Source of the DNA: Actinocatenispora sera
GTDB taxonomy: Bacteria > Actinomycetota > Actinomycetes > Mycobacteriales > Micromonosporaceae
Assembly (NCBI RefSeq): GCF_018324685.1
Contig: NZ_AP023354.1
Location: 3,596,001 to 3,660,000, forward strand
DNA: 64,000 nucleotides
Direction: 5' to 3'
Within the stretch, counting starts at the first letter, position 1. Each line of letters begins with the position of its first letter. The notes beneath the pieces are model-generated. The model ran no database searches and was not told the DNA's origin. It saw only the letters and a list, made by a program, of their open reading frames with translations. Positions 1 through 64,000 of the stretch are shown here, piece by piece. The position numbers and the translations under genes are program-made.

Positions 1-1
1 G

Positions 2-421
2 CTCGCCGAGTGGCAGGCGGAACTGCACCGGCTGATGCCGGCCGACCTGGCCCGCGGCGCCCGGGTGACCGGCGACGGCAGCTCGCCCGGCGCCGTGGTC
101 GACGGCAGGGACGGCAGCGACTGGACCGCGCCCGGGCCGGACACCGGCACGCTCACCCTCACCCTGCCCGCCGCCACCAGGATCGAGCGGGTGGTGCTGG
201 CCGAGGACCTCCGGCACGGCCAGCAGCTGGTGCGGGCGGTACTGGAGGAACCCGACGGCGCAGGCGGCTGGTCCGCGGTCGCCACCGTCGGCACGGTCGG
301 CGCGCGGCGCATCGTCGTACTCGACCGGCCGATCGACACCGACGCGATACGGCTGCGCGTCCTCGGCTCCCGGGCCGCCGTGCACCTGCACCGGATCAGC
401 CTGTACTGCGCCGAATCCTGA
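2..421 (+). CDS. C-terminal part of a glycosidase with an F5/8 type C-like domain (partial)
   Basis: The reading frame is open from the left edge of the window to TGA at 419-421, so only about 139 C-terminal residues are seen. The fragment has the pattern of a discoidin/F5-8C carbohydrate-binding beta-sandwich: an A-R-V-T-G-D-G-S-S start, V-V-D-G-R-D-G-S-D-W-T-A (the usual 'DG..dT.W.a'), and a C-terminal R-L-R-V-L-G strand. The preceding residues LAEWQAELHRLMPADL resemble the linker that joins the GH29 alpha-L-fucosidase barrel to such a domain, so an exo-glycosidase acting on fucosides is the likeliest full-length product. The catalytic part is outside the window, so the enzyme class is an inference; any F5/8C-bearing glycosidase would fit. 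Confidence 0.5.
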   Translation, partial: LAEWQAELHRLMPADLARGARVTGDGSSPGAVVDGRDGSDWTAPGPDTGTLTLTLPAATRIERVVLAEDLRHGQQLVRAVLEEPDGAGGWSAVATVGTVGARRIVVLDRPIDTDAIRLRVLGSRAAVHLHRISLYCAES

Positions 422-601
422 CCTTCGTCCACCATGGACAGCACGGCGAACGGCGTGGCCCGGCACGAGCGGCGGTGAGTCCAGCACCCGCTGCGTGGCC
501 GCGTCGCACCAGGGGTACCGGCGGCGTCGACACGGCCGCTGGCAGCTAGCTTGAGTTTTAACCTTGGTGGGCGGTGTGGGGCACCCTGGTTGATCATGGA
601 A

Positions 602-659
602 GCAGCCCTTGGTTGATCATTCCTCTTGCGACAGTAGGAAGATCAACAGCAAGGGCTGC
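602..659 (+). promoter_or_regulatory. Hairpin that sequesters the transposase ribosome binding site
   Basis: GCAGCCCTT (602-610) pairs with AAGGGCTGC (651-659), and the inner TTGATC (613-618) pairs with GATCAA (641-646). The right arm contains the AAGGG that serves as Shine-Dalgarno for the GTG at 661. A transcript entering from outside the element would fold this stem and hide the site, a known protection of IS transposases from impinging transcription. TGGTTGATCAT also occurs twice as a direct repeat (587-597 and 610-620). Confidence 0.55.
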
Positions 660-660
660 G

Positions 661-2130
661 GTGATCAGTGTGCCTCAACCATATCGTCGGGTCGTCGGCG
701 GGCAGTTGAGCCGGTTCCGGCGGGACTTTTATGCGTGTTTGACGTCCCGGGCCGATGGCCTGTTCGAGGCGTGTGACGCCTTGTTGTGTGTCGATGGGCC
801 GGTGCGGTCGTTGCCGGAGTTGTCGCTGGCCGGAGTCCACCGCCGTGGTCACGGTGGTCTGTATGGCGCGCTGGCGGCTGGCCGTATCGACTCCGATCGG
901 TTGCGGCAAGCGATGTTGGGGTGCACGTTGCCGCGGGCGGGTGATGGGCGGATCGTGCTGGCGGTGGACGTGACGTGTTGGTTGCGGCCCGAGGCACATA
1001 CCAGTCCCGGCCGGATGATGTGTCATACCTACGGTCGTGGCAAGGATCAGCACATCGGGGTGCCGGGCTGGCCGTGGTCGGTGGTGGTGGCGTTGGAGAC
1101 CGGACGGTCGTCATGGACCGCGCCGTTGGACGCGGTCCGGTTGGCTCCGGGTGAGGACGCGGCGGCCGTGACCGCTTACCAGCTACGGCGGGTCGTGACC
1201 GGCCTGATCGAGGCAGGGCATTGGGATGCCGGTGATCCGGAGATCCTGATCGTGGCCGACGCCGGCTACGACGGTCCCCGCCTGTCGTTCGTGCTGGCCG
1301 ATCTGCCGGTGCGGGTGCTGGTGCGGATGCGTTCCGACCGGGTCCTACGCCGAGCGGCTCTGTCTGATCGTCGGCATACGGTGGGCCGGCCGTGCCGGCA
1401 CGGCAGCGAGTTCGTGTTCGGCCAGACGGCAACCTGGGGCGAGCCCGATGTCCAGATCTCCACCGACACCAGGCATTACGGGCCGGCGCGTATCCGTGCT
1501 TGGGACCGTCTGCATCCGCGGTTGACGCACCGCACCGCCTGGGCCGCGCATACCGGCGATCTGCCGGTGCTGGAAGGCACCGTCATCCGCCTCGACGTCG
1601 AGAGGCTGCCCTCGGGCGCGATCCCGAAACCGGTGTGGCTGTGGCATTCGGCCACCGACCTGGACCCTGGGCAGGTCGACCTGGCATGGCAGGCGTTCCT
1701 GCGCCGCTTCGACATCGAGCACACCTTCCGCATGCTCAAACAGACCCTGGGCTGGACCTGCCCGAAACTACGCGACCCGGCCGCGGCCGAACGCTGGACA
1801 TGGCTGGTGCTGGCCGCCTACACCCAACTACGCCTCGCACGAAACGTCGCGGCGGACCTGCGTCGGCCGTGGGAGAAACCCCTCCCGCCACAGCGGGTGA
1901 CCCCGGCACGCCTCCGGCGAGGGTTTCGATACCTGCACCCGCGGCTGCCTCCTCTAGCGGCTGCGCCGAAACTCTGCCGGCCCGGGCCAGGACGCCCAGC
2001 CGGGCACCCCAACCAACGGCCAGCCGCCCGCCATGACGTGCACACGGCGTCCAGACCGGACCGACCCAAACCGCATCGCCACAAACCTAAGAAGCCGTCG
2101 GCCACGCCACGACCCCGACGAACAGGTTAA
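661..2130 (+). CDS. IS701-like DDE transposase
   Basis: This 489-residue protein should cut and join the ends of the surrounding insertion sequence. The DDE triad is visible as AVDVTCW (first Asp), IVADAGYD (second Asp) and FDIEHTFRMLK (Glu, in the Y/F-x2-E-x3-R-x2-K type box). The C-terminus is rich in Arg/Lys/Pro/His. I chose GTG at 661 because it follows AAGGG at 5-nt spacing and gives the N-terminus VISVPQPYRRVV; an ATG at 574 is in frame but would place the regulatory hairpin inside the coding region. There is no frameshift or internal stop, so the gene looks functional. G+C is slightly lower than in neighbouring genes, as expected of a mobile gene. Confidence 0.9.
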   Translation: MISVPQPYRRVVGGQLSRFRRDFYACLTSRADGLFEACDALLCVDGPVRSLPELSLAGVHRRGHGGLYGALAAGRIDSDRLRQAMLGCTLPRAGDGRIVLAVDVTCWLRPEAHTSPGRMMCHTYGRGKDQHIGVPGWPWSVVVALETGRSSWTAPLDAVRLAPGEDAAAVTAYQLRRVVTGLIEAGHWDAGDPEILIVADAGYDGPRLSFVLADLPVRVLVRMRSDRVLRRAALSDRRHTVGRPCRHGSEFVFGQTATWGEPDVQISTDTRHYGPARIRAWDRLHPRLTHRTAWAAHTGDLPVLEGTVIRLDVERLPSGAIPKPVWLWHSATDLDPGQVDLAWQAFLRRFDIEHTFRMLKQTLGWTCPKLRDPAAAERWTWLVLAAYTQLRLARNVAADLRRPWEKPLPPQRVTPARLRRGFRYLHPRLPPLAAAPKLCRPGPGRPAGHPNQRPAARHDVHTASRPDRPKPHRHKPKKPSATPRPRRTG

Positions 2131-2142
2131 AACTCAAGCTAG

Positions 2143-2304
2143 GGTCTGTTTCGCAAGTCCCGCGTGCCGGCTGCGGCGGCCCCGTTTGCCCGCTCGCGGC
2201 GTTGTCGCACAGCCCGTGTGCAAGCCCGGCACACGAACTGCCCTCCGCCTTGCGAGCAGACAAACGGCACTCGCCTCGCTCGGCCGGGGACTCCGAAACA
2301 GACC
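2143..2304. mobile_element. 162-bp foldback MITE flanked by CTAG
   Basis: The element starts GGTCTGTTTCGCAAGTCCC and ends with GGGGACTCCGAAACAGACC, an imperfect terminal inverted repeat of about 19 bp with the outer 11 bp perfect. CTAG lies on both sides (2139-2142 and 2305-2308). It is almost wholly palindromic: 2184-2197 pairs with 2252-2265 (12 of 14), and CGTGTGC at 2215-2221 pairs with 2229-2235 at the centre. It encodes no protein, so it must be moved in trans. The right CTAG contains the stop codon of the convergent ltrA gene. A solitary copy of its right end is found at 13043-13065. Confidence 0.75.
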
Positions 2305-3432
2305 CTAGCCGGCCTGCTCTGCGGCGGCGAGTTCGGCCTTGCGGACGCGGCGGTGCTCGATCGCGTTGAGGGCGGCGAGCGCGGCGGCGAGCAGTACCAG
2401 CGCGGCGAGCGCGGGCAGGAACGGCGCGATCGGCAGCAGCGCCAGTACCACCCCGGCGGCGGCGAGCCGGGTCGTCGACACGAGCCGGAACATCTGCCAG
2501 CGGGTGTAGCCGAACGTGGCGAGATACAGCGCGGCGCCGCCGTACAGCAGTCCGGTCACCGCCCAGTTCAGGTGCTCGCCGGGGTGGGCGACCGCCTCCC
2601 GCATACCGACGGCCGCCGCGATGATGGCGCCGACGAACGACAGGTGCGCGTACGACAGCACGTGCCGGGCGACGTCGTTCTGCACCTGCGCGGTGGCCAT
2701 CGAGAACCGCATCGCGTCCTGCGCGTACTGGAAGTAGACCCACCACAACCCGCAACTGAGCGCGAACGCGGCGGCCACCGCCCCCAGCACGCCGGCCGAC
2801 AGCTCGTGCTCGGCGGCCGCCGGCGCGCCGATCGCGACCACCGACTCGCCCAGCGCGATCAGGACCAGCAGCCCGAACCGCTCGGTCAGGTGCGGCGCGT
2901 CGAAGTGCAGCGCGCGCAGCCGGGCGCGGGTGAGCGTCGGCGCGGCCAGGTCGATCACCGCGGCGATCGCCCACAGCGCGAGCCGGGCCGGACCGTCCAG
3001 CGCTCCGCCGATCACCAGCAGCGGACCGGAGACCACCGCCGCGATCAGGAACGGCGGGTTGGATCTCCGGCCGCGACCGGCGAACGCGATGCCGGCCAGC
3101 AGCAACCGGCCGACCCAGTACGAGGTGGCGAACAGCAGGCCGCGCTCGCCGTACGCCGCCGGTACCGCAAGCGCCATGAACAGGCCGGTCAGCCCCACCG
3201 CGAACAGCGCCAGCCGGTACCTGATCGGGCCCAGATCGCGCAGGTTCGCCTGCATCGACGCGCCCACCCAGGTCCAGTACAGGGGGACGAACACGGTCAG
3301 GGCGCGCAGCACGCCGAACCACGAATGGTGTTCGTGCACCAGCTCCGAGACCTCGGTGATGGCGAACACGAACACCAGATCGAAGAACAGTTCGGCCCAG
3401 CTGACCCGCTTTTCGGGTTGTGCTTCGGTCAC
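2305..3432 (-). CDS. Low temperature requirement protein A (LtrA) family membrane protein
   Basis: This is a polytopic membrane protein of 375 residues, near the usual family length. It begins with the LtrA signature KRVSWAELFFDLVFVFAITE, followed by about ten hydrophobic segments and a short Arg/Ala-rich cytoplasmic tail. LtrA was named for a Listeria mutant unable to grow in the cold; its biochemical role is not established. GTG at 3430-3432 is preceded at 6 nt by TAGGTT (3439-3444), a leaderless arrangement. The stop codon is formed by the CTAG that borders the adjacent MITE, so the last residues may differ from the ancestral end. The gene stands alone and converges on the MITE/IS pair. 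Confidence 0.85.
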   Translation of the reverse strand: MTEAQPEKRVSWAELFFDLVFVFAITEVSELVHEHHSWFGVLRALTVFVPLYWTWVGASMQANLRDLGPIRYRLALFAVGLTGLFMALAVPAAYGERGLLFATSYWVGRLLLAGIAFAGRGRRSNPPFLIAAVVSGPLLVIGGALDGPARLALWAIAAVIDLAAPTLTRARLRALHFDAPHLTERFGLLVLIALGESVVAIGAPAAAEHELSAGVLGAVAAAFALSCGLWWVYFQYAQDAMRFSMATAQVQNDVARHVLSYAHLSFVGAIIAAAVGMREAVAHPGEHLNWAVTGLLYGGAALYLATFGYTRWQMFRLVSTTRLAAAGVVLALLPIAPFLPALAALVLLAAALAALNAIEHRRVRKAELAAAEQAG

Positions 3433-3473
3433 GCGGACAACCTACCGACCCCGGCCCAGCTGCCATGCCGTCG

Positions 3474-4565
3474 TCACTCGCCGTGCCGGTCGGCGCCGTT
3501 TCGCGGTTTCCTGTCGCCTTCCGCTCCGTCGGCGGTACGGCCGGTCCCACCGCCGCCGACCGCCGCCCCGGGCACGCCGGCTTCGGTGGCCGTCTCGGCT
3601 TCGGTGGCCGCGCCGGCCTCGTCGGGATCGGCCGCGGCCGCGAGCAGCCGGGTGCCGAGGTCGCGGACCAGCTCGCGCAGTTCGGCCGGCCGGTCGACGG
3701 TGAACGGCGCGTCCAACCCGGCGAGTACGGCGGGGAGCCAGTCCAGCCGCTCGGCGCGCAGCTCGACCCGTACCCAACCGTCATCGGCCGGGTGCAGGAC
3801 CGCGAGCGAGGCGGGCAACCGGGTACGGATCCGCTCGACCGGCGCGCGCACCCGCAGCGACACCCGGTACCGCCAGGGCGTGCGGGCGAGCGTGGCCGTC
3901 ACGTGAGCGGCCGGATCGAACGCGTCCGGAACCTCGAACCGGCCGGGCAGCACCCGGGGTGCGTCGATCCGGTCCAGCCGGAACGTGCGCAGCGCGCCGC
4001 TGGCCGAGTCCGGCCCGGTCAGGTACCACCGGCCGCCGAGCGCGACGATCCCGTACGGCTGGACGGTGCGCCGGCCGGTCCGGCCGTCGCGTGCGGTGTA
4101 GCCGATCTCGACCGGCTGCCGGTCCCGGGCCGCAGCCGCGAGCACCAGCAGCACCTCGGTCCCGGGTGGCGTCGCGGTGGGTGGCGGGGCGAGGTCCGCG
4201 GTGTCGCGCAGGGCGGCGAGCCGGTCGGCGAGCTGCGCCGGCAGGACCCGGTGCAGCTTGGCCGCGGCGCTCTCGGCGGCCGGCGCGGCGGCGTGCCGGC
4301 CGGTGAGCAGGCCCAGCAGTACGGCGAGCGCCTCGTCGTCGGTGAACATCAGCGGCGGCAGCCGGTACCCCGGCGACAACCGGTACCCGCCGTAGCGGCC
4401 GCGGATGGACCGGACCGGGATGCCGAGGTCGACCAGGTGCGCCGCATAGCGGCGGACGGTGCGCTCGTCGACGCCGAGGCGCGTAGCCAGCTCGCGGACG
4501 GTACGGGTGCCGCCGGCCTGCAGGATCTCCAGCAGCGCGAGCACGCGTGCCGTCGGTCGGGTCAC
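3474..4565 (-). CDS. YafY-type transcriptional regulator with HTH and WYL domains
   Basis: The 363-residue protein has an N-terminal winged helix (TRPTARVLALLEILQAGG, then LATRLGVDERTVRRYAAHL) and the YGGYRL turn typical of this group. A WYL domain (VEIGYTARDG...GRWYLTG) and a WCX-like C-terminus follow. WYL regulators usually bind small molecules or nucleic acid and act as repressors or activators. GTG at 4563-4565 follows GGAGG at 4-nt spacing, which fixes the start. The last 45 residues are low-complexity Ala/Glu/Thr/Gly. It is divergent from the VOC gene with 81 bp between the starts, so it most likely controls that gene. Confidence 0.85.
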   Translation of the reverse strand: MTRPTARVLALLEILQAGGTRTVRELATRLGVDERTVRRYAAHLVDLGIPVRSIRGRYGGYRLSPGYRLPPLMFTDDEALAVLLGLLTGRHAAAPAAESAAAKLHRVLPAQLADRLAALRDTADLAPPPTATPPGTEVLLVLAAAARDRQPVEIGYTARDGRTGRRTVQPYGIVALGGRWYLTGPDSASGALRTFRLDRIDAPRVLPGRFEVPDAFDPAAHVTATLARTPWRYRVSLRVRAPVERIRTRLPASLAVLHPADDGWVRVELRAERLDWLPAVLAGLDAPFTVDRPAELRELVRDLGTRLLAAAADPDEAGAATEAETATEAGVPGAAVGGGGTGRTADGAEGDRKPRNGADRHGE

Positions 4566-4646
4566 ACCGCCTCCAATACCGGGCGGAAGCTGTCCGGTAT
4601 CGATCCTAGCCTTCCTGCCAGCGCAAACACGAGAGGGAGCAGCACC

Positions 4647-5045
4647 ATGAACCTGGTTTCGATCCGGATCATCACCGCCGACATGGCCCGGCTGGTCGCG
4701 TTCTACGAACTGGTCACCGGCGTGGCCGCCGACTGGGCCACCTCGGACTTCGCCGAACTGCGTACCGCGGCGGGGACCCTTGCCCTCGGCAGTACCCGCA
4801 CGGTGCCGCTGTTCGCCCCGGGGTCCGCCGAACCGGCGGCGAACCGTACGGCGATCGTCGAGTTCCTGGTCGACGACGTGGACGCGCAGTACCGCCGGCT
4901 CGCGGGCGTGTTGACCGACGTGGTGGCCGAGCCGACCACGATGCCGTGGGGCAACCGGTCGCTGCTGTTTCGTGACCCCGACGGCAACCTGGTCAACCTC
5001 TTCACCCCGGTCACCGAGCAGGCCATCGCCCGGTTTTCCCGCTGA
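4647..5045 (+). CDS. VOC family (glyoxalase/bleomycin resistance-like) protein
   Basis: The 132-residue protein has the beta-alpha-beta-beta-beta layout of a vicinal-oxygen-chelate fold. Start MNLVSIRIITADMARLVAFY and the C-terminal block SLLFRDPDGNLVNLF are the two hallmark strands. Metal-binding Glu/His positions are only partly conserved, so a dioxygenase, glyoxalase or binding-protein role cannot be distinguished. ATG follows GAGAGGGA at good spacing. It is divergent from the WYL regulator and probably under its control. Confidence 0.8.
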   Translation: MNLVSIRIITADMARLVAFYELVTGVAADWATSDFAELRTAAGTLALGSTRTVPLFAPGSAEPAANRTAIVEFLVDDVDAQYRRLAGVLTDVVAEPTTMPWGNRSLLFRDPDGNLVNLFTPVTEQAIARFSR

Positions 5046-5062
5046 TCGCACCCGCGCCGCGG

Positions 5063-5145
5063 TTCGGCATACGTTTGCCGAAAGGGGGCATCGGGCGAAA
5101 TAACGTTTGCCCAATTGTTCGCCTCGTTCTCGGCATACGTTTTCC
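5063..5145 (+). promoter_or_regulatory. Three spaced ACGTTT repeats upstream of ppdK
   Basis: The 307-bp gap between the VOC gene and ppdK is A/T-richer than its surroundings and holds TTCGGCATACGTTTGCC (5063-5079), AATAACGTTTGCCC (5099-5112) and CTCGGCATACGTTTTCC (5129-5145). The ACGTTT cores are 32 and 35 bp apart, about three helical turns, as expected of a multi-site regulator. The rest of the gap, up to the ppdK ribosome binding site, shows no gene. Confidence 0.4.
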
Positions 5146-5352
5146 CATTTCTTGATCGCTTTTCGAGGCGTCGCCGCGTGCGCGTTCGTGCGCGGACAAA
5201 CGAGATCCCGCACCAGGTGGATCAGTGGTTGGCCGGCCGACGTGCAAAGTGTCACGATGGCATTCAGAAGTCGGGTGAACATTCGTTAACCTGCGGGCAG
5301 ACACATCCACTTCAGGCGCGGCGACGGCTGCGACCTTGCGAGAGGGGCCGGC

Positions 5353-8049
5353 GTGACGAAGTACGTGTACGACTTCGCCGAGGGCAACAAGGACCTCAAG
5401 GACCTGCTGGGCGGCAAGGGCGCGAACCTGGCCGAGATGACCAACATCGGGTTGCCGGTGCCACCCGGGTTCACCATCACCACCGAGGCCTGCCGGGCCT
5501 ACCTGGTCGACGGCGCCGAGCCGGACGGGTTGCGCGCCGAGGTCGCCGACCACCTGGCCAGGCTGGAGGCGGGCATCGGCCGCCGGCTCGGCGACCCGGC
5601 CGACCCGCTGCTGGTGTCGGTGCGGTCCGGCGCGAAGTTCTCCATGCCGGGAATGATGGAGACGGTGCTCAATGTGGGGCTCAACGACGAATCGGTGCAC
5701 GGCCTGGCCGCCCAATCCGGCAGCGAACGGTTCGCCTGGGATTCCTACCGGCGCCTGATCCAGATGTTCGGCAAGATCGTGCTGGGCATCGATCCGGAGC
5801 GTTTCGACGACGCGCTGGAGGACAAGAAGCGCGCCCGCGGTTCCGATTCCGACCTGGATCTGACCACCGACGATTTCCGTACCCTGGTGACCGCATACAA
5901 AAAGATCGTGCGAGACGCGACCGGCCGTGACTTTCCGCAGGATCCCGCCGAACAAATGAGTCAGGCGGTTCGTGCGGTGTTCGACTCCTGGAACGCCGAA
6001 CGTGCCATTCTGTACCGCCGGCAGGAGCGCATCCCGGCCGACCTCGGTACCGCGGTCAACATCGTCGCGATGGTGTTCGGAAACCTCGGCATGGACTCCG
6101 GTACCGGCGTCGCGTTCACCCGGGATCCGGCGTCCGGCGCGCAGGGCATCTACGGCGACTACCTGCAGAACGCGCAGGGCGAGGACGTGGTGGCCGGCAT
6201 CCGCAACACCGTGCCGCTGCAACAGCTCGCCGAGATCGACCGCGCGTCCTACGACCAGCTGCTCGAGATCATGGCCACGCTCGAACGGCACTACCGCGAC
6301 CTGTGCGACATCGAGTTCACCATCGAACGCGGCAAGCTGTGGATGCTGCAGACCCGGGTCGGCAAGCGCACCGCCGCCGCCGCGTACGTGATCGCCAACC
6401 AGCTCGTCGACGAGGGCATGATCGACCTGGACGAGGCGGTACGCCGGGTCAACGGCGCCCAGCTCGCCCAGCTGATGTTCCCCCGCTTCGACACCGAGGC
6501 GAAGAAGGAACGCATCGCGCGCGGCATGAACGCCTCGCCCGGCGCCGCCGTCGGCAAGGTCGTGTTCGACTCGTACACCGCGGTGAAGTGGTCCCGGTCG
6601 GGGGAGAAGGTCATCCTGGTCCGGCGTGAGACCAACCCGGACGACCTGAACGGCATGATCGCCGCCGAGGGCATCCTGACCAGCCGCGGCGGCAAGACCT
6701 CGCACGCCGCGGTGGTGGCCCGCGGGATGGGCAAGACCTGCGTGTGCGGCGCCGAGGAGCTCGACGTCGACACCAAGGGCCGCCGGCTGACCACCCGGGA
6801 CGGCCTGGTCGTCGAGGAGGGCGACGTGCTGTCCATCGACGGCTCGAACGGCATGGTCTACCGCGGCGAGGTGCCGGTGGTGTCCTCCCCGGTGGTCGAG
6901 TACTTCGAGGGCCGGCAGGAGACGACCGCCGTCGAGTCCGACGTACTGGTCAAGGCGGTGCACCGGATCATGACCCGGGCCGACGAGGTGCGCTGCCTGG
7001 GCGTGCGCGCCAACGCCGACACCCCCGAGGACGCCGCCCGGGCCCGCCGGTTCGGGGCGCAGGGCGTCGGGTTGTGCCGGACCGAGCACATGTTCCTCGG
7101 GGACCGCCGGCAGCACGTCGAGCGGCTGATCCTGGCCGACACCGAGACCGAACGCGAGTCCGCGCTCGCGGCGCTGCTGCCGCTGCAGCGCGAGGACTTC
7201 GTGGGCATCTTCACCGCGATGAACGGGCTGCCGGTCACGGTGCGGCTGCTCGACCCGCCGCTGCACGAGTTCCTGCCCGACATCACCGAGCTGTCGGTAC
7301 GGGTCGCGCTCGCCGAGGCCCGCGGCGACGCCAACGAGAACGACCTGCGGCTGCTCCAGGCGGTACACAAGCTGCACGAGCAGAACCCGATGTTGGGGCT
7401 GCGCGGGGTGCGGTTGGGCCTGGTCATCCCCGGCCTGTTCACCATGCAGGTACGGGCGATCGCCGAGGCCGCCGCGCAGTGCCGGGCAGCCGGCGGCAAC
7501 CCACACGCGGAGATCATGATCCCGCTGGTCGGTACGGTGCAGGAGCTGGAGATCATCCGGGCGGAGGCCGAGGAGGTGCTGGCCGAGGTGTCCCGCGAGT
7601 CCGGCGCGGACCTGCACTGCCTGATCGGCACCATGATCGAGCTGCCGCGCGCCGCGCTGACCGCCGGGCAGATCGCCGGCGCCGCCGAGTTCTTCTCCTT
7701 CGGTACCAACGATCTGACCCAGACGGTGTGGGGCTTCTCCCGGGACGACGTGGAGGCGGCGTTCTTCTCCGCCTACCTGGAGAAGGGCATCTTCGGGGTG
7801 TCGCCGTTCGAGACGCTCGACACCGACGGCGTCGGCCGGCTGGTCCGGCTGGCCACCGAGGAGGGCCGCGCCGCCCGGCCGGAGCTGAAGGTCGGCGTCT
7901 GCGGCGAGCACGGCGGCGACCCCGACTCGGTGCACTTCTTCCACCAGGTCGGGCTGGACTACGTGTCCTGCTCGCCGTTCCGGGTACCGGTGGCGCGGCT
8001 GGAAGCCGGCCGCGCCGCGCTGCAGAGCAGCGACTCCGACACCCGCTGA
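5353..8049 (+). CDS. ppdK: Pyruvate, phosphate dikinase
   Basis: The enzyme interconverts pyruvate + ATP + phosphate and phosphoenolpyruvate + AMP + diphosphate in the cytoplasm, giving a PEP-forming step from pyruvate. The 898-residue length is that of the bacterial family. Order of domains: N-terminal ATP-grasp (KYVYDFAEGNKDLKDLLGGK), the swivelling phosphohistidine domain (TSRGGKTSHAAVVARGMG, phospho-acceptor His451), and the PEP-binding barrel (GTNDLTQ, then VGVCGEHGGD with catalytic Cys850). GTG at 5353 follows GAGAGGGG. It is transcribed alone and ends at a strong hairpin. The DNA is of typical local composition, with no sign of damage. Confidence 0.97.
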   Translation: MTKYVYDFAEGNKDLKDLLGGKGANLAEMTNIGLPVPPGFTITTEACRAYLVDGAEPDGLRAEVADHLARLEAGIGRRLGDPADPLLVSVRSGAKFSMPGMMETVLNVGLNDESVHGLAAQSGSERFAWDSYRRLIQMFGKIVLGIDPERFDDALEDKKRARGSDSDLDLTTDDFRTLVTAYKKIVRDATGRDFPQDPAEQMSQAVRAVFDSWNAERAILYRRQERIPADLGTAVNIVAMVFGNLGMDSGTGVAFTRDPASGAQGIYGDYLQNAQGEDVVAGIRNTVPLQQLAEIDRASYDQLLEIMATLERHYRDLCDIEFTIERGKLWMLQTRVGKRTAAAAYVIANQLVDEGMIDLDEAVRRVNGAQLAQLMFPRFDTEAKKERIARGMNASPGAAVGKVVFDSYTAVKWSRSGEKVILVRRETNPDDLNGMIAAEGILTSRGGKTSHAAVVARGMGKTCVCGAEELDVDTKGRRLTTRDGLVVEEGDVLSIDGSNGMVYRGEVPVVSSPVVEYFEGRQETTAVESDVLVKAVHRIMTRADEVRCLGVRANADTPEDAARARRFGAQGVGLCRTEHMFLGDRRQHVERLILADTETERESALAALLPLQREDFVGIFTAMNGLPVTVRLLDPPLHEFLPDITELSVRVALAEARGDANENDLRLLQAVHKLHEQNPMLGLRGVRLGLVIPGLFTMQVRAIAEAAAQCRAAGGNPHAEIMIPLVGTVQELEIIRAEAEEVLAEVSRESGADLHCLIGTMIELPRAALTAGQIAGAAEFFSFGTNDLTQTVWGFSRDDVEAAFFSAYLEKGIFGVSPFETLDTDGVGRLVRLATEEGRAARPELKVGVCGEHGGDPDSVHFFHQVGLDYVSCSPFRVPVARLEAGRAALQSSDSDTR

Positions 8050-8089
8050 CCCGAGCCGGGTTTCCGAACCCGGCGGAACGCGCTCTGCC

Positions 8090-8127
8090 CGACGAACCGG
8101 GCGCCACCCACGGCGCCCGGTTCGTCG
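8090..8127 (+). terminator. Strong hairpin after ppdK
   Basis: A perfect 16-bp stem (8090-8105 with 8112-8127) closes a 6-nt loop 40 bp after the ppdK stop. No T-run follows, as is usual for actinomycete terminators. A smaller stem (CCGGGTT...AACCCGG, about 8057-8072) precedes it. Confidence 0.7.
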
Positions 8128-8255
8128 CCCGTTCGCCGTACCCGCTCGACGAGCGAATCCGCGGGTCAGCCGGCAGAATGAGGCGTTATGTCTAGCAGGC
8201 GCGAGCAGAGCGCGGCCGACTCGAACGGCTCGGGCGCGGTTCGAGGGCGGGCACG

Positions 8256-9068
8256 ATGAGCATCGACATGGCCGACGCGTACATCGCCGAGGGGCTGGCC
8301 GCCGACACCGCCGGCTGGGACTTCGACCGGTTCGCCAGCCGGATGAGCACCACCCCGCCGCCCTGGCGGTACGGCCGGCTCGTGGACGCCGCGGTCGACG
8401 CCGGCACGGACACCCTGCTCGACCTCGGTACCGGCGGCGGCGAGTGGCTGTCCGGCTGGCTGTCCGGCCGCCCCGCCGACCGGCAGCCGCGCCGGGTGCT
8501 CGCGATCGAGTGCTGGCCGCCGAACGTCCCGGTCGCCGCCCGCCGGCTGGCCCGGCACGGGGTGCTCGTGGTGGCCGCGGACGGCGCACAGGACAACGTC
8601 GAGCAGGGGCCGGCGGACCGGTCCGGCCGGTTGCCGCTGGCCGACCGCAGCGTCGACGTGGTCATCAACCGGCACGAGTCGTACCGGGCCTCCGAGGTGG
8701 CGCGGGTGCTGCGGCCGGGCGGCACGTTCCTGACCCAGCAGGTCGCGTGCGGCGAGAGCGACCTGCACCGGCTGCTCGACCTGCCGGAGCCGGAGGCCGG
8801 TGACTGGACCCTGCGGTACGCGGTGAACCAGGCCGCCGAGGGCGGGCTCACCGTGCTCGACGGTGGGGTCGGCACCGACGTCACCGCCTACCACGATGTC
8901 GCACCGCTGGCCTGGTACCTGCGCCAGGTGCCGTGGGCGGTGCCGGGCTTCGACCCGGCCCGCGACGCCGAGCGGCTGCGCGCGGTGCAGCACCGCATCG
9001 ACGCCGACGGGCCGGCCGAGGTCCGCCGCCAGCATTTCTGGTTCCGCGCGACCCGCCGCGCCACGTGA
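8256..9068 (+). CDS. Class I SAM-dependent methyltransferase
   Basis: The 270-residue protein carries the Rossmann-fold AdoMet motif I LLDLGTGGGEWL, motif II near RVLAIECW, the acidic motif around LPLADRSVDVVINRHE, and motif IV VLRPGGTFLTQQV. The substrate is not predictable: the C-terminal part (AVPGFDPARDAERL) is common to small-molecule methyltransferases of actinomycetes. Several in-frame starts exist; ATG at 8256 gives the best N-terminus. There is no operon partner. Confidence 0.8.
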   Translation: MSIDMADAYIAEGLAADTAGWDFDRFASRMSTTPPPWRYGRLVDAAVDAGTDTLLDLGTGGGEWLSGWLSGRPADRQPRRVLAIECWPPNVPVAARRLARHGVLVVAADGAQDNVEQGPADRSGRLPLADRSVDVVINRHESYRASEVARVLRPGGTFLTQQVACGESDLHRLLDLPEPEAGDWTLRYAVNQAAEGGLTVLDGGVGTDVTAYHDVAPLAWYLRQVPWAVPGFDPARDAERLRAVQHRIDADGPAEVRRQHFWFRATRRAT

Positions 9069-9710
9069 CGCCGGTCGCCCGGACCGGTCGCGTCCCCCGG
9101 CGGGTGCCGGTGGACTCGTCCGCCGGTAGCGCCGACCCTCGGTGAACCGGAATCGAACCGGCGTGCACGTCGCAGTTTGCCGGTGTTCCCGGCAGCCCGG
9201 ACAATCCTCAAGCGGGGCTCAAGATTTGGCCACCGAGCTTTCCGATCCGACGGTACAGCGGCTAAATTCTGCGTACCGCGGCGATCGGGGGACCGCCGGG
9301 TGACTGTGACTCGTCGAGTAGACGCGCTGCGGGGTGGTCTGCTCACGACTGTTTACGGAGCGTTTATGTACCTGGGTTGGTTCACTCCTCTGCCGGCGCG
9401 GCTGCGCTCCGATTCGGCGACAAGATCGGATTTGTACGGCGCGGAGTGACGCGGCGGAGGCCTCACGCTCGGTGATCGTGGCGCAGGGTGCGACACCGTA
9501 TGACCGAGGGGTCACGGCGCCGGGCCGCTCGCGCACGATCGGCGGGAAATCGTGTCCAGGAATTGGCACCGGACCGGAAATCCACCGGCGCTGCGAGTGC
9601 ATGACCGTGCCGCCCACCCACCATTCTTTTCCATTGTTTCGGTCCGCTGTGTCGTGGCCATTGGCGGGCCGCCGCACGCAGGACCAGCCGAACGTTGAAG
9701 GGAGTCTGCG
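9069..9710. other. 642-bp gap without a convincing gene
   Basis: The stretch is somewhat A/T-richer than its surroundings. It holds a T-arm-like sequence at 9147-9162 without a complete tRNA, a small hairpin (TGCCGG...CCGGCA near 9178), and a short open frame at 9300-9449 (49 codons, GTG start, one hydrophobic segment) with no recognisable family. An imperfect inverted repeat (GATCGTGGCGC near 9474, GCGCACGATC near 9531) lies upstream of the next gene and could be an operator. The length suggests a long leader or complex control of the acyltransferase-like gene. Confidence 0.4.
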
Positions 9711-10892
9711 TTGCAGGGACTCACCGCGATCCTGTTCCCGGATCAGGGCGCGTACCGGCCCGGTGCGCTGACCGCGCTGCGACAGCGGTCCGCGGCGTCC
9801 GCGTGGGCGCTGGAGCGGATCTCCGTCGCCGCCGAGGGGCGGCTCGACCCGCTGCTCAGCGACGATCCGGGCCGCTCCGCGGGCGAGTTGGCCGACGCCG
9901 ATCCCGGTCTGCTGCAACTCGCCATCTTCGCCGCGTCCGTCGCCACCTGGGCGGCGAACGAGGGCGGCGTGCCCGCCGGGTCGGTGATGTTGGGCCACGG
10001 CCTCGGCGAGATCGCCGCACTGACCTGCGCCGGCGGGTACTCGGTCGCGGACGGTACCCGCATCGTGCTGGCCCGCAACGAGGCACTGGCGCAGCTCGGC
10101 CCCTGGCGTGGTGGGATGGTCGCGCTCAGCCTCGACGCGAGCCGCGCGGCGGCGGCGATCCGGCTGGTCGACGACCCGACGCTGGCCGTCGCCTCGATGA
10201 ACGCGCCGACGCAGACCGTGATCTCCGGCTCCGATCTCGCCCTGTCCAAGCTGGCCGACCTGGCCCGCGGCATCGACGTGGACTGCACCCGGCTGGAGGC
10301 GCCCTACGCGCTGCACGGCCCGCTGATGGCACGCGCGGTCGAGCCGTTCCAGGCCGAGCTGGCCGGCATCCGGCCCGGCCCGTTGCTGCACCGGGTGTAC
10401 TCGCCGTTGCTCGGACGCTACGTGCTGGACAACGACGACCTGGGCGGACTGCTGGTCGAGCAGTTCCTGTCCCCGGTGAACCTGCTCGGCGCGATCCAGG
10501 ACCTGTCGATCCACGGCGTCCGCAACTACATCGAGTGCGGCGTCGGCCGGACCACCATCGGCCTGGCCCGCCAGTGCATCCCGGTGGCGCACGCGAGCAC
10601 CTGGGACGACGAGGCGCCGGTCGCGACCGACGAGGCGCCGGCCGGCGGCGCCGGTGGCGGCAGCCTGGCGGTCGCCCCGCCCAGCACGCTGCTCGACGGC
10701 GCCGCCACCGGGCGGCCCGAGCGGGTCGACGCGTCCGCGGCCGGTGCCGTCGACACGGCGGTACGCCGGGCCTCCGGCACACCGCTCGCCCCGGTCCTCG
10801 CGCCCCCGGCGCGGGGCGGCGCGCCGTTCCCCACGGCCGGCCGGTTCACCGCCGGACCGGTGCCGGGCTCGATCTGCCTGCCCGCCCGCTGA
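9711..10892 (+). CDS. Orphan malonyl-CoA:ACP transacylase-like protein lacking the catalytic serine
   Basis: The first 300 residues follow the FabD/acyltransferase fold: FPDQGAYRPGA in place of FPGQGSQ, LGHGLGEIAALTCAGG in place of GHSxGE, the SMNAPTQTVISGS block, and the His box YALHGPLM (His202). The nucleophile position 97 is Gly (codon GGC at 9999-10001), so ordinary ping-pong acyl transfer should be impossible. The last 90 residues are a Gly/Ala/Pro-rich tail without known domain. The TTG start follows GAAGGGAG. No ketosynthase, ACP or other PKS/FAS gene is nearby. It may be a binding or regulatory pseudo-enzyme or a decayed acyltransferase; the otherwise intact frame favours the former. 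Confidence 0.65.
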   Translation: MQGLTAILFPDQGAYRPGALTALRQRSAASAWALERISVAAEGRLDPLLSDDPGRSAGELADADPGLLQLAIFAASVATWAANEGGVPAGSVMLGHGLGEIAALTCAGGYSVADGTRIVLARNEALAQLGPWRGGMVALSLDASRAAAAIRLVDDPTLAVASMNAPTQTVISGSDLALSKLADLARGIDVDCTRLEAPYALHGPLMARAVEPFQAELAGIRPGPLLHRVYSPLLGRYVLDNDDLGGLLVEQFLSPVNLLGAIQDLSIHGVRNYIECGVGRTTIGLARQCIPVAHASTWDDEAPVATDEAPAGGAGGGSLAVAPPSTLLDGAATGRPERVDASAAGAVDTAVRRASGTPLAPVLAPPARGGAPFPTAGRFTAGPVPGSICLPAR

Positions 10893-10893
10893 C

Positions 10894-10940
10894 CACCTGT
10901 CCGGCCGGTTCGTCCCCCCGTGCGGCCGGCCGGACAGGTG
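10894..10940. terminator. Bidirectional hairpin between convergent genes
   Basis: CACCTGTCCGGCCGG (10894-10908) pairs perfectly with 10926-10940 across a 17-nt loop. It starts one base after the stop codon of the acyltransferase-like gene and lies 17 bp from the azlD stop, so it can end both transcripts. Confidence 0.75.
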
Positions 10941-10956
10941 CCCAACCGGCACGGCG

Positions 10957-11283
10957 TCAGGCAATGCCGGTCAGGCGCAGCAGCGCGGTGACGGCGACCG
11001 CGGCGCCGACCACGACCAGGAACGGGGCGCGCAGCAGCAACGCGACACCGGCGGCGGCGAGCCCGGCCAGCCGGGCATCGACGGTCAACTGACCGCTGTC
11101 GGTGGTGAGGGTCTGCACCGCCGTCAGCGCGGCGAGCAGCGCCACCGGCAGCAGCGCCGCACCGCGCCGTACCCAGGGGCGTTCCAGCACGCCGGCCGGC
11201 ACGGACAGGCCGAGGATCTTCCAGCCGAAGCAGCCGGCCGCCATCCCGAGGATCGCCAGCCACACCAGCAGGTCGTGGCTCAT
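10957..11283 (-). CDS. azlD: AzlD family branched-chain amino acid exporter subunit
   Basis: The 108-residue membrane protein has four hydrophobic segments and the AzlD pattern (MAAGCFGWKILGLSVP; C-terminal repeats rich in Leu/Ala). With AzlC it forms a two-component exporter of branched-chain amino acids or their analogues. ATG at 11281-11283 follows GGAGGAGG and overlaps the azlC stop, so the two are translationally coupled. Confidence 0.85.
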   Translation of the reverse strand: MSHDLLVWLAILGMAAGCFGWKILGLSVPAGVLERPWVRRGAALLPVALLAALTAVQTLTTDSGQLTVDARLAGLAAAGVALLLRAPFLVVVGAAVAVTALLRLTGIA

Positions 11284-12017
11284 CGGACCTCCTCCCCGGA
11301 TCCCTGTGCCGCGACCGGGGCGCCGCGGTCGGGCCGGCGGCCGGCGAGCAGCACCAGCGGTACGGCGGGGGTGGCGAGCAGGATCGGTACCCCGGACGGC
11401 AGGTACGGGCTGGTCGCCAGCGCGAGGACCACCGCGACGCCGGCCACCCAGTACCGCTCGCGGGCACCGCGCAGTTGCGGGACGAGCAGCGCGAGGAAGC
11501 AGGCGGGCCCGGCCACGTCCAGCCCGTACCGGGACGGGTCGCCGAGAGCGGTGGCGCCCACGGCGCCGGCCAGCGTGGTGGCGTTCCACAGCACGAACAG
11601 GGTCGCCGCGGTGGCGGAGAAGCCGAGCCGGGCCGACCGGCGGTCCGGCTGCGCCAGCGTCACCGCGGTCGTCTCGTCGATGACGAACTGCGCCGCGGCG
11701 AGCCGCTGCCGGGTCCGGGTCAGGCCGAGCAGCGGGCCGACGCGCAGCCCGTACAGCGCGTTGCGGGAGCCGAGCAGCAGCGCACCGACCGCGCCGGGTA
11801 GCGGGTTGCCGCCCGCGGCCACCGCCGCCACCAGCGCGAACTGCGACGCGCCGGTGAACGCGAGCAGGCTCAGCACGCCGGCCTGCGCCACGCTCAGCCC
11901 GCCGGCCACCGCGGTACCGCCGAACGCCACGCCGGACACGCCCACCGCGATGCCGACACCGAGCGAGTCACGCAGCACCGCCCGGCGCGGCCGGGTCGGG
12001 CTCTCACACACCGTCAC
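11280..12017 (-). CDS. azlC: AzlC family branched-chain amino acid exporter subunit
   Basis: The 245-residue protein has the family start RDSLGVGIAVGVSGVAFGG, the GASQFALVAAVAAGG motif and the DETTAVTL motif, with about six to eight membrane segments. It is the large subunit of the AzlCD exporter. GTG at 12015-12017 lies 6 nt after TAGCGT (12024-12029, minus strand), consistent with a leaderless message. The AraC-family gene just upstream on the same strand is its likely regulator. Confidence 0.88.
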   Translation of the reverse strand: MTVCESPTRPRRAVLRDSLGVGIAVGVSGVAFGGTAVAGGLSVAQAGVLSLLAFTGASQFALVAAVAAGGNPLPGAVGALLLGSRNALYGLRVGPLLGLTRTRQRLAAAQFVIDETTAVTLAQPDRRSARLGFSATAATLFVLWNATTLAGAVGATALGDPSRYGLDVAGPACFLALLVPQLRGARERYWVAGVAVVLALATSPYLPSGVPILLATPAVPLVLLAGRRPDRGAPVAAQGSGEEVR

Positions 12018-12067
12018 GCGACCACGCTACGAGCCCACCCCGCCCCGGGTCTTGTACGTTCCTGCGC

Positions 12068-12143
12068 CGCGCGGACGAGGCAGCACCGCGCGGACCAGGC
12101 TGCACCGCGCGGACCAGGCTGCACCGCGCGGACGAGGCAGCGC
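12068..12143. repeat. Tandem array, 4 x 19 bp
   Basis: Four head-to-tail units (12068, 12087, 12106, 12125) of the form CGCGCGGACSAGGCWGCAC. The two inner copies are identical, and the outer two share GACGAGGCAG. The array lies between the araC-type gene stop and the azlC promoter. It has no spacers, so it is not a CRISPR. Confidence 0.85.
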
Positions 12144-12155
12144 CGCCGGTGCGGA

Positions 12156-12980
12156 TCAGCCCGCGTGCTGCCGCCGGTAGGCGCCCGGCGGGACGCCGAC
12201 GATGCGGCGGAAGTGCCGGGTCAGGTGCGCCTGGTCGACGAACCCGACGGTGGCGGCGACCTCGGCCGGCGTGGCGCCGCCGTCCAGCAGCCGGCGCGCC
12301 ACGCCGACCCGGTGCTGGGTGAGAAACGCATGCGGCGGCAGCCCGAAATGCGACCGGAAGGTGCGGGTTAGCGCGAACGGCCCGGTACCGACCTGGGCAG
12401 CCAGCTCGTCCAGGCTCGGCGGTGCGGCGATCCGGTCGAGCAGCAGGTCACGGGCGCGTACCGCGAGATGGGCGTTGCGCCGGGCCGGGGTGGCCAGCGT
12501 CGGCCGGCGCCCGGCGTAGCGGGTCAGCAGCCCGGCGAACAGCTCGCGCGTGAGCTCGGAGGCGGCCAGCGCGTCGCCGGTCTCGGCCGCCTGGTGCGCG
12601 GACAGCAGCAACCGGGCCAGCTGCGGGTCGTCCACCACCGGCTCGGGAAACCACGGCGTGCCGGGCGGCAGCCGCAGCTCGTCGGCGACCGACCGCAGCG
12701 CCGGTACCGACGGGTAGAGCACGCGGTAGGCCCAGCCTCCCGGCACGCCGGGTTCACCGGTGTGCACGGTGTCCGGGTTGACCAGCCCGATGCCGCCGGC
12801 ACCCGCGCGCACCACGTCGCCGCGGTACCACCACTGCTCGACGCCGTCCCGGATCAGCGCGATGGCGTACGCGTCGTGCGTGTGCCGGGCGTACCGGTGG
12901 TCGACGAACCGGGCCCGCAGCAGGTCGACGTCCGGCAGCGCCGGATGCCGCCAGAACCGCGCCGTCTCCCCCGCCCCCAT
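12156..12980 (-). CDS. AraC family transcriptional regulator
   Basis: The 274-residue protein has an N-terminal cupin-like sensor (RYARHTHDAYAIALIRDGVEQWW) and a C-terminal pair of helix-turn-helices ending RIVGVPPGAYRRQH, the standard AraC/XylS tail. I use ATG at 12980 because TACCGT (12987-12992, minus strand) stands exactly 6 nt upstream; 16 further in-frame codons exist but would add an Arg-rich extension. AraC proteins of this subtype are often next to azlCD or other exporters, so it probably activates azlC and azlD. Confidence 0.88.
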   Translation of the reverse strand: MGAGETARFWRHPALPDVDLLRARFVDHRYARHTHDAYAIALIRDGVEQWWYRGDVVRAGAGGIGLVNPDTVHTGEPGVPGGWAYRVLYPSVPALRSVADELRLPPGTPWFPEPVVDDPQLARLLLSAHQAAETGDALAASELTRELFAGLLTRYAGRRPTLATPARRNAHLAVRARDLLLDRIAAPPSLDELAAQVGTGPFALTRTFRSHFGLPPHAFLTQHRVGVARRLLDGGATPAEVAATVGFVDQAHLTRHFRRIVGVPPGAYRRQHAG

Positions 12981-13042
12981 ACGCAAACGGTACGAGCCCC
13001 GGCGCCGCCCTGGCCAGCCGGTTCCCACCGCCGGCCGACCGC

Positions 13043-13065
13043 GGGGGCTCCGAAACAGACCCTAG
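13043..13065. repeat. Solo terminal repeat of the foldback MITE
   Basis: GGGGGCTCCGAAACAGACC followed by CTAG matches the right end of the element at 2143-2304 with one mismatch. No left end is found upstream, so it is a remnant or a single-end event. Its CTAG forms part of the -10 box of dgt. Confidence 0.65.
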
Positions 13066-13068
13066 GCT
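13063..13068 (+). promoter_or_regulatory. Leaderless -10 box of dgt at a MITE junction
   Basis: TAGGCT ends 6 nt before the dgt ATG at 13075, and there is no ribosome binding site. The first three bases belong to the CTAG of the MITE end. No good -35 is visible; the spacer would be MITE sequence. Confidence 0.5.
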
Positions 13069-13074
13069 GGCGGC

Positions 13075-14370
13075 ATGACCGACGTCGATGGGTACGCCGC
13101 GGCGGGCTACGAGCCGGCCGCGATGGCCCGGTACGCGGAGGAGCCGCCGAAGGACAGCGGCGCGGCGCGCAGCCCGTTCGCCCGGGACCGGGCCCGGATT
13201 CTGCACAGCGCGGCGTTTCGCCGGCTCGCCGCGAAGACCCAGGTGCACCAGGCCGGCCCGGCGCCGGCCGGGGTGGACGACTTCCCGCGGACCCGGCTGA
13301 CGCACTCGCTGGAGGTCGCGCAGATCGCCCGGGAGATGGGGCAGCGGCTCGGCTGCGACGCCGACGTGGTCGACTCCGCCGGCCTGGCGCACGACCTGGG
13401 ACACCCGCCGTTCGGGCACAACGGTGAGGCCGCGCTGGACGAGCTGGCGCGCGGCTGCGGCGGCTTCGAGGGCAACGCGCAGACGCTGCGGGTGGTGACC
13501 CGGCTGGAGGTCAAGGTGGTCGACGGCGCCGGCGCCTCGGTCGGCCTCAACCTGACCCGGGCCACCCTGGACGCGGCCGGCAAGTACCCGTGGCCACGCG
13601 GCGGTGCGCCCGACGGCGGCGGCAAGTTCGGCGTGTACGCCGACGACCGGCCGGTGTTCGACTGGCTGCGGGCCGGCGCGCCGGACCGGCGGCCCTGCCT
13701 GGAAGCGCAGGTGATGGACTGGGCCGACGACGTCGCCTACTCGGTGCACGACATCGAGGACGGCGTGCACGGCGGGTACCTGCGGCCCGAGCTGCTGGCC
13801 GACCCGGACGAACGGGCCGCGCTGTGCCAGCTGGTCGCGGCGGAGTACTCGACCGAGAAGCCGGTCGATCTGGCCGGCGTGCTGGCCGAGTTGCTCACCG
13901 ACCCGGTGGTGGCCCCGCTGTCGGGCTACGACGGCGGGCCGGGCGCGACGATCGCGCTGAAGCGGGCGGCGTCGGCGCTGATCGGCCGGTTCGTCGACGC
14001 CGCGGTCGGCGAGACGCGCTGCCGGTACGGCACCGGGCCGCTGCGCCGGTACGCGGCGGAGCTGGTGGTACCGCGGCGTACCCGCGCCGAGTGCGCGCTG
14101 CTGAAGGGGATGGCCTGGCGCTACGTGCTGGCCCGGCCGGACGCCGCCCGCCGGTACCAGCGGCAGCGGGAGCTGCTGCACGACCTGGTCACCGAACTCG
14201 TGGTGCGCGCCCCGGACGCGCTGGACGCGCTGTTCGCGCCGCGGTGGCGGGCGGCGGTCGACGACGCGGCCCGGCTGCGGGTGGTGATCGACCAGGTGGC
14301 GAGCCTCACCGACACGTCCGCGGTGGCCTGGTACCACCGCCTCACCGGCAGCCCCACCATCGCCCTCTGA
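13075..14370 (+). CDS. dgt: Deoxyguanosinetriphosphate triphosphohydrolase (dGTPase)
   Basis: The enzyme hydrolyses dGTP (often other dNTPs) to the deoxynucleoside and triphosphate, limiting dNTP pools. The 431-residue protein shows the HD-domain metal ligands in order: TRLTHSLEVAQIAR (His), AGLAHDLGHPPFGHNGE (His-Asp) and MDWADDVAYSVHDIEDG (Asp). The N-terminal ARILHSAAFRRLAAKTQV block is diagnostic of the dGTPase group rather than other HD hydrolases. In many actinomycetes dgt lies just before dnaG; here the two are about 16 kb apart on the same strand. It appears to be transcribed alone. Confidence 0.95.
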   Translation: MTDVDGYAAAGYEPAAMARYAEEPPKDSGAARSPFARDRARILHSAAFRRLAAKTQVHQAGPAPAGVDDFPRTRLTHSLEVAQIAREMGQRLGCDADVVDSAGLAHDLGHPPFGHNGEAALDELARGCGGFEGNAQTLRVVTRLEVKVVDGAGASVGLNLTRATLDAAGKYPWPRGGAPDGGGKFGVYADDRPVFDWLRAGAPDRRPCLEAQVMDWADDVAYSVHDIEDGVHGGYLRPELLADPDERAALCQLVAAEYSTEKPVDLAGVLAELLTDPVVAPLSGYDGGPGATIALKRAASALIGRFVDAAVGETRCRYGTGPLRRYAAELVVPRRTRAECALLKGMAWRYVLARPDAARRYQRQRELLHDLVTELVVRAPDALDALFAPRWRAAVDDAARLRVVIDQVASLTDTSAVAWYHRLTGSPTIAL

Positions 14371-14530
14371 CGAGCGGCGCCGGTCCGGATCGCCACGCGG
14401 TCCGCGGGCACCGGTCCATCGTGCGCTCCCGCGGTGTTCGACGGTTCCGGACTGTCCGGTGTCACCGCCTGACCCGTCAGGTCGGCGCGTTCGGGTTGTC
14501 CGGGTCGGTCGGTGGGGGCAGGCTGGGGCC

Positions 14531-15850
14531 ATGACCGAACCGATCACCCCGGACGGCGAGACCGAACGCGACGAGGCGCGCGAGGTCGGTCGCCCGCCGG
14601 GCAGCAACACTCCGGAAACGTTCGTGGTGGTCGGCGGCGGCCTCACCGCCGGCCGGGCGGTGGAGACGTTGCGCTCCGACGGGTACGAGGGCCGCATCGT
14701 GCTGCTCACCGACGAGGAGGAGCTGCCGTACGAGCGTCCGCCGCTGTCGAAGGGCTACCTGCTCGGCAACGACCCGCGCAGCGTCGTGTTCTGCCACGAC
14801 GAGTCCTGGTACGCGCAGAACCGGGTCGAGGTGCGCCGCGGTGTGCGGGCCACCATGCTCGACACCACCGAGCACCTGCTCACCCTGGACGGCTACCACG
14901 AGCTGCGCTACGACCAGTTGCTGCTCGCCACCGGCTCCCGGGTGCGCACCCTCGACGTGCCCGGCGCGCAGCTGCCCGGGGTCCGCTACCTGCGCACCCT
15001 GGACGACTCCGACGACCTGCTCGCGCTGTTGCGGGCCGCCGGCGGCGGCCGGCGGATGGTGGTCGTCGGCGCCGGCTGGATCGGGCTGGAGGTGGCCGCC
15101 GCCGGCATCTCGCACGGGCTGTCGGTGACCGTGGTCGAACCCGAACCCTGCCCGCTGCGCCGGGTGCTCGGTGACGAGCTCGGCGGGTTCTTCACCGCGC
15201 TGCACACCGACCACGGCGTCGACTTCCGCTTCGGCGCCAGCGTCGAGGAGATCCGCGGCGAGCGTGGCGGCGTCGCCGGGGTCCGGCTGTCCGACGGGAC
15301 CGAGCTGCCGGCCGAGCTGGTGGTGGTCGGCATCGGCGTCCGACCCGCGGTCGAGCTCGCGGTCGCCGCCGGGATCGCGGTCGACGACGGCATCGTCACC
15401 GACGAGCGGCTGCGTACCTCCGCGCAGGACGTGTTCGCCGCCGGCGACGTCGCCGACTCGTACCGGCCGTGGCTGGGGCGCCGGCTGCGGGTCGAACACT
15501 GGTCGAACGCGCAGGACGGCGGGGTCGCCGCGGCGCACTCGATGCTCGGCCACGACCACGTGTACGACCAGGTGCCGTTCTTCTTCTCCGACCAGTACGA
15601 CCTGGGGTTGGAGTACTCGGGCTTCGTCGACGACGTGGCCGCGCCGGACGTGCGGGTGGTGTACCGGGGCGATCCGGCCAGCCGCGAGTTCATCGCGTTC
15701 TGGTTGCGCGGCGACCGGCTGCTCGCCGGCATGAACGTCAACGTCTGGGACGTCAGCGGCCACATCGAGGCGATCGTGAAGGCGGGCCGGCCGGTCGACG
15801 TGGCTCGGCTGACCGACCCGTCGGTACCGCTGGAGTCGCTCGCCGGCTGA
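14531..15850 (+). CDS. FAD-dependent NAD(P)H:ferredoxin reductase-like oxidoreductase
   Basis: The 439-residue protein has two dinucleotide-binding motifs, VVVGGGLTAGRAVETL for FAD and VVVGAGWIGLEVAAAG for NAD(P)H, the conserved YERPPLSKGYL, and the FAD-ribityl motif VFAAGDVAD. A C-terminal reductase domain with EHWSNAQDGG follows. This is the architecture of rhodocoxin/putidaredoxin-type reductases and AIF-like proteins. The partner ferredoxin or P450 is not nearby. CAGGCT (14519-14524) precedes ATG by 6 nt and there is no Shine-Dalgarno. The first 30 residues are polar and likely disordered. Confidence 0.88.
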   Translation: MTEPITPDGETERDEAREVGRPPGSNTPETFVVVGGGLTAGRAVETLRSDGYEGRIVLLTDEEELPYERPPLSKGYLLGNDPRSVVFCHDESWYAQNRVEVRRGVRATMLDTTEHLLTLDGYHELRYDQLLLATGSRVRTLDVPGAQLPGVRYLRTLDDSDDLLALLRAAGGGRRMVVVGAGWIGLEVAAAGISHGLSVTVVEPEPCPLRRVLGDELGGFFTALHTDHGVDFRFGASVEEIRGERGGVAGVRLSDGTELPAELVVVGIGVRPAVELAVAAGIAVDDGIVTDERLRTSAQDVFAAGDVADSYRPWLGRRLRVEHWSNAQDGGVAAAHSMLGHDHVYDQVPFFFSDQYDLGLEYSGFVDDVAAPDVRVVYRGDPASREFIAFWLRGDRLLAGMNVNVWDVSGHIEAIVKAGRPVDVARLTDPSVPLESLAG

Positions 15851-15896
15851 CCGGGCGCGGCGGCCGGCCGCCCTCGTCGGCGCGTCGGAGGGTGCC

Positions 15897-16005
15897 GCCG
15901 GCTCAGCCGTCGGTGCCGGCCGCCCGGGTGCGCCGAGCCGTGGCCGTACCCGGACGGTGATGCCGGCTCAGCGGTCGGTGCCCGCGGCCCGGGTCCGCCG
16001 CGAGG
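15897..16005. repeat. Partial duplication of the end of the GntR-TetR gene
   Basis: About 43 bp at 15897-15939 (GCCGGCTCAGCCGTCGGTGC...) is repeated at 15962-16005 with few changes. The right copy contains the stop codon and last codons of the regulator gene; the left copy repeats them outside the gene, 65 bp away. Confidence 0.6.
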
Positions 16006-16963
16006 CGGGCGCGCGCCGGCGATGCGCCGCCAGGAAGGCGTCGATGCCGTCGAGCAGCCGGGCCAGCCCGAACTCGAACATCGAGTCGAGGTCGGCGTCC
16101 ACCTCGTCGTGCATCGCCACCGACAGCTGCGGGAACCGCTCGGGGTCGGCGATCGCCAGCATCGACGGCTTCTGTTGCGCCATCCACTCCTCGTCGGTGA
16201 GCCCGGTGTCCTCCCGCGCCCGCAGCTCCGGCTCGATGTTGACCGCCAGCCCCCGGGTGTACATCAGCACGCTGAGCCCGAGCTGGAACCGGGTGCCGAG
16301 ATCCAGGCCGTACCCGTCGAAGGCGGCCAGCAGCCATTCGCTGTAGTCCATCCCGTTCGGGATCGACTGCGGGCGGGTCATCGACAGCGCCTGCGCGGCC
16401 CAGGGATGCCGCTGGCAGAACCCCCACATGACCCGGGCGGCGACCTCGCACCGGTCTCGCCAGCCGGCCGGCGGCGGATCGGGCAGCGACCGGGCGCCGA
16501 TCGCGGCGTCGAGCATCAGGTTGACCAGCTCGTCCCGGCTCGCCACGTACCGGTACACCGACATGGTGGCGATGCCGAGTTCGGTGGCGACCCGCCGCAT
16601 GGACACGCCGGCCAGGCCGTCCGCGTCGGCGAGGGCGATGGCCGCGCGCACCACCTCGTCCCGGCCGACCGCGGTCGTCGCGCGTGCGGCCGACCGTACC
16701 GGGTGCCGCCCGCTCTGTCGGTCCGCGGCGCCGGTGTGCGCGGCGGAGCGGGGCCGATCGGCGACGACGGTGCCGACGCCGGGAACCGGGTGGACCAGGC
16801 CGGCCTGGCGCAGCGCGGTCAGCGCCTTGGTGGCGGTCGCCATCGCCACGCCGTAGTCGGCGACCAGCCGCCGGGTCGACGGTACGGGAGCGCCGGGTAC
16901 CAGCTCGCCGGACTCGATGCGGGCCCGGATGTCCGTCACGATCTGCCGGTACGTCGCCGCCAT
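15968..16963 (-). CDS. GntR-TetR fusion transcriptional regulator
   Basis: The 331-residue protein joins two DNA-binding modules. Residues 1-75 are a GntR winged helix (YRQIVTDIRARIESGELVPG, then GVAMATATKALTALRQAGLV), followed by an Arg/Ala-rich linker. Residues of about 105-155 are a TetR helix-turn-helix (VSMRRVATELGIATMSVYRYV), followed by a TetR_C-type ligand domain. Such fusions are known in actinomycetes and usually repress a divergent oxidoreductase. ATG at 16961-16963 follows GGAGGTGG. It is divergent from the FAD monooxygenase gene, and two identical palindromes lie just upstream. Confidence 0.85.
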   Translation of the reverse strand: MAATYRQIVTDIRARIESGELVPGAPVPSTRRLVADYGVAMATATKALTALRQAGLVHPVPGVGTVVADRPRSAAHTGAADRQSGRHPVRSAARATTAVGRDEVVRAAIALADADGLAGVSMRRVATELGIATMSVYRYVASRDELVNLMLDAAIGARSLPDPPPAGWRDRCEVAARVMWGFCQRHPWAAQALSMTRPQSIPNGMDYSEWLLAAFDGYGLDLGTRFQLGLSVLMYTRGLAVNIEPELRAREDTGLTDEEWMAQQKPSMLAIADPERFPQLSVAMHDEVDADLDSMFEFGLARLLDGIDAFLAAHRRRAPASRRTRAAGTDR

Positions 16964-16973
16964 CGCCACCTCC

Positions 16974-17015
16974 GCACTAGTGCACCGGATCATACGCCAC
17001 CTAGTGCACTAGTGC
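16974..17015. promoter_or_regulatory. Paired GCACTAGTGC operators
   Basis: The perfect 10-bp palindrome GCACTAGTGC occurs at 16974-16983 and 17006-17015, centre to centre 32 bp (three turns). An extra CTAGT half precedes the second copy. They lie 10 bp upstream of the GntR-TetR start, so autoregulation is likely; the divergent monooxygenase promoter is about 40-70 bp further on. Confidence 0.65.
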
Positions 17016-17050
17016 GTTGCGTGTCATCAATTCGATTGCAGCACAACGAC

Positions 17051-17084
17051 TTGGTGCTTCACGGCGGTGTATGTACAGTGTACC
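17051..17084 (+). promoter_or_regulatory. Promoter of the FAD monooxygenase with a GTAC repeat
   Basis: TTGGTG (17051-17056), a 17-bp spacer and TACAGT (17074-17079) form a plausible vegetative promoter 55 bp before the gene. The -10 is embedded in GTAC-AGT-GTAC (17073-17083), a TetR-type inverted repeat distinct from the GCACTAGTGC pair. Confidence 0.45.
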
Positions 17085-17134
17085 GACAGCGCCGGCGACA
17101 AACCCGTGCCGGTGTACGGACGAGGGAGCGAACC

Positions 17135-18346
17135 ATGACCCAGGTGTTGATCAGTGGGGCGAGCATCGCCGGCCCGGCCCTCGCGTACTGGCTGCGCCGG
17201 TACGGGATGGACGTCACGGTGGTGGAGCGGGCGCCGGCGCTGCGGCCCGGCGGGCAGGGCATCGACGTGCGCGGCGCCGCCCGTACCGTGATCGAGCGGA
17301 TGGGGCTGATGGCGCAGGTGCGCGCCGCGCACACCGGCACCCGCGGCATCGCCAACGTCGACGCGCACAACCGGCGCACGGCGGAGATGCCGGCGGACGC
17401 GTTCGGCGACTCCGGCGGCATCGTCGCCGACCTGGAGATACTGCGCGCCGACCTGGCGCGGATCCTGGTCGACGCGAGCGACGGGGTCGAGTACCTGTTC
17501 GACGACACGATCACCGCGCTGGATCAGCACGACGACGGTGTGGACGTGACGTTCGAGCGGGCCGGTGCGCGATGGTTCGACCTGGTGGTCGGCGCCGACG
17601 GGATCTTCTCGACGACCCGGCGGATCGCCTTCGGCGCCGACCGGTGGCGCATGGCCGACTCCGGGTACCACCGGGCCGTGTTCACCGCGCGCACCTCGCT
17701 GCGGCTGGACGGCTGGGAGCTGATGTACTCGATGCCGGCCGGCAACGGCACCAGCGGCGGTCGCAACGTGCTGCTCTACCCGGCGCACGGTGAGGCGCGG
17801 GCGATGTTCCACTTCGCCTGCGACCCGATCGAGTACGACCGGCGCGACGTCGAGGCGCAGAAGGCGATCGTGGCGCGCACCTTCGCCGGCGAGGGCTGGC
17901 AGGTGCCGGAGCTGCTCGACTCGATGGCCGAGGCGCCCGACTTCTACTTCGACCGCGTCGGCAAGATCGAGATGGACCGCTGGTACACGGGCCGGGTGAT
18001 CCTGCTCGGCGACTCGTGCTTCGCCGGCTCGGTCGGGATGGGCACCTCGATGGCGATCGTCGGCGGGTACGTGCTGGCCGGCGAGCTCGCCGCGGCCGGT
18101 GGCGACCCCCGCAGCGCGTTCCCGGCGTACCAGGCGCGGATGGCCGACTACGTGGCGGCGAACCGCAAGCCGCTGCCCGGCGGGGTCAAGGGGTTCCTGC
18201 CGGCGACCGCCCGCGGCATCCGGATGCGGGACTGGTCGATGCGGATGATGACCAAGCTGCCCGGCGCCGGGAAGCTGATGGGCGGCATCGACAAGGCGGT
18301 CAACGCCATCGAGCTGCCGGACTACCCGGTGCCGGCCGCGCACTGA
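17135..18346 (+). CDS. FAD-dependent monooxygenase (PHBH-like fold)
   Basis: The 403-residue flavoprotein has the FAD motif VLISGASIAGPALAYWL, the DG motif LVVGADGIFSTTR and the second FAD motif VILLGDSCFAGSVGMGTS (GD motif). This is the group A hydroxylase family, using NAD(P)H and O2 to hydroxylate aromatic or polyketide-like substrates; many relatives inactivate drugs such as tetracycline or rifampicin. The substrate cannot be told from sequence. ATG at 17135 follows GAGGGAG. It is divergent from the GntR-TetR regulator, which probably represses it until its ligand is present. Confidence 0.87.
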   Translation: MTQVLISGASIAGPALAYWLRRYGMDVTVVERAPALRPGGQGIDVRGAARTVIERMGLMAQVRAAHTGTRGIANVDAHNRRTAEMPADAFGDSGGIVADLEILRADLARILVDASDGVEYLFDDTITALDQHDDGVDVTFERAGARWFDLVVGADGIFSTTRRIAFGADRWRMADSGYHRAVFTARTSLRLDGWELMYSMPAGNGTSGGRNVLLYPAHGEARAMFHFACDPIEYDRRDVEAQKAIVARTFAGEGWQVPELLDSMAEAPDFYFDRVGKIEMDRWYTGRVILLGDSCFAGSVGMGTSMAIVGGYVLAGELAAAGGDPRSAFPAYQARMADYVAANRKPLPGGVKGFLPATARGIRMRDWSMRMMTKLPGAGKLMGGIDKAVNAIELPDYPVPAAH

Positions 18347-18386
18347 CCGGCACCGGGGGCCGGGCGGCCCGCGCACGGACCGACGC

Positions 18387-18459
18387 CGGCCGCCCGGCGG
18401 CAAGCCCTCGGACGGCCGCCTGGCGGTAGGTACTCGGGCGGCCGCGCGGCGGTCAGCCC
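18387..18459. repeat. Tandem array, about 3 x 26 bp
   Basis: Units start at 18387, 18413 and 18439 (CGGCCGCCCGGCGGCAAGCC and variants). The third unit runs into the stop codon of the rtcB remnant, and the earlier copies resemble that stop-proximal sequence. Confidence 0.7.
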
Positions 18460-18521
18460 TTGATGCAGATCACCTGGCGCAGCCGCTGGACCACCTCGAC
18501 CAGATCCGACTGCTGCGCCAT
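18453..18521 (-). pseudogene. rtcB: C-terminal remnant of RtcB RNA ligase gene
   Basis: The minus strand encodes MAQQSDLVEVVQRLRQVICI then KG and a stop. This is the highly conserved C-terminus of RtcB, the GTP-dependent 3'-phosphate/5'-hydroxyl RNA ligase, which ends 'QsDLVevvhtLRQVvcVKG'. Upstream codons on the same strand stay open for some 15 residues (PCDANVAAG...) but do not match RtcB, and the remaining 350-plus residues are absent. The bases beyond are occupied by a homing endonuclease gene on the other strand. The remnant is too short to be functional, so the ligase gene was lost by deletion or rearrangement at this point. Confidence 0.7.
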
Positions 18522-18581
18522 GCCTGCTGCCACATTCGCGTCGCACGGGGAAATGTCGGACCTTGCCTCTACCCTCCGCCC

Positions 18582-19361
18582 ATGTTCTTCGACCTAACGA
18601 ACCCGGACCATGCCTATTTCTTCGGGTTCGTGCAGACCGACGGTTCGCTGTACGCGGGGAAGGGGCAAAAGGGGAAACTGTCCATCGAACTGCAGGCGCA
18701 CGATGTCGACATGCTCAAACGGTTTCAACGGTTGCTGCCATTCAACAGTTCGATCATCTTTCGAACACGCGACACCAACTTCGCGGTCGGGTACCGCTCC
18801 GCGGTCTGGACACTGTCCTCATTGACCGCGCGACAGGAACTGGTGTCTCTTGGGCTCATCGCCGGCCGGAAGTCGACCGCGTCTCGCCCGCCCGACGGTT
18901 CGTTCAGTCACAACGACTACCTACGTGGCCTGATCGATGGTGACGGCTCGGTTGGAACGACCGCTCGCGGGTATCCGTTCGTCAGCTTCACGACAGCGAG
19001 CGACGACCTGGCCGCGTTCTTCTGCGCCGAGATCAAACGGATCACTGGTGCGATGCGGTCCGCCAGAGCGAACGCCCGCGACGGCGTGTACAACCTCATG
19101 GTGATGTCGGACCCCGCCGCTGAACTCGCCGCCACGTTGTACCCCGAAGACTGCCTGGCGCTACCCCGGAAGGCGGCAGCGGCTCGATCGATCGCGACCT
19201 GGACTCGACCCGCCGGGATGCGCAGGCGATCGTCGCCACGGCGCTGGACGCCGGAAGAAGACGACGTGGTTCTCGCCCTATCCACTTCTGAAGCCGCCGA
19301 GCGGCTCGGCCGTACCAAACAGAGCGTGAACCTTCGTCGCTGGCGCCTCCGACACGAGTAA
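18582..19361 (+). CDS. LAGLIDADG homing endonuclease with C-terminal Myb-like module
   Basis: The 259-residue protein has two LAGLIDADG helices, AYFFGFVQTDGSLY (residues 11-24, Asp20) and YLRGLIDGDGSVG (113-125, Asp119/Asp121), as in single-chain enzymes that cut a long asymmetric site. Residues of about 220-258 (RRWTPEEDDVVLALS...SVNLRRWRLR) form a SANT/Myb-like DNA-binding tail. No intein splicing blocks are present, so it is free-standing. G+C and codon use are clearly lower than in neighbours (e.g. TTC TTC GAC CTA ACG AAC), a sign of recent transfer. TACCCT (18570-18575) precedes ATG by 6 nt without a ribosome binding site. Confidence 0.85.
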   Translation: MFFDLTNPDHAYFFGFVQTDGSLYAGKGQKGKLSIELQAHDVDMLKRFQRLLPFNSSIIFRTRDTNFAVGYRSAVWTLSSLTARQELVSLGLIAGRKSTASRPPDGSFSHNDYLRGLIDGDGSVGTTARGYPFVSFTTASDDLAAFFCAEIKRITGAMRSARANARDGVYNLMVMSDPAAELAATLYPEDCLALPRKAAAARSIATWTRPAGMRRRSSPRRWTPEEDDVVLALSTSEAAERLGRTKQSVNLRRWRLRHE

Positions 19362-19575
19362 ACGATCTCGTGACCCCTGTCGATGCGCATGGGCGCCGGG
19401 CGAAGGATCGGTTCGATGGTGGGCATCGCCTCGGCAACGTGGTTTGTCGGACCAAGGCCGTGTCGCCGCCAGCCGCCGTTTCAGCCAGGCCTGGTAGTGC
19501 CCAATCCGGGCGCCGCTGCGTGGGACGGTGGTCACCTGCCGCGGCCGGACGGGGCCGGTGGGGGAGGATGGCGGG

Positions 19576-22383
19576 ATGGTCGACACGCAGGATCTGGTGG
19601 CGGCGCTGGCGCGGGCCGGGGTGCCCGAGGTGGACGCCTCCACCCGCCGCCGCGCCGAGTACTCCACCGACGCCTCGCTGTACCGGGTGCCGCCCACCGC
19701 GGTGGCCTTCCCGCGCCATGCCGACGAGGTCGCCGCGGCGCTGTCGGTCTGTCGCGAGCTGGGCGTGCCGCTGACCGCCCGCGGCGCCGGTACCTCGATC
19801 GCCGGTAACGCGGTCGGCACCGGCCTGGTGCTCGACTTCTCCCGGCACCTCAACCGGATCGAGTCGGTCGATCCGGACGCCCGGACCGCCGTGGTGCAGC
19901 CCGGGGTGGTGCTCGACCAGCTGCAGCGCGAGGTCGCGCCGCACCGGCTGCGGTTCGGGCCGGAGCCCTCGACACACAGCCGCTGCACGTTCGGCGGCAT
20001 GATCGGCAACAACTCGTGCGGCTCCCGGGCGCTGGCGTACGGGCGGACCGCGGACAGCGTGCTGGACCTGGACGTTCTTGCCGGTACCGGGGAGCGGCTC
20101 ACCGCGGGCCGGGGCGCCGATCCGGCGTCCTCGCCGGTGCTGTCCGCGCTGCACCAGGTCACCCGGGAGCACCTGGCGACCATCCGTACCGAGCTGGGCC
20201 GGTTCGGCCGGCAGGTGTCCGGTTACTCGCTGGAGCACCTGCTGCCGGAGCGCGACTTCGACGTGGCCCGCGCCCTGGTCGGCACCGAGGGCGGCTGCGC
20301 GGTGTTGCTGCGCGGCACCGTCTCGCTGGTGCCGGTGCCGCCGGCGACGATCCTGGTCGCGCTGGGCTATCCGAGCATGGCCGAGGCCGCCGACGCGGTA
20401 CCGGCGCTGCTGCCGCACCAGCCGATCGCGCTGGAGGGCCTGGACCTCCGGATCGTCGACGTGGTGCGCACCCGGCGCGGCGCCGCCGCCGTACCGCCGC
20501 TGCCGGACGGGGAGGGGTGGCTCTTCGCCGAGCTGGCCGGCGGGTCGGCGGCGGAGCTCGCGGCCGCGGCGCAGGCGCTGATCGCGGACGCCGGTGCGCT
20601 GGACGCCGCGGTGGTGACCGATGCGGCGGCGGTGTGGCGGATCCGGGAGGCGGGCGCCGCGCTGTCCCAGCGGTCGGTGGACAACCGCCCGGCGTACGCG
20701 GGTTGGGAGGATTCCGCGGTGCCGCCGGAGAAGCTCGGCGCCTACCTGCGGGAGTTCGACGAGCTGCTGGCGGCGCAGGGCCTGACCGGCATGCCGTACG
20801 GGCACTTCGGCGACGGCTGCCTGCACGTGCGGATCGACTTCCCGCTGTCCGACGGCGATCCCGGGGTGCGCCGGTTCCGGGAGTTCCTGACCGAGGCGGC
20901 GAAGCTGGTCGCCTCCTACGGCGGGTCGATGTCCGGCGAGCACGGTGACGGGCGGGCCCGCGGAGAGCTGCTGCCGCTGATGTACTCGCCGGCCGCCCTG
21001 TCGGCGTTCGCCGCGGTCAAGGACGTGTTCGACCCGGACGGCGTGCTCAACCCCGGGGTGATCGTGCGGCCCCGCCCGGTCGACGCCGACCTGCGGGTAC
21101 CGGCGGCCCGACCGGTCACCGAGCGGCTGGCGCTGGCGTTGCGGCACGACCACGGCGACTTCGGCACCGCCGTACACCGGTGTACCGGGGTGGGGGTGTG
21201 CCGCGCCGACAACACCGGTGGCGGCGGGGTGATGTGCCCGTCGTACGTGGCGACCCGGGACGAGAAGGACTCCACCCGGGGCCGGTCCCGGGTGCTGCAG
21301 GAGATGCTGAACGGCACCCTGGTGCGCGACGGCTGGCGCTCGCCGGAGGTGCACGAGGCGCTGGATCTGTGCCTGTCCTGCAAGGGATGCGCGAGCGACT
21401 GCCCCGCCGGGGTGGACATGGCGAGCTACAAGGCCGAGGTGCTGTACCAGTCGTACCGCGGGCGGTTGCGGCCGGTGTCGCACTACACGCTGGGGATGCT
21501 GCCGCGGTGGTCCCGGCTGGCGTCCCGGGTGCCGGCGCTGGCGAACGCCGCGCTCGCCGCGCCGGGCGTGGCGTCGGTGGCCAAGCGGCTGGCCGGGGTG
21601 GACACCCGGCGCTCGGTGCCGCGGTTCGCGGCCCGCACGTTCCGGCACTGGTTCAACAACCGTCCACATCGGACGGACGGGGATCCGGTGCTGCTGTGGG
21701 TGGACACGTTCACCAACCACTTCACCCCGGCGGTCGGTGCGGCCGCGGTCCGGGTACTGGAACGGGCCGGGTTCGCCGTGCGGCTGTCGGATCCCGGGCT
21801 GTGCTGCGGGCTGACCTGGATCTCCACCGGCCAGCTGGACGCGGCGAAGCGCATCCTGCGCCGCTCGGTGGCCACCCTCGCTCCGCACGCCCGCAGCGGC
21901 GTACCGATCGTGGGGCTGGAGCCGTCGTGCACCGCGGTGCTGCGCAGCGATGCGGTGGAGCTGCTCGACCACGACGTCGCCCGCAGGGTCGCGGACGCCA
22001 GCCACACGCTCGCCGAACTGCTCGGCGAGCGGCCCGGCTGGCAGCCGCCGGACCTGTCCGGGGTCGAGGTGCTCGCCCAGCCGCACTGCCACCAGCACGC
22101 GGTCATGGGTTGGGACGCCGACCGGGCGCTGCTGGAGCGGGCCGGTGCGACGGTGACCTCGGTCGGCGGGTGCTGCGGGCTGGCCGGCAACTTCGGGATG
22201 GAGCGCGGCCACTACGAGGTGTCGGTCGCGGTGGCCGAGTCGGCGCTGCTGCCCGCGGTACGCGAGGCGGAGCGCGACACGGTGGTCCTCGCCGACGGCT
22301 TCTCCTGCCGTACCCAGCTGGCCGATCTCGCCGACCGCCCCGGCCGGCACCTGGTCGAGCTGCTGGACGCCCCGGCCGGTTGA
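19576..22383 (+). CDS. FAD-binding and [4Fe-4S]-binding oxidoreductase (D-lactate dehydrogenase-like GlcD-GlcF fusion)
   Basis: The 935-residue protein fuses a GlcD-type FAD domain to a GlcF-type Fe-S domain. Seen in order: PP-loop FAD motif TARGAGTSIAGNAVG, FGGMIGNNSCGSRAL, the catalytic-domain block GHFGDGCLHVRIDF and SGEHGDGRARGELL, ferredoxin clusters CTGVGVCR...MCPSY and CLSCKGCASDCPAG, and two CCG domains (LCCGLTW; GCCGLAGNFGME). Such proteins oxidise D-lactate or another D-2-hydroxy acid and pass electrons to quinone or a carrier at the membrane. ATG at 19576 gives the correct N-terminus and is 6 nt after GAGGAT. It appears monocistronic. Confidence 0.9.
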   Translation: MVDTQDLVAALARAGVPEVDASTRRRAEYSTDASLYRVPPTAVAFPRHADEVAAALSVCRELGVPLTARGAGTSIAGNAVGTGLVLDFSRHLNRIESVDPDARTAVVQPGVVLDQLQREVAPHRLRFGPEPSTHSRCTFGGMIGNNSCGSRALAYGRTADSVLDLDVLAGTGERLTAGRGADPASSPVLSALHQVTREHLATIRTELGRFGRQVSGYSLEHLLPERDFDVARALVGTEGGCAVLLRGTVSLVPVPPATILVALGYPSMAEAADAVPALLPHQPIALEGLDLRIVDVVRTRRGAAAVPPLPDGEGWLFAELAGGSAAELAAAAQALIADAGALDAAVVTDAAAVWRIREAGAALSQRSVDNRPAYAGWEDSAVPPEKLGAYLREFDELLAAQGLTGMPYGHFGDGCLHVRIDFPLSDGDPGVRRFREFLTEAAKLVASYGGSMSGEHGDGRARGELLPLMYSPAALSAFAAVKDVFDPDGVLNPGVIVRPRPVDADLRVPAARPVTERLALALRHDHGDFGTAVHRCTGVGVCRADNTGGGGVMCPSYVATRDEKDSTRGRSRVLQEMLNGTLVRDGWRSPEVHEALDLCLSCKGCASDCPAGVDMASYKAEVLYQSYRGRLRPVSHYTLGMLPRWSRLASRVPALANAALAAPGVASVAKRLAGVDTRRSVPRFAARTFRHWFNNRPHRTDGDPVLLWVDTFTNHFTPAVGAAAVRVLERAGFAVRLSDPGLCCGLTWISTGQLDAAKRILRRSVATLAPHARSGVPIVGLEPSCTAVLRSDAVELLDHDVARRVADASHTLAELLGERPGWQPPDLSGVEVLAQPHCHQHAVMGWDADRALLERAGATVTSVGGCCGLAGNFGMERGHYEVSVAVAESALLPAVREAERDTVVLADGFSCRTQLADLADRPGRHLVELLDAPAG

Positions 22384-22396
22384 CCTGCGCACGCAA

Positions 22397-22427
22397 CCGG
22401 CCGTACCGAAGGGATCGGTACGGCCGG
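22397..22427. terminator. Bidirectional hairpin between convergent genes
   Basis: CCGGCCGTACC (22397-22407) pairs perfectly with GGTACGGCCGG (22417-22427) around a 9-nt loop. It lies 13 bp after one stop and 12 bp before the stop of the convergent ABC permease gene. Confidence 0.7.
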
Positions 22428-22439
22428 CCGCCGGTGTGC

Positions 22440-23201
22440 TCAGGCGAACTTGCGCCGGTAGATGACCATCGCCGCCGCGTAGGCGGCGAGCAGGATGCCG
22501 ACGCACCAGGCGAGCGCGATCCAGATGTCGTGGCCGACCGGCTGCCCCTGCAGCAGCGCCCGGAGCGCGTTGACGATCGAGGTGACCGGCTGGTTCTCCG
22601 CGAACGCCCGTACCGGGCCGGGCATCGTGTCGGTGGGCACGAACGCCGAGCTGACGAACGGCAGGAAGATGATCGGGTAGGAGAATGCGGTCGCCCCGTC
22701 GGGGGAGGACGCCGACAGCCCGGCGATCACCGCGATCCAGGTCAGCGCGAGGGTGAACAGCACCAGGATGCCGACCACCGATAGCCAGTCCAGCACCCCG
22801 GCCGAGGAGCGGAACCCGATGGCGAAGCCGACCCCGATGATGATCGCCACCGAGACCAGGTTGGACACCAGCGAGGTCAGTACGTGTCCCCACAGCACCG
22901 ATGAGCGGGCGATCGGCATCGAGTGGAACCGCTCGAAGATGCCGCCCTTCAGATCGTTGAACAGCCGGAACGCGGTGTAGGAGATGCCGCTCGCGATCGC
23001 GATCAGCAGGATGCCGGGCATCAGGTAGTTGACGTAGTGGTCGGTGCCGGCCCGGATCGCGCCACCGAACACGAAGACGAACAGCAGCATGAACCCGATC
23101 GGCATGATCGTGACGGTGATGATGGTGTCCAGGCTGCGGGTGATGTGCCGCATCGAGCGGCCGAGCATCACACCGGTGTCGCTGAGGGTGTGCGCGGTCA
23201 T
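22440..23201 (-). CDS. DrrB-like ABC-2 transporter permease
   Basis: The 253-residue membrane protein has six hydrophobic segments and the ABC-2 signature in its C-terminal half (TAFSYPIIFLPFVSSAFVP...PGPVRAFAENQPVTSIV), closely matching daunorubicin-resistance DrrB. It forms the membrane channel for the adjacent ATPase. Its start overlaps the ATPase stop (ATGA), indicating translational coupling. Substrates of this family include drugs and lipids. Confidence 0.88.
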   Translation of the reverse strand: MTAHTLSDTGVMLGRSMRHITRSLDTIITVTIMPIGFMLLFVFVFGGAIRAGTDHYVNYLMPGILLIAIASGISYTAFRLFNDLKGGIFERFHSMPIARSSVLWGHVLTSLVSNLVSVAIIIGVGFAIGFRSSAGVLDWLSVVGILVLFTLALTWIAVIAGLSASSPDGATAFSYPIIFLPFVSSAFVPTDTMPGPVRAFAENQPVTSIVNALRALLQGQPVGHDIWIALAWCVGILLAAYAAAMVIYRRKFA

Positions 23202-23989
23202 GACTGCTGCTCCTGCTTCTGCTGGTGGTTGGTGTGGTCGTCGTCGACGATCGCCAGGAAGATCTCCTCGAGCGTGGGCTGCCGCTCCACGTACTCCACC
23301 TGTGCCGGCGGCAGCAGCTGCCGCAGCTCGGCGAGGGTGCCGGAGACGATGATGGTGCCCTCGTGCAGGATCGCGATCCGGTCCGCGAGCTTCTCCGCCT
23401 CGTCCAGGTACTGGGTGGTCAGCAGCACCGTGGTGCCGCTGTCGGCGAGGTCCTGGATCACCTGCCAGACCTCGAGCCGGGCCTGCGGATCCAGGCCGGT
23501 ACTGGGCTCGTCGAGGAAGATGACCGCCGGGTCGCCGATGAGGCTCATCGCGATGTCCAGCCGGCGCCGCATGCCGCCGGAGTACGTCGCGACGCGGCGC
23601 CCGCCGGCCTCGGTGAGCCGGAACCGATCGAGCAGGTCGTCGGCGACCTTTCGAGGGTCGGCGACCCGGCGCAGCCGGGCGATCATGACCAGGTTCTCCC
23701 GGCCGGTGAGGATCTCGTCGACCGCGGCGAACTGCCCGGTGAGACTGATCGAGTCGCGTACCTTGCCCGGCGTCGCCGTCACGTCGAACCCGTTGACGCG
23801 GAGCACGCCGTCGTCGGGTGCCAGCAGGGTGGCGAGGATGCGGACCACGGTGGTCTTGCCGGCGCCGTTCGAGCCCAGCAGCGCGAAGATGCTCCCGCGC
23901 GGTACCTCGAAGTCGACGCCCTTGAGCACCTCCAGTTTCTGGTAGGACTTGCGCAGTCCGGTGACCTGGATAGCCGGCGCAGCGGTCAT
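23198..23989 (-). CDS. DrrA-like ABC transporter ATP-binding protein
   Basis: The 263-residue ATPase has Walker A GSNGAGKTT, signature YSGGMRRRLDIA, Walker B VIFLDEPSTGLDP and the switch His in VLLTTQYLDEAE (Gln replaces the usual His at TTH/TTQ, a known DrrA variant). The short C-terminal tail YVERQPTLEEIFLAIV is typical of the DrrA family. It energises the DrrB-like permease encoded next in the same operon. It lies 46 bp downstream of the DUF4097 gene. Confidence 0.9.
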   Translation of the reverse strand: MTAAPAIQVTGLRKSYQKLEVLKGVDFEVPRGSIFALLGSNGAGKTTVVRILATLLAPDDGVLRVNGFDVTATPGKVRDSISLTGQFAAVDEILTGRENLVMIARLRRVADPRKVADDLLDRFRLTEAGGRRVATYSGGMRRRLDIAMSLIGDPAVIFLDEPSTGLDPQARLEVWQVIQDLADSGTTVLLTTQYLDEAEKLADRIAILHEGTIIVSGTLAELRQLLPPAQVEYVERQPTLEEIFLAIVDDDHTNHQQKQEQQS

Positions 23990-24035
23990 CGCCCCGACTC
24001 CTTTCTGGTTGTCAGGTTCGTGGGAGGGTGCGGAA

Positions 24036-24881
24036 TCAGGCCCGGCGCAGCGTGATGTCGCCGTACGAGGTGCGGCACCGCACGGTGACCACCTCGTCGG
24101 ACGGCGCCGGGCCGGCGGTGCTGTCGAGCGTGTTGTCGATCCGGCCGAACTTCGTTTCCAGGTCGAGCTTGGCGGCGGTGCCGTCGGCCAACCCGACGCG
24201 GACGTTGCCGAACCCCGTCTCGGCGTCGATCCGGCCGCGGATCGCCCGCGCCACCCGCACCGAGCCTGCCGAGGTACGCGCCTGCACGTCGCCGCCCGCG
24301 TCGCCGACGGAGACGTCGCCGTTGGACGAGCGGACCTGCACGTCGCCGGTCACCGAGTCGACCTCGGTCGTCCCGTTGGAGTTCTTGACGGTCGCGTTGC
24401 CGCCGAGTGTGCCGATCCGGATCGCGCCGGAGCCGGTGGACACCTCGGCCGTGCCGTCGATGCGGCCGATGCCGATGTCCCCGACGGTACGGGCGCGCAG
24501 CGCACCGGTGTGCTCCAGCCGCAGCCGTCCGGTACCGGACTTGACCTGGCAGTCGCCGAGCGTGCCGGTGGTGACGACGTCGCCCATCGAGGCGCTGCTG
24601 CGCACCGCCGATCCGGTGGGCAGCTCGATCGTCACGTCGACCGACCAGGTCTTGTTGCTCCAGGAGATCCAGTTGCGCAGCCGGGTGCTGCGGATGTGCA
24701 GCTCGCCGTCGGCGAACTCGACCCGGGCCTGTTCGGCGGCGCGGACGTTCGAGTCGTCGTCCGGGTCGGTCGGTACGACCTCGACGACGGTGGTGTGGCG
24801 ATCGGAGGCGTGCACGGTGAGGTTGCCGACGAACAGTTCGGCGATCACCGCGATCGGTTCGGGTGTGTCGTAGCTGGGCAT
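24036..24881 (-). CDS. DUF4097 family beta-strand repeat protein (LiaG/adhesin-like)
   Basis: The 281-residue protein is built from repeated short beta-strands with Gly/Asn/Asp turns (VKSGTGRLRLEHTGALRARTV, VSTGSGAIRIGTLGGNATV, VRSSNGDVSVG), a right-handed beta-solenoid. Family members lie beside cell-envelope stress or ABC systems and are thought to sense or bind. There is no signal peptide or membrane anchor here, so it should be cytoplasmic. It sits between the ribbon-helix-helix gene (40 bp) and the ABC genes (46 bp) on one strand, so the four form an operon. The exact role is unknown. Confidence 0.8.
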   Translation of the reverse strand: MPSYDTPEPIAVIAELFVGNLTVHASDRHTTVVEVVPTDPDDDSNVRAAEQARVEFADGELHIRSTRLRNWISWSNKTWSVDVTIELPTGSAVRSSASMGDVVTTGTLGDCQVKSGTGRLRLEHTGALRARTVGDIGIGRIDGTAEVSTGSGAIRIGTLGGNATVKNSNGTTEVDSVTGDVQVRSSNGDVSVGDAGGDVQARTSAGSVRVARAIRGRIDAETGFGNVRVGLADGTAAKLDLETKFGRIDNTLDSTAGPAPSDEVVTVRCRTSYGDITLRRA

Positions 24882-24921
24882 GGTGGGCTCCGTTGCTGGG
24901 TCGTGGTGGACGGTGCGGGTG

Positions 24922-25434
24922 TCAGCGCACCCAGCCGGTCTGTCGTCGGCGCCCACCGCGGCCGGTGGCCGGCTGCACGGTCGGCGGGTCGAATTCCTCG
25001 GCCGCCAGCGCGGCGTTGGCGGCCCGGGCCAGCCAGGAGTTGGCGGACCTGCCCTGGCGCGTGGCGGCCCGCTCGATCCGCGCCTTGAGCTGCTCGGACA
25101 GTCGCAGGTTGAGCCGGGCCATCGGCCCGTCGTCGGCATCGTCGATGCCCGGCCCCGGGGCCGGCGGGGGCTCGGCCGCCGCCGGTTCGGCGGGCGGCGC
25201 GGTCACCGCGAACTCGGGCTCGCCGGCCCGTAGCCGCACCTCGACCGACCCGGGCGCGAGATCCTGGGTGATCTCGGCCGCCGCGGCGGACAGCGCGTCC
25301 AGCAGCGCCAGCCGCGCGGCCGGCTCCAGCGCCACGACCAGCCGGTCGAGGAACGCGCGGGCGGCGGGATCCCCGGTCTCGGCCACGGCCACGAGCTGGT
25401 CGTGCAGCTGCCGTACATAGGTGCTCAACTCCAT
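24922..25434 (-). CDS. Ribbon-helix-helix (HicB/Arc-like) DNA-binding protein
   Basis: The 170-residue protein has a helical N-terminal domain (MELSTYVRQLHDQLVAVAE...), an acidic Pro/Ala linker and a ribbon-helix-helix C-terminal module MARLNLRLSEQLKARIERAA followed by RQGRSANSWLARAANAAL. It resembles proteins labelled HicB-family antitoxins, but no toxin gene is adjacent; it leads the DUF4097-ABC operon instead, so an operon regulator is more likely. Two TGACGTCA palindromes overlap its own promoter. The tail is basic (GRGGRRRQTGWVR). Confidence 0.78.
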   Translation of the reverse strand: MELSTYVRQLHDQLVAVAETGDPAARAFLDRLVVALEPAARLALLDALSAAAAEITQDLAPGSVEVRLRAGEPEFAVTAPPAEPAAAEPPPAPGPGIDDADDGPMARLNLRLSEQLKARIERAATRQGRSANSWLARAANAALAAEEFDPPTVQPATGRGGRRRQTGWVR

Positions 25435-25484
25435 GACGTCAGCATGGCACAGAGGTGACGTCATGACAAGTGCCATCTTGGCAC
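25434..25484 (-). promoter_or_regulatory. Leaderless promoter with TGACGTCA operators for the RHH-DUF4097-ABC operon
   Basis: Read on the minus strand: TTGTCA, 17 bp, CATGCT, then 6 nt to the ATG at 25434. The palindrome TGACGTCA occurs at 25434-25441 (touching the start) and 25456-25463 (in the spacer), 22 bp apart. Further out, GTGCCA-TCT-TGGCAC (25470-25484) is another inverted repeat. Binding at these sites would block RNA polymerase, as expected of autorepression by the ribbon-helix-helix protein. Confidence 0.6.
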
Positions 25485-25732
25485 GCGTCTGGCTCTTGGC
25501 CTTCCGCAGCGCCGTGGCGTAGGAGCCTTCCGCTCTTGCCGAGATCCGAGGTGGGCGATGTTTTCTCAGGTAGACGGATGATGGGCGGCTGCTCGGGGAG
25601 CGTGTCCGGTGCTGGGGAGTGCTGCGGCACACGCGTGGCACCGATTGGCACCGATGGTCGGGTCGAGGTGCCGGCGTACCGGCACAGTGGTGTCGCGGCT
25701 GGCCGATCCGGACCGGGTCGTACCGTTGCGCC

Positions 25733-26269
25733 GTGCAGACGAACATTCGGCCGCGCCGCGACGACGATCTGCCCGGCTGCGTCGCCGCGCTGCGCATCGT
25801 GCAGCGGCAGGACGCGTACCCGCTGGTCTGGCCGGCCGACCCGGTCGGCTGGCTGTGCCCGAAGGGCGCGCTCGACGCCTGGGTGTGCACCGCCGAGGAC
25901 GAGGTGGTCGGCCAGCTGCTGCTGCGCGACGGCGGCGACCTGGAACTGCGCGACACCGTTGCTGGCGCGGCCGGGCTGCCGGCCGACCGGCTGGCGAGCG
26001 TCAGCCGGCTGTTCGTGGCGCCACGGGCCCGCGGTACCGGCCTGGCCGCGCGGCTGATCGACACCGCCGTCGCCGCCGCGGCCGAGCAGGGTCGGCGCTG
26101 CGCGTTGGACGTGCTGGACGCCCGCTGGGGTGGCCCGACCGCGCTGTACGAGCGGCTCGGCTGGCGCCGGGTCGCCACCACGTCCGCGTCCTGGTGGTCC
26201 GGCCCGGACGCCGAACGCCCGGTCGTGCACAGCTACCTCGCGCCGGACCGCACCTCGATCCACGCCTGA
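25733..26269 (+). CDS. GNAT family N-acetyltransferase
   Basis: The 178-residue protein has the GNAT acetyl-CoA motif A SRLFVAPRARGTGLAARLID and motif B ALYERLGWRRVA. The substrate (small molecule or protein N-terminus/Lys) is not predictable. The GTG start at 25733 lies 6 nt after TACCGT (25721-25726), again leaderless. It is divergent from the ribbon-helix-helix operon, with a 298-bp gap that holds the operators of that operon. Confidence 0.82.
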   Translation: MQTNIRPRRDDDLPGCVAALRIVQRQDAYPLVWPADPVGWLCPKGALDAWVCTAEDEVVGQLLLRDGGDLELRDTVAGAAGLPADRLASVSRLFVAPRARGTGLAARLIDTAVAAAAEQGRRCALDVLDARWGGPTALYERLGWRRVATTSASWWSGPDAERPVVHSYLAPDRTSIHA

Positions 26270-26339
26270 GCGGCCGGCGGGTTCGGCCTGAGGTCGATGC
26301 CGCGGTGCCTCCGGGTGCGGCGGCCGCTCGGTGCTCGTG

Positions 26340-26401
26340 CAGGTCGGCTGCTGCGCGCGCAGGTCGGCTCAGCGCTCGCGCAGGTCGGCTCAGCGCTTGC
26401 G
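26340..26401. repeat. Tandem array, 3 x 20-21 bp, containing stop codons
   Basis: Units begin at 26340, 26360 and 26381 (CAGGTCGGCTCAGCGCTCGCG and a close variant). The rightmost unit carries the last codons and TGA of the minus-strand gene that ends at 26390; the second unit repeats the same codons and stop outside the gene. Confidence 0.75.
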
Positions 26402-26725
26402 CAACTGGGCGCAGCGCCGCTCCACGTCAGGGACGAACCAGTCCGGGACCTGGCCGGTGGCCCGCAGCCGGACGCGTTCGTCCCTGCTCAACGTGCGGGC
26501 CGCATCGTCCACCGCGAACGCGTAGTCGCCGAGCTTGCCGGTCATGGCGTCGCGCTGGTCCTCGGCGACCATCGCGCCTCGGCTGCGTCCGCCGCCACCC
26601 ATGAATGCCAGGATCAACCCGGCGGTACGAAGCACTCCTCGCTTGCGGGACAGCGCGCCGAAGTGGTCGCGGACGGCGAGCCAGGCGAGCCGTTCGTCGG
26701 TGAGGCGGTGCGTCGGTTGCGACAT
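26390..26725 (-). CDS. Small conserved-looking protein of unknown function
   Basis: The 111-residue protein (MSQPTHRLTDERLAWLAVRD...) is not recognised. It has an N-terminal helix with Arg/Asp, one weakly hydrophobic stretch (GLILAFMGGGG), a Gly/Ser/Arg loop and an acidic helical C-terminal half with DEVR/RLRATG-like charge pattern. ATG at 26723-26725 follows AAAGG. Codon use is typical of the chromosome, supporting a real gene. It is divergent from the ABC exporter, but with about 250 bp between. Confidence 0.6.
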   Translation of the reverse strand: MSQPTHRLTDERLAWLAVRDHFGALSRKRGVLRTAGLILAFMGGGGRSRGAMVAEDQRDAMTGKLGDYAFAVDDAARTLSRDERVRLRATGQVPDWFVPDVERRCAQLRKR

Positions 26726-26971
26726 CCGGGGGCCTTTCTGGGCTGAGAGCGAGGCGATGTTACCGGTGCGTTCACTGGGCCGACTACCACCGTTCGGCCG
26801 ATATGTCGGGTCGTACCGCCCACCGAGGGCCCTGCCGTTCGCGGCACCGCGCTGACTCCTGCGATCGAGAAAACGATCAACATTTGCTGAATGGCTGTAC
26901 GCCTGGCAGTGGGTCTGCGCGCTGTCGCAAATGGATTTGCCAGCAGCGTAGGGACGGAAGATAGTCAACGT

Positions 26972-28876
26972 GTGCGTAATAATTCGAGCGAAGATGCGCC
27001 CGTGGTGCCGGTACGGCGGGTGGCCGGGCTGTTCGTCGGGTACCGGCGACGGCTGGCCGGGTTGGTGGCGCTGCTGGTGCTGCAGGCCGGGGTGAGCGTC
27101 AGCGCGCCGTTCCTGCTGCGAGAGATCCTGGACCGGGCGATACCGGCGCGCGACGTGCCGCTGCTGAGCCTGCTCGCGCTCGGCATGCTCGCCTCGGCGG
27201 CCGGTACCGCGGCCCTGTCGGCGGTCACCAACCGGCTGTCGAACGTGATCGGCCAGGGCATCATGCACGACGTCCGGGTCGCCGTCTACGACCACCTGCA
27301 ACGGATGTCGCTCGGCTGGTTCACCAGGACCCGCGCCGGCGACACGCTGTCCCGCATCACCAGCGACATCGCCGGCGTCGACGCGGTGCTGACCAACACC
27401 GTCACCGCCATGGTCCAAAGTGGAGTCTCGGCGCTCGCGGTGGCGGTCGCGCTGGTCGTACTCAACTGGCAGCTGGCCCTGGTCGCGCTCGTGGTGGTGC
27501 CGGGGATGCTGCTGCTCACCCCGCGGCTGGGGCGCCGCCGGCGCGCCGTGGTCGGCAACCGGCAGCGGCGGATGGGCAGGCTGACCTCTCTGATCACCGA
27601 GTCGCTGTCGGTGTCCGGCATCCTGCTCGCGAAGACCATGGGCAACCGGGACGAGCTGCGCGACCGGTTCGCGGCCGAGTCGCGCGAGGTGTCCCGGCTG
27701 GAGATCGCCGCGTCGATGATGGGCCGCTGGTCGACCGCGTCGCGCCGGGCCAGCCTGGTCGCCGTCCCGGCCGTCGTGTACTGGCTGGCCGGTGTCCAGT
27801 TCGCGCACGGCATCCACCCGAGCACGCTCGGCACCGTGGTCGCCTTCACCAGCATGCTGAACCGGCTGGTCTCGCCGATCGGCACCATGCAGGGCATCGG
27901 CGCGGGCGTGTCCAGCTCGATGGCGCTGTTCGGCCGCATCTTCGAGGTGCTCGACCTGCCCGTGGAGGTGGCCGACGCACCCGGCGCAACCCCGCTGCGG
28001 ACCACCGGCAGCGCCGAGGTGGCGCTGCGTGACGTCTGGTTCCGCTACGACGGCCCGGGCAGCGACCACGCCAGCGCCGCAAACGGCCACGCCGGCGTTG
28101 CGGACGGCCACGCGGGCGCCGCGGACGGCCATCGCGACGCCAGCGGCGACAGCGTCCGTGACCGGGCGAGCGAGGACCGGGGCGGCGGGTGGACGCTGCG
28201 CGGGATCGACCTGACCGTACCGGCGGGCCGGCGGCTCGCGATCGTCGGCGCCACCGGCTCCGGCAAGACCAGCCTGGCGTACCTGATCGCCCGGCTCTAC
28301 GACCCGCAGCGCGGTGCGGTGACCATCGGCGGTACCGACGTGCGGACCGTCACGCTCGACTCGCTCGCCGACGTGGTCGGGCTGGTGTCCCAGGAGACCT
28401 ACCTGTTCCACGACACGGTGGCGGCGAACCTGCGCTTCGCCCGGCCGGAGGCCACCGACGCCGATCTCGTCGCGGCGTGCCGGGCGGCCCGCATCCACGA
28501 GGCGGTCGCGGCGCTGCCCGACGGGTACGACACGGTCGTCGGCGAGCGCGGTTTCCGCTTCTCCGGCGGCGAGCGGCAGCGGCTCGCGATCGCTCGGGTA
28601 CTGCTGCGCGACCCGCCGGTACTGGTACTGGACGAGGCGACCAGCGCGCTGGACACCGGTACCGAGCGGGAGGTGCAGCTGGCGCTGGACGTGGCCGCCG
28701 CCGGCCGTACCACGATCGCCATCGCGCACCGGTTGTCCACCGTCCGCGACGCCGACGAGATCGTCGTCCTGCACGCCGGTTCGGTCGTCGAACGCGGCCG
28801 GCACGCCGACCTGGTCGCCGCCGGCGGCCGGTACGCCGCACTCGTCGCGGACGCCGACCACGCCCCGGCATCCTGA
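26972..28876 (+). CDS. ABC exporter, fused membrane and ATPase domains
   Basis: The roughly 634-residue half-transporter has an N-terminal six-helix type IV exporter domain (LFVGYRRRLAGLVALLVL; coupling helix YDHLQRMSLGWFTRTRAGD). The ATPase follows: Walker A VGATGSGKTS, signature FSGGERQRLAIA, Walker B VLVLDEATSALD and H-loop IAIAHRLST. It should work as a homodimer or with a partner, exporting lipids, peptides or drugs. A Gly/His/Asp/Ala insertion with 7-residue repeats splits the start of the ATPase domain (28079-28141). The start is uncertain: GTG at 26972 is chosen because the preceding 27 in-frame codons are A/T-rich and promoter-like; ATG at 26891 is the alternative. A MarR gene follows. 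Confidence 0.85.
   Translation: MRNNSSEDAPVVPVRRVAGLFVGYRRRLAGLVALLVLQAGVSVSAPFLLREILDRAIPARDVPLLSLLALGMLASAAGTAALSAVTNRLSNVIGQGIMHDVRVAVYDHLQRMSLGWFTRTRAGDTLSRITSDIAGVDAVLTNTVTAMVQSGVSALAVAVALVVLNWQLALVALVVVPGMLLLTPRLGRRRRAVVGNRQRRMGRLTSLITESLSVSGILLAKTMGNRDELRDRFAAESREVSRLEIAASMMGRWSTASRRASLVAVPAVVYWLAGVQFAHGIHPSTLGTVVAFTSMLNRLVSPIGTMQGIGAGVSSSMALFGRIFEVLDLPVEVADAPGATPLRTTGSAEVALRDVWFRYDGPGSDHASAANGHAGVADGHAGAADGHRDASGDSVRDRASEDRGGGWTLRGIDLTVPAGRRLAIVGATGSGKTSLAYLIARLYDPQRGAVTIGGTDVRTVTLDSLADVVGLVSQETYLFHDTVAANLRFARPEATDADLVAACRAARIHEAVAALPDGYDTVVGERGFRFSGGERQRLAIARVLLRDPPVLVLDEATSALDTGTEREVQLALDVAAAGRTTIAIAHRLSTVRDADEIVVLHAGSVVERGRHADLVAAGGRYAALVADADHAPAS
28079..28141 (+). repeat. In-frame 3 x 21-bp repeat in the ABC exporter
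   Basis: Three units encode ANGHAGV, ADGHAGA and ADGHRDA within a roughly 40-residue loop between the first ATPase beta-strand and Walker A. It is length-neutral for the frame, so the protein stays intact. Confidence 0.75.
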
Positions 28877-28993
28877 CCGGCCCGGCGTGCCGGTCCAGCG
28901 TCCGCCGGTGGCCGGTTCGCCGTGCTCGTCGGAGCGGCCGACCATGCCCGGCATCCTGACCGGTCCCGCGCGCCGGTCCAGCGTCCGGCAGCG
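28826..28993 (+). repeat. 84-bp tandem duplication of the ABC exporter 3' end
   Basis: Positions 28826-28909 (from GGCCGGTACGCCG through the stop codon to GTCCAGCGTCCG) recur diverged at 28910-28993 (GGCCGGTTCGCCG ... GTCCAGCGTCCG). The second copy includes a copy of the stop region and lies between the exporter and the MarR gene. Confidence 0.7.
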
Positions 28994-29021
28994 GGCGGGG
29001 CCGGCGGATAGGCTCGCGGGC

Positions 29022-29480
29022 ATGGCGAGGGTCGGGCCGGATCGGGCCAGCGTGGCGGCGGCGGACCGGGTGCTGGCCGGGGTGAGCCGGCTCGGCAGCC
29101 GGATGCGCGCCGAACGGCCGCGCACCGGACCGTCGCTCGCCGTGCTCGGCGTGTTGTTGCGGCTGTCGGTGCGCGGCACCATGACCACCGGCGCGCTGGC
29201 CGCCTCGCTGAAGGTGGCGCCCCAGTCGATGACCCGGATCGTGGCGGGCATGGCCGAGAACGGGCTGATCGACCGAACCCCCGACCCGGACGACCGGCGC
29301 CAGATCCTGGTCTCGATGACCGAGGCGGGCCGCCGGGTGTTCGACGAGGACACCCGGACCAGGCGGGCCTGGCTCGCGGCGGCGATGGACGCCGAGCTGA
29401 CCACCGCCGAACGTGACGTGCTGCGGGTCGCCGGTGACCTGATGATCCGGCTCGCCGACTGGCAGCCTCCGGCCGACTGA
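29022..29480 (+). CDS. MarR family transcriptional regulator
   Basis: The 152-residue protein has the MarR winged helix: TTGALAASLKVAPQSMTRIVAGM as recognition region and the wing DRTPDPDDRRQILVSMTEAG. MarR proteins are usually repressors released by phenolic or oxidant ligands. ATG at 29022 is 7 nt after TAGGCT (29009-29014), a leaderless start. It lies about 145 bp after the ABC exporter in the same direction, so it may control that exporter. Confidence 0.87.
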   Translation: MARVGPDRASVAAADRVLAGVSRLGSRMRAERPRTGPSLAVLGVLLRLSVRGTMTTGALAASLKVAPQSMTRIVAGMAENGLIDRTPDPDDRRQILVSMTEAGRRVFDEDTRTRRAWLAAAMDAELTTAERDVLRVAGDLMIRLADWQPPAD

Positions 29481-29681
29481 GCCGCGAGACGGCGCCGCGC
29501 CGTCGCCCGATCGAGGCCGTACCGGGAGAAACCGGGCGGGCTCGGCGGGTCGGTCGGCTCGTTCGTCCGCCGATCCGGCCGTACCGGGCAGGTGAAACGG
29601 GGTCCGGGGTGGGCGCCGGCGCGGGTCCCCGCGCGGCGCGGCAGGATGGAGGCGGCGCGTGTGGGAGGTGGCCAGACTCAG

Positions 29682-31550
29682 ATGGCGGGTCGGATCGTGG
29701 CGGCGGACATCGCCGCGGTACGGGAACGGGTGTCGATCGTCGAGGTCATCGGCGGTCAGGTGACCCTGCGTCCGGCCGGTGGCGGCAACCTCAAGGGCCT
29801 GTGCCCGTTCCACGAGGAGAAGTCGCCGAGCTTCAACGTCACCCCGGAGCGGGGTGTCTTCTACTGCTTCGGCTGCGGTAAGGGCGGCGACGCGATCAGT
29901 TTCCTGATGGAGACCGATCACCTCACCTTCTCCGAGTCGGTCGAGCGGCTCGCCGGCATGGTCGGCATCACCCTGCGGTACGAGGAGTCCGGTGACGGCT
30001 CGCCCCGGCGCCGGGAGGACACCGGCAGCCGCCGCACCCTGGTCGCCGCGCACGCCGAGGCGGCCGCGTTCTACGCCGAGCAGCTCGGCTCGGCCGGAGC
30101 CCGTACCGCCCGGGAGTTCCTGGCGCAGCGCGGGTTCGACCGGGACGCGGCGCTGCGGTTCGGCTGCGGCTTCGCCCCCGACTCGTGGGACGCGCTGGGC
30201 AAGCACCTGCGCGCCAAGGGGTACGCGGCGAAGGATCTGATCACCGCCGGGCTGATCCGGGAGGCGAGGTCCGGCAACCTGATCGACCGGTTCCGCGGGC
30301 GGCTGATCTGGCCGATCCGCGACCTGTCCGGCGACGTGATCGGGTTCGGCGCGCGCAAGCTGTTCGACCATGACGACGGCCCCAAGTACCTGAACACCCC
30401 CGAGACGCCGATCTACAAGAAGTCGCACGTGCTGTACGGCATCGACCAGGCGAAACGGGAGATCGCCAAGCAGAACAAGGCGGTCATCGTCGAGGGCTAC
30501 ACCGACGTGATGGCCTGCCACCTCGCCGGCGTACCGACCGCGGTCGCCACCTGCGGCACCGCGTTCGGCGACGGGCACATCTCGGTGTTGCGGCGGCTGC
30601 TGCTGGACTCCGACGCCGGCACCATCGTGTTCACCTTCGACGGCGACGCGGCCGGGCAGAAGGCGGCGCTACGCGCGTTCGCCGACGACCACAAGTTCGC
30701 CGCCCGCAGCATGGTGGCCATCGGCGCCGACAACATGGACCCGTGTGAGCTGCGGCTGGCCAAGGGCGACGCCGCGGTCCGCGACCTGATCGCGGACAGC
30801 GAACGGCTGATCAACTTCGCGCTGCGCACCACCGTGCAGGGCTACGATCTGGACAGCGCGGAGGGCCAGGCCGGCGCACTGCGGGCCGGCGCCCGGATGG
30901 TCGCCGACATCAAGCAGCGTGACCTGCGCGACCGGTACGTCGGGTTCCTGGCCCGGCACGTCGGGGTCGACACCGAGGAGGCCCGGGCCGCGGTCGGCGA
31001 CGCGCTGCGGCACGGCGGCCGGCGCCCCGCCGCCCCGTCCCGTCCGACTCGGGCCGTCGCCCCCGCGGTGGTCCCGAACTCGCGCCGGGCCCTGGTCGAG
31101 CGGGAGGCGCTGAAGCTCGCCGTGCAGCACCCGCAGCTCGCCGGCCCGCTGTTCGACGCCGTCGACGCCACTCCGTACGGGCACCCGGTGCACGCGGCGA
31201 TCCGGGAGGCGATCGCCGCGGCCGGGGGAGCGGCGGCCGCCGCCGGCGGGCCGACCTGGATCGAGCAGGTCCGGTCCGGCTGTACCGACCTGGCCGGCCA
31301 GGCGCTGGTCACCGAGCTGGCGGTGGAGCCGCTGCGCTACGACGGCGAGCCCGACCCGCGGTACGTGTCGGTCACGCTCGCCTCGCTGCAACTGCCGGTG
31401 ATCGAGCAGCGGATCAAGGCCGTGAAGTCGAAGCTGCAGCGCACCAATCCGGTGCAGCACAAGGACGAGTACCTGTCGCTGTTCGGTGAGGTGGCCTCGC
31501 TGGAGCAGCACGCGCAGGCGCTGCGCGAACAGGCGACCGGGGGGTTGTGA
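29682..31550 (+). CDS. dnaG: DNA primase
   Basis: The replicative primase makes RNA primers for Okazaki fragments and binds DnaB helicase. The 622-residue protein shows the N-terminal CHC2 zinc finger (Cys41, His44, Cys62, Cys65 in CPFHEEKSPSF...YCFGCGKGG), the TOPRIM core (IVEGYTDVMACH, FDGDAAGQKAA) and the C-terminal helicase-binding domain (QLPVIEQRIKAVKSKLQRTN). ATG at 29682 follows GGGAGGTGG; an upstream in-frame ATG would add a Gly/Arg-rich extension. The next gene overlaps the stop. Confidence 0.96.
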   Translation: MAGRIVAADIAAVRERVSIVEVIGGQVTLRPAGGGNLKGLCPFHEEKSPSFNVTPERGVFYCFGCGKGGDAISFLMETDHLTFSESVERLAGMVGITLRYEESGDGSPRRREDTGSRRTLVAAHAEAAAFYAEQLGSAGARTAREFLAQRGFDRDAALRFGCGFAPDSWDALGKHLRAKGYAAKDLITAGLIREARSGNLIDRFRGRLIWPIRDLSGDVIGFGARKLFDHDDGPKYLNTPETPIYKKSHVLYGIDQAKREIAKQNKAVIVEGYTDVMACHLAGVPTAVATCGTAFGDGHISVLRRLLLDSDAGTIVFTFDGDAAGQKAALRAFADDHKFAARSMVAIGADNMDPCELRLAKGDAAVRDLIADSERLINFALRTTVQGYDLDSAEGQAGALRAGARMVADIKQRDLRDRYVGFLARHVGVDTEEARAAVGDALRHGGRRPAAPSRPTRAVAPAVVPNSRRALVEREALKLAVQHPQLAGPLFDAVDATPYGHPVHAAIREAIAAAGGAAAAAGGPTWIEQVRSGCTDLAGQALVTELAVEPLRYDGEPDPRYVSVTLASLQLPVIEQRIKAVKSKLQRTNPVQHKDEYLSLFGEVASLEQHAQALREQATGGL

Positions 31551-32116
31551 TGGGGATTCTCGCGCGCATCCGGCGCAGCCGGCTGCCGGTCGAGGCGAAG
31601 CGGCCCTTCGCGGCGTCCGAGCACCTGGTGGCCTGGGCGCCGGTGGGCAACGGGCACGCCACCGGTGGATCCGCCGGCGACGGGTACCTGGTGGCCACCA
31701 ACCGCGGGCTGTGGCTGCCGGGCCGCGACGAGCGGCTCGGCTGGCACGAGATCCACAAGGCCACCTGGTCGGGCCGCGAGCTGGTCGTCACACCGGCCAG
31801 GCTCGTCCGGTCCGCCGGCGAGGCGCCGGACGCGCCGGCCGACGTGTTCACCGACGACGAGCCGGTGAGCTACCGGATCGGTGACCCGGGCGAGCTGCCG
31901 TACCAGGTCCGGGTCCGGGTGACCAAGAGCGTGGCGTTCTCCACCCACCACGAGCTGCCGAACGGGGGAGTGCGGGTGGTGGCCCGGCGCATCCCGGGCG
32001 TGGACGGGCTGCACTGGGCGCTGCGGTACGACGAGGGCACCGTGCTGATCGGCCCGGACCACGACCTGGTCGCCGAGTTCCTCGCCCAGGCCCGCAACAC
32101 CGTCGAAACCGGCTGA
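31550..32116 (+). CDS. Conserved actinobacterial protein encoded with dnaG
   Basis: The 188-residue protein (MGILARIRRSRLPVEAKRPF...) has no known catalytic motif. It looks like a small all-beta protein (YLVATNRGLWLPG, LGWHEIHKATWSGRELVVTP) resembling PH-like domain strands, as in other actinobacterial proteins encoded after dnaG. ATG at 31550 shares its A with the dnaG TGA, so it is translationally coupled to primase. Role unknown. Confidence 0.75.
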   Translation: MGILARIRRSRLPVEAKRPFAASEHLVAWAPVGNGHATGGSAGDGYLVATNRGLWLPGRDERLGWHEIHKATWSGRELVVTPARLVRSAGEAPDAPADVFTDDEPVSYRIGDPGELPYQVRVRVTKSVAFSTHHELPNGGVRVVARRIPGVDGLHWALRYDEGTVLIGPDHDLVAEFLAQARNTVETG

Positions 32117-32148
32117 CCCGCCGGGGTCCTCGATCGAGGGTGCACGTC

Positions 32149-32241
32149 GGTGGACCGCGGCGCCTGGCGGCGCACCTCGGGTGGACCGCGGCGCCTGGTG
32201 GCGCGCTCCAGGTGGACCGCGGCGCTCGGCGGCGTCAGTCG
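32149..32241. repeat. Tandem array, 3 x 31 bp
   Basis: Units start at 32149, 32180 and 32211 (GGTGGACCGCGGCGCCTGGC...). The last unit overlaps the stop codon of the nitroreductase gene on the minus strand (32235-32237). It lies between the dnaG operon and that gene. Confidence 0.8.
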
Positions 32242-33233
32242 CGGGGGACCGGGACGACGGTGTCGGCCACCGGACGCCGCCCGGTACGGGCCCGGGGTGG
32301 CTGCTCGGGGCTCGCCACGCCGAGCCGCAACACCAGGTACGGCGCGCCCAGCCCGGCCAGCACCTCGCGGGCGATCAGCTGCCGGGTGGCCAGCACTTCG
32401 ATCGGGTCGGAGTAGGGCGACACGGCGAGACCGAGCCGCACCACGGTCAGCAGCACCGAGCCGAGCGCCTCACCGCCGCGCAGCCAGTGCGCCGGATCGT
32501 CCCGGTCGCCGTAGAGCACCGCATACCGCGCGTACCGGTCGGCAAGTTCCGGCTCGTCCGGCAGCGCGGCGTCCTGGTCCGGGGCGAAGTCGCGGATCGG
32601 CACCCGCCGCGCGGCCGGCTCCGGCAGTACGCCGGCGGGCAGCCCCTCGCCGCTGTCGAGGTCGCGGTGGGTCCAGTCGTGCAGCTCCCGCTGGTACGCC
32701 GGCTCGGCCCGCTCGAGCTCGCCGGCCCGGCCGACCGCCATCGTCACCGTCGTCACCTGCTCGGGCCGAACCAGGTGCAGGTGCGCGCCGCCGGCGTCGG
32801 CCGCCGCGGTGAGCTGCCGCAACGCCTCGTCGCTCGGCGGCTGGTCGGCGAACGGGCGCCGGTCCATGTGCCGGATCAGCATCGACTGGTAGTCCCGGAC
32901 ACACTCGGCGCTCGGCGCCGTCGCGCCGCCCAGCCTGACCCGGGCGAGCAGGTCCCCGTCCTCGGGATCGGGCAGCCGCACCACGTCCGGCAGGTACCCG
33001 GCGGCGCGCAGCGCGACCTGCGCGTGCTGCAACGCCACCCCGCAGGACAGGGTCAGCGACCGGCCGTCCGGGTCGGTGGCGAGCAGCTGCCGGGTCCGGT
33101 CCGCGTACAGCTCGGTGTCATGCTCGTGCACCAGCCACTGCCACGGCTGCGTGTTGTGGATGGACGGGGCGAGCGAGGCGATCGCCGCCGCCTCGCGCAG
33201 GAGGGACTGCGGATCCCGTGCCTGACCAGCCAT
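32235..33233 (-). CDS. Acg-type nitroreductase family protein
   Basis: The 332-residue protein matches the Acg/Rv3131 group of FMN-dependent nitroreductases: N-terminal ASLAPSIHNTQPWQWLVHE, RHMDRRPFADQPPS in the middle and a C-terminal LRGGEALGSVLLTVVRLGLAVSPYSDPIE. In mycobacteria such proteins belong to dormancy/hypoxia regulons and may sequester flavin rather than reduce nitro groups. ATG at 33231-33233 lies 6 nt after TAGCTT (33240-33245, minus). It is divergent from the ABC-2 operon. Confidence 0.85.
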   Translation of the reverse strand: MAGQARDPQSLLREAAAIASLAPSIHNTQPWQWLVHEHDTELYADRTRQLLATDPDGRSLTLSCGVALQHAQVALRAAGYLPDVVRLPDPEDGDLLARVRLGGATAPSAECVRDYQSMLIRHMDRRPFADQPPSDEALRQLTAAADAGGAHLHLVRPEQVTTVTMAVGRAGELERAEPAYQRELHDWTHRDLDSGEGLPAGVLPEPAARRVPIRDFAPDQDAALPDEPELADRYARYAVLYGDRDDPAHWLRGGEALGSVLLTVVRLGLAVSPYSDPIEVLATRQLIAREVLAGLGAPYLVLRLGVASPEQPPRARTGRRPVADTVVPVPRD

Positions 33234-33239
33234 GCGGTC

Positions 33240-33341
33240 AAGCTACCCAACCGCCCCCGGCCCGCGTGGCGGTTCGCGCCACCCGGACCGGCGCTACGGT
33301 ACGAAATGGGGCCCGGTCCTGTCGGGGGTGGGCGATAGGGT
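33240..33341. promoter_or_regulatory. Divergent leaderless promoters
   Basis: TAGCTT (33240-33245, minus strand) serves the nitroreductase gene, and TAGGGT (33336-33341, plus strand) lies 7 nt before the ABC ATPase ATG. No ribosome binding site precedes either start. Confidence 0.5.
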
Positions 33342-33348
33342 CGCCGGC

Positions 33349-34292
<944 letters not shown>

Positions 34293-34293
<1 letters not shown>

Positions 34294-35078
34294 TGGCGAG
34301 CGCCCTCGCCGCGCCGGGCCGCGGCGCGCTGCACGTGTTCGCGTACCACCTGACCGGCTACCGCCGCACCTGGTGGGGCACCGCGTTCTCCAGCTTCCTG
34401 CTGCCGCTGATCTACCTGGCCGGCATCGGCCTCGGCGTCGGGGGCTACGTCGACCGCGGCCACCAGCTCGGCGTGGACTACCTGAGCTTCCTCGCGCCGG
34501 GCGTGCTCGCCGCGACCGGGCTGAGCATCGCCATCGACGAGTCGATGTACCGGGTCTACTCGCAGTTCGCCTGGGACCGCACCTACGAGGGGATGCTCAA
34601 CACGCCGCTGCGCATCGTCGACATCGTGCTCGGCCAGCTCGCCTTCGTGGTGTTTCGTGCGCTGGTCGCGGTGACGGTGTTCCTGCTGGTCATGGCCGCG
34701 TTCGGGACGGTGCACTCGGGCTGGGCGGTCGGCGTGCTGCCCACCGCGATGCTGCTCGCGCTGGCCTGCGCGGCGCCGACGTTCGCGTTCACCGCGACCC
34801 AGCACACCGACTCCAGCTTCGCGGTGCTCACCCGGTTCGTCGTGATCCCGGTGCAGCTGTTCTCCGGTGTGTTCTTCCCGATCGCCCAGCTGCCCGCCGG
34901 GGTACGGGTCCTCGCCTGGCTCTCGCCGCTGTGGCACGGCGTCGAGGTGTGCCGGTCGCTGACCCTCGGTACCCCGCGGCTGTGGCCGGTCCTGGGGCAC
35001 CTGGGCTACCTCGTGGCGTGGGCGGCGGCCGGTCTGCTGCTCGCGCACCGCGCGTTCCGCCGCAGGCTGGTGGTCTGA
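34293..35078 (+). CDS. ABC-2 type permease, first subunit
   Basis: The 261-residue protein has six membrane segments and an ABC-2/NodJ pattern (TWWGTAFSSFLLPLIYLAG; SFAVLTRFVVIPVQLFSGVFF; LAWLSPLWHGVEVCRSLTLG). ATG shares a base with the ATPase stop, so translation is coupled. It should pair with the second permease as a heterodimer. Confidence 0.88.
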
Positions 35079-35866
35079 TGCTGACCACGCTGCTGCTGCG
35101 GGTCTCGCCGCGCCGGGCCGGTGCCGTGGTGGAGCGCAACGTGCTGGTGCACCGCCGCGGCTGGGTGGTGCTCGCCTCCGGCTTCTTCGAACCGCTGCTC
35201 TACCTGCTGTCGCTGGGCATCGGCCTGGGCGCGCTGGTCGGCCGGGTGCCGTTCGCCGGCGAGAGCGTCGCCTATCCGGTGTTCCTCGCCCCGGCGATGC
35301 TCGCCGTGCAGGCGATGAACGCGGCGCTGACCGAAACCACGTTCAACGTGTTCGGCAAGCTCAAGTACATGCGGCTGTACGACGCGGTGCTCGCCACCCC
35401 GGTCACCCCGCTGGAGCTGGCGCTCGGCGAGATCGGCTGGTGCCTGGCCCGCTCCGGGCTCTACTCCGGGGCGTTCCTCGGGTTGATGGCGCTGCTCGGG
35501 CTCACCCCGTCCGGGTGGGCGATCCTGGCCTGGCCGGCGGCGGTCCTGATCGGCTTCGCGTTCGCCGCGCTGGGGATGGCGCTGACCACGTTCCTGCGCA
35601 GCTGGCAGGACTTCGACTACGTGATGATCATCATGATGGTGATGTTCATGTTCGCCGGCACCTTCACCCCGCTCGACGCGTACCCGGCGTGGGCCCGGCC
35701 GCTGGTCGAGCTGACCCCGCTGTACCACGGGGTCGCGATCACCCGCGGTCTGTCGCTCGGCCACCTCGACCTCGCCATGCTGGGCCACGCCGCATACCTG
35801 GTGGGCTGCTGCGTTCTCGGCCTCTGGGTCGCCGCCCGCCGCCTCGGCCGCCTGCTGCAACCCTGA
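35078..35866 (+). CDS. ABC-2 type permease, second subunit
   Basis: The 262-residue protein is a paralogue of the preceding permease (GWVVLASGFFEPLLYLLSLG; WQDFDYVMIIMMVMFMFAG; LVELTPLYHGVAITRGLSLG). Its ATG shares the A of the upstream TGA. Two unlike permeases with one ATPase is the usual layout of NodIJ-like heteromeric exporters. The substrate is not predictable. Confidence 0.88.
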   Translation: MLTTLLLRVSPRRAGAVVERNVLVHRRGWVVLASGFFEPLLYLLSLGIGLGALVGRVPFAGESVAYPVFLAPAMLAVQAMNAALTETTFNVFGKLKYMRLYDAVLATPVTPLELALGEIGWCLARSGLYSGAFLGLMALLGLTPSGWAILAWPAAVLIGFAFAALGMALTTFLRSWQDFDYVMIIMMVMFMFAGTFTPLDAYPAWARPLVELTPLYHGVAITRGLSLGHLDLAMLGHAAYLVGCCVLGLWVAARRLGRLLQP

Positions 35867-36042
35867 CCCTGCCGGCCGCGGCCGTCGCGGGCAACCGGCT
35901 CGGTGACCGACGTGGGTGCCCGCAGGCATGACCCGGTCGGGGGTGGCGGCGCCATCGGCTCGGGTGGTCGCGGGCGTGACCGGGGTGGATGGTCGGTGGT
36001 CGAGGCATCACCGGTGCCGACGCGGGCGAGTACTTGCCCGGG

Positions 36043-36609
36043 TCAGCAGGTCATGGCCCGCAGCTCGTCGAAGCCGGCGCGGATCAGGTCCGGGAACGGT
36101 CGTCGGTGCGGATCGTCGAGCCAGCGCGGGAACGTCACCCGGAACACGGCGATGCCGACCTGCGCGGCCAGGCTCGCGGCCGGTGCCGGGACGCCGTGCC
36201 CGTGCAGCGCGTCGGTGAGCGCGGTGCCGAGCCGGGCGAGCTTGACGAGTTCGCGCTCCTGCAGCTCGGGATTCTTGTCGATGACGGCCTGTCGCTGCCG
36301 GGCCGGCTCGCGCCGTTCGCCCGCCTCGAACAGCTCGCCGACCGCGGTGAGCGCGGTGCGGACCAGCTCGATCGGGGTCTGGTCGGCCGGCGCGTCGGCG
36401 ACCGCGCCGGTCAGCGTCTGCTGTAGCCGGTTCGTCCCGTCGAACAGCACCTCGCGCTTGTCGGCGTAGTGCCGGAAGAAGGTCCGCTCGGTCAGACCGG
36501 CCCGCGCGGCGATCTCGGCCACGGTGACCCTTTCGTACCCGCGCTCGCCGTAGAGCGCGAGCGCCGCCTGCTCCAGCCGGCCACGGGCGTTCGGCTCCCA
36601 ACGACTCAT
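36043..36609 (-). CDS. TetR family transcriptional regulator
   Basis: The 188-residue protein has the N-terminal TetR helix-turn-helix (YERVTVAEIAARAGLTERTFFRHYADKRE) and a helical ligand domain. ATG at 36607-36609 is preceded at 7 nt by TATGAT (36617-36622, minus strand), a consensus -10 box and a leaderless layout; an upstream in-frame ATG at 36642 would lie inside the operator repeat. It is divergent from the SDR gene, and two identical 20-bp repeats sit between them. Confidence 0.88.
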   Translation of the reverse strand: MSRWEPNARGRLEQAALALYGERGYERVTVAEIAARAGLTERTFFRHYADKREVLFDGTNRLQQTLTGAVADAPADQTPIELVRTALTAVGELFEAGERREPARQRQAVIDKNPELQERELVKLARLGTALTDALHGHGVPAPAASLAAQVGIAVFRVTFPRWLDDPHRRPFPDLIRAGFDELRAMTC

Positions 36610-36616
36610 GACTCCG

Positions 36617-36673
36617 ATCATAGTGATGACAGTGACTGACATCAGGTGTTAGCGTGATGACAGTGACTGACAT
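36617..36673. promoter_or_regulatory. Two identical 20-bp operator repeats
   Basis: GTGATGACAGTGACTGACAT occurs at 36623-36642 and 36654-36673, 31 bp apart. Each holds a near-palindrome TGACAG-TGA-CTGACA. The left copy abuts TATGAT of the TetR promoter; the right copy lies 45 bp before the SDR start, so one protein could control both directions. Confidence 0.7.
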
Positions 36674-36717
36674 GGCTGGTCGGTTCGCCCGCCCGGCCCC
36701 TCTCGGAGGTACTTCTC

Positions 36718-37638
36718 ATGCGCGTATTCGTCACCGGGGCGTCCGGCTGGATCGGCTCCGCCCTCGTCCCCGAACTGCTGGACGCCGGACACCAGGTCGT
36801 CGGGCTGGCCCGTACGGACGCCTCCGCCGCGGCGCTCGCCGCCGCCGGCGCCCAGGTACGCCGGGGCACCCTCGACGACCTCGACGTGCTGCGCACCGCG
36901 GCCGCCGAATCCGACGGTGTGGTGCACCTCGCCTTCAAGCACGACATCGCGTTCAGCGGTGACTTCGCCGGCGCCGCCGCGGCCGACCGGCGCGCCGTCG
37001 AGGTCTTCGGCGACGCGCTCGCCGGGTCCGACCGGCCGTTCGTGCTCGCCTCCGGCATCGCCGGCCTGGCGCCCGGCCGGGTGCTGACCGAACGCGACGG
37101 CGTGTCCGGTCTGGCCGGCGGCCAGGACGGCCCGAGCGCCCGGATGGCCACCGCGCAGCTGACCCTCTCGTTCGCCGACCGCGGCATACGGTCGTCGGTA
37201 CTGCGGCTGCCCCCGACCGTGCACGGCGACGGGGACCGCGGCTTCGTCCCCGGCCTGGTCGACGTCGCCCGCGGCAAGGGTGTCGCGGGCTACCTGGGTA
37301 CCGGCGACAACCGCTGGCCCGCCGTGCACCGCCTCGACGCCGCGCACCTGTTCCGGCTCGCCCTCGACCACGCACCCGCCGGCACGGTGCTTCACGCGAT
37401 CGGCGACGAGGGGGTATCCCTGCGCGAGGTCGCCGAGGTCATCGGCCGACACCTGAACCTCGCCGTGGCGCCGATCGCCGCAGCCGACGCCGCCGCGCAC
37501 TTCGGCTGGCTCGCCGGGATGGTCGGCCTGGACATCCCCGCCTCCGCCGAGGTGACCCGAGAGCTACTGGACTGGAAGCCGACCCGCCCCGGCCTGCTCG
37601 CCGACCTCGACGAGGGCCACTACTTCCGCACCCGCTGA
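36718..37638 (+). CDS. Extended SDR family NAD(P)-dependent epimerase/reductase
   Basis: The 306-residue protein has the Rossmann motif VFVTGASGWIGSALVPELL and the extended-SDR substrate domain. The usual YxxxK is not seen: the region reads SARMATAQLTLSFADRG, so the Tyr/Lys pair is degenerate, as in atypical SDR members that act as NAD(P)-binding reductases or sensors. ATG follows GGAGG. It is divergent from the TetR gene and probably repressed by it. It ends 90 bp before a strong hairpin. Confidence 0.85.
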   Translation: MRVFVTGASGWIGSALVPELLDAGHQVVGLARTDASAAALAAAGAQVRRGTLDDLDVLRTAAAESDGVVHLAFKHDIAFSGDFAGAAAADRRAVEVFGDALAGSDRPFVLASGIAGLAPGRVLTERDGVSGLAGGQDGPSARMATAQLTLSFADRGIRSSVLRLPPTVHGDGDRGFVPGLVDVARGKGVAGYLGTGDNRWPAVHRLDAAHLFRLALDHAPAGTVLHAIGDEGVSLREVAEVIGRHLNLAVAPIAAADAAAHFGWLAGMVGLDIPASAEVTRELLDWKPTRPGLLADLDEGHYFRTR

Positions 37639-37728
37639 CCCGCCCCCACGGCGGAGCCCTGACCCGCCGCACCCGTGGCGGGTGCTGACCACCCAAGGCG
37701 AGCGCGGCCCGGCATCTCGCGGCGCGAT

Positions 37729-37759
37729 CTCGGGCCGTGCGTCACCCGCACGGCCCGAG
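37729..37759. terminator. Hairpin between convergent SDR and YtxH-like genes
   Basis: A perfect 13-bp stem (37729-37741 with 37747-37759) closes a 5-nt loop, 8 bp from the stop of the convergent gene. Confidence 0.75.
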
Positions 37760-37766
37760 GCGCGTC

Positions 37767-38093
37767 TCAGCCGTGGCTGACGCCGTTGCGGCGCCGCCGA
37801 TGGTGCTCGGCCGGCTCGTGCTCCGGCGTGTACGGCATCGTGCCGAACAGCCGCTCCGCCACCCGCGTGTGCCCGATCCGGCTGTCGGCCAGCCGGTCCG
37901 AAATGACGTCCTTGCCGGTCGAGGCCAGCCGGCCGGCCTGCGCCTGCACCAGCCCGGCCGCCTCCTGCACCGTCGGGTTCTCCTTCACCCGGCGGGCCGC
38001 GGCGGCGATCTGCTCGTACCGCGCTCGACCAGCCCGGCTGCCGAGCACGTACCCGACGCCCAGACCGGCCAGGAAAGCCCACTTGGCGCGCAT
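37767..38093 (-). CDS. YtxH-like small membrane-anchored protein
   Basis: The 108-residue protein starts MRAKWAFLAGLGVGYVLGSR, a glycine-rich membrane helix with the YxxGxR pattern of YtxH/Gp general-stress proteins. An amphipathic helical region and an Arg/His-rich C-terminus follow. ATG at 38091-38093 follows GAGAGGAG; longer in-frame starts would bury the membrane segment. Function unknown; relatives are envelope-associated. Confidence 0.7.
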   Translation of the reverse strand: MRAKWAFLAGLGVGYVLGSRAGRARYEQIAAAARRVKENPTVQEAAGLVQAQAGRLASTGKDVISDRLADSRIGHTRVAERLFGTMPYTPEHEPAEHHRRRRNGVSHG

Positions 38094-38274
38094 CGTCGAC
38101 TCCTCTCGTCTGCCCTCGTACCGGCGCTTCGCGCTCCTGCGTACCATCCTGCCTGCCCAGCGTGACCGGCGAGACGCGAACCACCGCAGGTGCCACCCCC
38201 CGGCCCATGTACTACCCCCGGATCCGCTCATGTACCCTTGTCCGCGTCGGTACGGCGCACGACGGCGTACTCGA

Positions 38275-38347
38275 TCCCGCGTAGCTCAATTGGCAGAGCA
38301 GCCGGCTGTTAACCGGCAGGTTCTTGGTTCGAGTCCAAGCGCGGGAG
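38275..38347 (+). tRNA. tRNA-Asn (GTT)
   Basis: The sequence folds into a complete cloverleaf: acceptor TCCCGCG paired with CGCGGGA (discriminator G), D-arm GCTC...GAGC, anticodon stem GCCGG/CCGGC around loop CTGTTAA (anticodon GTT), and T-arm CTTGG-TTCGAGT-CCAAG. No CCA is encoded. An integrase relic lies 64 bp downstream, so the gene has probably served as an attachment site. Confidence 0.97.
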
Positions 38348-38410
38348 CTTCCACCCCAGGTCAGAGGCTTGACGGCGGCACCGCCCAAGATCAAGACCAT
38401 CGCTTTACCC

Positions 38411-38600
38411 TCACTTTTCGATCTGGGTGGCGTACCCGTCTTCCGGCGCCGCCGCGATCCGTGGGTTAACGGTGTTGCGGGCGAGATAGACGTCCTGGGG
38501 CATCGACGGCCGCTCGTGCGCGAGCTGATCGGCCGTCGTCCGCGGGTTGAGTCCGGCGCCCATGCGTCGCCGCCGCCTAGCGGAGTGTGTGGCTGGTCAC
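38411..38600 (-). pseudogene. Relic of a tyrosine site-specific integrase
   Basis: On the minus strand, the end of a phage/ICE-type integrase is readable: VTSHTLR, an in-frame stop, AAATH, a frameshift, then GAGLNPRTTADQLAHERPSM followed by PQDVYLARNTVN and PRIAAAPE to a stop at 38411-38413. The order 'HTLR..AAT...aGL..r..adqLgH.rpsm.qdvY..r' is the C-terminal catalytic region of tyrosine recombinases, with the Arg/His of HTLR, the His of QLAH and the nucleophile Tyr of DVY all preserved. The upstream part is gone. The stop codon and frameshift show decay of an element once integrated at the tRNA-Asn gene. Confidence 0.7.
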
Positions 38601-38631
38601 CCGGTAGCGTCGCAGCAGCCTGCGGTTCGCG

Positions 38632-38805
38632 GTGGGCCTGCTCGCCGGCATGGCAGTGGGGCTGGTGCTGGTCGTGCTGTTGGGCATCCGGGTCTTCGAC
38701 CTGTTGGACGGTCTCGGTAGTGGCTGCCCGTGTGAGCCGATCGTCGAACAGGTGCGGTGGCCGCACGACCGAGGGCCGGTGGATCAGTCGTCGATCGCCT
38801 GGTAG
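38632..38805 (+). CDS. Possible small membrane protein (57 residues)
   Basis: A short frame from GTG reads VGLLAGMAVGLVLVVLLGIR followed by VFDLLDGLGSGCPCEPIVEQ and a polar tail: one membrane helix and a CxC pair. No ribosome binding site is convincing, and its end overlaps the convergent serine-hydrolase stop by 22 bp. It may equally be a chance frame in the relic region. Confidence 0.2.
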   Translation: MGLLAGMAVGLVLVVLLGIRVFDLLDGLGSGCPCEPIVEQVRWPHDRGPVDQSSIAW

Positions 38806-39974
38806 GCGGTGGTCCAGAAGTCGTTCCACATCGGCAGGGTCTGGTCGCCCAGGTGCGCGCGCTGCAGGAGGACGATGGCGGTCAGATCCTCGGCCGGGTC
38901 GTTGTACCAGGCGGTGCCCCAGAACCCGGCCCAGCCGTAGCTGCCGACCGAGGGGCCGAGGTGGGTGCGCCGGGTGACGACGGACATCCCGAAACCCCAG
39001 CCCTTGGCGTCGAAGTAGCCGGGCTCGAATCCGGAGACCGCCTTCTGCGCGGGGGTCAGATGGTCGGTCGACATCAGCGACGTCGACGGCCGGGAGAGCA
39101 CCCGCTCGCCGCGGTGGGTACCGCCGGCGAGGAGCGCCGAGGCGAACGCGAGGTAGTCGTCGGCGGTGGAGACGAGACCGCCGCCGCCGCTCTCGAACGT
39201 CGCCGGCCGGCTGAACCACCCATCCGGCGGATCGGCTACGACCGCCTCGCCACCGGGACCGTCGTCGCGCTGGTACGCGGTCGCGAACCGCGCGAGGTTC
39301 GGGGCGTCGACGTGGAAGCCGGTGTCCTTCATCCCGAGCGGCTCGAAGATGCGCTCGCGCAACGCCTCCCCGAACGACGTGCCGGTGGCCCGCGCGATGA
39401 GTGCACCCGTCACGTCGGCACCGGTCTCGTACATCCAGCGTTCGCCCGGCTGGTGTACCAGCGGGAGCGCGCCGAGCCGGCGTACCCACTCGTCCAGCTG
39501 CGGCGACCCGAGCGCGTCCAGGGCTTCGGCGATCGGGGCGGTGCCCGGTTCGGCGACGACCATGCCGGTGCCGAGGGTGAAGGTCAGCAGGTCTCGCAGC
39601 GTGATCGGGCGCTTCGCGGGCACGGTGTCGGTCAGCGGGCCGGTGGGATCGGCGAGCACTCGCATGTCGGCCAGCTCGGGGAGCAGGTCGTCCACCGGGT
39701 CGTCGAGCCGGAGCGTGCAGTCTTCCACCAGCGTCATCGCGCACGCGGCGACGACCGGCTTGGTCATCGACGCCATCCGGACGATCGTGTCCCCGGCCAT
39801 CGGGGTCGCCGCGCCCGCGCCCTCGAACGCCAGCGACCCGACGGCCTCGACATGCGTCTCGCCGTGCCGGGCGAGAACCATCAGCGCCCCGGGAACGAAC
39901 CCGGCGCCGACGTGCCGCTCCAGCAGGTCGCGCACTCGAACCAACCGCTTCGTCGAGAATCCACCGGTCGACAC
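38784..39974 (-). CDS. Serine hydrolase of the beta-lactamase/EstB family
   Basis: The 396-residue protein has the class-C-type S-x-x-K motif in VRMASMTKPVVAACAM and a Tyr at MYETGADVTGALI (Y-x-T in place of Y-x-N). A long C-terminal domain (GWGFGMSVVTRR...GSYGWAGFWGTAWYNDP) replaces the KTG triad with HLGPSVGSYGWAG. This is the pattern of EstB/lovastatin-esterase-like enzymes that hydrolyse esters rather than beta-lactams. No signal peptide is visible, so it is probably cytoplasmic. It is transcribed alone. Confidence 0.85.
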   Translation of the reverse strand: MSTGGFSTKRLVRVRDLLERHVGAGFVPGALMVLARHGETHVEAVGSLAFEGAGAATPMAGDTIVRMASMTKPVVAACAMTLVEDCTLRLDDPVDDLLPELADMRVLADPTGPLTDTVPAKRPITLRDLLTFTLGTGMVVAEPGTAPIAEALDALGSPQLDEWVRRLGALPLVHQPGERWMYETGADVTGALIARATGTSFGEALRERIFEPLGMKDTGFHVDAPNLARFATAYQRDDGPGGEAVVADPPDGWFSRPATFESGGGGLVSTADDYLAFASALLAGGTHRGERVLSRPSTSLMSTDHLTPAQKAVSGFEPGYFDAKGWGFGMSVVTRRTHLGPSVGSYGWAGFWGTAWYNDPAEDLTAIVLLQRAHLGDQTLPMWNDFWTTAYQAIDD

Positions 39975-40206
39975 CGTTGCTCTCCTCGCCTCGATCGAAG
40001 GCTCGTCGCGACCGAACGTTCCCGTCGGCGGCGGCCGGAGTCAGCGCCGATGGTAGCCTCGGCTGCGCTCTCTCGCGCCCCACGTCGCGGGGCCGGAAAG
40101 GGCTCGGCGGCGCTCAACTGGCGTGGCGGGCCGGGCACTGGTGGAGCCGGCCACCAGGGCCGACCCGGCGTGGTGTCAGTACCGTTCGACGAGGTGCGCA
40201 CGGCCC

Positions 40207-40860
40207 TCAGCGGTCGTCGAGTCGTTGCAGGTCTTCGTAGCTGGCGAAGCGAAACAGCCGAGTACCGGTGACCAGCGGTTGCGGCGTTCCGGTGAAGCGG
40301 TGGACGCCGACACCGAAGCCGGCGTCCGGCGCGGACAGCCAGCGGCGCTCGAAACCCTGCCGTTCGAACCGGTCGCAGATCTGCGGTATCCGATCGGGCT
40401 CGCCCCGAGCGCGGGTCCAGATCACCGTCCCGCCCCGCGTGCACAGCTGCGGGCAGCACTCGATGGTGCGGGCCAGGTCGTCGTCGAGGATGTTGCCGAA
40501 GATCCCGCACAGCAGTACCAGGTGCGCCGGCGCCAGGTCCGCGTACTGGTCGGCGCGGCCCGCGTCGCCGGTGACCACCTCGACGTCGGGCAGGCCGGCC
40601 GACCAGGCCCGCTGCGCCGCGACCGCGGTGTTGCCGGCGTCGAGCTCCACCAGCCGGGCCCGCACGTCGGTGCGGCGCGGATGGTCGGCGAGCACGCTGA
40701 GCAGGTCGTCGCCCTGCCCCGCGCAGAGGCTGAGCACCCGTAGCGGCCCCGACGGGCTCTCGTCGAGAAAGGTACGGATCTGGCCCTGGATCGCTGCCAA
40801 CCGCCGTGCCAGCGTCGACTCCGGCCGCTCGTACTGCTCGTGCCAGCCCACCCAATCCAT
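40207..40860 (-). CDS. Class I SAM-dependent methyltransferase-like protein
   Basis: The 217-residue protein starts MDWVGWHEQYERPESTLARR, has the AdoMet motif VLSLCAGQGDDLLSVLAD (a variant of the G-x-G loop), the acidic RARLVELDAGN, and a post-I block AHLVLLCGIFGNIL. The same family is common and uncharacterised in actinomycetes; the substrate is unknown. ATG at 40858-40860 lies 6 nt after TACGGT (40867-40872, minus), a leaderless start. It stands alone in a gene-poor stretch. Confidence 0.75.
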   Translation of the reverse strand: MDWVGWHEQYERPESTLARRLAAIQGQIRTFLDESPSGPLRVLSLCAGQGDDLLSVLADHPRRTDVRARLVELDAGNTAVAAQRAWSAGLPDVEVVTGDAGRADQYADLAPAHLVLLCGIFGNILDDDLARTIECCPQLCTRGGTVIWTRARGEPDRIPQICDRFERQGFERRWLSAPDAGFGVGVHRFTGTPQPLVTGTRLFRFASYEDLQRLDDR

Positions 40861-41095
40861 CCCCGAACCGTACGCACCCGCCGCAACCGCTGCGGGAACC
40901 TGCCGACCTGCGGTGTTTCGGGGCGCCGTGCGGGTCAGCCAACAGCATCCCGGCCGCACTGCGGCTCGTCGCCGCAGCACCTCGAGCGAGTGCGTCACCG
41001 GATCCACCCGCTGCTGACGTCGAGGGTCGTCTCCTCGGCCCGATCGAGGTCCGGTGAGCCCGGCCGGCGCGACGCCGACCGGGCCGGTCTCCGGT

Positions 41096-42097
41096 TCAGC
41101 CGGCGGAGCGGCGTTGGAACTGGGGGAGCTGCTGCAGGTCGTACGGGTAGGGCAGGGGGCGGTCGCTGGCCTCGGTGAGGCGGGCGAGTTGCTTCTCGTC
41201 GAGCGACCAGCCGGCCGCGCCGAGGTTGTCGCGCAACTGCTCGACCGTGCGTACGCCGACGATCGGTGCGGTGACGCCGGGGCGCTGCAGCAGCCAGCGC
41301 AGCGCGACCTGCGCCGGGGTGTGGCCGACCTCGGCGGCGACCGCCCGTACCGCGTCGAGGACCTGCCACGTGGCGTCGGTGTCGTGCGCCTGCCAGCTGC
41401 CGTCGTCGTGTGCGCGGGTGCCTGCGGGCGGCTCGCCCATCGTCCGCTCGTACTTGCCGGACAGCCAGCCGCCGGCCAGCGGGCTCCAGGCCACCAGCCC
41501 GGCGCCCTCCTGCTGGCAGACCGGGATCAGTTCCCACTCGGCTTCGCGGGTGAGCAGGTTGTAGGTGGGCTGCAGGCAGGTGAAGGGTTCCCAGCCGTGC
41601 TGCCGGGCCAGGTCGATCGACTTCTGGAACTGCCAGCCGGTGTAGTTGGAGGCGCCGACGAACCGCACCTTGCCGTCCCGGACCAGCGTGTCGAGCGTCG
41701 ACAGCGTCTCCTCCATCGGGGTGGCGTCGTCGAACACGTGGATCTGGTACAGGTCGAGGTAGTCGGTGCGCAGCCGGCGCAGGCTCGCCTCGACCTCGCG
41801 CAGGATGTGCTTGCGGCCGGCGCCTCGCACCGGCTCGCCGGGCGCCTTCTCGCCGTACACCTTGGTCGCGATGACCAGGTCGTCGCGGTCGTGGACGGCG
41901 AGCCAGCGGCCGATGATCTCCTCGGAACGGCCGGAGGCGTACACGTCGGCGGTGTCGATGAAGGTGCCGCCGGCAGCGGTGAACTCGTCGAGGATGCGGT
42001 GGCTGGTCTGCTCGTCGGCGCGGTCGCCGAACATCATCGTGCCCAGGCACAGCTCGCTGACCTGAAGCCCGGTTCGGCCGAGAAAACGAAGGTCCAT
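41096..42097 (-). CDS. Aldo/keto reductase
   Basis: The 333-residue NADPH-dependent oxidoreductase starts [20 protein letters not shown] and contains [21 protein letters not shown] (catalytic Asp/Tyr), the catalytic Lys in LVIATKVYG, the [13 protein letters not shown] block (catalytic His) and the NADP-binding end [12 protein letters not shown]. It is of the AKR11/AKR12-like, YajO-type group. The physiological carbonyl substrate is unknown. ATG at 42095-42097 is 7 nt after TAGCGT (42105-42110, minus). A TetR gene lies upstream on the same strand (34 bp), so the two may be co-transcribed. Confidence 0.9.
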
Positions 42098-42131
42098 GCA
42101 CGGGACGCTACGACCTGGACCGCGGTCTAGC

Positions 42132-42701
42132 TCAAGCTCTTTCGGTCCGGGTGAGCGTGTTGCGGACGGTGCGCGACAGGACCGCCTCGTCGATACCGGA
42201 CGGGTGGTCGGCGGCGGCGTGCGCGAGGGCGATGACGGCGGCGGCGAGCCAGTCGGCGGGCAGCCGGTCGTCGAACTCCCCGGTGCGCTGGCCGCGCCGG
42301 ATCACCCGCTCGATCCGGTCGGCGACGGGCGCGTGCCGCAGCCGGTCGGTGTCCGGCCCGACCGGCTGCGTGGCGATCTGCTGGAGCAGGGCCGGGTAGC
42401 GGTCGGTGCTCTGCCGGCCGGCGGCGAGCAGCCGCAGCAACGCGTCGCCGGCGGTACCGGAGTCGGTCTCGACGGCGTCCATCGCGGCGACGGCCTGCTC
42501 GGTGAGCCGGTCGACGACGGCGGCGAGCAGATGTTCCCGGGAGGAGAAGTGCGCGTAGATCGTCTGCCGGGTGACGCCGGCGGCGCGGGCCACGGCGGCC
42601 AGGCCGGCGTCCGGGTGCGCATCGAGCACCTCCACGGCGGCGGTGAGGATCGCGGCCCGGCTCCGGCGCGCGTCGGCCCGGCGAGGCGGTAACGAGGTCA
42701 T
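42132..42701 (-). CDS. TetR family transcriptional regulator
   Basis: The 189-residue protein has the TetR helix-turn-helix [26 protein letters not shown] and a helical ligand domain. It is divergent from the SnoaL-like gene and leads the aldo/keto reductase gene on its own strand. CTTACA-type inverted repeats lie in the 85-bp gap, so it probably controls both directions. Confidence 0.87.
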
Positions 42702-42703
42702 CT

Positions 42704-42752
42704 CTTACACCTTGTCAAAATTGAGCGGCGGCTATACCTTACAACATGTAAG
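42704..42752. promoter_or_regulatory. CTTACA operators between TetR and SnoaL genes
   Basis: CTTACAACATGTAAG (42738-42752) is a perfect inverted repeat with a 3-bp centre, and CTTACACCTTGTCA (42704-42717) is a weaker copy, 34 bp away. TTGTCA (42712-42717) with TATACC (42733-42738) makes a plausible promoter for the SnoaL-like gene, with the operators overlapping it. Confidence 0.6.
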
Positions 42753-42786
42753 AGATCATCTCGATCAGGGAACTGGCGGTACTGCC

Positions 42787-43173
42787 ATGCGCTCGCTCAC
42801 CGGGACCGATCCGGCGCGGTTCGTCGCCGACTTCTTCACCTCGTTCACCGCCGACCTGCTGCGCGACGACGCGGACCCGGCGCTGATCGTCGACCGGTAC
42901 CACACCGCCGACGTCGTTCAGGTCGCCGACGGCAACGTGATCGACCGGGACAAGCTGATCGCGCACACCCGTCCAGTGCGCAAGAACCGGCCGACGATCC
43001 GCGTCGAGGTGCACGACGCGGTCGCCGACGGCGAGCTGATCGCCGCGCGGTACACGCTGCACGCCCGGCAGCGCGGCCGTGACCTCGCCGTCGAGGTGTG
43101 CTTCTTCGGCCGGTTCACCCCGGACGGCCGCATGCGCAGCGCGAACATGCTCACCCGCGCGGTCGCCGCCTGA
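42787..43173 (+). CDS. SnoaL/NTF2-like protein
   Basis: The 128-residue protein has the cone-shaped NTF2 fold pattern: FVADFFTSFTADLL, the VDRYHTADVVQV strand and a C-terminal EVCFFGRFTPDGRMRSANML. Such proteins are small isomerases, cyclases or binding proteins; the active-site residues are not diagnostic. It is divergent from the TetR gene and most likely repressed by it. Confidence 0.8.
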   Translation: MRSLTGTDPARFVADFFTSFTADLLRDDADPALIVDRYHTADVVQVADGNVIDRDKLIAHTRPVRKNRPTIRVEVHDAVADGELIAARYTLHARQRGRDLAVEVCFFGRFTPDGRMRSANMLTRAVAA

Positions 43174-43246
43174 CCGGCCGCGCCCCGCCCCGCCCGCCGG
43201 GACCGACCGCCCCGGCCCGTACCGCGACGGCAGGGCGCCGCTCCGG

Positions 43247-43365
43247 CCAGCACGGCGGTGGCGCCCGGCCGGCCACGGCAGCCAGCGGCACAAGGGCGCT
43301 CGACCGGCCACAGCGGCCAGTACGACGAGGGCGCCCGACCGGTACCGGTCGGGCGCCCTCGTCGT
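43247..43365. terminator. 44-nt perfect palindrome with tandem copies of its left arm
   Basis: Positions 43322-43343 are the exact reverse complement of 43344-43365 (22 bp each), centred on GGTACC. It stands between the SnoaL-like gene stop and the sigA stop, as a bidirectional terminator. Two imperfect 35-bp units at 43247-43281 and 43282-43316 repeat the left-arm region (CCAG...GGCGC.CGACCGGCCAC), giving extra partners for the single right arm. Confidence 0.75.
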
Positions 43366-43377
43366 CGGTGTGTCGGT

Positions 43378-45009
43378 CTATTCGAGGTAGTCGCGCAGCA
43401 GCTGCGACCGGGACGGGTGGCGCAGCTTCGACATCGTCTTCGACTCGATCTGGCGGATCCGCTCCCGGGTCACCCCGAACGCCTGGCCGATCTCGTCCAG
43501 GGTGCGCGGCTGGCCGTCGGTGAGCCCGAACCGCAGCCGGACCACGCCAGCCTCCCGCTCGGACAGCGTGCCGAGCACCTGCTGCAGCTCGGTCTGGAAC
43601 AGCGAGAACGACACCGCCTCGACCGCCGACACCGCCTCGGAGTCCTCGATGAAGTCGCCGAGCTGGCTGTCGCCCTCGTCGCCGATGGTCTGGTCGAGCG
43701 AGATCGGCTCCCGCGCGTACTGCTGGATCTCCATCACCTTTTCGGGGGTGATGTCCATTTCCTTGGCCAGCTCCTCCGGGGTGGGCTCGCGGCCCATCGA
43801 CTGGAGCAGCTCGCGCTGCAGGCGACCCAGCTTGTTGATCACCTCGACCATGTGCACCGGAATGCGGATGGTCCGGGCCTGGTCGGCCATCGCCCGGGTG
43901 ATCGCCTGCCGGATCCACCAGGTCGCGTAGGTGGAGAACTTGAAGCCCTTGGTGTAGTCGAACTTCTCCACCGCGCGGACCAGGCCGAGGTTGCCGTCCT
44001 GGATCAGGTCGAGGAAGGCCATCCCGCGGCCGGTGTAGCGCTTGGCGATCGAGACGACCAGCCGCAGGTTCGCCTCCAGCAGGTGGTCCTTGGCGCGGAC
44101 GCCGTCCCGCTCGATCTGCTTCAGCTCGCGCCGCAGCTCGATGGTGACCTCTTCGCCCGACTCCTCCTTCTGTCGGAGCAGCTCCGCCGCGTACAGCCCG
44201 GCCTCGATCCGCTTGGCGAGGTCGACCTCCTGCTCGGCGTTGAGCAGCGGCACCCGGCCGATCTGCTTGAGGTACGCCCGGACCGAGTCGGCGGAGGTGG
44301 TCAGCTCGGCGTCCTTGCGGGCCTGCCGGAGTGCCTCGGAGTCCTCGTCGTCCCAGTCGAAGTCCTCGGACTGCTCGCCGTCGCCGTCCTTCTTGCCGCG
44401 CGCGGTCTTCTTCGCGGCCGTCTTCTTCGCCGTCTTCTTGGCTGTCCTTCTCGCCGGCGCGGGCGGCTCGTCGGCGGTCAGGTCGACCTCCGCGTCCGGG
44501 CCGGCGTCGTCGGTGGTCGGTTCGTCCGCGGGCTTCGCCGCCTTCGCGACCGGCTTCTTCGCCGCGGCCGCCTTCTTGGCCGCCTTCTTCGCCGGCGCCT
44601 TCTTGGCCGGCTCCGCGGCCGGCTCGGTCTCCGCCGGCTCGGCGGCCGCGGCCGGTTCGGCGGCGGGGACCGGCTCGGTCACCGTGGCCGGGGACGGCTG
44701 GGTGGCGGCCGGGGTCGACCGGGTCACCGCGGGGCGCGTCGAGGACGCGGCCTTGCCGGCGGTGGCCGGGCGGGTCGGGGTGGCGCGGCGACGCTTGGCG
44801 GTGCCGGCGGAGCCGTCCACCACCACGGTCACGCCGGCCTGGGCGAGCGCCTTGAGGATCTTGCGACCCTGGGCCGGGGTCACCTCGGCGGCGGCCAGCA
44901 CCCGGGCCACGTCAGCTGAGGTGAGATGGCCGGACGAATCGGCCTGCGCGACGAGCGAGTCGGTGACGGCGCGAACGTCGGAACCGGCGGAGGAAGCGGC
45001 TTCGGACAC
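43378..45009 (-). CDS. sigA: Primary RNA polymerase sigma factor (SigA/HrdB type)
   Basis: The 543-residue protein is the housekeeping sigma factor that directs RNA polymerase to -10/-35 promoters. The N-terminal half is a sigma-1.1-like helix-turn region and a long Ala/Lys/Pro-rich linker ([18 protein letters not shown]). Conserved regions follow: 1.2 ([21 protein letters not shown]), 2 ([19 protein letters not shown]), 3 and 4.2 ([23 protein letters not shown]). The end LRDYLE is universal for primary sigmas. GTG at 45007-45009 follows GGAAGG. The K/A-rich linker is typical of actinobacterial HrdB. Confidence 0.95.
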
Positions 45010-45307
45010 AAACGACCTTCCAGAGAAGACGAGAACACCGCCCGGTCGGACTCGGCCGGTCGGGCTCTCCAGCAGGGCCACTGGCTTCGCGGCGAGCCAC
45101 CGCGGGGACCGGCGTGAAGTATAACGAGGTAAAGGCCAGGCGGCCCGTCGACGCATCGGTACCGGGTCCGATCGGTGGCGTCGGTGTCCCCGAACAGTGG
45201 GTGGAGCTGAGTCACCCCGACGCAAGATCACCAGTCTCCGGCCGGTACTCAGCGTGCACGTCGCCGCCGCTCGCGGCCGTGTCGGGGCGGCTCGTAGGCT
45301 CACCCGG
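45010..45307. promoter_or_regulatory. Divergent region upstream of sigA
   Basis: The 298-bp region separates sigA from the DUF5107 gene. On the minus strand TATACT (45118-45123) is a good -10 for sigA, with a leader of about 100 nt; the -35 is weak. On the plus strand TAGGCT (45295-45300) serves the next gene. No other gene is seen. Confidence 0.4.
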
Positions 45308-47230
45308 GTGAGCCGCGTACGAATCGAGTCACTCTCGCTGCCGAAGGCCGATATCGGGCCGGTGAACCCGCTGCCGCCGGTAGCGGGGCCGCCCGCCACG
45401 CCGTACCGACTGTCCATTGAGGAGCTGCCGGCCGCCGTGGTGCGCAACGCCGGGCACGGCACGCCGCGCACGCTCCTGCCGTACCTCACCCAGGACGGTT
45501 ACTCTCGGTCGCGGGCGCCGGGGGAGCTGGCCACCGTCGTGCTCGACAACGGGGTGCTGCGTGCCACGTTCGTGCCGGAGCTCGGCGGGCGGCTCTGGTC
45601 GCTGGTCGACCTGCGCGAGGATCGCGAGCTGCTCTACCGCAACCCGGTGTGGCAGCCGGCGAACCTCGCGCTGCGCAACGCCTGGTTCGCCGGCGGGGTG
45701 GAGTGGAACATCGGTACCCGCGGGCACAGCCCGACGACCTGTGCACCGCTGCACGCCGCGCTGCTGACCGGGCCGGGCGGGGCCCCGATGCTGCGGATGT
45801 GGGAGTACGAGCGGCTGCGCGGGGCGGTGTTCCAGGTCGACGCGTGGCTGCCGGACGGCGCCGACGCCCTGCGGGTACATGTCCGGATTCGTGCTACTGC
45901 ACCCGATCCGACCTTCATGTACTGGTGGTCCAACACCGCGGTGCCGGAGGACGTGCGGGTGCTCGCCCCGGCCGACCGCGCGTTCTGCACCAGCTACGAC
46001 GGCACGATCCGGGCCCGGCCGGTACCGGTGCAGGACGGTGTCGACCGGTCGTACCCGCTGCGCAACGAGCACGCGGCCGACTACTTCTTCGACACCGCCG
46101 GGGTGGCACGGCCGTGGATCGTCGCGCTCGACGAGCGGGGCAACGGGCTGGCGCAGACCTCGACCGCCCGGCTGGTCGGCCGCAAGCTGTTCGTCTGGGG
46201 CACCTCGACCGGTGGCCGGCACTGGGCCGACTGGCTGTCGCCCGGAAACGCCGGGTACGCCGAGATTCAGGCCGGCCTGGCCGCCACCCAGTACGAGCAC
46301 CTGCCGATGCCGGCGGGCGCGTCGTGGAGCTGGCTGGAGACCTACGGGCCGGTCACCGTGGACCCGGCGGTCGCGCACGGCGACTGGGCCGCGGCGGTGT
46401 CTCATGTGGACGGTCAGCTGGCCGCCGCGGTACCGCCGGCGCGGCTGGACGCCGAGCTCGCCGAGGCGGTGGCGCTGGCCGACGCGCCGCCGGCCGAGCG
46501 GGTGTGGTCCGGCTCCGGCTGGGGCGCGCTGGAGCGGCACCGGCGCGGGGCCGGCTGGTGCGACGAGACCGGTACCCCGTTCGGCGACGACACGCTGGGG
46601 CCGGAGCAGCGGCCGTGGCTCGCGGTACTGGCCGGCGGCGCGCTGGCGCCGGCCGACCCGGCGATCCCGCCCGCCTCGTACGTGGGCGGCGCCGGCAGCG
46701 AACCGGACTGGGCGGCCCGGCTGGCCGCGGACACCGGCTGGCTCGCCGCGTACCACCGGGGGGTGCTGGCGCACCAGCAGGGCGACGGTGAGACGGCGGC
46801 GCGCGAGTACGCGGCGTCGGTGGCCGCCGCCGAGTCGGCCTGGGCGGTGCGCGGGCTCGGCCTGCTCGCCGCGGCCGACGGCCGGGCCGGCGAGGCCGCC
46901 GACCTGCTCGTCCGCGCGTACCGGTCGGCGAGGTGGTGCCGGCAGCTCGCCGCCGAGGCCGGTGAGGCGCTGCTCGCCGCGGACCGGGCCGCCGAGTGCC
47001 TGGCGCACCTGGACGCCGCGCCGACCGGGGTACGCGAGCACGGCCGGATCCGGCTGCTGACCGTACGGGCCGCGCTGGCGGCCGGGCAGCCCGACCGGGC
47101 CCGCTCGATCCTGTCCGACGGGCTGGAGGTCGCCGACCTGCGCGAGGGCGAGACCTCGCTCGACGGGCTGTGGCGCGCCGCGTTCCCGGACCGCCCGGTT
47201 CCCCCCGAGTACGACTTCCGGATGCACTGA
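45308..47230 (+). CDS. DUF5107 domain protein with TPR-like C-terminus
   Basis: The 640-residue protein has an N-terminal aldose-epimerase/galactose-mutarotase-like beta domain ([39 protein letters not shown]). This is the DUF5107 pattern found with glycoside hydrolases. A helical region with TPR-like repeats follows ([40 protein letters not shown]). A carbohydrate-processing or -sensing role is likely. The GTG start at 45308 is 7 nt after TAGGCT (45295-45300), a leaderless start. It stands alone after the sigA upstream region. Confidence 0.78.
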
Positions 47231-47338
47231 CCGCGCCGGTTCGCTCGCAGCACCGCGGGCGGGGACGGTACGGCCGGGGCCGAAGCTTCGCCCGCATACG
47301 GTGCGGGTCATGACCGAGGTTGCGATGGGGGGCCGGCG

Positions 47339-48118
47339 ATGATCGACCGGGTGGAACGGTTCCGGCAGCTGCACCGGGCCGGGGCGCCGCTGGTGTTGCC
47401 GAACGCCTGGGACCACGCGTCGGGCACGGCGCTGGCCCGGGCCGGCTTCGCCGCCATCGGTACCACCAGCCTCGGAGTTGCCGCGGCGGCCGGCAGCGCC
47501 GACGCGACCGGCGCCACCCGGTCGACCACGCTGCACCTGGCGCGCCGGCTGGCCCGGCTGCCAGTACTGGTCACGGTGGACATCGAGGCAGGTTTCGGCA
47601 GCCGGCCGGAGGACGTCGCCGCCCTCGTCGCGGAGCTGGCCGACGCCGGGGTGGCCGGCGTCAACATCGAGGACGGCCGGCCGGACGGCACGCTCGCCCC
47701 GCTGGCGGACCAGTGCGAGCTGGTGCGGGCGGCCGGCTCCAGCGGGCTGTTCGTCAACGCCCGGACCGACACGTACTGGCTGGCCGGCGCGCCGGTCGGG
47801 CAGACCGGGCGCCGGCTCGCCGCCTACCGGGACGCCGGCGCGGACGGGCTGTTCGTTCCCGGCCTGCGCGATCCGGCGACCATCGCCGGGCTGGCCCGCG
47901 AGTTTGCGCTGCCGCTGAACGTGCTGGCGATGCCGGAGCTCCCGGTCGCCCGGCTCGCCGAGTTGGGGGTGCGCCGGGTCAGTACCGGCTCGCTGCTGTT
48001 CCGCGCCGCGCTGGGTGCCGCGCTGGACACCGCGCGCGCCGTCGCCGCCGGTGCGCCGCTGCCGGCCGGCCTCCCGTCGTATGACGAGGCCGCCTCGTAC
48101 GCCGCCGACTTCGCCTGA
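47339..48118 (+). CDS. Isocitrate lyase/PEP mutase family protein
   Basis: The 259-residue protein is an alpha/beta barrel of the PEP mutase/isocitrate lyase superfamily: LPNAWDHASGTALARAGF, TVDIEAGFGSRPEDV (metal-binding Asp), AGVNIEDGR (Glu-Asp) and FVNARTDTYW. The isocitrate-lyase catalytic Cys motif KKCGH is absent, so it is more like 2-methylisocitrate lyase or phosphonopyruvate-type enzymes; the reaction cannot be fixed from sequence. ATG follows GGGGGG at 47329-47334. It lies 108 bp after the DUF5107 gene, and may share its transcript. Confidence 0.85.
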   Translation: MIDRVERFRQLHRAGAPLVLPNAWDHASGTALARAGFAAIGTTSLGVAAAAGSADATGATRSTTLHLARRLARLPVLVTVDIEAGFGSRPEDVAALVAELADAGVAGVNIEDGRPDGTLAPLADQCELVRAAGSSGLFVNARTDTYWLAGAPVGQTGRRLAAYRDAGADGLFVPGLRDPATIAGLAREFALPLNVLAMPELPVARLAELGVRRVSTGSLLFRAALGAALDTARAVAAGAPLPAGLPSYDEAASYAADFA

Positions 48119-48592
48119 ACCGACCGGCAGGCGCCGCACCCGGGCGCACCCGGTCGACACGGTGCCGGCGAGCGGCGCAGCTCCGGGCCGGTGCCGCGGC
48201 GAGCGTGGCCCGCAGCCGGCGCGGCGAATCCTCCACAATGGACAGATCCGGGCCGCGGGGATCACCGGGGCCGCCGTCGTGCGGGCCCGTCCGCGCTGGC
48301 CACACCATCTGCGGTCCGACGGGCCCCGGCGCGTTCGGACCGGCCGGCCAGGTCGGCGGACGGGTGCGACCGGATCCCTTGGTCAGCGTGCCGGGGCGGC
48401 GCGGAGGCTCGACACGAGTAGTGGCTGGTCCACTTCGGACAGTGGGCAGCGTGACGTTCACCCGGTCGCGGTCGTTGGGTACGGAGGTGCCGCCGGGACG
48501 AGCGCGGGAGGAAACTGGTGCGGCAGGACATCGACGACACGCATGCGGGTCGGCTTCCCAAAGGTCCGACGCGTCCTTTACTGTTGCCGCCC
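48119..48592. other. 474-bp gap without a convincing gene
   Basis: The open frames across this gap on both strands have no recognisable domain and codon positions that do not follow the local G/C bias, so I call none. TACTGT (48579-48584) lies 8 nt before the next start and may be its -10 box. Confidence 0.4.
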
Positions 48593-49927
48593 ATGAGCGA
48601 TACGCCCGATCGCAACGACGAATCACCCCACACCGCCCCGACCGTGACCCGCGAGGTCGCCGGCCGTGGCCATCTGTTCGACACCACGCTCTACCAGGCC
48701 TGGGCGATCGACGCCGACGGCGGCTGGCACTACCTGCCCGCCGACGCCAGCCCGGACGCCGCGGCCGACGCCGGCGGCGAGTCCTGGCGCGCGCTGACCA
48801 AGGCCGGTGCGCTGCGCTGCCCGTACCCGGGCTGTGGTGCCGCATTCTCCGGCGTCCGCAAGGGTGCCGGCCGGGTCGCCTTCGTGCACCCCAAGACCGA
48901 GACCACGCACACCGACAAGCAGGCCAAGCTGCAGCTGTGGCGGCTCGCCGGTCGGCAGGCGGTGGCCGGCTGGGCCCGGCAGGCCTACCCGGGCGCCACG
49001 GTCGAGGCCGCCGACATCGACCTGACGCCGACGCCGGACGTGCTCGTCACCACCGCCGACGGCGATCGGATCGCGGTGCATCTGCTGTCCGACAAGGTGT
49101 CCGACGCGGACTGGCGGGCGCAGGCCGACGCGCACCGCGAGGCCGGCGTCGCCGCCGTCTGGCTGGTCGCCCACACCGGTGCCTTCGCCAAGAAGGCCGC
49201 CGGTACCGACCTGTACCGCCCGGCCGCGCCGGTGCCGGCGGCGCTCGCCGACGGCGCCACGATCGGCTGGCTCAACCCGTTCCTCGGGCTGGTCGGGCGG
49301 GCCGACGCGGGCGCTGACGCCACCGCGCTCGCCCTCACCGAGCTGTCGATCGACGCCTGGCGCCTGGACGCGACCGAGCCGCCCGCCGCCGAGCCGGCGG
49401 TCGCTGCGGCTGCCGAGCCGGTCGCGGCCCAGCAGCCGGCCGAGACGGCAGCGGCGACCGCGGAGCCGCTCGAGACGGAGTCCGCGACGGCGGAGCCGGC
49501 CCTGGCCGAGGCCGCCGCGTCCGAGCCCGCCGCGTCCGAGCCCGCCGCGTCCGAGGCCGGCGAGTCGGTGCCGGCCACGGCCGGGTCGAAGCCGGGGAAC
49601 GCCGAGAAGGGTGCCGCCCAGCCGGCCAACGCCGAGTCCGCCGGGGACGAGCCGGTGGAGGAGAAGGACGCGGACGTCACCGTCGGTACCGACCAGCCGG
49701 CCGCGGTGGCGGCCGAGGACGACGAGCCGGCCGAGGTGGCCGCCGCCGACCCGGCCGACGGGAAGGACGCGGACGTCACCGCCGGTACCGATCAGCCGGC
49801 CACGGTGGACGCCGCCGGTAGCCGTCCGAGCGCCCGGCCCGCCCGGGGCAGCCGGCCCCCGGCCGCGCCACGCTCCGGTGGCTGGCTGCGTCGCATGCTC
49901 GACCGGCTCCGCCGGCCTGCGGCCTGA
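48593..49927 (+). CDS. CoiA-like zinc finger/nuclease-fold protein with long acidic tail
   Basis: The 444-residue protein has an N-terminal zinc-binding region (LRCPYPGCGAAF...FVHPKTETTHTD), then KLQLWRLAGRQAVAGWARQA and a PD-(D/E)XK-like core (ADIDLTPTPDVLVTTADGDR then IAVHLLSDKVSDADWRAQAD and VAAVWLVAHTG). The layout resembles competence protein CoiA, but the catalytic E-x-Q is replaced by V-H-L, so cleavage is doubtful. The last 190 residues are Ala/Glu/Pro-rich with repeated ASEPA and a duplicated KDADVT.GTDQPA unit, ending in a basic helix GWLRRMLDRLRR. It is transcribed alone. Confidence 0.6.
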   Translation: MSDTPDRNDESPHTAPTVTREVAGRGHLFDTTLYQAWAIDADGGWHYLPADASPDAAADAGGESWRALTKAGALRCPYPGCGAAFSGVRKGAGRVAFVHPKTETTHTDKQAKLQLWRLAGRQAVAGWARQAYPGATVEAADIDLTPTPDVLVTTADGDRIAVHLLSDKVSDADWRAQADAHREAGVAAVWLVAHTGAFAKKAAGTDLYRPAAPVPAALADGATIGWLNPFLGLVGRADAGADATALALTELSIDAWRLDATEPPAAEPAVAAAAEPVAAQQPAETAAATAEPLETESATAEPALAEAAASEPAASEPAASEAGESVPATAGSKPGNAEKGAAQPANAESAGDEPVEEKDADVTVGTDQPAAVAAEDDEPAEVAAADPADGKDADVTAGTDQPATVDAAGSRPSARPARGSRPPAAPRSGGWLRRMLDRLRRPAA

Positions 49928-49983
49928 GCCGCTCGCGCGGGCGTTGCGCCGACGCGGCGTAGCGCCCGCGGCAGGCAGCGATG

Positions 49984-50033
49984 GCACCGTGCCGGCCCGC
50001 CGCCCGGGGCGGGCGGCATGGCCGGCACGGTGC
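49984..50033. terminator. Bidirectional hairpin between convergent genes
   Basis: GCACCGTGCCGGCC (49984-49997) pairs perfectly with 50020-50033, and an inner GCCGCCCG/CGGGCGGC stem extends it. It lies between the CoiA-like gene and the convergent CU044_5270-type gene. Confidence 0.7.
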
Positions 50034-50075
50034 GCCGGCCGTGCCGGGCTTCCGGCACGACCGGCAGGGTGTCGG

Positions 50076-51239
50076 TCAGGGCCGCTCGCGCGGCTTGTCC
50101 ACCACGGCGAACTGCACCGCGCTGTAGTTGCGGATCGTCCCGGCCGGTACGCCGGTGTCGTCGGCGGTGAGGGAGACGATTCGCGTACCCAGGTACTGTC
50201 CGGTCTTCGGATCGAGGATCAGTTCCTGGCGGTCGCCGTAGGCGTCGATGCCGAGCGCGATGCCGCGCTTGCCCGCCAGGTTGGCCACCCGCTCGGTGAC
50301 CTTCAGATCGGGCAGCATGGCGAGCGCCTGGTAGATGGTGGACTCCAGGTCGGCGCTCACCACGCCGCTGCGCAGCAGCATGGTCGCGTTGTGTAGTACG
50401 CGCTGCTCGATGTCCGCGCCCCGGACCGAGTCGCCGTCCGCGGCCCAGGCCAGGAACTTCCGCGGGTCGTTCGGTACCTTCCTGGCGATCAGGAACTTGT
50501 TCGGCTCCTTTTTCACCTCGTTGTCCAGGCAGGACTGGGTGCCGCCCTGCTCCGCGTGATGGAAGTCGCCACAGGTGGCCGTCGCCCAGGCCGGTGGCTC
50601 GCCGAAACCGCCCTTCGCGAACTTGCCGTGCTTGGCGATCGTCTTCTTGTCACCGACGACCCACTGGTCCTTGCCGATCCGGGTGAAGTGCTGGGTCCAG
50701 GTGCCCGCCTGGTCGTAGGGGATCCAGGTCTCGAGCTGCGTCTTGCGCCGGTAGGAGAGGCTCCACGTGGTGTCGGCGGTGGTGTACAGGTCGGAGCTGA
50801 TCTCCTTGACGTACAGGTACTGGCCGGGGCCGGGCTGGACCGGCTTGAACGTCCGGACCTTCGCCGCCGCCGCCCGCATGGCGTCGCCGCCCGGTACGGT
50901 CGCCACGGTCGTCTTCGCCGGCGCAGCCTTGTGCTTGTGTTGCGGTGAGTGCGCGCCGAACGGGCCGGTGAAGGCGACCGCAGCGGCCGCGACGACGGCG
51001 ACACCGGCGGCGACCGCCCCGTACGCCCAGCGTCGGGTGCGAGCCGGCCGCGGTGGCGGGGCGTCGTGGCCGCGCGAGGCGGTGAGCATCGGTACGCCCT
51101 GGTGCGCCAGCGCGTCGTCCAGGGTGGCGCGGGCGGTGCCAAGCTGCCCGGCCTCGTCGGTGTGCAGCGCGTCGAGCGCCCGGTCCAGGTCCTCATCCGT
51201 CCACAGTGGACGGGCTGGTTCGGTACGGTGGTCAGTCAT
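50076..51239 (-). CDS. CU044_5270 family protein, ECF sigma partner
   Basis: The 387-residue protein has a cytoplasmic N-terminal region (WTDEDLDRALDALHTDEAG), one membrane segment (WAYGAVAAGVAVVAAAAVAF) and a large extracytoplasmic domain ending GVPAGTIRNYSAVQFAVVDK, the CU044_5270 family pattern. Its gene overlaps that of the sigma factor by 8 bp, so it is co-expressed. It probably acts as a membrane-bound regulator of that sigma factor, as in related actinobacterial pairs; this is inferred from context. Confidence 0.8.
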   Translation of the reverse strand: MTDHRTEPARPLWTDEDLDRALDALHTDEAGQLGTARATLDDALAHQGVPMLTASRGHDAPPPRPARTRRWAYGAVAAGVAVVAAAAVAFTGPFGAHSPQHKHKAAPAKTTVATVPGGDAMRAAAAKVRTFKPVQPGPGQYLYVKEISSDLYTTADTTWSLSYRRKTQLETWIPYDQAGTWTQHFTRIGKDQWVVGDKKTIAKHGKFAKGGFGEPPAWATATCGDFHHAEQGGTQSCLDNEVKKEPNKFLIARKVPNDPRKFLAWAADGDSVRGADIEQRVLHNATMLLRSGVVSADLESTIYQALAMLPDLKVTERVANLAGKRGIALGIDAYGDRQELILDPKTGQYLGTRIVSLTADDTGVPAGTIRNYSAVQFAVVDKPRERP

Positions 51240-51852
51240 CGGTGCCGTCCTCGTCGTGCAGGGTCGTGGTGGGGCACTGGCGGCGCAGCCAGCGGCGGGT
51301 CCGGTGCAGGCGGGAGCGCACGGTGCCCGACGGGATGCGCAGCACCTGGCCGATCTCGGTGGCGTCCAGGCCGGCCCAGCTGGTCAGCAGCAGCACGTCC
51401 CGGTCGCCCGGCGACAGCTGGCTCAGCGCCGCGGCGAGCTGGCCCACCTGGTACGCCGCGTCCACCCGCTCGCCGACCGCGTCGGCGTGGTCGATGCCGG
51501 ACGTGCCGCCGGCGGCCAGTCGCGCAGTGGCCCGGAACCTGCGCATTTCGGTGCGCTCGTGTTGCTTGAGAAGGTTGCCGGCGATGCCGTAGAGCCACGC
51601 CCGGATGCCGGCCCGGTCCGGGTCGTAGCTGGCCCGGCGGCGCAGCGCGGCGAGGAACGTCTCGGCCACGATGTCCTCGGCGGTCGCCGCGCCGACCCGA
51701 CGGGCCAGGTATCGCTGCAGCCCGGGGCCGTGTTCGGCGAACAGCCGGCCGAACCGTTCGGTCAGCGCGGTGTCGGTGAGCGCGGCGAGGTTGGGCCGGT
51801 CCAGGTCGCCAGCGTCGGATTGCACCGGCGATGCGCCGGCGGGGCTGGTCAT
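51232..51852 (-). CDS. ECF-type RNA polymerase sigma factor
   Basis: The 206-residue protein has sigma region 2 (LQRYLARRVGAATAEDIVAETFLAAL, GIRAWLYGIAGNLLKQHER) and region 4 (LSQLSPGDRDVLLLTSWAGL, IPSGTVRSRLHRTRRWLRR), with the short linker of extracytoplasmic-function sigmas. It lacks regions 1 and 3. It is co-encoded with a CU044_5270 membrane protein that probably controls its activity. Target promoters are unknown. Confidence 0.9.
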   Translation of the reverse strand: MTSPAGASPVQSDAGDLDRPNLAALTDTALTERFGRLFAEHGPGLQRYLARRVGAATAEDIVAETFLAALRRRASYDPDRAGIRAWLYGIAGNLLKQHERTEMRRFRATARLAAGGTSGIDHADAVGERVDAAYQVGQLAAALSQLSPGDRDVLLLTSWAGLDATEIGQVLRIPSGTVRSRLHRTRRWLRRQCPTTTLHDEDGTDD

Positions 51853-51967
51853 CTGTGCACCACGTCCTTCCTCCCGTCGATCCTGATGTCGGTCACACTG
51901 CTTGTTCGCCGCAGCATCAGCAGGTGTTCACGACGCGTGGACCGGACGGGCGCTGCCCGTGCCGAGC

Positions 51968-53296
51968 TCAGTCGGCCCCGGCGTCGTCGGGGGCCGGCGC
52001 GGCCCGCAGCGCGACGGCGACCACGCCGGCGGCGATCATGAACCCGCCGACCACCCACAGCCCGGCCTTCTCGGTGCCGGTCGCGTCGGTCAGCCAGCCG
52101 GTGACGTACGGCCCGGCGAACCCGGCCAGGTTGCCCAGCGAGTTGACCAGCGCGATGCCGCCGGCCGCGGCGGCGCCGGTGAGGAACATGGTCGGCAGCG
52201 GCCAGAACGTCGGCAGCGCCGCGCAGATGCCCATCGTGCACACGGTCACCGCGATCATCGTGGTGAACGGGGACTGCAGGTACAGCGCGACCGGGATCGC
52301 GACGCCGCCGACGACCGCCGGGATCGCCACGTGCCACACCCGCTCACCGGTACGGTCGCCGTGCCGCGCCCACAGCACCATCGCCACGCAGCCGAACGCG
52401 TACGGCACGGCGACGATCAGGCCCTGCTGGAACACCGTGTAGCTGGTGTGGAAGGTGCCCTGGAAGCCGGCGATGATGGTCGGCAGGAAGAAACCCACCG
52501 CGTACAGGCCGTAGACGATGCCGAAGTAGACGAACGCCAGCGCGAGCACCCGGGGGTGCCGCAGCGCCCGGCGCAGCGGAACGTGGTAGCGCTGGCCCGT
52601 CCGCTCGTGCTCGGCGTCCATCTCGCGTTGCAGCCAGTCACGCTCGTCGGCGGCGAGCCAGCGGGCCTGGCTCGGCCGGTCGGTCAGGTAGAACCAGCAG
52701 GCCACCCCGACCACGATCGCCGGCAGCCCCTCGACCAGGAACATGAACCGCCAGCCGGACAGGCCGAACAGCACGTCGTGCCCGGTCGAGATCAGCCACC
52801 CGGACAGCGGCGAGCCGATCATCGACGACAGCGGCACCGCGAGCATGAAGAACGCGACCGCCTTCGCCCGCTCCCGCTTCGGGAACCAGAACGTGAGGTA
52901 CAGGATGATGCCCGGGAAGAAGCCGGCCTCCGCGACGCCGAGCACGAAGCGCAGCAGGTACATGGTGCCGGCGTTGGGTACGAAGGCCATCGCCGAGGCG
53001 ACCACGCCCCAGCTGACCATGATCCGGGCCAGCCAGCGGCGCGCGCCGAACCGGTGCAGCGCGAGGTTGCTCGGTACCTCCAGCACCAGGTAGCCGATGA
53101 AGAACAGGCCCGAGGCCAGGCCGAAACCGGCCTTGCTGAAGCCGAGCGCCTCGTTCATGCCGTGCGGCGCGGCGAAGCTGATGTTCGTCCGGTCCAGATA
53201 GTTGATGAAGTAGAGCAGGATCAGAAACGGCGACAGCCGCACCGCCACCTTGCGCATCACCTGGCGCCGCAGCGCGATCCGGTCCGTTGCCACCAT
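51968..53296 (-). CDS. MFS transporter, anion:cation symporter (ACS) type
   Basis: The 442-residue protein has 12 predicted membrane segments, the ACS start RLSPFLILLYFINYLDRTNI and GVAEAGFFPGIILYLTFWFP in the fourth helix. The usual substrates are organic anions such as phthalate, tartrate or glucarate. ATG at 53294-53296 follows GGGGAG. Immediate neighbours do not show a catabolic pathway for it, except that the hydroxyproline operon is about 0.8 kb away on the same strand. Confidence 0.9.
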   Translation of the reverse strand: MVATDRIALRRQVMRKVAVRLSPFLILLYFINYLDRTNISFAAPHGMNEALGFSKAGFGLASGLFFIGYLVLEVPSNLALHRFGARRWLARIMVSWGVVASAMAFVPNAGTMYLLRFVLGVAEAGFFPGIILYLTFWFPKRERAKAVAFFMLAVPLSSMIGSPLSGWLISTGHDVLFGLSGWRFMFLVEGLPAIVVGVACWFYLTDRPSQARWLAADERDWLQREMDAEHERTGQRYHVPLRRALRHPRVLALAFVYFGIVYGLYAVGFFLPTIIAGFQGTFHTSYTVFQQGLIVAVPYAFGCVAMVLWARHGDRTGERVWHVAIPAVVGGVAIPVALYLQSPFTTMIAVTVCTMGICAALPTFWPLPTMFLTGAAAAGGIALVNSLGNLAGFAGPYVTGWLTDATGTEKAGLWVVGGFMIAAGVVAVALRAAPAPDDAGAD

Positions 53297-53447
53297 GCCG
53301 GCTCCCCGCGCTCGGCCGGGTGGCCAGCCCGCCCGGCACCGATACGAACGGGCGTCAACCTAGCACGCTCGCCGGACCGCCGGCAGCGGCGCGAACGGCA
53401 CCCTGGCCGAGGCCCCGGCGGGTCACGGACGGGGGTGTGCGGTGCCC

Positions 53448-53969
53448 TCAGCGGTGCCGGCCGGACACCGCCAGCGCGCGGCCGAGGCACAGCAGCGCCG
53501 CGACGGAGGCGAGCGTGCGAACCACGTTCCAGGCCAGCCACGGGGTCCGGATGCGGTCGATCACCGGGCCGGCGTGGGCGGGCGCGACGGCGGCGAGCTG
53601 CTCGTTGAGCGGGATGTCGCCGACGATCGTGGCCCCGAAACCGACGAGGTACAGCCCGAGCGCGGCCAGCGCGAACAGCGCCGCGGCGCCGTTGCCGCGG
53701 CGCCACTGCTGCGTCCCGGCGATCGCGGTGACCACCAGCGCGCCGAAGAACGCCGCGAAGAACACCGGGTTCTCGATGGACTCGTTGATCCGGTCCAGCG
53801 CCTCCGCGAAGGTGGCGTCCGACGCGCGGGACAGGCCGGGGATCACGGCGACCTGGAACGCGAAGTACACGCCGGCGACCAGGCCGACGCTCAGCAGCGA
53901 CAGCATCAGCATCGTGGTGCCGGAGGTGGCGTACCGGCGGGTGCGGGGCGGGGTCGTCGAGATCGTCAT
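53448..53969 (-). CDS. DUF1772 (anthrone oxygenase-like) membrane protein
   Basis: The 173-residue protein has four membrane helices and the DUF1772 features GVYFAFQVAVIPGLSRASD and FFAAFFGALVVTAIAG with a C-terminal WNVVRTLASVAALL. Some relatives are called anthrone oxygenases, but most are of unknown role. I use ATG at 53967-53969, which sits in CATGACGTCAG, the same 11-mer found at the start of the ribbon-helix-helix gene (25432-25442). Confidence 0.8.
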   Translation of the reverse strand: MTISTTPPRTRRYATSGTTMLMLSLLSVGLVAGVYFAFQVAVIPGLSRASDATFAEALDRINESIENPVFFAAFFGALVVTAIAGTQQWRRGNGAAALFALAALGLYLVGFGATIVGDIPLNEQLAAVAPAHAGPVIDRIRTPWLAWNVVRTLASVAALLCLGRALAVSGRHR

Positions 53970-54076
53970 GACGTCAGTCCACCGTACGGCGGGACGCCGG
54001 GCCATGGTCACGACGCTCAGCCGCATGCGTGCGCGTCTCGGCGCGGGGCCCGGCTCCGCCCGTGCACGCGTCCCGA

Positions 54077-54110
54077 CCGCCCGGGGCCGACCGCGCTCGG
54101 CCCCGGGCGG
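54077..54110. terminator. Terminator of the hydroxyproline operon
   Basis: A perfect 14-bp stem (54077-54090 with 54097-54110) closes a 6-nt loop, 3 bp after the stop of the last gene (54114 on the minus strand). Confidence 0.75.
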
Positions 54111-54113
54111 GGC

Positions 54114-55115
54114 TCAGAGCACGAAGCCGTGCGGGAACGGGTCGGTCGGGTCGAGCAGGTAGGTGGCGGTACCGGTGATCCAGGCCCGGCCGGAGAACTC
54201 CGGCACCACCGCCGGCACGCCGCCGACCTCGCTGGTGCGCAGCAGCCGGCCGGTGAACCGGGTCCCGATGAAGGACTCGTTGACGAAGTCGGTGTCGAGC
54301 GCGAGCTCGCCGCGGGCGTGCAGCTGGGCCATCCGGGCACAGGTACCGGTGCCGCACGGGGACCGGTCGAACCAGCCCGGGTGGATCGCCATCGCGTTGC
54401 GCGAGTGCCGCGCGTCCGAGCCCGGCGCGAGGAACTGCACGTGCTTGCAGCCGGACACGTCCGGATCGGTCGGATGCACCGGCCGGCGCTGCACGTTGAT
54501 GCTGTCCATGATGGACAGTCCGGCGGCCAGGATCTCGCCCTTGCGGGCCCGGTCGAACGGCAGGCCGATCCGCTCGATCGGCAGGATCGCGTAGAAGTTC
54601 CCGCCGTAGGCGAGGTCGTAGCGCACCTCGCCGAGCCCCGGCACCTCCACGGCGGCGTCCTGCTCCAGGCAGAACGCGGCCACGTTGCGCAGCGTGACCT
54701 GCTGTACCGCGCCGTCCCGGACCGCCACCCGAGCGATCACCAGCCCGGCCGGGGTGTCCAGCCGAACCACCGTCTCCGGCTCCGTGACCGGCACCATGCC
54801 GGTCTCCACCAGTACCGTGGCGACCCCGATGGTGCCGTGCCCGCACATCGGCAGGAACCCGCTGACCTCGATGTACAGCACGCCCCAGTCGGCGTCGTCG
54901 CGGGTCGGCGGCTGCAGGATCGCCCCGCTCATCGCGCCATGCCCGCGGGGCTCGTCGACCAGGAACCGGCGCAGCTCGTCCAGGTGCTCCATCGCGTACC
55001 GCCGGCGCTGCGCCATGGTGGCGCCCGGGATCGGTGCCACCCCACCGGTCACGACCCGGGTCGGCATGCCCTCGGTGTGCGAGTCGACCGCGGTGATGGC
55101 GCGTGCGGCCCGCAT
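54114..55115 (-). CDS. 4-hydroxyproline epimerase (proline racemase family)
   Basis: The 333-residue enzyme converts trans-4-hydroxy-L-proline to cis-4-hydroxy-D-proline. Both catalytic cysteines are present, in PMCGHGTIGVA and SPCGTGTCARMAQL, which excludes the trans-3-hydroxyproline dehydratase subgroup (Thr or Ser at the second). The start AVDSHTEGMPTRVV is typical. It shares one base with the stop of the upstream deaminase gene. It is the last gene of the operon. Confidence 0.88.
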   Translation of the reverse strand: MRAARAITAVDSHTEGMPTRVVTGGVAPIPGATMAQRRRYAMEHLDELRRFLVDEPRGHGAMSGAILQPPTRDDADWGVLYIEVSGFLPMCGHGTIGVATVLVETGMVPVTEPETVVRLDTPAGLVIARVAVRDGAVQQVTLRNVAAFCLEQDAAVEVPGLGEVRYDLAYGGNFYAILPIERIGLPFDRARKGEILAAGLSIMDSINVQRRPVHPTDPDVSGCKHVQFLAPGSDARHSRNAMAIHPGWFDRSPCGTGTCARMAQLHARGELALDTDFVNESFIGTRFTGRLLRTSEVGGVPAVVPEFSGRAWITGTATYLLDPTDPFPHGFVL

Positions 55116-56032
55116 CAGGACTCCCGTAGCGCCGCGATCGCCCGGTCCAGGTCCGCGGTGAGCTGCTCGATGTGCGCGGCGGTCAGCGGGCCGCGCGGCG
55201 GTCGGCACGGCCCGCCGAACCGGCCGATCCGGTCCAGCCCGAACTTGATCGCCTGAACGAACTCGGTGCGGCTGTCCCAGCGCAGCGTCGCGACGATCGG
55301 CTCGTACAGTGCCCGCGCCTCGTCCAGCTTGCCGGCCGTGGCGAGCGCGTACAGCCGGCTCGTCTCGGCCGGGAACACGTTGGGGAACCCGGCGAACCAG
55401 CCGGTGGCGCCCATCAGGACCGCCTCCAGCAGGACGTCGTCGGCGCCGGCCACGACCTGCAGGTCCGGGGCGTGCTCCTTGATCTCCAGCACCCGGCGCA
55501 CGTCGCCGGAGAACTCCTTGACCGCGACCACGTTGTCGATCGCGGCGATCTCGCCCAGCAGCCGCGGCGTCAGGTCCACCTTCGTGTCGTACGGGTTGTT
55601 GTAGACCATCACCGGCAGCCCGACCGCGGCGACCGCCTGGTAGTGCGCGATCACCTCGGACTCGTTCGCCCGGTACATGGTGGGCGGCAGGCACAGCACG
55701 CCGGCCGCGCCGTCCTCGGCCGCGGCCTCGGCCCAGCGCACCGCCTGGTGGCTGCCGACGCCGTGCACGCCGACGATGACGGTCGCGTCCGCACCGACCG
55801 CGGCGATCGCGGTCCGCGCCACCCGGCGGCGCTCCTCGTCGGTCAGCGACGAGTACTCACCGAGCGACCCGTTCGGGCCGACCCCGTCGCAGCCGTTGTC
55901 CACCAGCCACCGGCAGTGCTCGGCGTAGGCGTCGAAGTCGAGCGCGAGGCCGGCCGGTGCGCCGGCCTGCTCGCGGTAGAACACCGGCGTCGCCACCACG
56001 ACACCACCCAGTCCACGCGTCGTGTTCTTCAC
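55115..56032 (-). CDS. DapA-family lyase/deaminase, likely 1-pyrroline-4-hydroxy-2-carboxylate deaminase
   Basis: The 305-residue protein is of the dihydrodipicolinate synthase family: GVGPNGSLGEYSSLTDEE, the Tyr of VMVYNNPYDTKV and the Schiff-base Lys of VVAVKEFSGD. In hydroxyproline catabolism a DapA-type enzyme deaminates and dehydrates the pyrroline product to alpha-ketoglutarate semialdehyde. GTG at 56030-56032 follows AAGGAG. Its position between the oxidase and epimerase genes supports this assignment over true DapA, whose genes lie elsewhere. Confidence 0.85.
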   Translation of the reverse strand: MKNTTRGLGGVVVATPVFYREQAGAPAGLALDFDAYAEHCRWLVDNGCDGVGPNGSLGEYSSLTDEERRRVARTAIAAVGADATVIVGVHGVGSHQAVRWAEAAAEDGAAGVLCLPPTMYRANESEVIAHYQAVAAVGLPVMVYNNPYDTKVDLTPRLLGEIAAIDNVVAVKEFSGDVRRVLEIKEHAPDLQVVAGADDVLLEAVLMGATGWFAGFPNVFPAETSRLYALATAGKLDEARALYEPIVATLRWDSRTEFVQAIKFGLDRIGRFGGPCRPPRGPLTAAHIEQLTADLDRAIAALRES

Positions 56033-57522
56033 GGGTTCTCCTTGTCCGGTACGGGTTGCGGCGGCGCAACGTCCGGTGCGGTGGACGCGGCAAGCTCGCC
56101 GAGACGGATCGGTTGGGCGATGGGGCGGTGGTACGGGCTCGCGCGGCGGGCACCGTCGTCCGGCCGGTCCAGGCCGTCGCTGCCGGGAGGCGGGGCCCCG
56201 AGCGCGCGCAGCGCCGCCACCGTCGGTCCGCAGATGCGACCCTGGCACGGGCCCATCCCGGCCCGGGTACCCAGTTTCGACACCCGCGGATCCTGCCCGG
56301 CGGCGGCCCGCAGCGCGCCGTAGCAGACCTCCTCGCAGCGGCAGACCACGGTGTCGTCGCGCAGCCAGTCCGGCCAGGCGGGCCCGATCGGGTGCGCGGC
56401 GGCCAGCCGGGTGGCGAACCGCCGGCCCGCGGCGACCTGGCGGCGCAACGCCCGTACCGCCGGGCGGTCCGGTCCGCCGGCGGCGAGCCAGCCGGCGAGC
56501 GCGCCCTCGGCCCGAGCGGCCGGTGCGCCGGCGATGCCGGTGAGCTCGCCCACCGCGTACACCCCGGGGCGGCTGGTGCGCAGGTCGGTGTCGACAGCGA
56601 CGAACCGGCGGCCGTCCGGCTCGGTCCGCAGCGCGCAGCCGGCGGCGACGGGCAGCTCCAGCTGCGGCGTGAACCCGTGCCCGACGCACGCCGCGTCGAC
56701 CGCGACGGTGCGCTCGCTGCCCGGTACCACCGACCAGTCGGCGCGCAGCCGGGCGGTGACGACCTCCTCGACCCGGCCGTCGCCGCGAGCTTCGACCACG
56801 GTACGGCCCAGCAGCACCGGAACCCGGTGCCGAGCCAGCGTCGCCGCGTACTCGGCGAGTTCGGGCAGCTTGCCGGCCTGCCCAGCGAGCTGCCACGGCC
56901 GGGCGCCCCAGCCGGCCGCGATCCGGCCCGGCCGGTTCGCCTCCAGCACCTGCCGGACGGTCGAGCCGGCACCGAGCAGCGCGGCGGCCACCGGCAGCAG
57001 GAACGGGCCGGTCCCGGCGACCACGACGCGATCGCCGATGGCCACCCGCTCGCCCTTCACCAGCGCCTGCGCGGCGCCGGCGGTGACCACCCCGGGCAGC
57101 TCCCAGCCGGGGAACGGCAGCATCGTGTCGTGCGCGCCGACCGCGAGCACCAGCGCGTCCGACTCGATCACCCGCCGCCGGCGGTCGGCACCGTCCGCCT
57201 GGCCGGTGAGCACGTGCACCAGCGGTGGCCCACCGCGCGCCGGCGTCGCGCCGGGGTCCTCCAGCGCCCACACCGTGGTCTCCGGCAGGAACCGGCAGCG
57301 CGGATGGCTCAGCACGTGGTCGCGCCGGGCGGCGAAATCGCGCCAGCCGTGCTGCAGCGCCTCCCGCCGCGCCACGCCGAACTCGGCGACCGGTGCCCGG
57401 TGGTACTGGCCGCCCGGCTGCTCGGCCGCCTCGATCAGGGTGACCTGCGCACCGGCGCCGAGTGCGGTGGCCGCCGCGGACAGCCCGGCCGGCCCGGCCC
57501 CGATCACCACCACCCGCGTCAC
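56029..57522 (-). CDS. D-hydroxyproline dehydrogenase subunit, FAD/[2Fe-2S] (HcnB-like)
   Basis: The 497-residue flavoprotein has the FAD motif VVVIGAGPAGLSAAATAL, a second nucleotide fold (VVVAGTGPFLLPVAAAL), and a C-terminal BFD-type [2Fe-2S] domain with four cysteines (VCRCEEVCYGAL and GMGPCQGRICGP). It is the alpha subunit of the three-component D-amino-acid dehydrogenases (octopine/nopaline oxidase and hydroxyproline dehydrogenase type). The next gene in the operon starts within its stop (GTGA). Confidence 0.87.
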   Translation of the reverse strand: MTRVVVIGAGPAGLSAAATALGAGAQVTLIEAAEQPGGQYHRAPVAEFGVARREALQHGWRDFAARRDHVLSHPRCRFLPETTVWALEDPGATPARGGPPLVHVLTGQADGADRRRRVIESDALVLAVGAHDTMLPFPGWELPGVVTAGAAQALVKGERVAIGDRVVVAGTGPFLLPVAAALLGAGSTVRQVLEANRPGRIAAGWGARPWQLAGQAGKLPELAEYAATLARHRVPVLLGRTVVEARGDGRVEEVVTARLRADWSVVPGSERTVAVDAACVGHGFTPQLELPVAAGCALRTEPDGRRFVAVDTDLRTSRPGVYAVGELTGIAGAPAARAEGALAGWLAAGGPDRPAVRALRRQVAAGRRFATRLAAAHPIGPAWPDWLRDDTVVCRCEEVCYGALRAAAGQDPRVSKLGTRAGMGPCQGRICGPTVAALRALGAPPPGSDGLDRPDDGARRASPYHRPIAQPIRLGELAASTAPDVAPPQPVPDKENP

Positions 57523-57842
57523 CGGTCACCGTCCCCGTCGGCCGGTAGGCGGGTCTGGGTGGTGACCGCGTCACCGTCGCGGGCGCGGCGCCGGCAGGCG
57601 CGCACGTCCGGGACGCCGTTGACGGTGACCAGGCAGTCGAAGCACACCCCGATGCCGCAGAACACTCCCCGGCCGGCGCCGGCGTGCCCGTACCGCCAGG
57701 CGGTGCGGGCGGCGGCGAGCAGCACGCCGGCGATCGACTGCCCGGCGACCCCGGTCACCGGCGTGCCGTCCACCGTGATGGTGACCGGCCGGTCGTCGCG
57801 GTCGAGCACGTCGTCGTCGGGCCGGATCAGCCTGGGGGTCAT
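57519..57842 (-). CDS. D-hydroxyproline dehydrogenase small [2Fe-2S] subunit (HcnA-like)
   Basis: The 107-residue protein carries a plant-type ferredoxin cluster: GVFCGIGVCFDCLVTVNGVP then C at DVRAC, the C-x4-C-x2-C-x11-C spacing of HcnA/SoxA-like gamma subunits. It transfers electrons between the two flavin subunits. It overlaps both neighbouring genes by 4 nt. Confidence 0.87.
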   Translation of the reverse strand: MTPRLIRPDDDVLDRDDRPVTITVDGTPVTGVAGQSIAGVLLAAARTAWRYGHAGAGRGVFCGIGVCFDCLVTVNGVPDVRACRRRARDGDAVTTQTRLPADGDGDR

Positions 57843-59194
57843 CGCAGCCCTCCGATCGCGGACCGGTTGGGGGAGAAGGGAACCGGGTCGATCGGTGGGG
57901 TGCGGCCGCAGATCAGGTCGGCGAGGATCCGGCCGGTGCCGACCGACAGGCCGATGCCCGCACCCTCGTGCCCGGTGGCGTGCCACAGCCCGGGCAGCCG
58001 CCCGTCCGCCCCGATCACCGGCAGGTGGTCGGGAACGAACGGCCGGAACCCGCCGTACGCCCGCATCACCGGCACCCCGGCGAGGCCCGGGAACAGCCGG
58101 AGCGCCTTCGCCGCGATCGCCGACCAGACCGCGACCGGCATCGCGTCGGCGAACCCGACCCGGCGCCGCGACGAGCCCAGCAGTACGGTGCCGCCGCGGG
58201 TCGACTCGACCACCGCCGAGGTCTGCACCGCCGCCTCGTCGCTCGCGACCGCGCCGACGTAGTCCGCGTCGTACACCTTGTGGAACACCGTCGGTGGCTG
58301 CGGCGTCGTGACGAGCACCTCGCCGCGGCGCGGCCGGACGTCGATCGGGGCGCCCAGCGCGGCCGACACCGCGCCGGCCCACGGGCCGGTCGCGTTCACG
58401 AACGCGTCGCCGCCGACCGTGCCGTGCTCGGTGCGTACCGCGGCCAGCCGGCCGCCGGTGCACACCGGGCCGGTGACCGCGCAGCCGGTCCGCAGTTGCG
58501 CGCCGGCCGCGACCGCGTCGCCCAGCAGCAGGGTCGCCGCGCCGGCCGGCTGCACCTGCGCGTCGTCCGGGTAGTGCACTGCGGCGGTGTACTCCCGGGT
58601 CAGGTGCGGCTCGGCCGCGCGCACGGCGTCGTCGTCCAGCTCGACCGCGGTCACCCCGGCCGCCCGCTGCGCCGCGGCGAACGCCGCCAGCGCGGTGGCA
58701 CCGGCCGCGGTCGTGGCCACCACGATGCCGCCCTTCGGCTCCCACTCGGCGACCTCGGCCTCGGCGCGGGGTGCCCGCCGGCCGGGGCCGCCAGCGCCGG
58801 CGGCACTGCGTCTGCTTGCACGTCCGGCGGCGCCGGCTCGGCCCGCAGCGTCGCTGCTGCCCGCTCGGCCGGCGGCGTTTGCGTGGCTGGCTCCGCCGGC
58901 GGTGTTCGCGTGGCCGGCTCCGCCGGCGGTGTTCGCGTGGCCGGCTCCGCCGGCGGGGAGGGAGCCGGTTCGCGGCTCGGCGAGTACCTGCGGCCACAGG
59001 TCGCGGGACAGCTGCGCGAGGGCCAGCTCCGGGCCGGGTTCCTTGTCGGAGATCAGGATGTTGCCCTCGCCGTGCGAGGTGGTCCCGGCCGCGGCGCCGC
59101 CCCGGTCGAGCAGCACCACCTCGCAGCCCGCCCGGGCCAGCTCGCGGGCGCACGCGGCGCCGATGATGCCGGCACCGATCACCACCACCCGCAT
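57839..59194 (-). CDS. D-hydroxyproline dehydrogenase FAD subunit (DadA-like)
   Basis: The 451-residue protein has the FAD motif VVVIGAGIIGAACARELA and a DAO-type domain with GGFRPFVPDHLPVIGADGR and GHEGAGIGLSVGTGRILADL. It is the catalytic subunit that oxidises cis-4-hydroxy-D-proline (or D-proline-like substrates). A Gly/Ala/His-rich insertion of about 60 residues, partly 9-residue tandem repeats (GGAGHANTA), lies after the first third. ATG at 59192-59194 follows GGGAGG. It is the first gene of the operon, with the CGTTCG operator directly upstream. Confidence 0.86.
   Translation of the reverse strand: MRVVVIGAGIIGAACARELARAGCEVVLLDRGGAAAGTTSHGEGNILISDKEPGPELALAQLSRDLWPQVLAEPRTGSLPAGGAGHANTAGGAGHANTAGGASHANAAGRAGSSDAAGRAGAAGRASRRSAAGAGGPGRRAPRAEAEVAEWEPKGGIVVATTAAGATALAAFAAAQRAAGVTAVELDDDAVRAAEPHLTREYTAAVHYPDDAQVQPAGAATLLLGDAVAAGAQLRTGCAVTGPVCTGGRLAAVRTEHGTVGGDAFVNATGPWAGAVSAALGAPIDVRPRRGEVLVTTPQPPTVFHKVYDADYVGAVASDEAAVQTSAVVESTRGGTVLLGSSRRRVGFADAMPVAVWSAIAAKALRLFPGLAGVPVMRAYGGFRPFVPDHLPVIGADGRLPGLWHATGHEGAGIGLSVGTGRILADLICGRTPPIDPVPFSPNRSAIGGLR
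58871..58951 (-). repeat. In-frame 3 x 27-bp repeat in the oxidase gene
   Basis: Units at 58871-58897, 58898-58924 and 58925-58951; the last two are identical. They code for 9-residue units of the form GGAGHANTA in a low-complexity insertion. Confidence 0.8.
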
Positions 59195-59203
59195 GGAGCC
59201 TCC

Positions 59204-59237
59204 CGTTCATTAAACCGAACGATCCGAGGGTACAACC
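59204..59237 (-). promoter_or_regulatory. Promoter and operator of the hydroxyproline operon
   Basis: On the minus strand TTGTAC (59232-59237), 17 bp and TAATGA form a promoter just before the Shine-Dalgarno of the oxidase gene. CGTTCA-TTAAAC-CGAACG (59204-59221) overlaps the -10 and spacer. The same motif stands twice upstream of the XRE-cupin regulator gene. Confidence 0.65.
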
Positions 59238-59311
59238 GGGCCACGGTCGATGTCACGCGGCAAGCGCGTTCCGCTCGCCGAACGACGAACTGCGGACGGA
59301 TCGGCTGCCGG

Positions 59312-59896
59312 TCAGTGCGGGGTGATGGTCGCCCCGGCGCGGTCCGGCCGGTACTGCAGGAGCAGCACCGAGCGCACCTCGCCGTCGGGCGCCTCGTAGC
59401 TGTGCGGCACGGTCGCATCGAACCGGATGTAGTCGCCGGCCTCCAGCCGGGTGATCCGGCCGTCCAGATGTACCAGCAGCGTGCCGACCTGCACGCTGGT
59501 GTGCTCGATGCCGACATGGCCGTCCGAGTCCTGCCGCCGGCCGGCCCGAACCCGCTGGTCGTAGAGCTCGACGATGCTCTCGCCGGTCTCCAGCCGGGAC
59601 AGCGGCCGCAGATCGACGCCGGCGCCGCGCAGCACCTCCACGTCGGCGCCGCGGACCACCGTGGGCTCGGCCGTACTGGCGTCGAGCAGGTCCGAGATCG
59701 GCATCCGCAACGTCCGCGACAGGCTGAACACGGTCTCGATGGTCGGGTTGCCGGCGCCGGATTCCAGCTGCGACAGGGTCGCCTTGCCGATGCCGGACAA
59801 CCGGGACAGTTCGGAGATCGACAGGCCCAGGCCGGACCGGGCCCGCCGCAGGTTCGCGGCCAGGTGACCCCGGATCGACCCGTCCGACGCGTGCAC
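59312..59896 (-). CDS. XRE-cupin transcriptional regulator of hydroxyproline use
   Basis: The 194-residue protein has an N-terminal XRE helix-turn-helix (LRRARSGLGLSISELSRLSGI then GKATLSQLESGAGNPTIETV) and a C-terminal cupin (VGTLLVHLDGRITRLEAGDY, PHSYEAPDG). Such regulators bind small amino-acid-like ligands in the cupin. GTG at 59894-59896 follows GGGAGG. Its gene is 117 bp upstream of the hydroxyproline operon on the same strand, and both promoters carry CGTTCG-N6-CGAACG. Confidence 0.87.
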   Translation of the reverse strand: MHASDGSIRGHLAANLRRARSGLGLSISELSRLSGIGKATLSQLESGAGNPTIETVFSLSRTLRMPISDLLDASTAEPTVVRGADVEVLRGAGVDLRPLSRLETGESIVELYDQRVRAGRRQDSDGHVGIEHTSVQVGTLLVHLDGRITRLEAGDYIRFDATVPHSYEAPDGEVRSVLLLQYRPDRAGATITPH

Positions 59897-59908
59897 CGTC
59901 GCCTCCCC

Positions 59909-59962
59909 CGTTCGCTTCACCGTACGCACCGGGGCCGCGCGCCCCGTTCGTTCCACCGAACG
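59909..59962 (-). promoter_or_regulatory. Two CGTTCG-type operators upstream of the regulator gene
   Basis: CGTTCG-TTCCAC-CGAACG (59945-59962) is a perfect inverted repeat, and CGTTCG-CTTCAC-CGTACG (59909-59926) has one change; they are 36 bp apart. Together with the copy at 59204-59221 they define the motif CGTTCR-N4-AC-CGAACG. Confidence 0.65.
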
Positions 59963-59985
59963 ATACCGCGCCCGCCCCGAGCAAA

Positions 59986-60045
59986 GTTGATCAAGGGATC
60001 CGGTCACGTCGTCCCAGGAGGCAGCGCCACGATCCCTTGATCAAC
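59986..60045. terminator. 15-bp inverted repeat GATCAAGGGATC downstream of argS
   Basis: GTTGATCAAGGGATC (59986-60000) and GATCCCTTGATCAAC (60031-60045) are perfect complements around a 30-nt loop. It lies between argS and the regulator gene, both on the minus strand, so it can act as the argS terminator. The arms are themselves partly palindromic (TTGATCAA), like a small interspersed repeat. Confidence 0.6.
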
Positions 60046-60047
60046 GC

Positions 60048-60115
60048 GGCTCCTCGACCGGGGCGGCTCCTCGACCGGGGCGGCTCCTCGACCGGGACGG
60101 CTCCTCGACCGCGGC
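60048..60115. repeat. Tandem array, 4 x 17 bp
   Basis: Units start at 60048, 60065, 60082 and 60099 (GGCTCCTCGACCGGGGC; the first two are identical). The array follows the inverted repeat and ends 30 bp before the argS stop. Confidence 0.85.
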
Positions 60116-60144
60116 GGCGCCGCGATCGAGGCGGCAGGGCGGGG

Positions 60145-61926
60145 TCACAGGCGGTCGGGGGCCGGCAGGCCGAGCAGCGACAGTCCCTGCGCGAGGGTGC
60201 GGCGGGCGAGGTCGCACAGCGCCAGCCGGTTGGTGCGCACCGGCTCCGCGGCCCCGAGTACCGGGCAGCTCTCGTAGAAGGCGGTGAACGCGCGGGCCAG
60301 CTCGTACAGGTAGCCGCACAGCCGGTGCGGCTCCAGCGACTCGCCCACCTCGGCCGCCACCGCACCGAACCCGTCGAGCGCCAGGACCAGCGCGCGTTCC
60401 GCCGCCGACACCGGTACCGCCGGGTCGAGGGCCGGTGCGTCCGCGAGCTTCGCCGGGTCTGCGGCGCGACGCAGGATCGCGGCGACGCGGGTGTGCGCGT
60501 ACAGCAGGTAGACGCCGGTGTTGCCGGTGAACGCCACCATCCGGTCCGGATCGAACCGGTAGTCCTGTTGACGCGAGGTCGCCAGGTCGGCGTACTTGAC
60601 GGCGGCGATCCCGCACAGCTCGGCGATGCGGTCGGCCTCGGTGCCCGGCATTGCCGGGTTCTTCGCCTGCACCACCCGGCGGGCGCTCCGGACCGCGGCG
60701 TCGAGCAGGTCGGTCAGCAGCGCGGTACCGCCGTCCCGGGTGCGAAACGGCCGGCCGTCGGCGCCGAGCACCGTCCCGAACGCGATGTGCTCGACGTCGA
60801 CGGTGTCGGGTAGCCAGCCGGCCCGACGAGCGGCGGCGAACACCTGCCGGAAGTGCAGCGCCTGCCGGGCGTCCACCACGTACAGCACCCGGTCCGCGTG
60901 CAGGCGACCGACCCGGTCCCGTATGGTGGCCAGATCCGTTGCGGCGTAGCCGAATCCGCCGTCGCTCTTGCGCACGATCAGCGGCACCGGCGCGCCGTCG
61001 CGGCCGGTGAACGCGGGGTCGAACACGCACAGCGCGCCGGCGGAGGGCACCGCGATCTCCTGCCGTACCAGCTCGTCGACCACGCCCGGCAGCGCGTCGT
61101 TGTAGCGTGACTCGCCGGCCGCGTCCGCCTCGGTGAGCAGCAGGCCGAGCCGGTCGAACACCTGCTGGAAGGCGTGCTGTGACTCGGCGACGATCTGCCG
61201 CCAGACCGCCAGCGTGTCCGGATCGCCGGACTGCAGCGCCACCACCCGCGTGCGGGCCCGGCCCGCGAACGCCGGATCGGCGTCGAATGCGGCCCGGGCC
61301 ACCCGGTACAGCTCGTCCAGGGCGGCGACGGCGGTGGTGCCGGCGGCCAACCGCTCGTGCTGCCACGGCGCCTCGGGATGCTCGAGCAGGTACTGGATCA
61401 GCATCCCGAACTGGGTGCCCCAGTCGCCCAGGTGGTTCTCCCGGATCACCTCGGCGCCGAGGAAACCCAGCACCCGGACCAGCGCGTCGCCGATCACCGT
61501 CGATCGCAGGTGCCCCACGTGCAGCTGCTTGGCCACGTTGACCGACGGGTAGTCCACGACGGTACGCACCCCGGCCTGCGGGGTGCCCACGCCGAGCCGG
61601 TCGTCGGCCAGCCGCGCGGCGACCTGACCCCACAGCGCCGCATCGGTGAACGTGACGTTGAGAAACCCGGGCCCGGCAACGGAAACGGTCGCAGACAGCC
61701 CGCCGGGGTTCGCGGTCAGCTGCTCGACGAGCCGACCGGCGAGTTGCGCCGGTGACCGGTGCGCCGCGCCGGCGAGCGACAGGGCCGCGTTCGACTGGAC
61801 GTCCACGCCGGGGCGGTCGGAGCGTCGGATCAGCGGGTCGGCGTCGCGTCGTTCCGGCAGCACCGCGCCGATCGCGGTACCGACTGCCTGTTCCACCTGC
61901 TGCGCGAGCGACGCCACGCCGGTCAT
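60145..61926 (-). CDS. argS: Arginyl-tRNA synthetase
   Basis: The 593-residue class I synthetase charges tRNA-Arg. It has the N-terminal tRNA-binding domain, the HIGH-like motif HVGHLRST within SVNVAKQLHVGHLRSTVIGD, ENHLGDWGTQFGMLIQYL, the KMSKS-equivalent GRPFRTRDGGT, and the anticodon-binding domain with KYADLATSRQQDYRFDPDRM and the C-terminal LCDLARRTLAQGLSLLGL. ATG at 61924-61926 follows GGAGGAGACC. It is not beside lysA or thrA, the usual actinomycete context of argS, so it may be a second, acquired copy. Confidence 0.92.
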   Translation of the reverse strand: MTGVASLAQQVEQAVGTAIGAVLPERRDADPLIRRSDRPGVDVQSNAALSLAGAAHRSPAQLAGRLVEQLTANPGGLSATVSVAGPGFLNVTFTDAALWGQVAARLADDRLGVGTPQAGVRTVVDYPSVNVAKQLHVGHLRSTVIGDALVRVLGFLGAEVIRENHLGDWGTQFGMLIQYLLEHPEAPWQHERLAAGTTAVAALDELYRVARAAFDADPAFAGRARTRVVALQSGDPDTLAVWRQIVAESQHAFQQVFDRLGLLLTEADAAGESRYNDALPGVVDELVRQEIAVPSAGALCVFDPAFTGRDGAPVPLIVRKSDGGFGYAATDLATIRDRVGRLHADRVLYVVDARQALHFRQVFAAARRAGWLPDTVDVEHIAFGTVLGADGRPFRTRDGGTALLTDLLDAAVRSARRVVQAKNPAMPGTEADRIAELCGIAAVKYADLATSRQQDYRFDPDRMVAFTGNTGVYLLYAHTRVAAILRRAADPAKLADAPALDPAVPVSAAERALVLALDGFGAVAAEVGESLEPHRLCGYLYELARAFTAFYESCPVLGAAEPVRTNRLALCDLARRTLAQGLSLLGLPAPDRL

Positions 61927-62103
61927 ACCCGGTCTCCTCCGGTCCGTCGAGAAACCGCCAGCGTGCCACACCGCGCCCCGCCGTACCGCCGAGTTTCGGC
62001 CCGTCGAAACCGGCATCCCTGTCACCGCCGGTGGGTCGCGGCGCGCGCTCCGGTGCCTGGGGAACGGAGCGGTTCGCGGTCGGCGTCGAGCCAGAACCGG
62101 ACC

Positions 62104-63075
62104 TCAGGCCCAGCCCCGACGGACCACCTCCATGCCGGCCTGGAACCGGGTTTCCGCGCCCACCTCCGCCATCATCCGGTGAATGTGGCGATGAACGGTA
62201 CGGGGACTCCAGCCGAGGGCCCGCGCGATGGTCTCGTCGGTGGCGCCGCCGGAGAGCAGGCCGAGCAACCGGTCGTCGATCGGGCGGTCGGATTCGACCG
62301 CCCGGTCCCGGTCCCGGTCGTTCAGCCGGACCGCCCGGTGCCAGAGCGCCTCGAACAGCTCGCTGAACGCGTCGAGCATCGAGGAGGGATGCACGAGGTA
62401 CGCGGCTTCGGCCGCATTGCTGCCGGTCGTCACCGGGATGAGTGCGAGCTGGTCGTCGCACAACGCCATCTTCATCGGTACGTGGCGCGAAACCCGCGCC
62501 CGCTCGCCGTGCTGGACACGCCGCCGGACGTCCTCGAGGCGGCCGGGGATCTCCAGCGCGCTGGAGTGGTACACGACCCGGTAGACGAGCTTCCGCCGCT
62601 CGGACTGGATGTACTGCTCCTCGTTGCCGGCGATCGGATCTTCCAGGTACGGCGGCCGGTCGAACGTCCGGATCTCGTGTCGCGCCGTGCGCTGGAGCCG
62701 GACGAAGGCGCTCTGCACGTTGCTGGCGCCGTCGATGATCTCGACGAGGGAGGCAGGGTCGTGTTCCTGGGGCCGCTGCCGGGCATGTTCGGCCGCGAGC
62801 TGGTCGGCATGCGTTCGCAGCCGCGACAGTTCCCGCTCCCGCTCGGCGATGAGCGATCCTGCCGCGAGATCCGGGGGGACTGCCACGTACCGCGCCGGCG
62901 CACCCGGCAACCGGGTGGCGAGACCGCGCTGGACCAGCCGTCGAAGGACGCGGGCGACCTGCCCCTTCGACACCCCGACGGCCCCGGCCAGCGCCTCCGC
63001 GTCGGCCTGTCCACGATGGACGAGCGCTTCGTAGGCGGTGGCCTCGGTGCCGGACACGCCGACGGCGTCCCACAT
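62104..63075 (-). CDS. TrmB-type sensor regulator with C-terminal LuxR-like HTH
   Basis: The 323-residue protein has an N-terminal winged helix of TrmB type (GVSGTEATAYEALVHRGQAD, GVSKGQVARVLRRLVQRGLAT) with a coiled coil, a middle ligand-like domain, and a C-terminal LuxR-like helix-turn-helix (LLGLLSGGATDETIARALGW then SPRTVHRHIHRMMAEVG). Proteins of this layout regulate secreted hydrolases and secondary metabolism in actinomycetes. ATG at 63073-63075 follows GGGAG. It is divergent from the S53 peptidase gene, with TGGCAG palindromes between. Confidence 0.85.
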   Translation of the reverse strand: MWDAVGVSGTEATAYEALVHRGQADAEALAGAVGVSKGQVARVLRRLVQRGLATRLPGAPARYVAVPPDLAAGSLIAERERELSRLRTHADQLAAEHARQRPQEHDPASLVEIIDGASNVQSAFVRLQRTARHEIRTFDRPPYLEDPIAGNEEQYIQSERRKLVYRVVYHSSALEIPGRLEDVRRRVQHGERARVSRHVPMKMALCDDQLALIPVTTGSNAAEAAYLVHPSSMLDAFSELFEALWHRAVRLNDRDRDRAVESDRPIDDRLLGLLSGGATDETIARALGWSPRTVHRHIHRMMAEVGAETRFQAGMEVVRRGWA

Positions 63076-63105
63076 CGCGTACTCCCTCGTCAGGAACCGG
63101 ACAGG

Positions 63106-63175
63106 TGGCAGGAACTCGCACCTTGAAGCGGTTGTCGCCGCACTCTACCTTCTGGCAGGATCCTGCAATCTGCCA
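63106..63175. promoter_or_regulatory. TGGCAGGA repeats and palindromes upstream of the peptidase gene
   Basis: TGGCAGGA occurs at 63106-63113 and 63153-63160. The second copy is part of GCAGGATCCTGC (63155-63166, perfect 12-bp palindrome) and of TGGCAG-N11-CTGCCA (63153-63175). They lie between the two divergent starts and are good candidates for binding by the TrmB/LuxR-type regulator. Confidence 0.55.
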
Positions 63176-63225
63176 ATGCTGTCAGGTATGAGACAGACCG
63201 GTTGACTCGATCGGAGCCCCTCCAG

Positions 63226-64000
63226 ATGCAGGATCCCCCAAGGCGGCGAAAAGTCCTGGCTCGCCGCATCGCCAGATACTCCACGGCTCTGGCCATCGTC
63301 CTGGTCGCCGCGATCGTTCCGGGTTCGCCGGCTGCGGCGCGGCCAGCGACGCCCGCCGCTCCCGCCTCCGGGCAGCCGACGTGGAGCAAGCAGTCGGTTG
63401 CGGCGGGTTGTGCCGCCGACACCGACCCCGATCCCAGCGACGACACGCCGTTCGCCCGGTGCTTCGCGGCGGGTCTGGCCACCTCCGACGGCAAGCTCGT
63501 CGAGCAGACCGACGAGCCCGTACCGGGTGCACTCGGCCCGGCGGACATCCAGAGTGCCTACGGCCTGACCGACACCGGCCAGGGCGGCACCGTCGCGGTG
63601 GTGGACGCGTTCGGCTACCGCGCTGCCGAGTCGGATCTGGCCGTCTTCCGCGCCCACTACGGGCTCCCGCCGTGCACGACGGAGAACGGCTGCTTCACCA
63701 AGCTGGATCAGCGGGGCGGCGACGACTATCCGAAGGTCGAAGACCCGGGCTGGTCGATCGAGACGGCCCTCGACCTGGACGCGGTCTCCGCGGCCTGTCC
63801 CTCCTGCGACATCCTCCTCGTGCAGGCCGATGACAACGGCTTCCCCAATCTCGGGCAGGCGGTCGACACGGCGGCAGCCCGGCACCCGGCGGCGATCTCG
63901 AACTCGTACGGCGTCGACGGCGAGATCCCGTACGAGGCCGCCTACTACGACCAGTACTACGACCACCCCGGCATCGCGGTGACGGTGTCGACCGGCGACA
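63226..64000 (+). CDS. Secreted S53 (sedolisin) family peptidase, incomplete at window end
   Basis: About 258 residues are visible, without stop. A basic n-region (DPPRRRKVLARRIARYS) and a hydrophobic core ending SPAAA predict export, with cleavage near residue 38. The following domain has the sedolisin features YGLTDTGQGGTVAVVDAFGY and the catalytic Glu/Asp pair in SIETALDLDAVSAACPSCDI; the Ser (SGTS) should lie beyond the edge. ATG at 63226 follows TCGGAG. It is divergent from the TrmB/LuxR-type regulator, which probably controls it. Confidence 0.85.
   Translation, partial: MQDPPRRRKVLARRIARYSTALAIVLVAAIVPGSPAAARPATPAAPASGQPTWSKQSVAAGCAADTDPDPSDDTPFARCFAAGLATSDGKLVEQTDEPVPGALGPADIQSAYGLTDTGQGGTVAVVDAFGYRAAESDLAVFRAHYGLPPCTTENGCFTKLDQRGGDDYPKVEDPGWSIETALDLDAVSAACPSCDILLVQADDNGFPNLGQAVDTAAARHPAAISNSYGVDGEIPYEAAYYDQYYDHPGIAVTVSTGD

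What the first reader, a model, noticed from the sequence alone, without database searches (positions are those of the whole stretch)
59204..59962. Three-site regulon motif for hydroxyproline catabolism
CGTTCR-N6-CGAACG occurs at the operon promoter (59204-59221) and twice before the XRE-cupin gene (59909-59926, 59945-59962). With the three-subunit dehydrogenase, DapA-type deaminase and epimerase, this defines a complete, self-regulated pathway whose control by an XRE-cupin protein differs from the regulators usually described.
Basis: partly seen in the sequence, partly recalled or inferred. Interest (0 to 1): 0.55.

Follow-up and report, generated by a model that had tools for sequence, protein, structure and literature searches.

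The report
Hydroxyproline operon with XRE-cupin repressor
A soil actinobacterium probably switches its genes for eating hydroxyproline (a collagen amino acid) on and off with a type of repressor not known to us from this pathway, and the DNA switch sites are strikingly conserved where that repressor gene sits beside the operon.

Summary
The motif is real, with one correction: 59204-59221 and 59945-59962 fit exactly; 59909-59926 has one mismatch. In 86 related actinobacterial loci the palindrome (consensus CGTTCGNTWWANCGAACG) lies within one mismatch before the operon in 79 of 81 and before the XRE-cupin gene in 75 of 86; control stretches gave none. At the operon it follows a TTGACA/TANNNT promoter at a fixed distance in 72 of 79 (shifted controls 0), so it should cover the transcription start: repression. 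In 80 loci chosen by the epimerase, all 7 with the XRE-cupin neighbour have a high-scoring palindrome at the operon promoter; of 73 without it none does, though one has a low-scoring exact match there. 65 of the 73 carry a GntR gene instead. So the site follows the XRE-cupin gene, not the pathway. In this genome the regulon looks local; no site was found at two candidate semialdehyde dehydrogenase genes. Binding, repression, inducer and substrate are inferred. New member of the known kind 'XRE-cupin local repressor', in the role of the GntR regulator HypR of Streptomyces coelicolor.

The parts
59312..59896 (-). XRE-cupin regulator, 194 aa (GTG start), HTH about 11-70, cupin about 124-173
   Evidence: Pfam HTH_3 46.7 bits (cut-off 23), Cupin_2 31.0 (27.2); AlphaFold2 pLDDT 88, helices then beta barrel; 60-97% identity to 43 relatives
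59945..59962 (-). operator 1 before the XRE-cupin gene, exact
   Evidence: a site within one mismatch in the 130 bp before this gene in 75 of 86 loci
59909..59926 (-). operator 2 before the XRE-cupin gene, one mismatch (CGTACG half), next to its presumed ribosome-binding site
   Evidence: a CGTACG half recurs in many Streptomyces and Amycolatopsis loci
59204..59221 (-). operon operator, exact, just before the ATG (59194) of the first gene and over the predicted transcription start
   Evidence: placement after -35/-10 in 72 of 79 loci
59227..59232 (-). predicted -10 element TACCCT of the operon
   Evidence: conserved position relative to the operator
59251..59256 (-). predicted -35 element GTGACA of the operon, 18-bp spacer
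59267..59284 (-). possible fourth, weaker operator copy upstream of the -35; also in L035 (one mismatch) and L007 (two mismatches), both of this genus
57839..59194 (-). dehydrogenase subunit, FAD oxidoreductase (DAO family), 451 aa with a low-complexity insert
   Evidence: Pfam DAO 216.6 bits; 27-bp tandem repeat
57519..57842 (-). dehydrogenase subunit, 2Fe-2S (Fer2_4), 107 aa
56029..57522 (-). dehydrogenase subunit, Pyr_redox_2 flavoprotein, 497 aa, Fer2_BFD match under cut-off
55115..56032 (-). DHDPS-family protein, probable pyrroline-4-hydroxy-2-carboxylate deaminase; Lys172 in VAVKEF
54114..55115 (-). proline-racemase-family protein, probable 4-hydroxyproline 2-epimerase, with the Cys pair Cys91 and Cys254
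53448..54026 (-). small protein of the Anthrone_oxy family, possibly in the operon in this genus; role unknown
51968..53296 (-). MFS transporter, candidate importer; among the loci a relative was found only in L035 (Actinocatenispora comari)

Best explanation
The XRE-cupin protein is a local repressor of the adjoining hydroxyproline catabolic operon and of its own gene. A dimer binds an 18-bp palindrome. At the operon the palindrome starts 5-6 bp after the -10 element, over the transcription start, so binding blocks initiation; at its own gene one or two copies give autorepression. A small molecule of the pathway, bound in the cupin barrel, would release it. The operon then makes the epimerase, the three-subunit D-hydroxyproline dehydrogenase and the deaminase. 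In this lineage the protein takes the role that a GntR repressor (HypR) has in S. coelicolor and probably in most other sampled actinobacteria. Shown by sequence: genes, sites, conservation, promoter placement, covariation of site and XRE gene. Inferred: binding, dimer, repression, inducer, substrate.
For: Site before operon 79 of 81 and before XRE gene 75 of 86 within one mismatch; three sets of control stretches 0 of 86, 0 of 81, 0 of 80. A matrix built from the sites finds 4 further places in 1.44 Mb of the same loci. -35 and TANNNT stand at a fixed place before the operator in 72 of 79, shifted controls 0 of 79. Domain make-up and fold. Described XRE-cupins of Pseudomonas act this way (PMC7901475, PMC12724383; passages seen).
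Against: No binding, expression or growth data. One window site is imperfect, and at the XRE gene's own promoter site and -10 have no fixed spacing. Five of 86 XRE loci lack a same-strand operon; three of them still have a site behind the XRE gene. The epimerase stays below the cut-off of its best NCBIfam model (340 against 376 bits), and no model names the DHDPS-type protein a hydroxyproline enzyme.
Confidence: 0.78

Rival explanations
1. The palindrome is bound by another regulator (for example a GntR protein or a global factor) and the XRE-cupin gene is merely one of its targets.
For: Many loci have a GntR gene within the stretch (30 of 36 and 35 of 37 loci without XRE). Palindromes of the same form occur beside other regulators: an amidase-like gene, with a TetR-type gene in some, and an IclR-type gene next to an aldehyde dehydrogenase. 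L215 has an exact loose match before DAO without an XRE gene.
Against: High-scoring sites are there when the XRE gene is there and not when only GntR is there. HypR has a different box (TACAATGTCAC in its own promoter, PMC6608401), which stands before GntR genes in a number of loci and is absent from the window operon. Sites are too few for a global factor.
Confidence: 0.08
2. The XRE-cupin protein binds the sites but acts as an activator or as a dual regulator.
For: An activating XRE-family regulator (NceR) is cited in PMC12724383; the sites before the XRE gene are placed variably.
Against: At the operon the site lies over the predicted start in 72 of 79 loci, where a bound protein blocks polymerase; the XRE-cupins of Pseudomonas aeruginosa are described as inhibitors (PMC7901475, passages).
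Confidence: 0.08
3. The operon serves another imino acid (for example D-proline, trans-3-hydroxyproline or a betaine) and the regulator senses that.
For: The epimerase scores almost equally with a 4-hydroxyproline epimerase and a proline racemase model (340.1 and 339.5 bits), both below cut-off; some members of the superfamily are promiscuous (PMC4113996, passages).
Against: The Cys/Cys pair fits an epimerase or racemase, not the trans-3-hydroxyproline dehydratase (PMC4113996); the company of dehydrogenase and DHDPS-family deaminase fits the 4-hydroxyproline route (PMC4113996); the like gene set of S. coelicolor is induced by hydroxyproline and its epimerase gene is needed for growth on it (PMC6608401).
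Confidence: 0.1

Closest known systems
HypR (SCO6294) regulon of Streptomyces coelicolor, GntR/FadR family (PMC6608401)
   Same: Represses itself and a predicted five-gene operon with the same parts: three-subunit dehydrogenase, deaminase, epimerase; semialdehyde dehydrogenase gene not beside the operon.
   Different: Regulator of another family (GntR, zinc-binding) with another box (CTNTGC(A/C)ATGTCAC) and targets elsewhere (collagenase, 2-oxoglutarate dehydrogenase).
XRE-cupin local repressors of Pseudomonas: PsdR, PauR, ErfA, PA0535 (PMC7901475) and DbuR (PMC12724383)
   Same: HTH plus cupin, palindromic sites at the promoter, repression of the neighbouring metabolic genes, autoregulation reported or suspected in some.
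   Different: Other pathways (such as polyamines and D-branched-chain amino acids) and, for DbuR, another palindrome; the word hydroxyproline does not occur in PMC7901475.
HypR of Sinorhizobium and other Proteobacteria (PMC5343134)
   Same: Regulator of hydroxyproline genes, in S. meliloti a repressor with 4-hydroxy-L-proline as inducer; autoregulated in 32 of 46 genomes studied there.
   Different: GntR family, in Proteobacteria.

Membership tests
XRE-cupin transcription factors | N-terminal Cro/CI-type HTH followed by one C-terminal cupin barrel | tested here: met
   HTH_3 46.7 bits (cut-off 23), Cupin_2 31.0 (27.2); predicted helices 8-71 then beta barrel; best structure match 1y9q, an HTH_3 regulator
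XRE-cupin transcription factors | palindromic sites at the promoter of the neighbouring metabolic operon | tested here: met
XRE-cupin transcription factors | autoregulation (site before its own gene) | tested here: met
   75 of 86 loci within one mismatch; presence of sites only, not activity
XRE-cupin transcription factors | binds as dimer and represses; released by a metabolite | not testable with these tools
   needs EMSA, reporter and mutant
HypR hydroxyproline regulators (GntR/FadR) | GntR DNA-binding domain | tested here: not met
   window regulator is HTH_3 + Cupin_2
HypR hydroxyproline regulators (GntR/FadR) | HypR box at the operon | tested here: not met
   no match within one mismatch of TGC(A/C)ATGTCAC in window 51001-62000
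4-hydroxyproline catabolic operon (epimerase route) | epimerase of the proline racemase superfamily with two catalytic Cys | tested here: met
   Pro_racemase 428 bits; Cys91 (MCGHGT) and Cys254 (SPCGTGT); best NCBIfam model is 4-hydroxyproline epimerase but under its cut-off
4-hydroxyproline catabolic operon (epimerase route) | dehydrogenase or oxidase for D-hydroxyproline and DHDPS-family deaminase | tested here: met
   families; activity not tested
4-hydroxyproline catabolic operon (epimerase route) | alpha-ketoglutarate semialdehyde dehydrogenase in the operon or regulon | tested here: not met
   not in the operon; two candidates elsewhere, C1:2378587 and C1:5435431, have no site in the flanks held (top matrix scores 3.1 and 2.4); whether either is the enzyme is not known

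The most novel reading that the evidence does not exclude
XRE-cupin control has replaced GntR control of hydroxyproline catabolism more than once in actinobacteria, and in some Streptomyces the two repressors share one single-copy pathway: in two genomes (L049 S. griseofuscus, L102 S. malaysiense) the XRE site stands before the dehydrogenase genes, while a GntR gene with a HypR box stands beside the deaminase, epimerase and semialdehyde dehydrogenase genes. The dehydrogenase step would then be gated on its own, perhaps by an intermediate rather than by hydroxyproline itself.
Probability: 0.35. Interest if true: 0.55.

Novelty: new member of a known kind. Interest (0 to 1): 0.4.

Why it matters
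It gives a regulator, a binding site and a one-operon target for an XRE-cupin in actinobacteria; the paper searches made here listed none tied to hydroxyproline. It is a clean natural experiment in regulator replacement: like enzymes, either with a GntR gene or with an XRE-cupin gene and a different operator, and a few genomes with both. What each repressor senses becomes testable side by side; for HypR no effect of L- or D-hydroxyproline on DNA binding was seen in vitro (PMC6608401).

Tried and rejected
Wide regulon in this genome: rejected. The refined pattern CGTTCRNTNNANYGAACG with up to one mismatch gives the three window sites and one place in a coding-like frame. Of the ten other exact places of the looser pattern nine are inside coding-like frames; one (C1:6306346, score 15.3) lies 54 bp before a short frame and was not followed. 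Semialdehyde dehydrogenase: two candidate genes have no site.

Other genomes: the refined pattern without mismatch occurs in 30 of 40 genomes of XRE-type loci; the other ten have only imperfect sites. In 3 of 40 a match stands between an IclR-type and an aldehyde dehydrogenase gene (families searched for L128 only); I read it as the IclR protein's own site, which is not proven. In 15 of 40 a palindrome of the form CGTTCGTTCRARCGAACG lies elsewhere; 9 of the 15 were looked at: eight adjoin an amidase-like gene, three of them also a TetR-type gene (names by eye, no family search); treated as another regulator's site. Two single sites (G212:C6, G228:C1:7046255) were not followed.

Rows dropped or not independent: one search kept the best 80 of 209 relatives. 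L006 (same contig as L035) and L008 (same place as L077) were left out. Five of 86 loci without a same-strand operon (L079, L082, L085, L109, L110) are outside the operon count. The matrix was built on the loci, so one search is partly by construction. The 40 Micromonosporaceae loci are 40 of 80 hits, picked so as to include the four XRE-type ones outside this genus; the 40 class-wide loci are 40 of 109 hits, mostly from the top of the identity ranking. The preset score of 20.4 was missed by one XRE locus (L229, 19.2); among the 73 without XRE the highest scores are 20.0 (L191, more than 5 kb from the genes) and 18.7 (L232, 976 bp before DAO). In one search L156 is labelled 'neither' only because that locus is short; its genome has the XRE gene (L007). 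Some GntR hits lie up to 13 kb from the enzyme genes, and HypR itself was not among the queries, so 'HypR-like' is inference.

The -15 half-match over the start codon in Streptomyces may only reflect conserved first codons. The general promoter scan found nothing. HypR boxes within one mismatch occur in 18 of 36 Micromonosporaceae loci without XRE, 0 of 4 with it, and 14 of 81 of the XRE set; no chance level was computed, so this is weak. The structure model has pTM 0.60, so domain placement is unsure; after 1y9q the listed matches are mostly cupin enzymes, first HppE, which also aligns over most of its length.

Papers: abstract and passages of PMC6608401; passages of PMC7901475, PMC4113996, PMC12565409, PMC5343134, PMC12724383, PMC5144071, PMC9739823; all others only in search listings. 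The library lacks most subscription journals.

Full report
What is there. On the minus strand an XRE-cupin gene (59896-59312) is followed by an FAD oxidoreductase of the DAO family, a 2Fe-2S protein, a Pyr_redox_2 flavoprotein, a DHDPS-family protein and a proline-racemase-family protein, then a small Anthrone_oxy-family protein and an MFS transporter. The five enzyme genes overlap their neighbours by 1 to 4 bases, which fits one operon. The genome is 7.04 Mb in one contig; the nearest named relative seen is Actinocatenispora comari (97% on the regulator). The epimerase has both cysteines (Cys91, Cys254), which in this superfamily separates epimerases from the dehydratases with one Cys and a Thr (PMC4113996, passages).

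The sites. Two of the three reported sites match exactly and one has a mismatch; a fourth near-copy lies at 59267-59284. Exact sites of this form occur at 12 places in the genome, so two within 760 bases are not chance. Nine of the ten others lie inside coding-like frames.

Conservation. One scan for relatives of the regulator kept 80 of 209 loci, from Actinocatenispora, Streptomyces and near relatives, Actinomadura, Actinoallomurus and Amycolatopsis. The DAO gene is in 75 of these 80 and the epimerase in 66; several loci end early. Over 86 loci (79 more of these, L035, five Micromonosporaceae loci and the window) the best match to CGTTCR-N6-YGAACG before the XRE gene is exact in 25 and one off in 50; before the operon (81 loci) exact in 66 and one off in 13. 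Three sets of control stretches from the same loci gave no match within one mismatch (0 of 86, 0 of 81, 0 of 80), shuffles about 0.3%. After thinning near-copies the counts are 49 of 59 and 40 of 42. The consensus is CGTTCGNTWWANCGAACG. A weight matrix from these sites finds four other places in 1.44 Mb: three just behind an XRE gene whose operon is not there, one inside an XRE gene.

Does the site follow the regulator or the pathway? Loci were then chosen by the epimerase. In Micromonosporaceae 80 of 200 genomes have it; 40 were taken, the four XRE-type ones outside the genus among them. These four have the site (scores 23.4 to 29.5), 34, 54, 23 and 29 bp before the DAO start; of the 36 without XRE none reaches 20.4 (highest 20.0, more than 5 kb away). 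In a class-wide sample 109 of 393 genomes have the epimerase; 40 were taken, mostly the most similar. Three have the XRE neighbour, with operon sites scoring 30.4, 23.8 and 19.2; 37 have not, highest score 18.7, 976 bp before DAO. The 19.2 site misses the preset 20.4, but it is a TGTTCA-N6-TGAACA palindrome right behind TTGACG and TACCCT. With the looser pattern the picture is less clean: a site within one mismatch in the 300 bp before a pathway or regulator gene is found in 6 of 7 XRE loci and in 6 of 73 others; of those six, four are before GntR genes with scores of 5 or less, L244 has one before DAO scoring 2.0, and L215 has an exact match 57 bp before DAO scoring 15.2. No relative of the regulator at E 1e-15 was found in the genome of L215 (G026). 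A GntR protein like that of L102 is in the stretch in 30 of 36 and 35 of 37 of the loci without XRE.

Promoter anatomy. Relative to the operon operator, TANNNT begins at -12 or -11 and a TTGACA-like hexamer near -35 in most of 65 thinned promoters. With at least 4 of 6 in the -35 and a 16-19 spacer, 72 of 79 promoters fit, and 0 of 79 at either shifted position. In the window it is GTGACA-N18-TACCCT (59256-59227), and the operator starts 5 bp later, over the expected start point. That is the place of a repressor. DbuR, an XRE-cupin of Pseudomonas putida, protects a palindrome with the predicted -10 element (PMC12724383, passages). At the XRE gene's own promoter no such fixed spacing was seen.

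The regulator. The model shows an HTH domain and a cupin barrel (pLDDT 88, pTM 0.60); the best structural match is 1y9q, a Vibrio cholerae HTH_3 regulator, followed by HppE epoxidase, a cupin enzyme. In 44 sequences the recognition region (KATLS..E.G.GNPTIETVF) is invariant, and so are His127, Glu131 and His165 of the barrel, which by recalled cupin motifs would be three of the four usual metal ligands. A metal-dependent pocket is a guess.

History. In an epimerase tree of 109 sequences XRE-type operons fall in two places: one clade of 69 rows (67 XRE, one with both regulators, one short locus; support 100/96) among GntR-type operons, and a pair (L199, L204; 100/98) elsewhere. The XRE label needs at least three changes; the tree is unrooted, so the direction is not shown, and sampling was uneven, XRE loci coming mainly from a regulator search. 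In two Streptomyces genomes (L049, L102) one epimerase (E 1e-60) and one DAO-type subunit (E 1e-40) were found; the dehydrogenase genes carry an XRE site with one mismatch, while the deaminase, epimerase and semialdehyde dehydrogenase genes lie beside a GntR gene with a TACAATGTCAC box just before it. That looks like split control of one pathway.

Limits. In this genome the refined motif with up to one mismatch gives the three window sites and one place in a coding-like frame. Binding, repression, inducer and substrate are inferred.

Comparison. It works like, and by domain make-up is, an XRE-cupin local repressor (PMC7901475). It is not a HypR, although it seems to hold HypR's role (PMC6608401). 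The paper searches listed no XRE-cupin linked to hydroxyproline; two listed papers that hold both words were opened at those words and bear on neither (PMC5144071, PMC9739823). The library lacks most subscription journals.

Noticed in passing
58859-58956: A 27-bp tandem repeat (3.6 copies, 91% match) codes a low-complexity insert in the FAD subunit (451 aa here; frames of 399 aa in L049 and L102).
   Followed up: partly
60046-60135: A 17-bp tandem repeat (5.3 copies, 90% match) lies between the XRE-cupin gene and the arginyl-tRNA synthetase-like gene.
   Followed up: no
L079 8989-13306: In Streptomyces sp. 150FB a second XRE-cupin of this group stands before oligopeptide-type ABC transporter genes, about 17 kb from the copy at the operon (L103); it may control uptake.
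   Followed up: partly
L082, L085, L109, just behind the XRE gene: XRE-cupin genes without the operon that still keep a site behind them; the epimerase of these genomes lies outside these loci. They may be remnants of a lost operon.
   Followed up: partly
L139, L140, L142, L147 position 1501-1518: A longer perfect palindrome (ATCGTTCGTTCGAACGAACGAT) by an amidase-like gene, with a TetR-type gene on the other side in L139 and L147, recurs in Actinomadura; apparently an unrelated operator.
   Followed up: partly
L128, L131, L138 position 1501-1518: A GTTCGATATACTGAAC palindrome (either strand) between an IclR-type gene and an aldehyde dehydrogenase gene in three Streptomyces.
   Followed up: partly
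L215 13466-13483: Exact CGTTCR-N6-YGAACG match 57 bp before a DAO-type gene in a genome without this regulator; low matrix score, meaning unknown.
   Followed up: no
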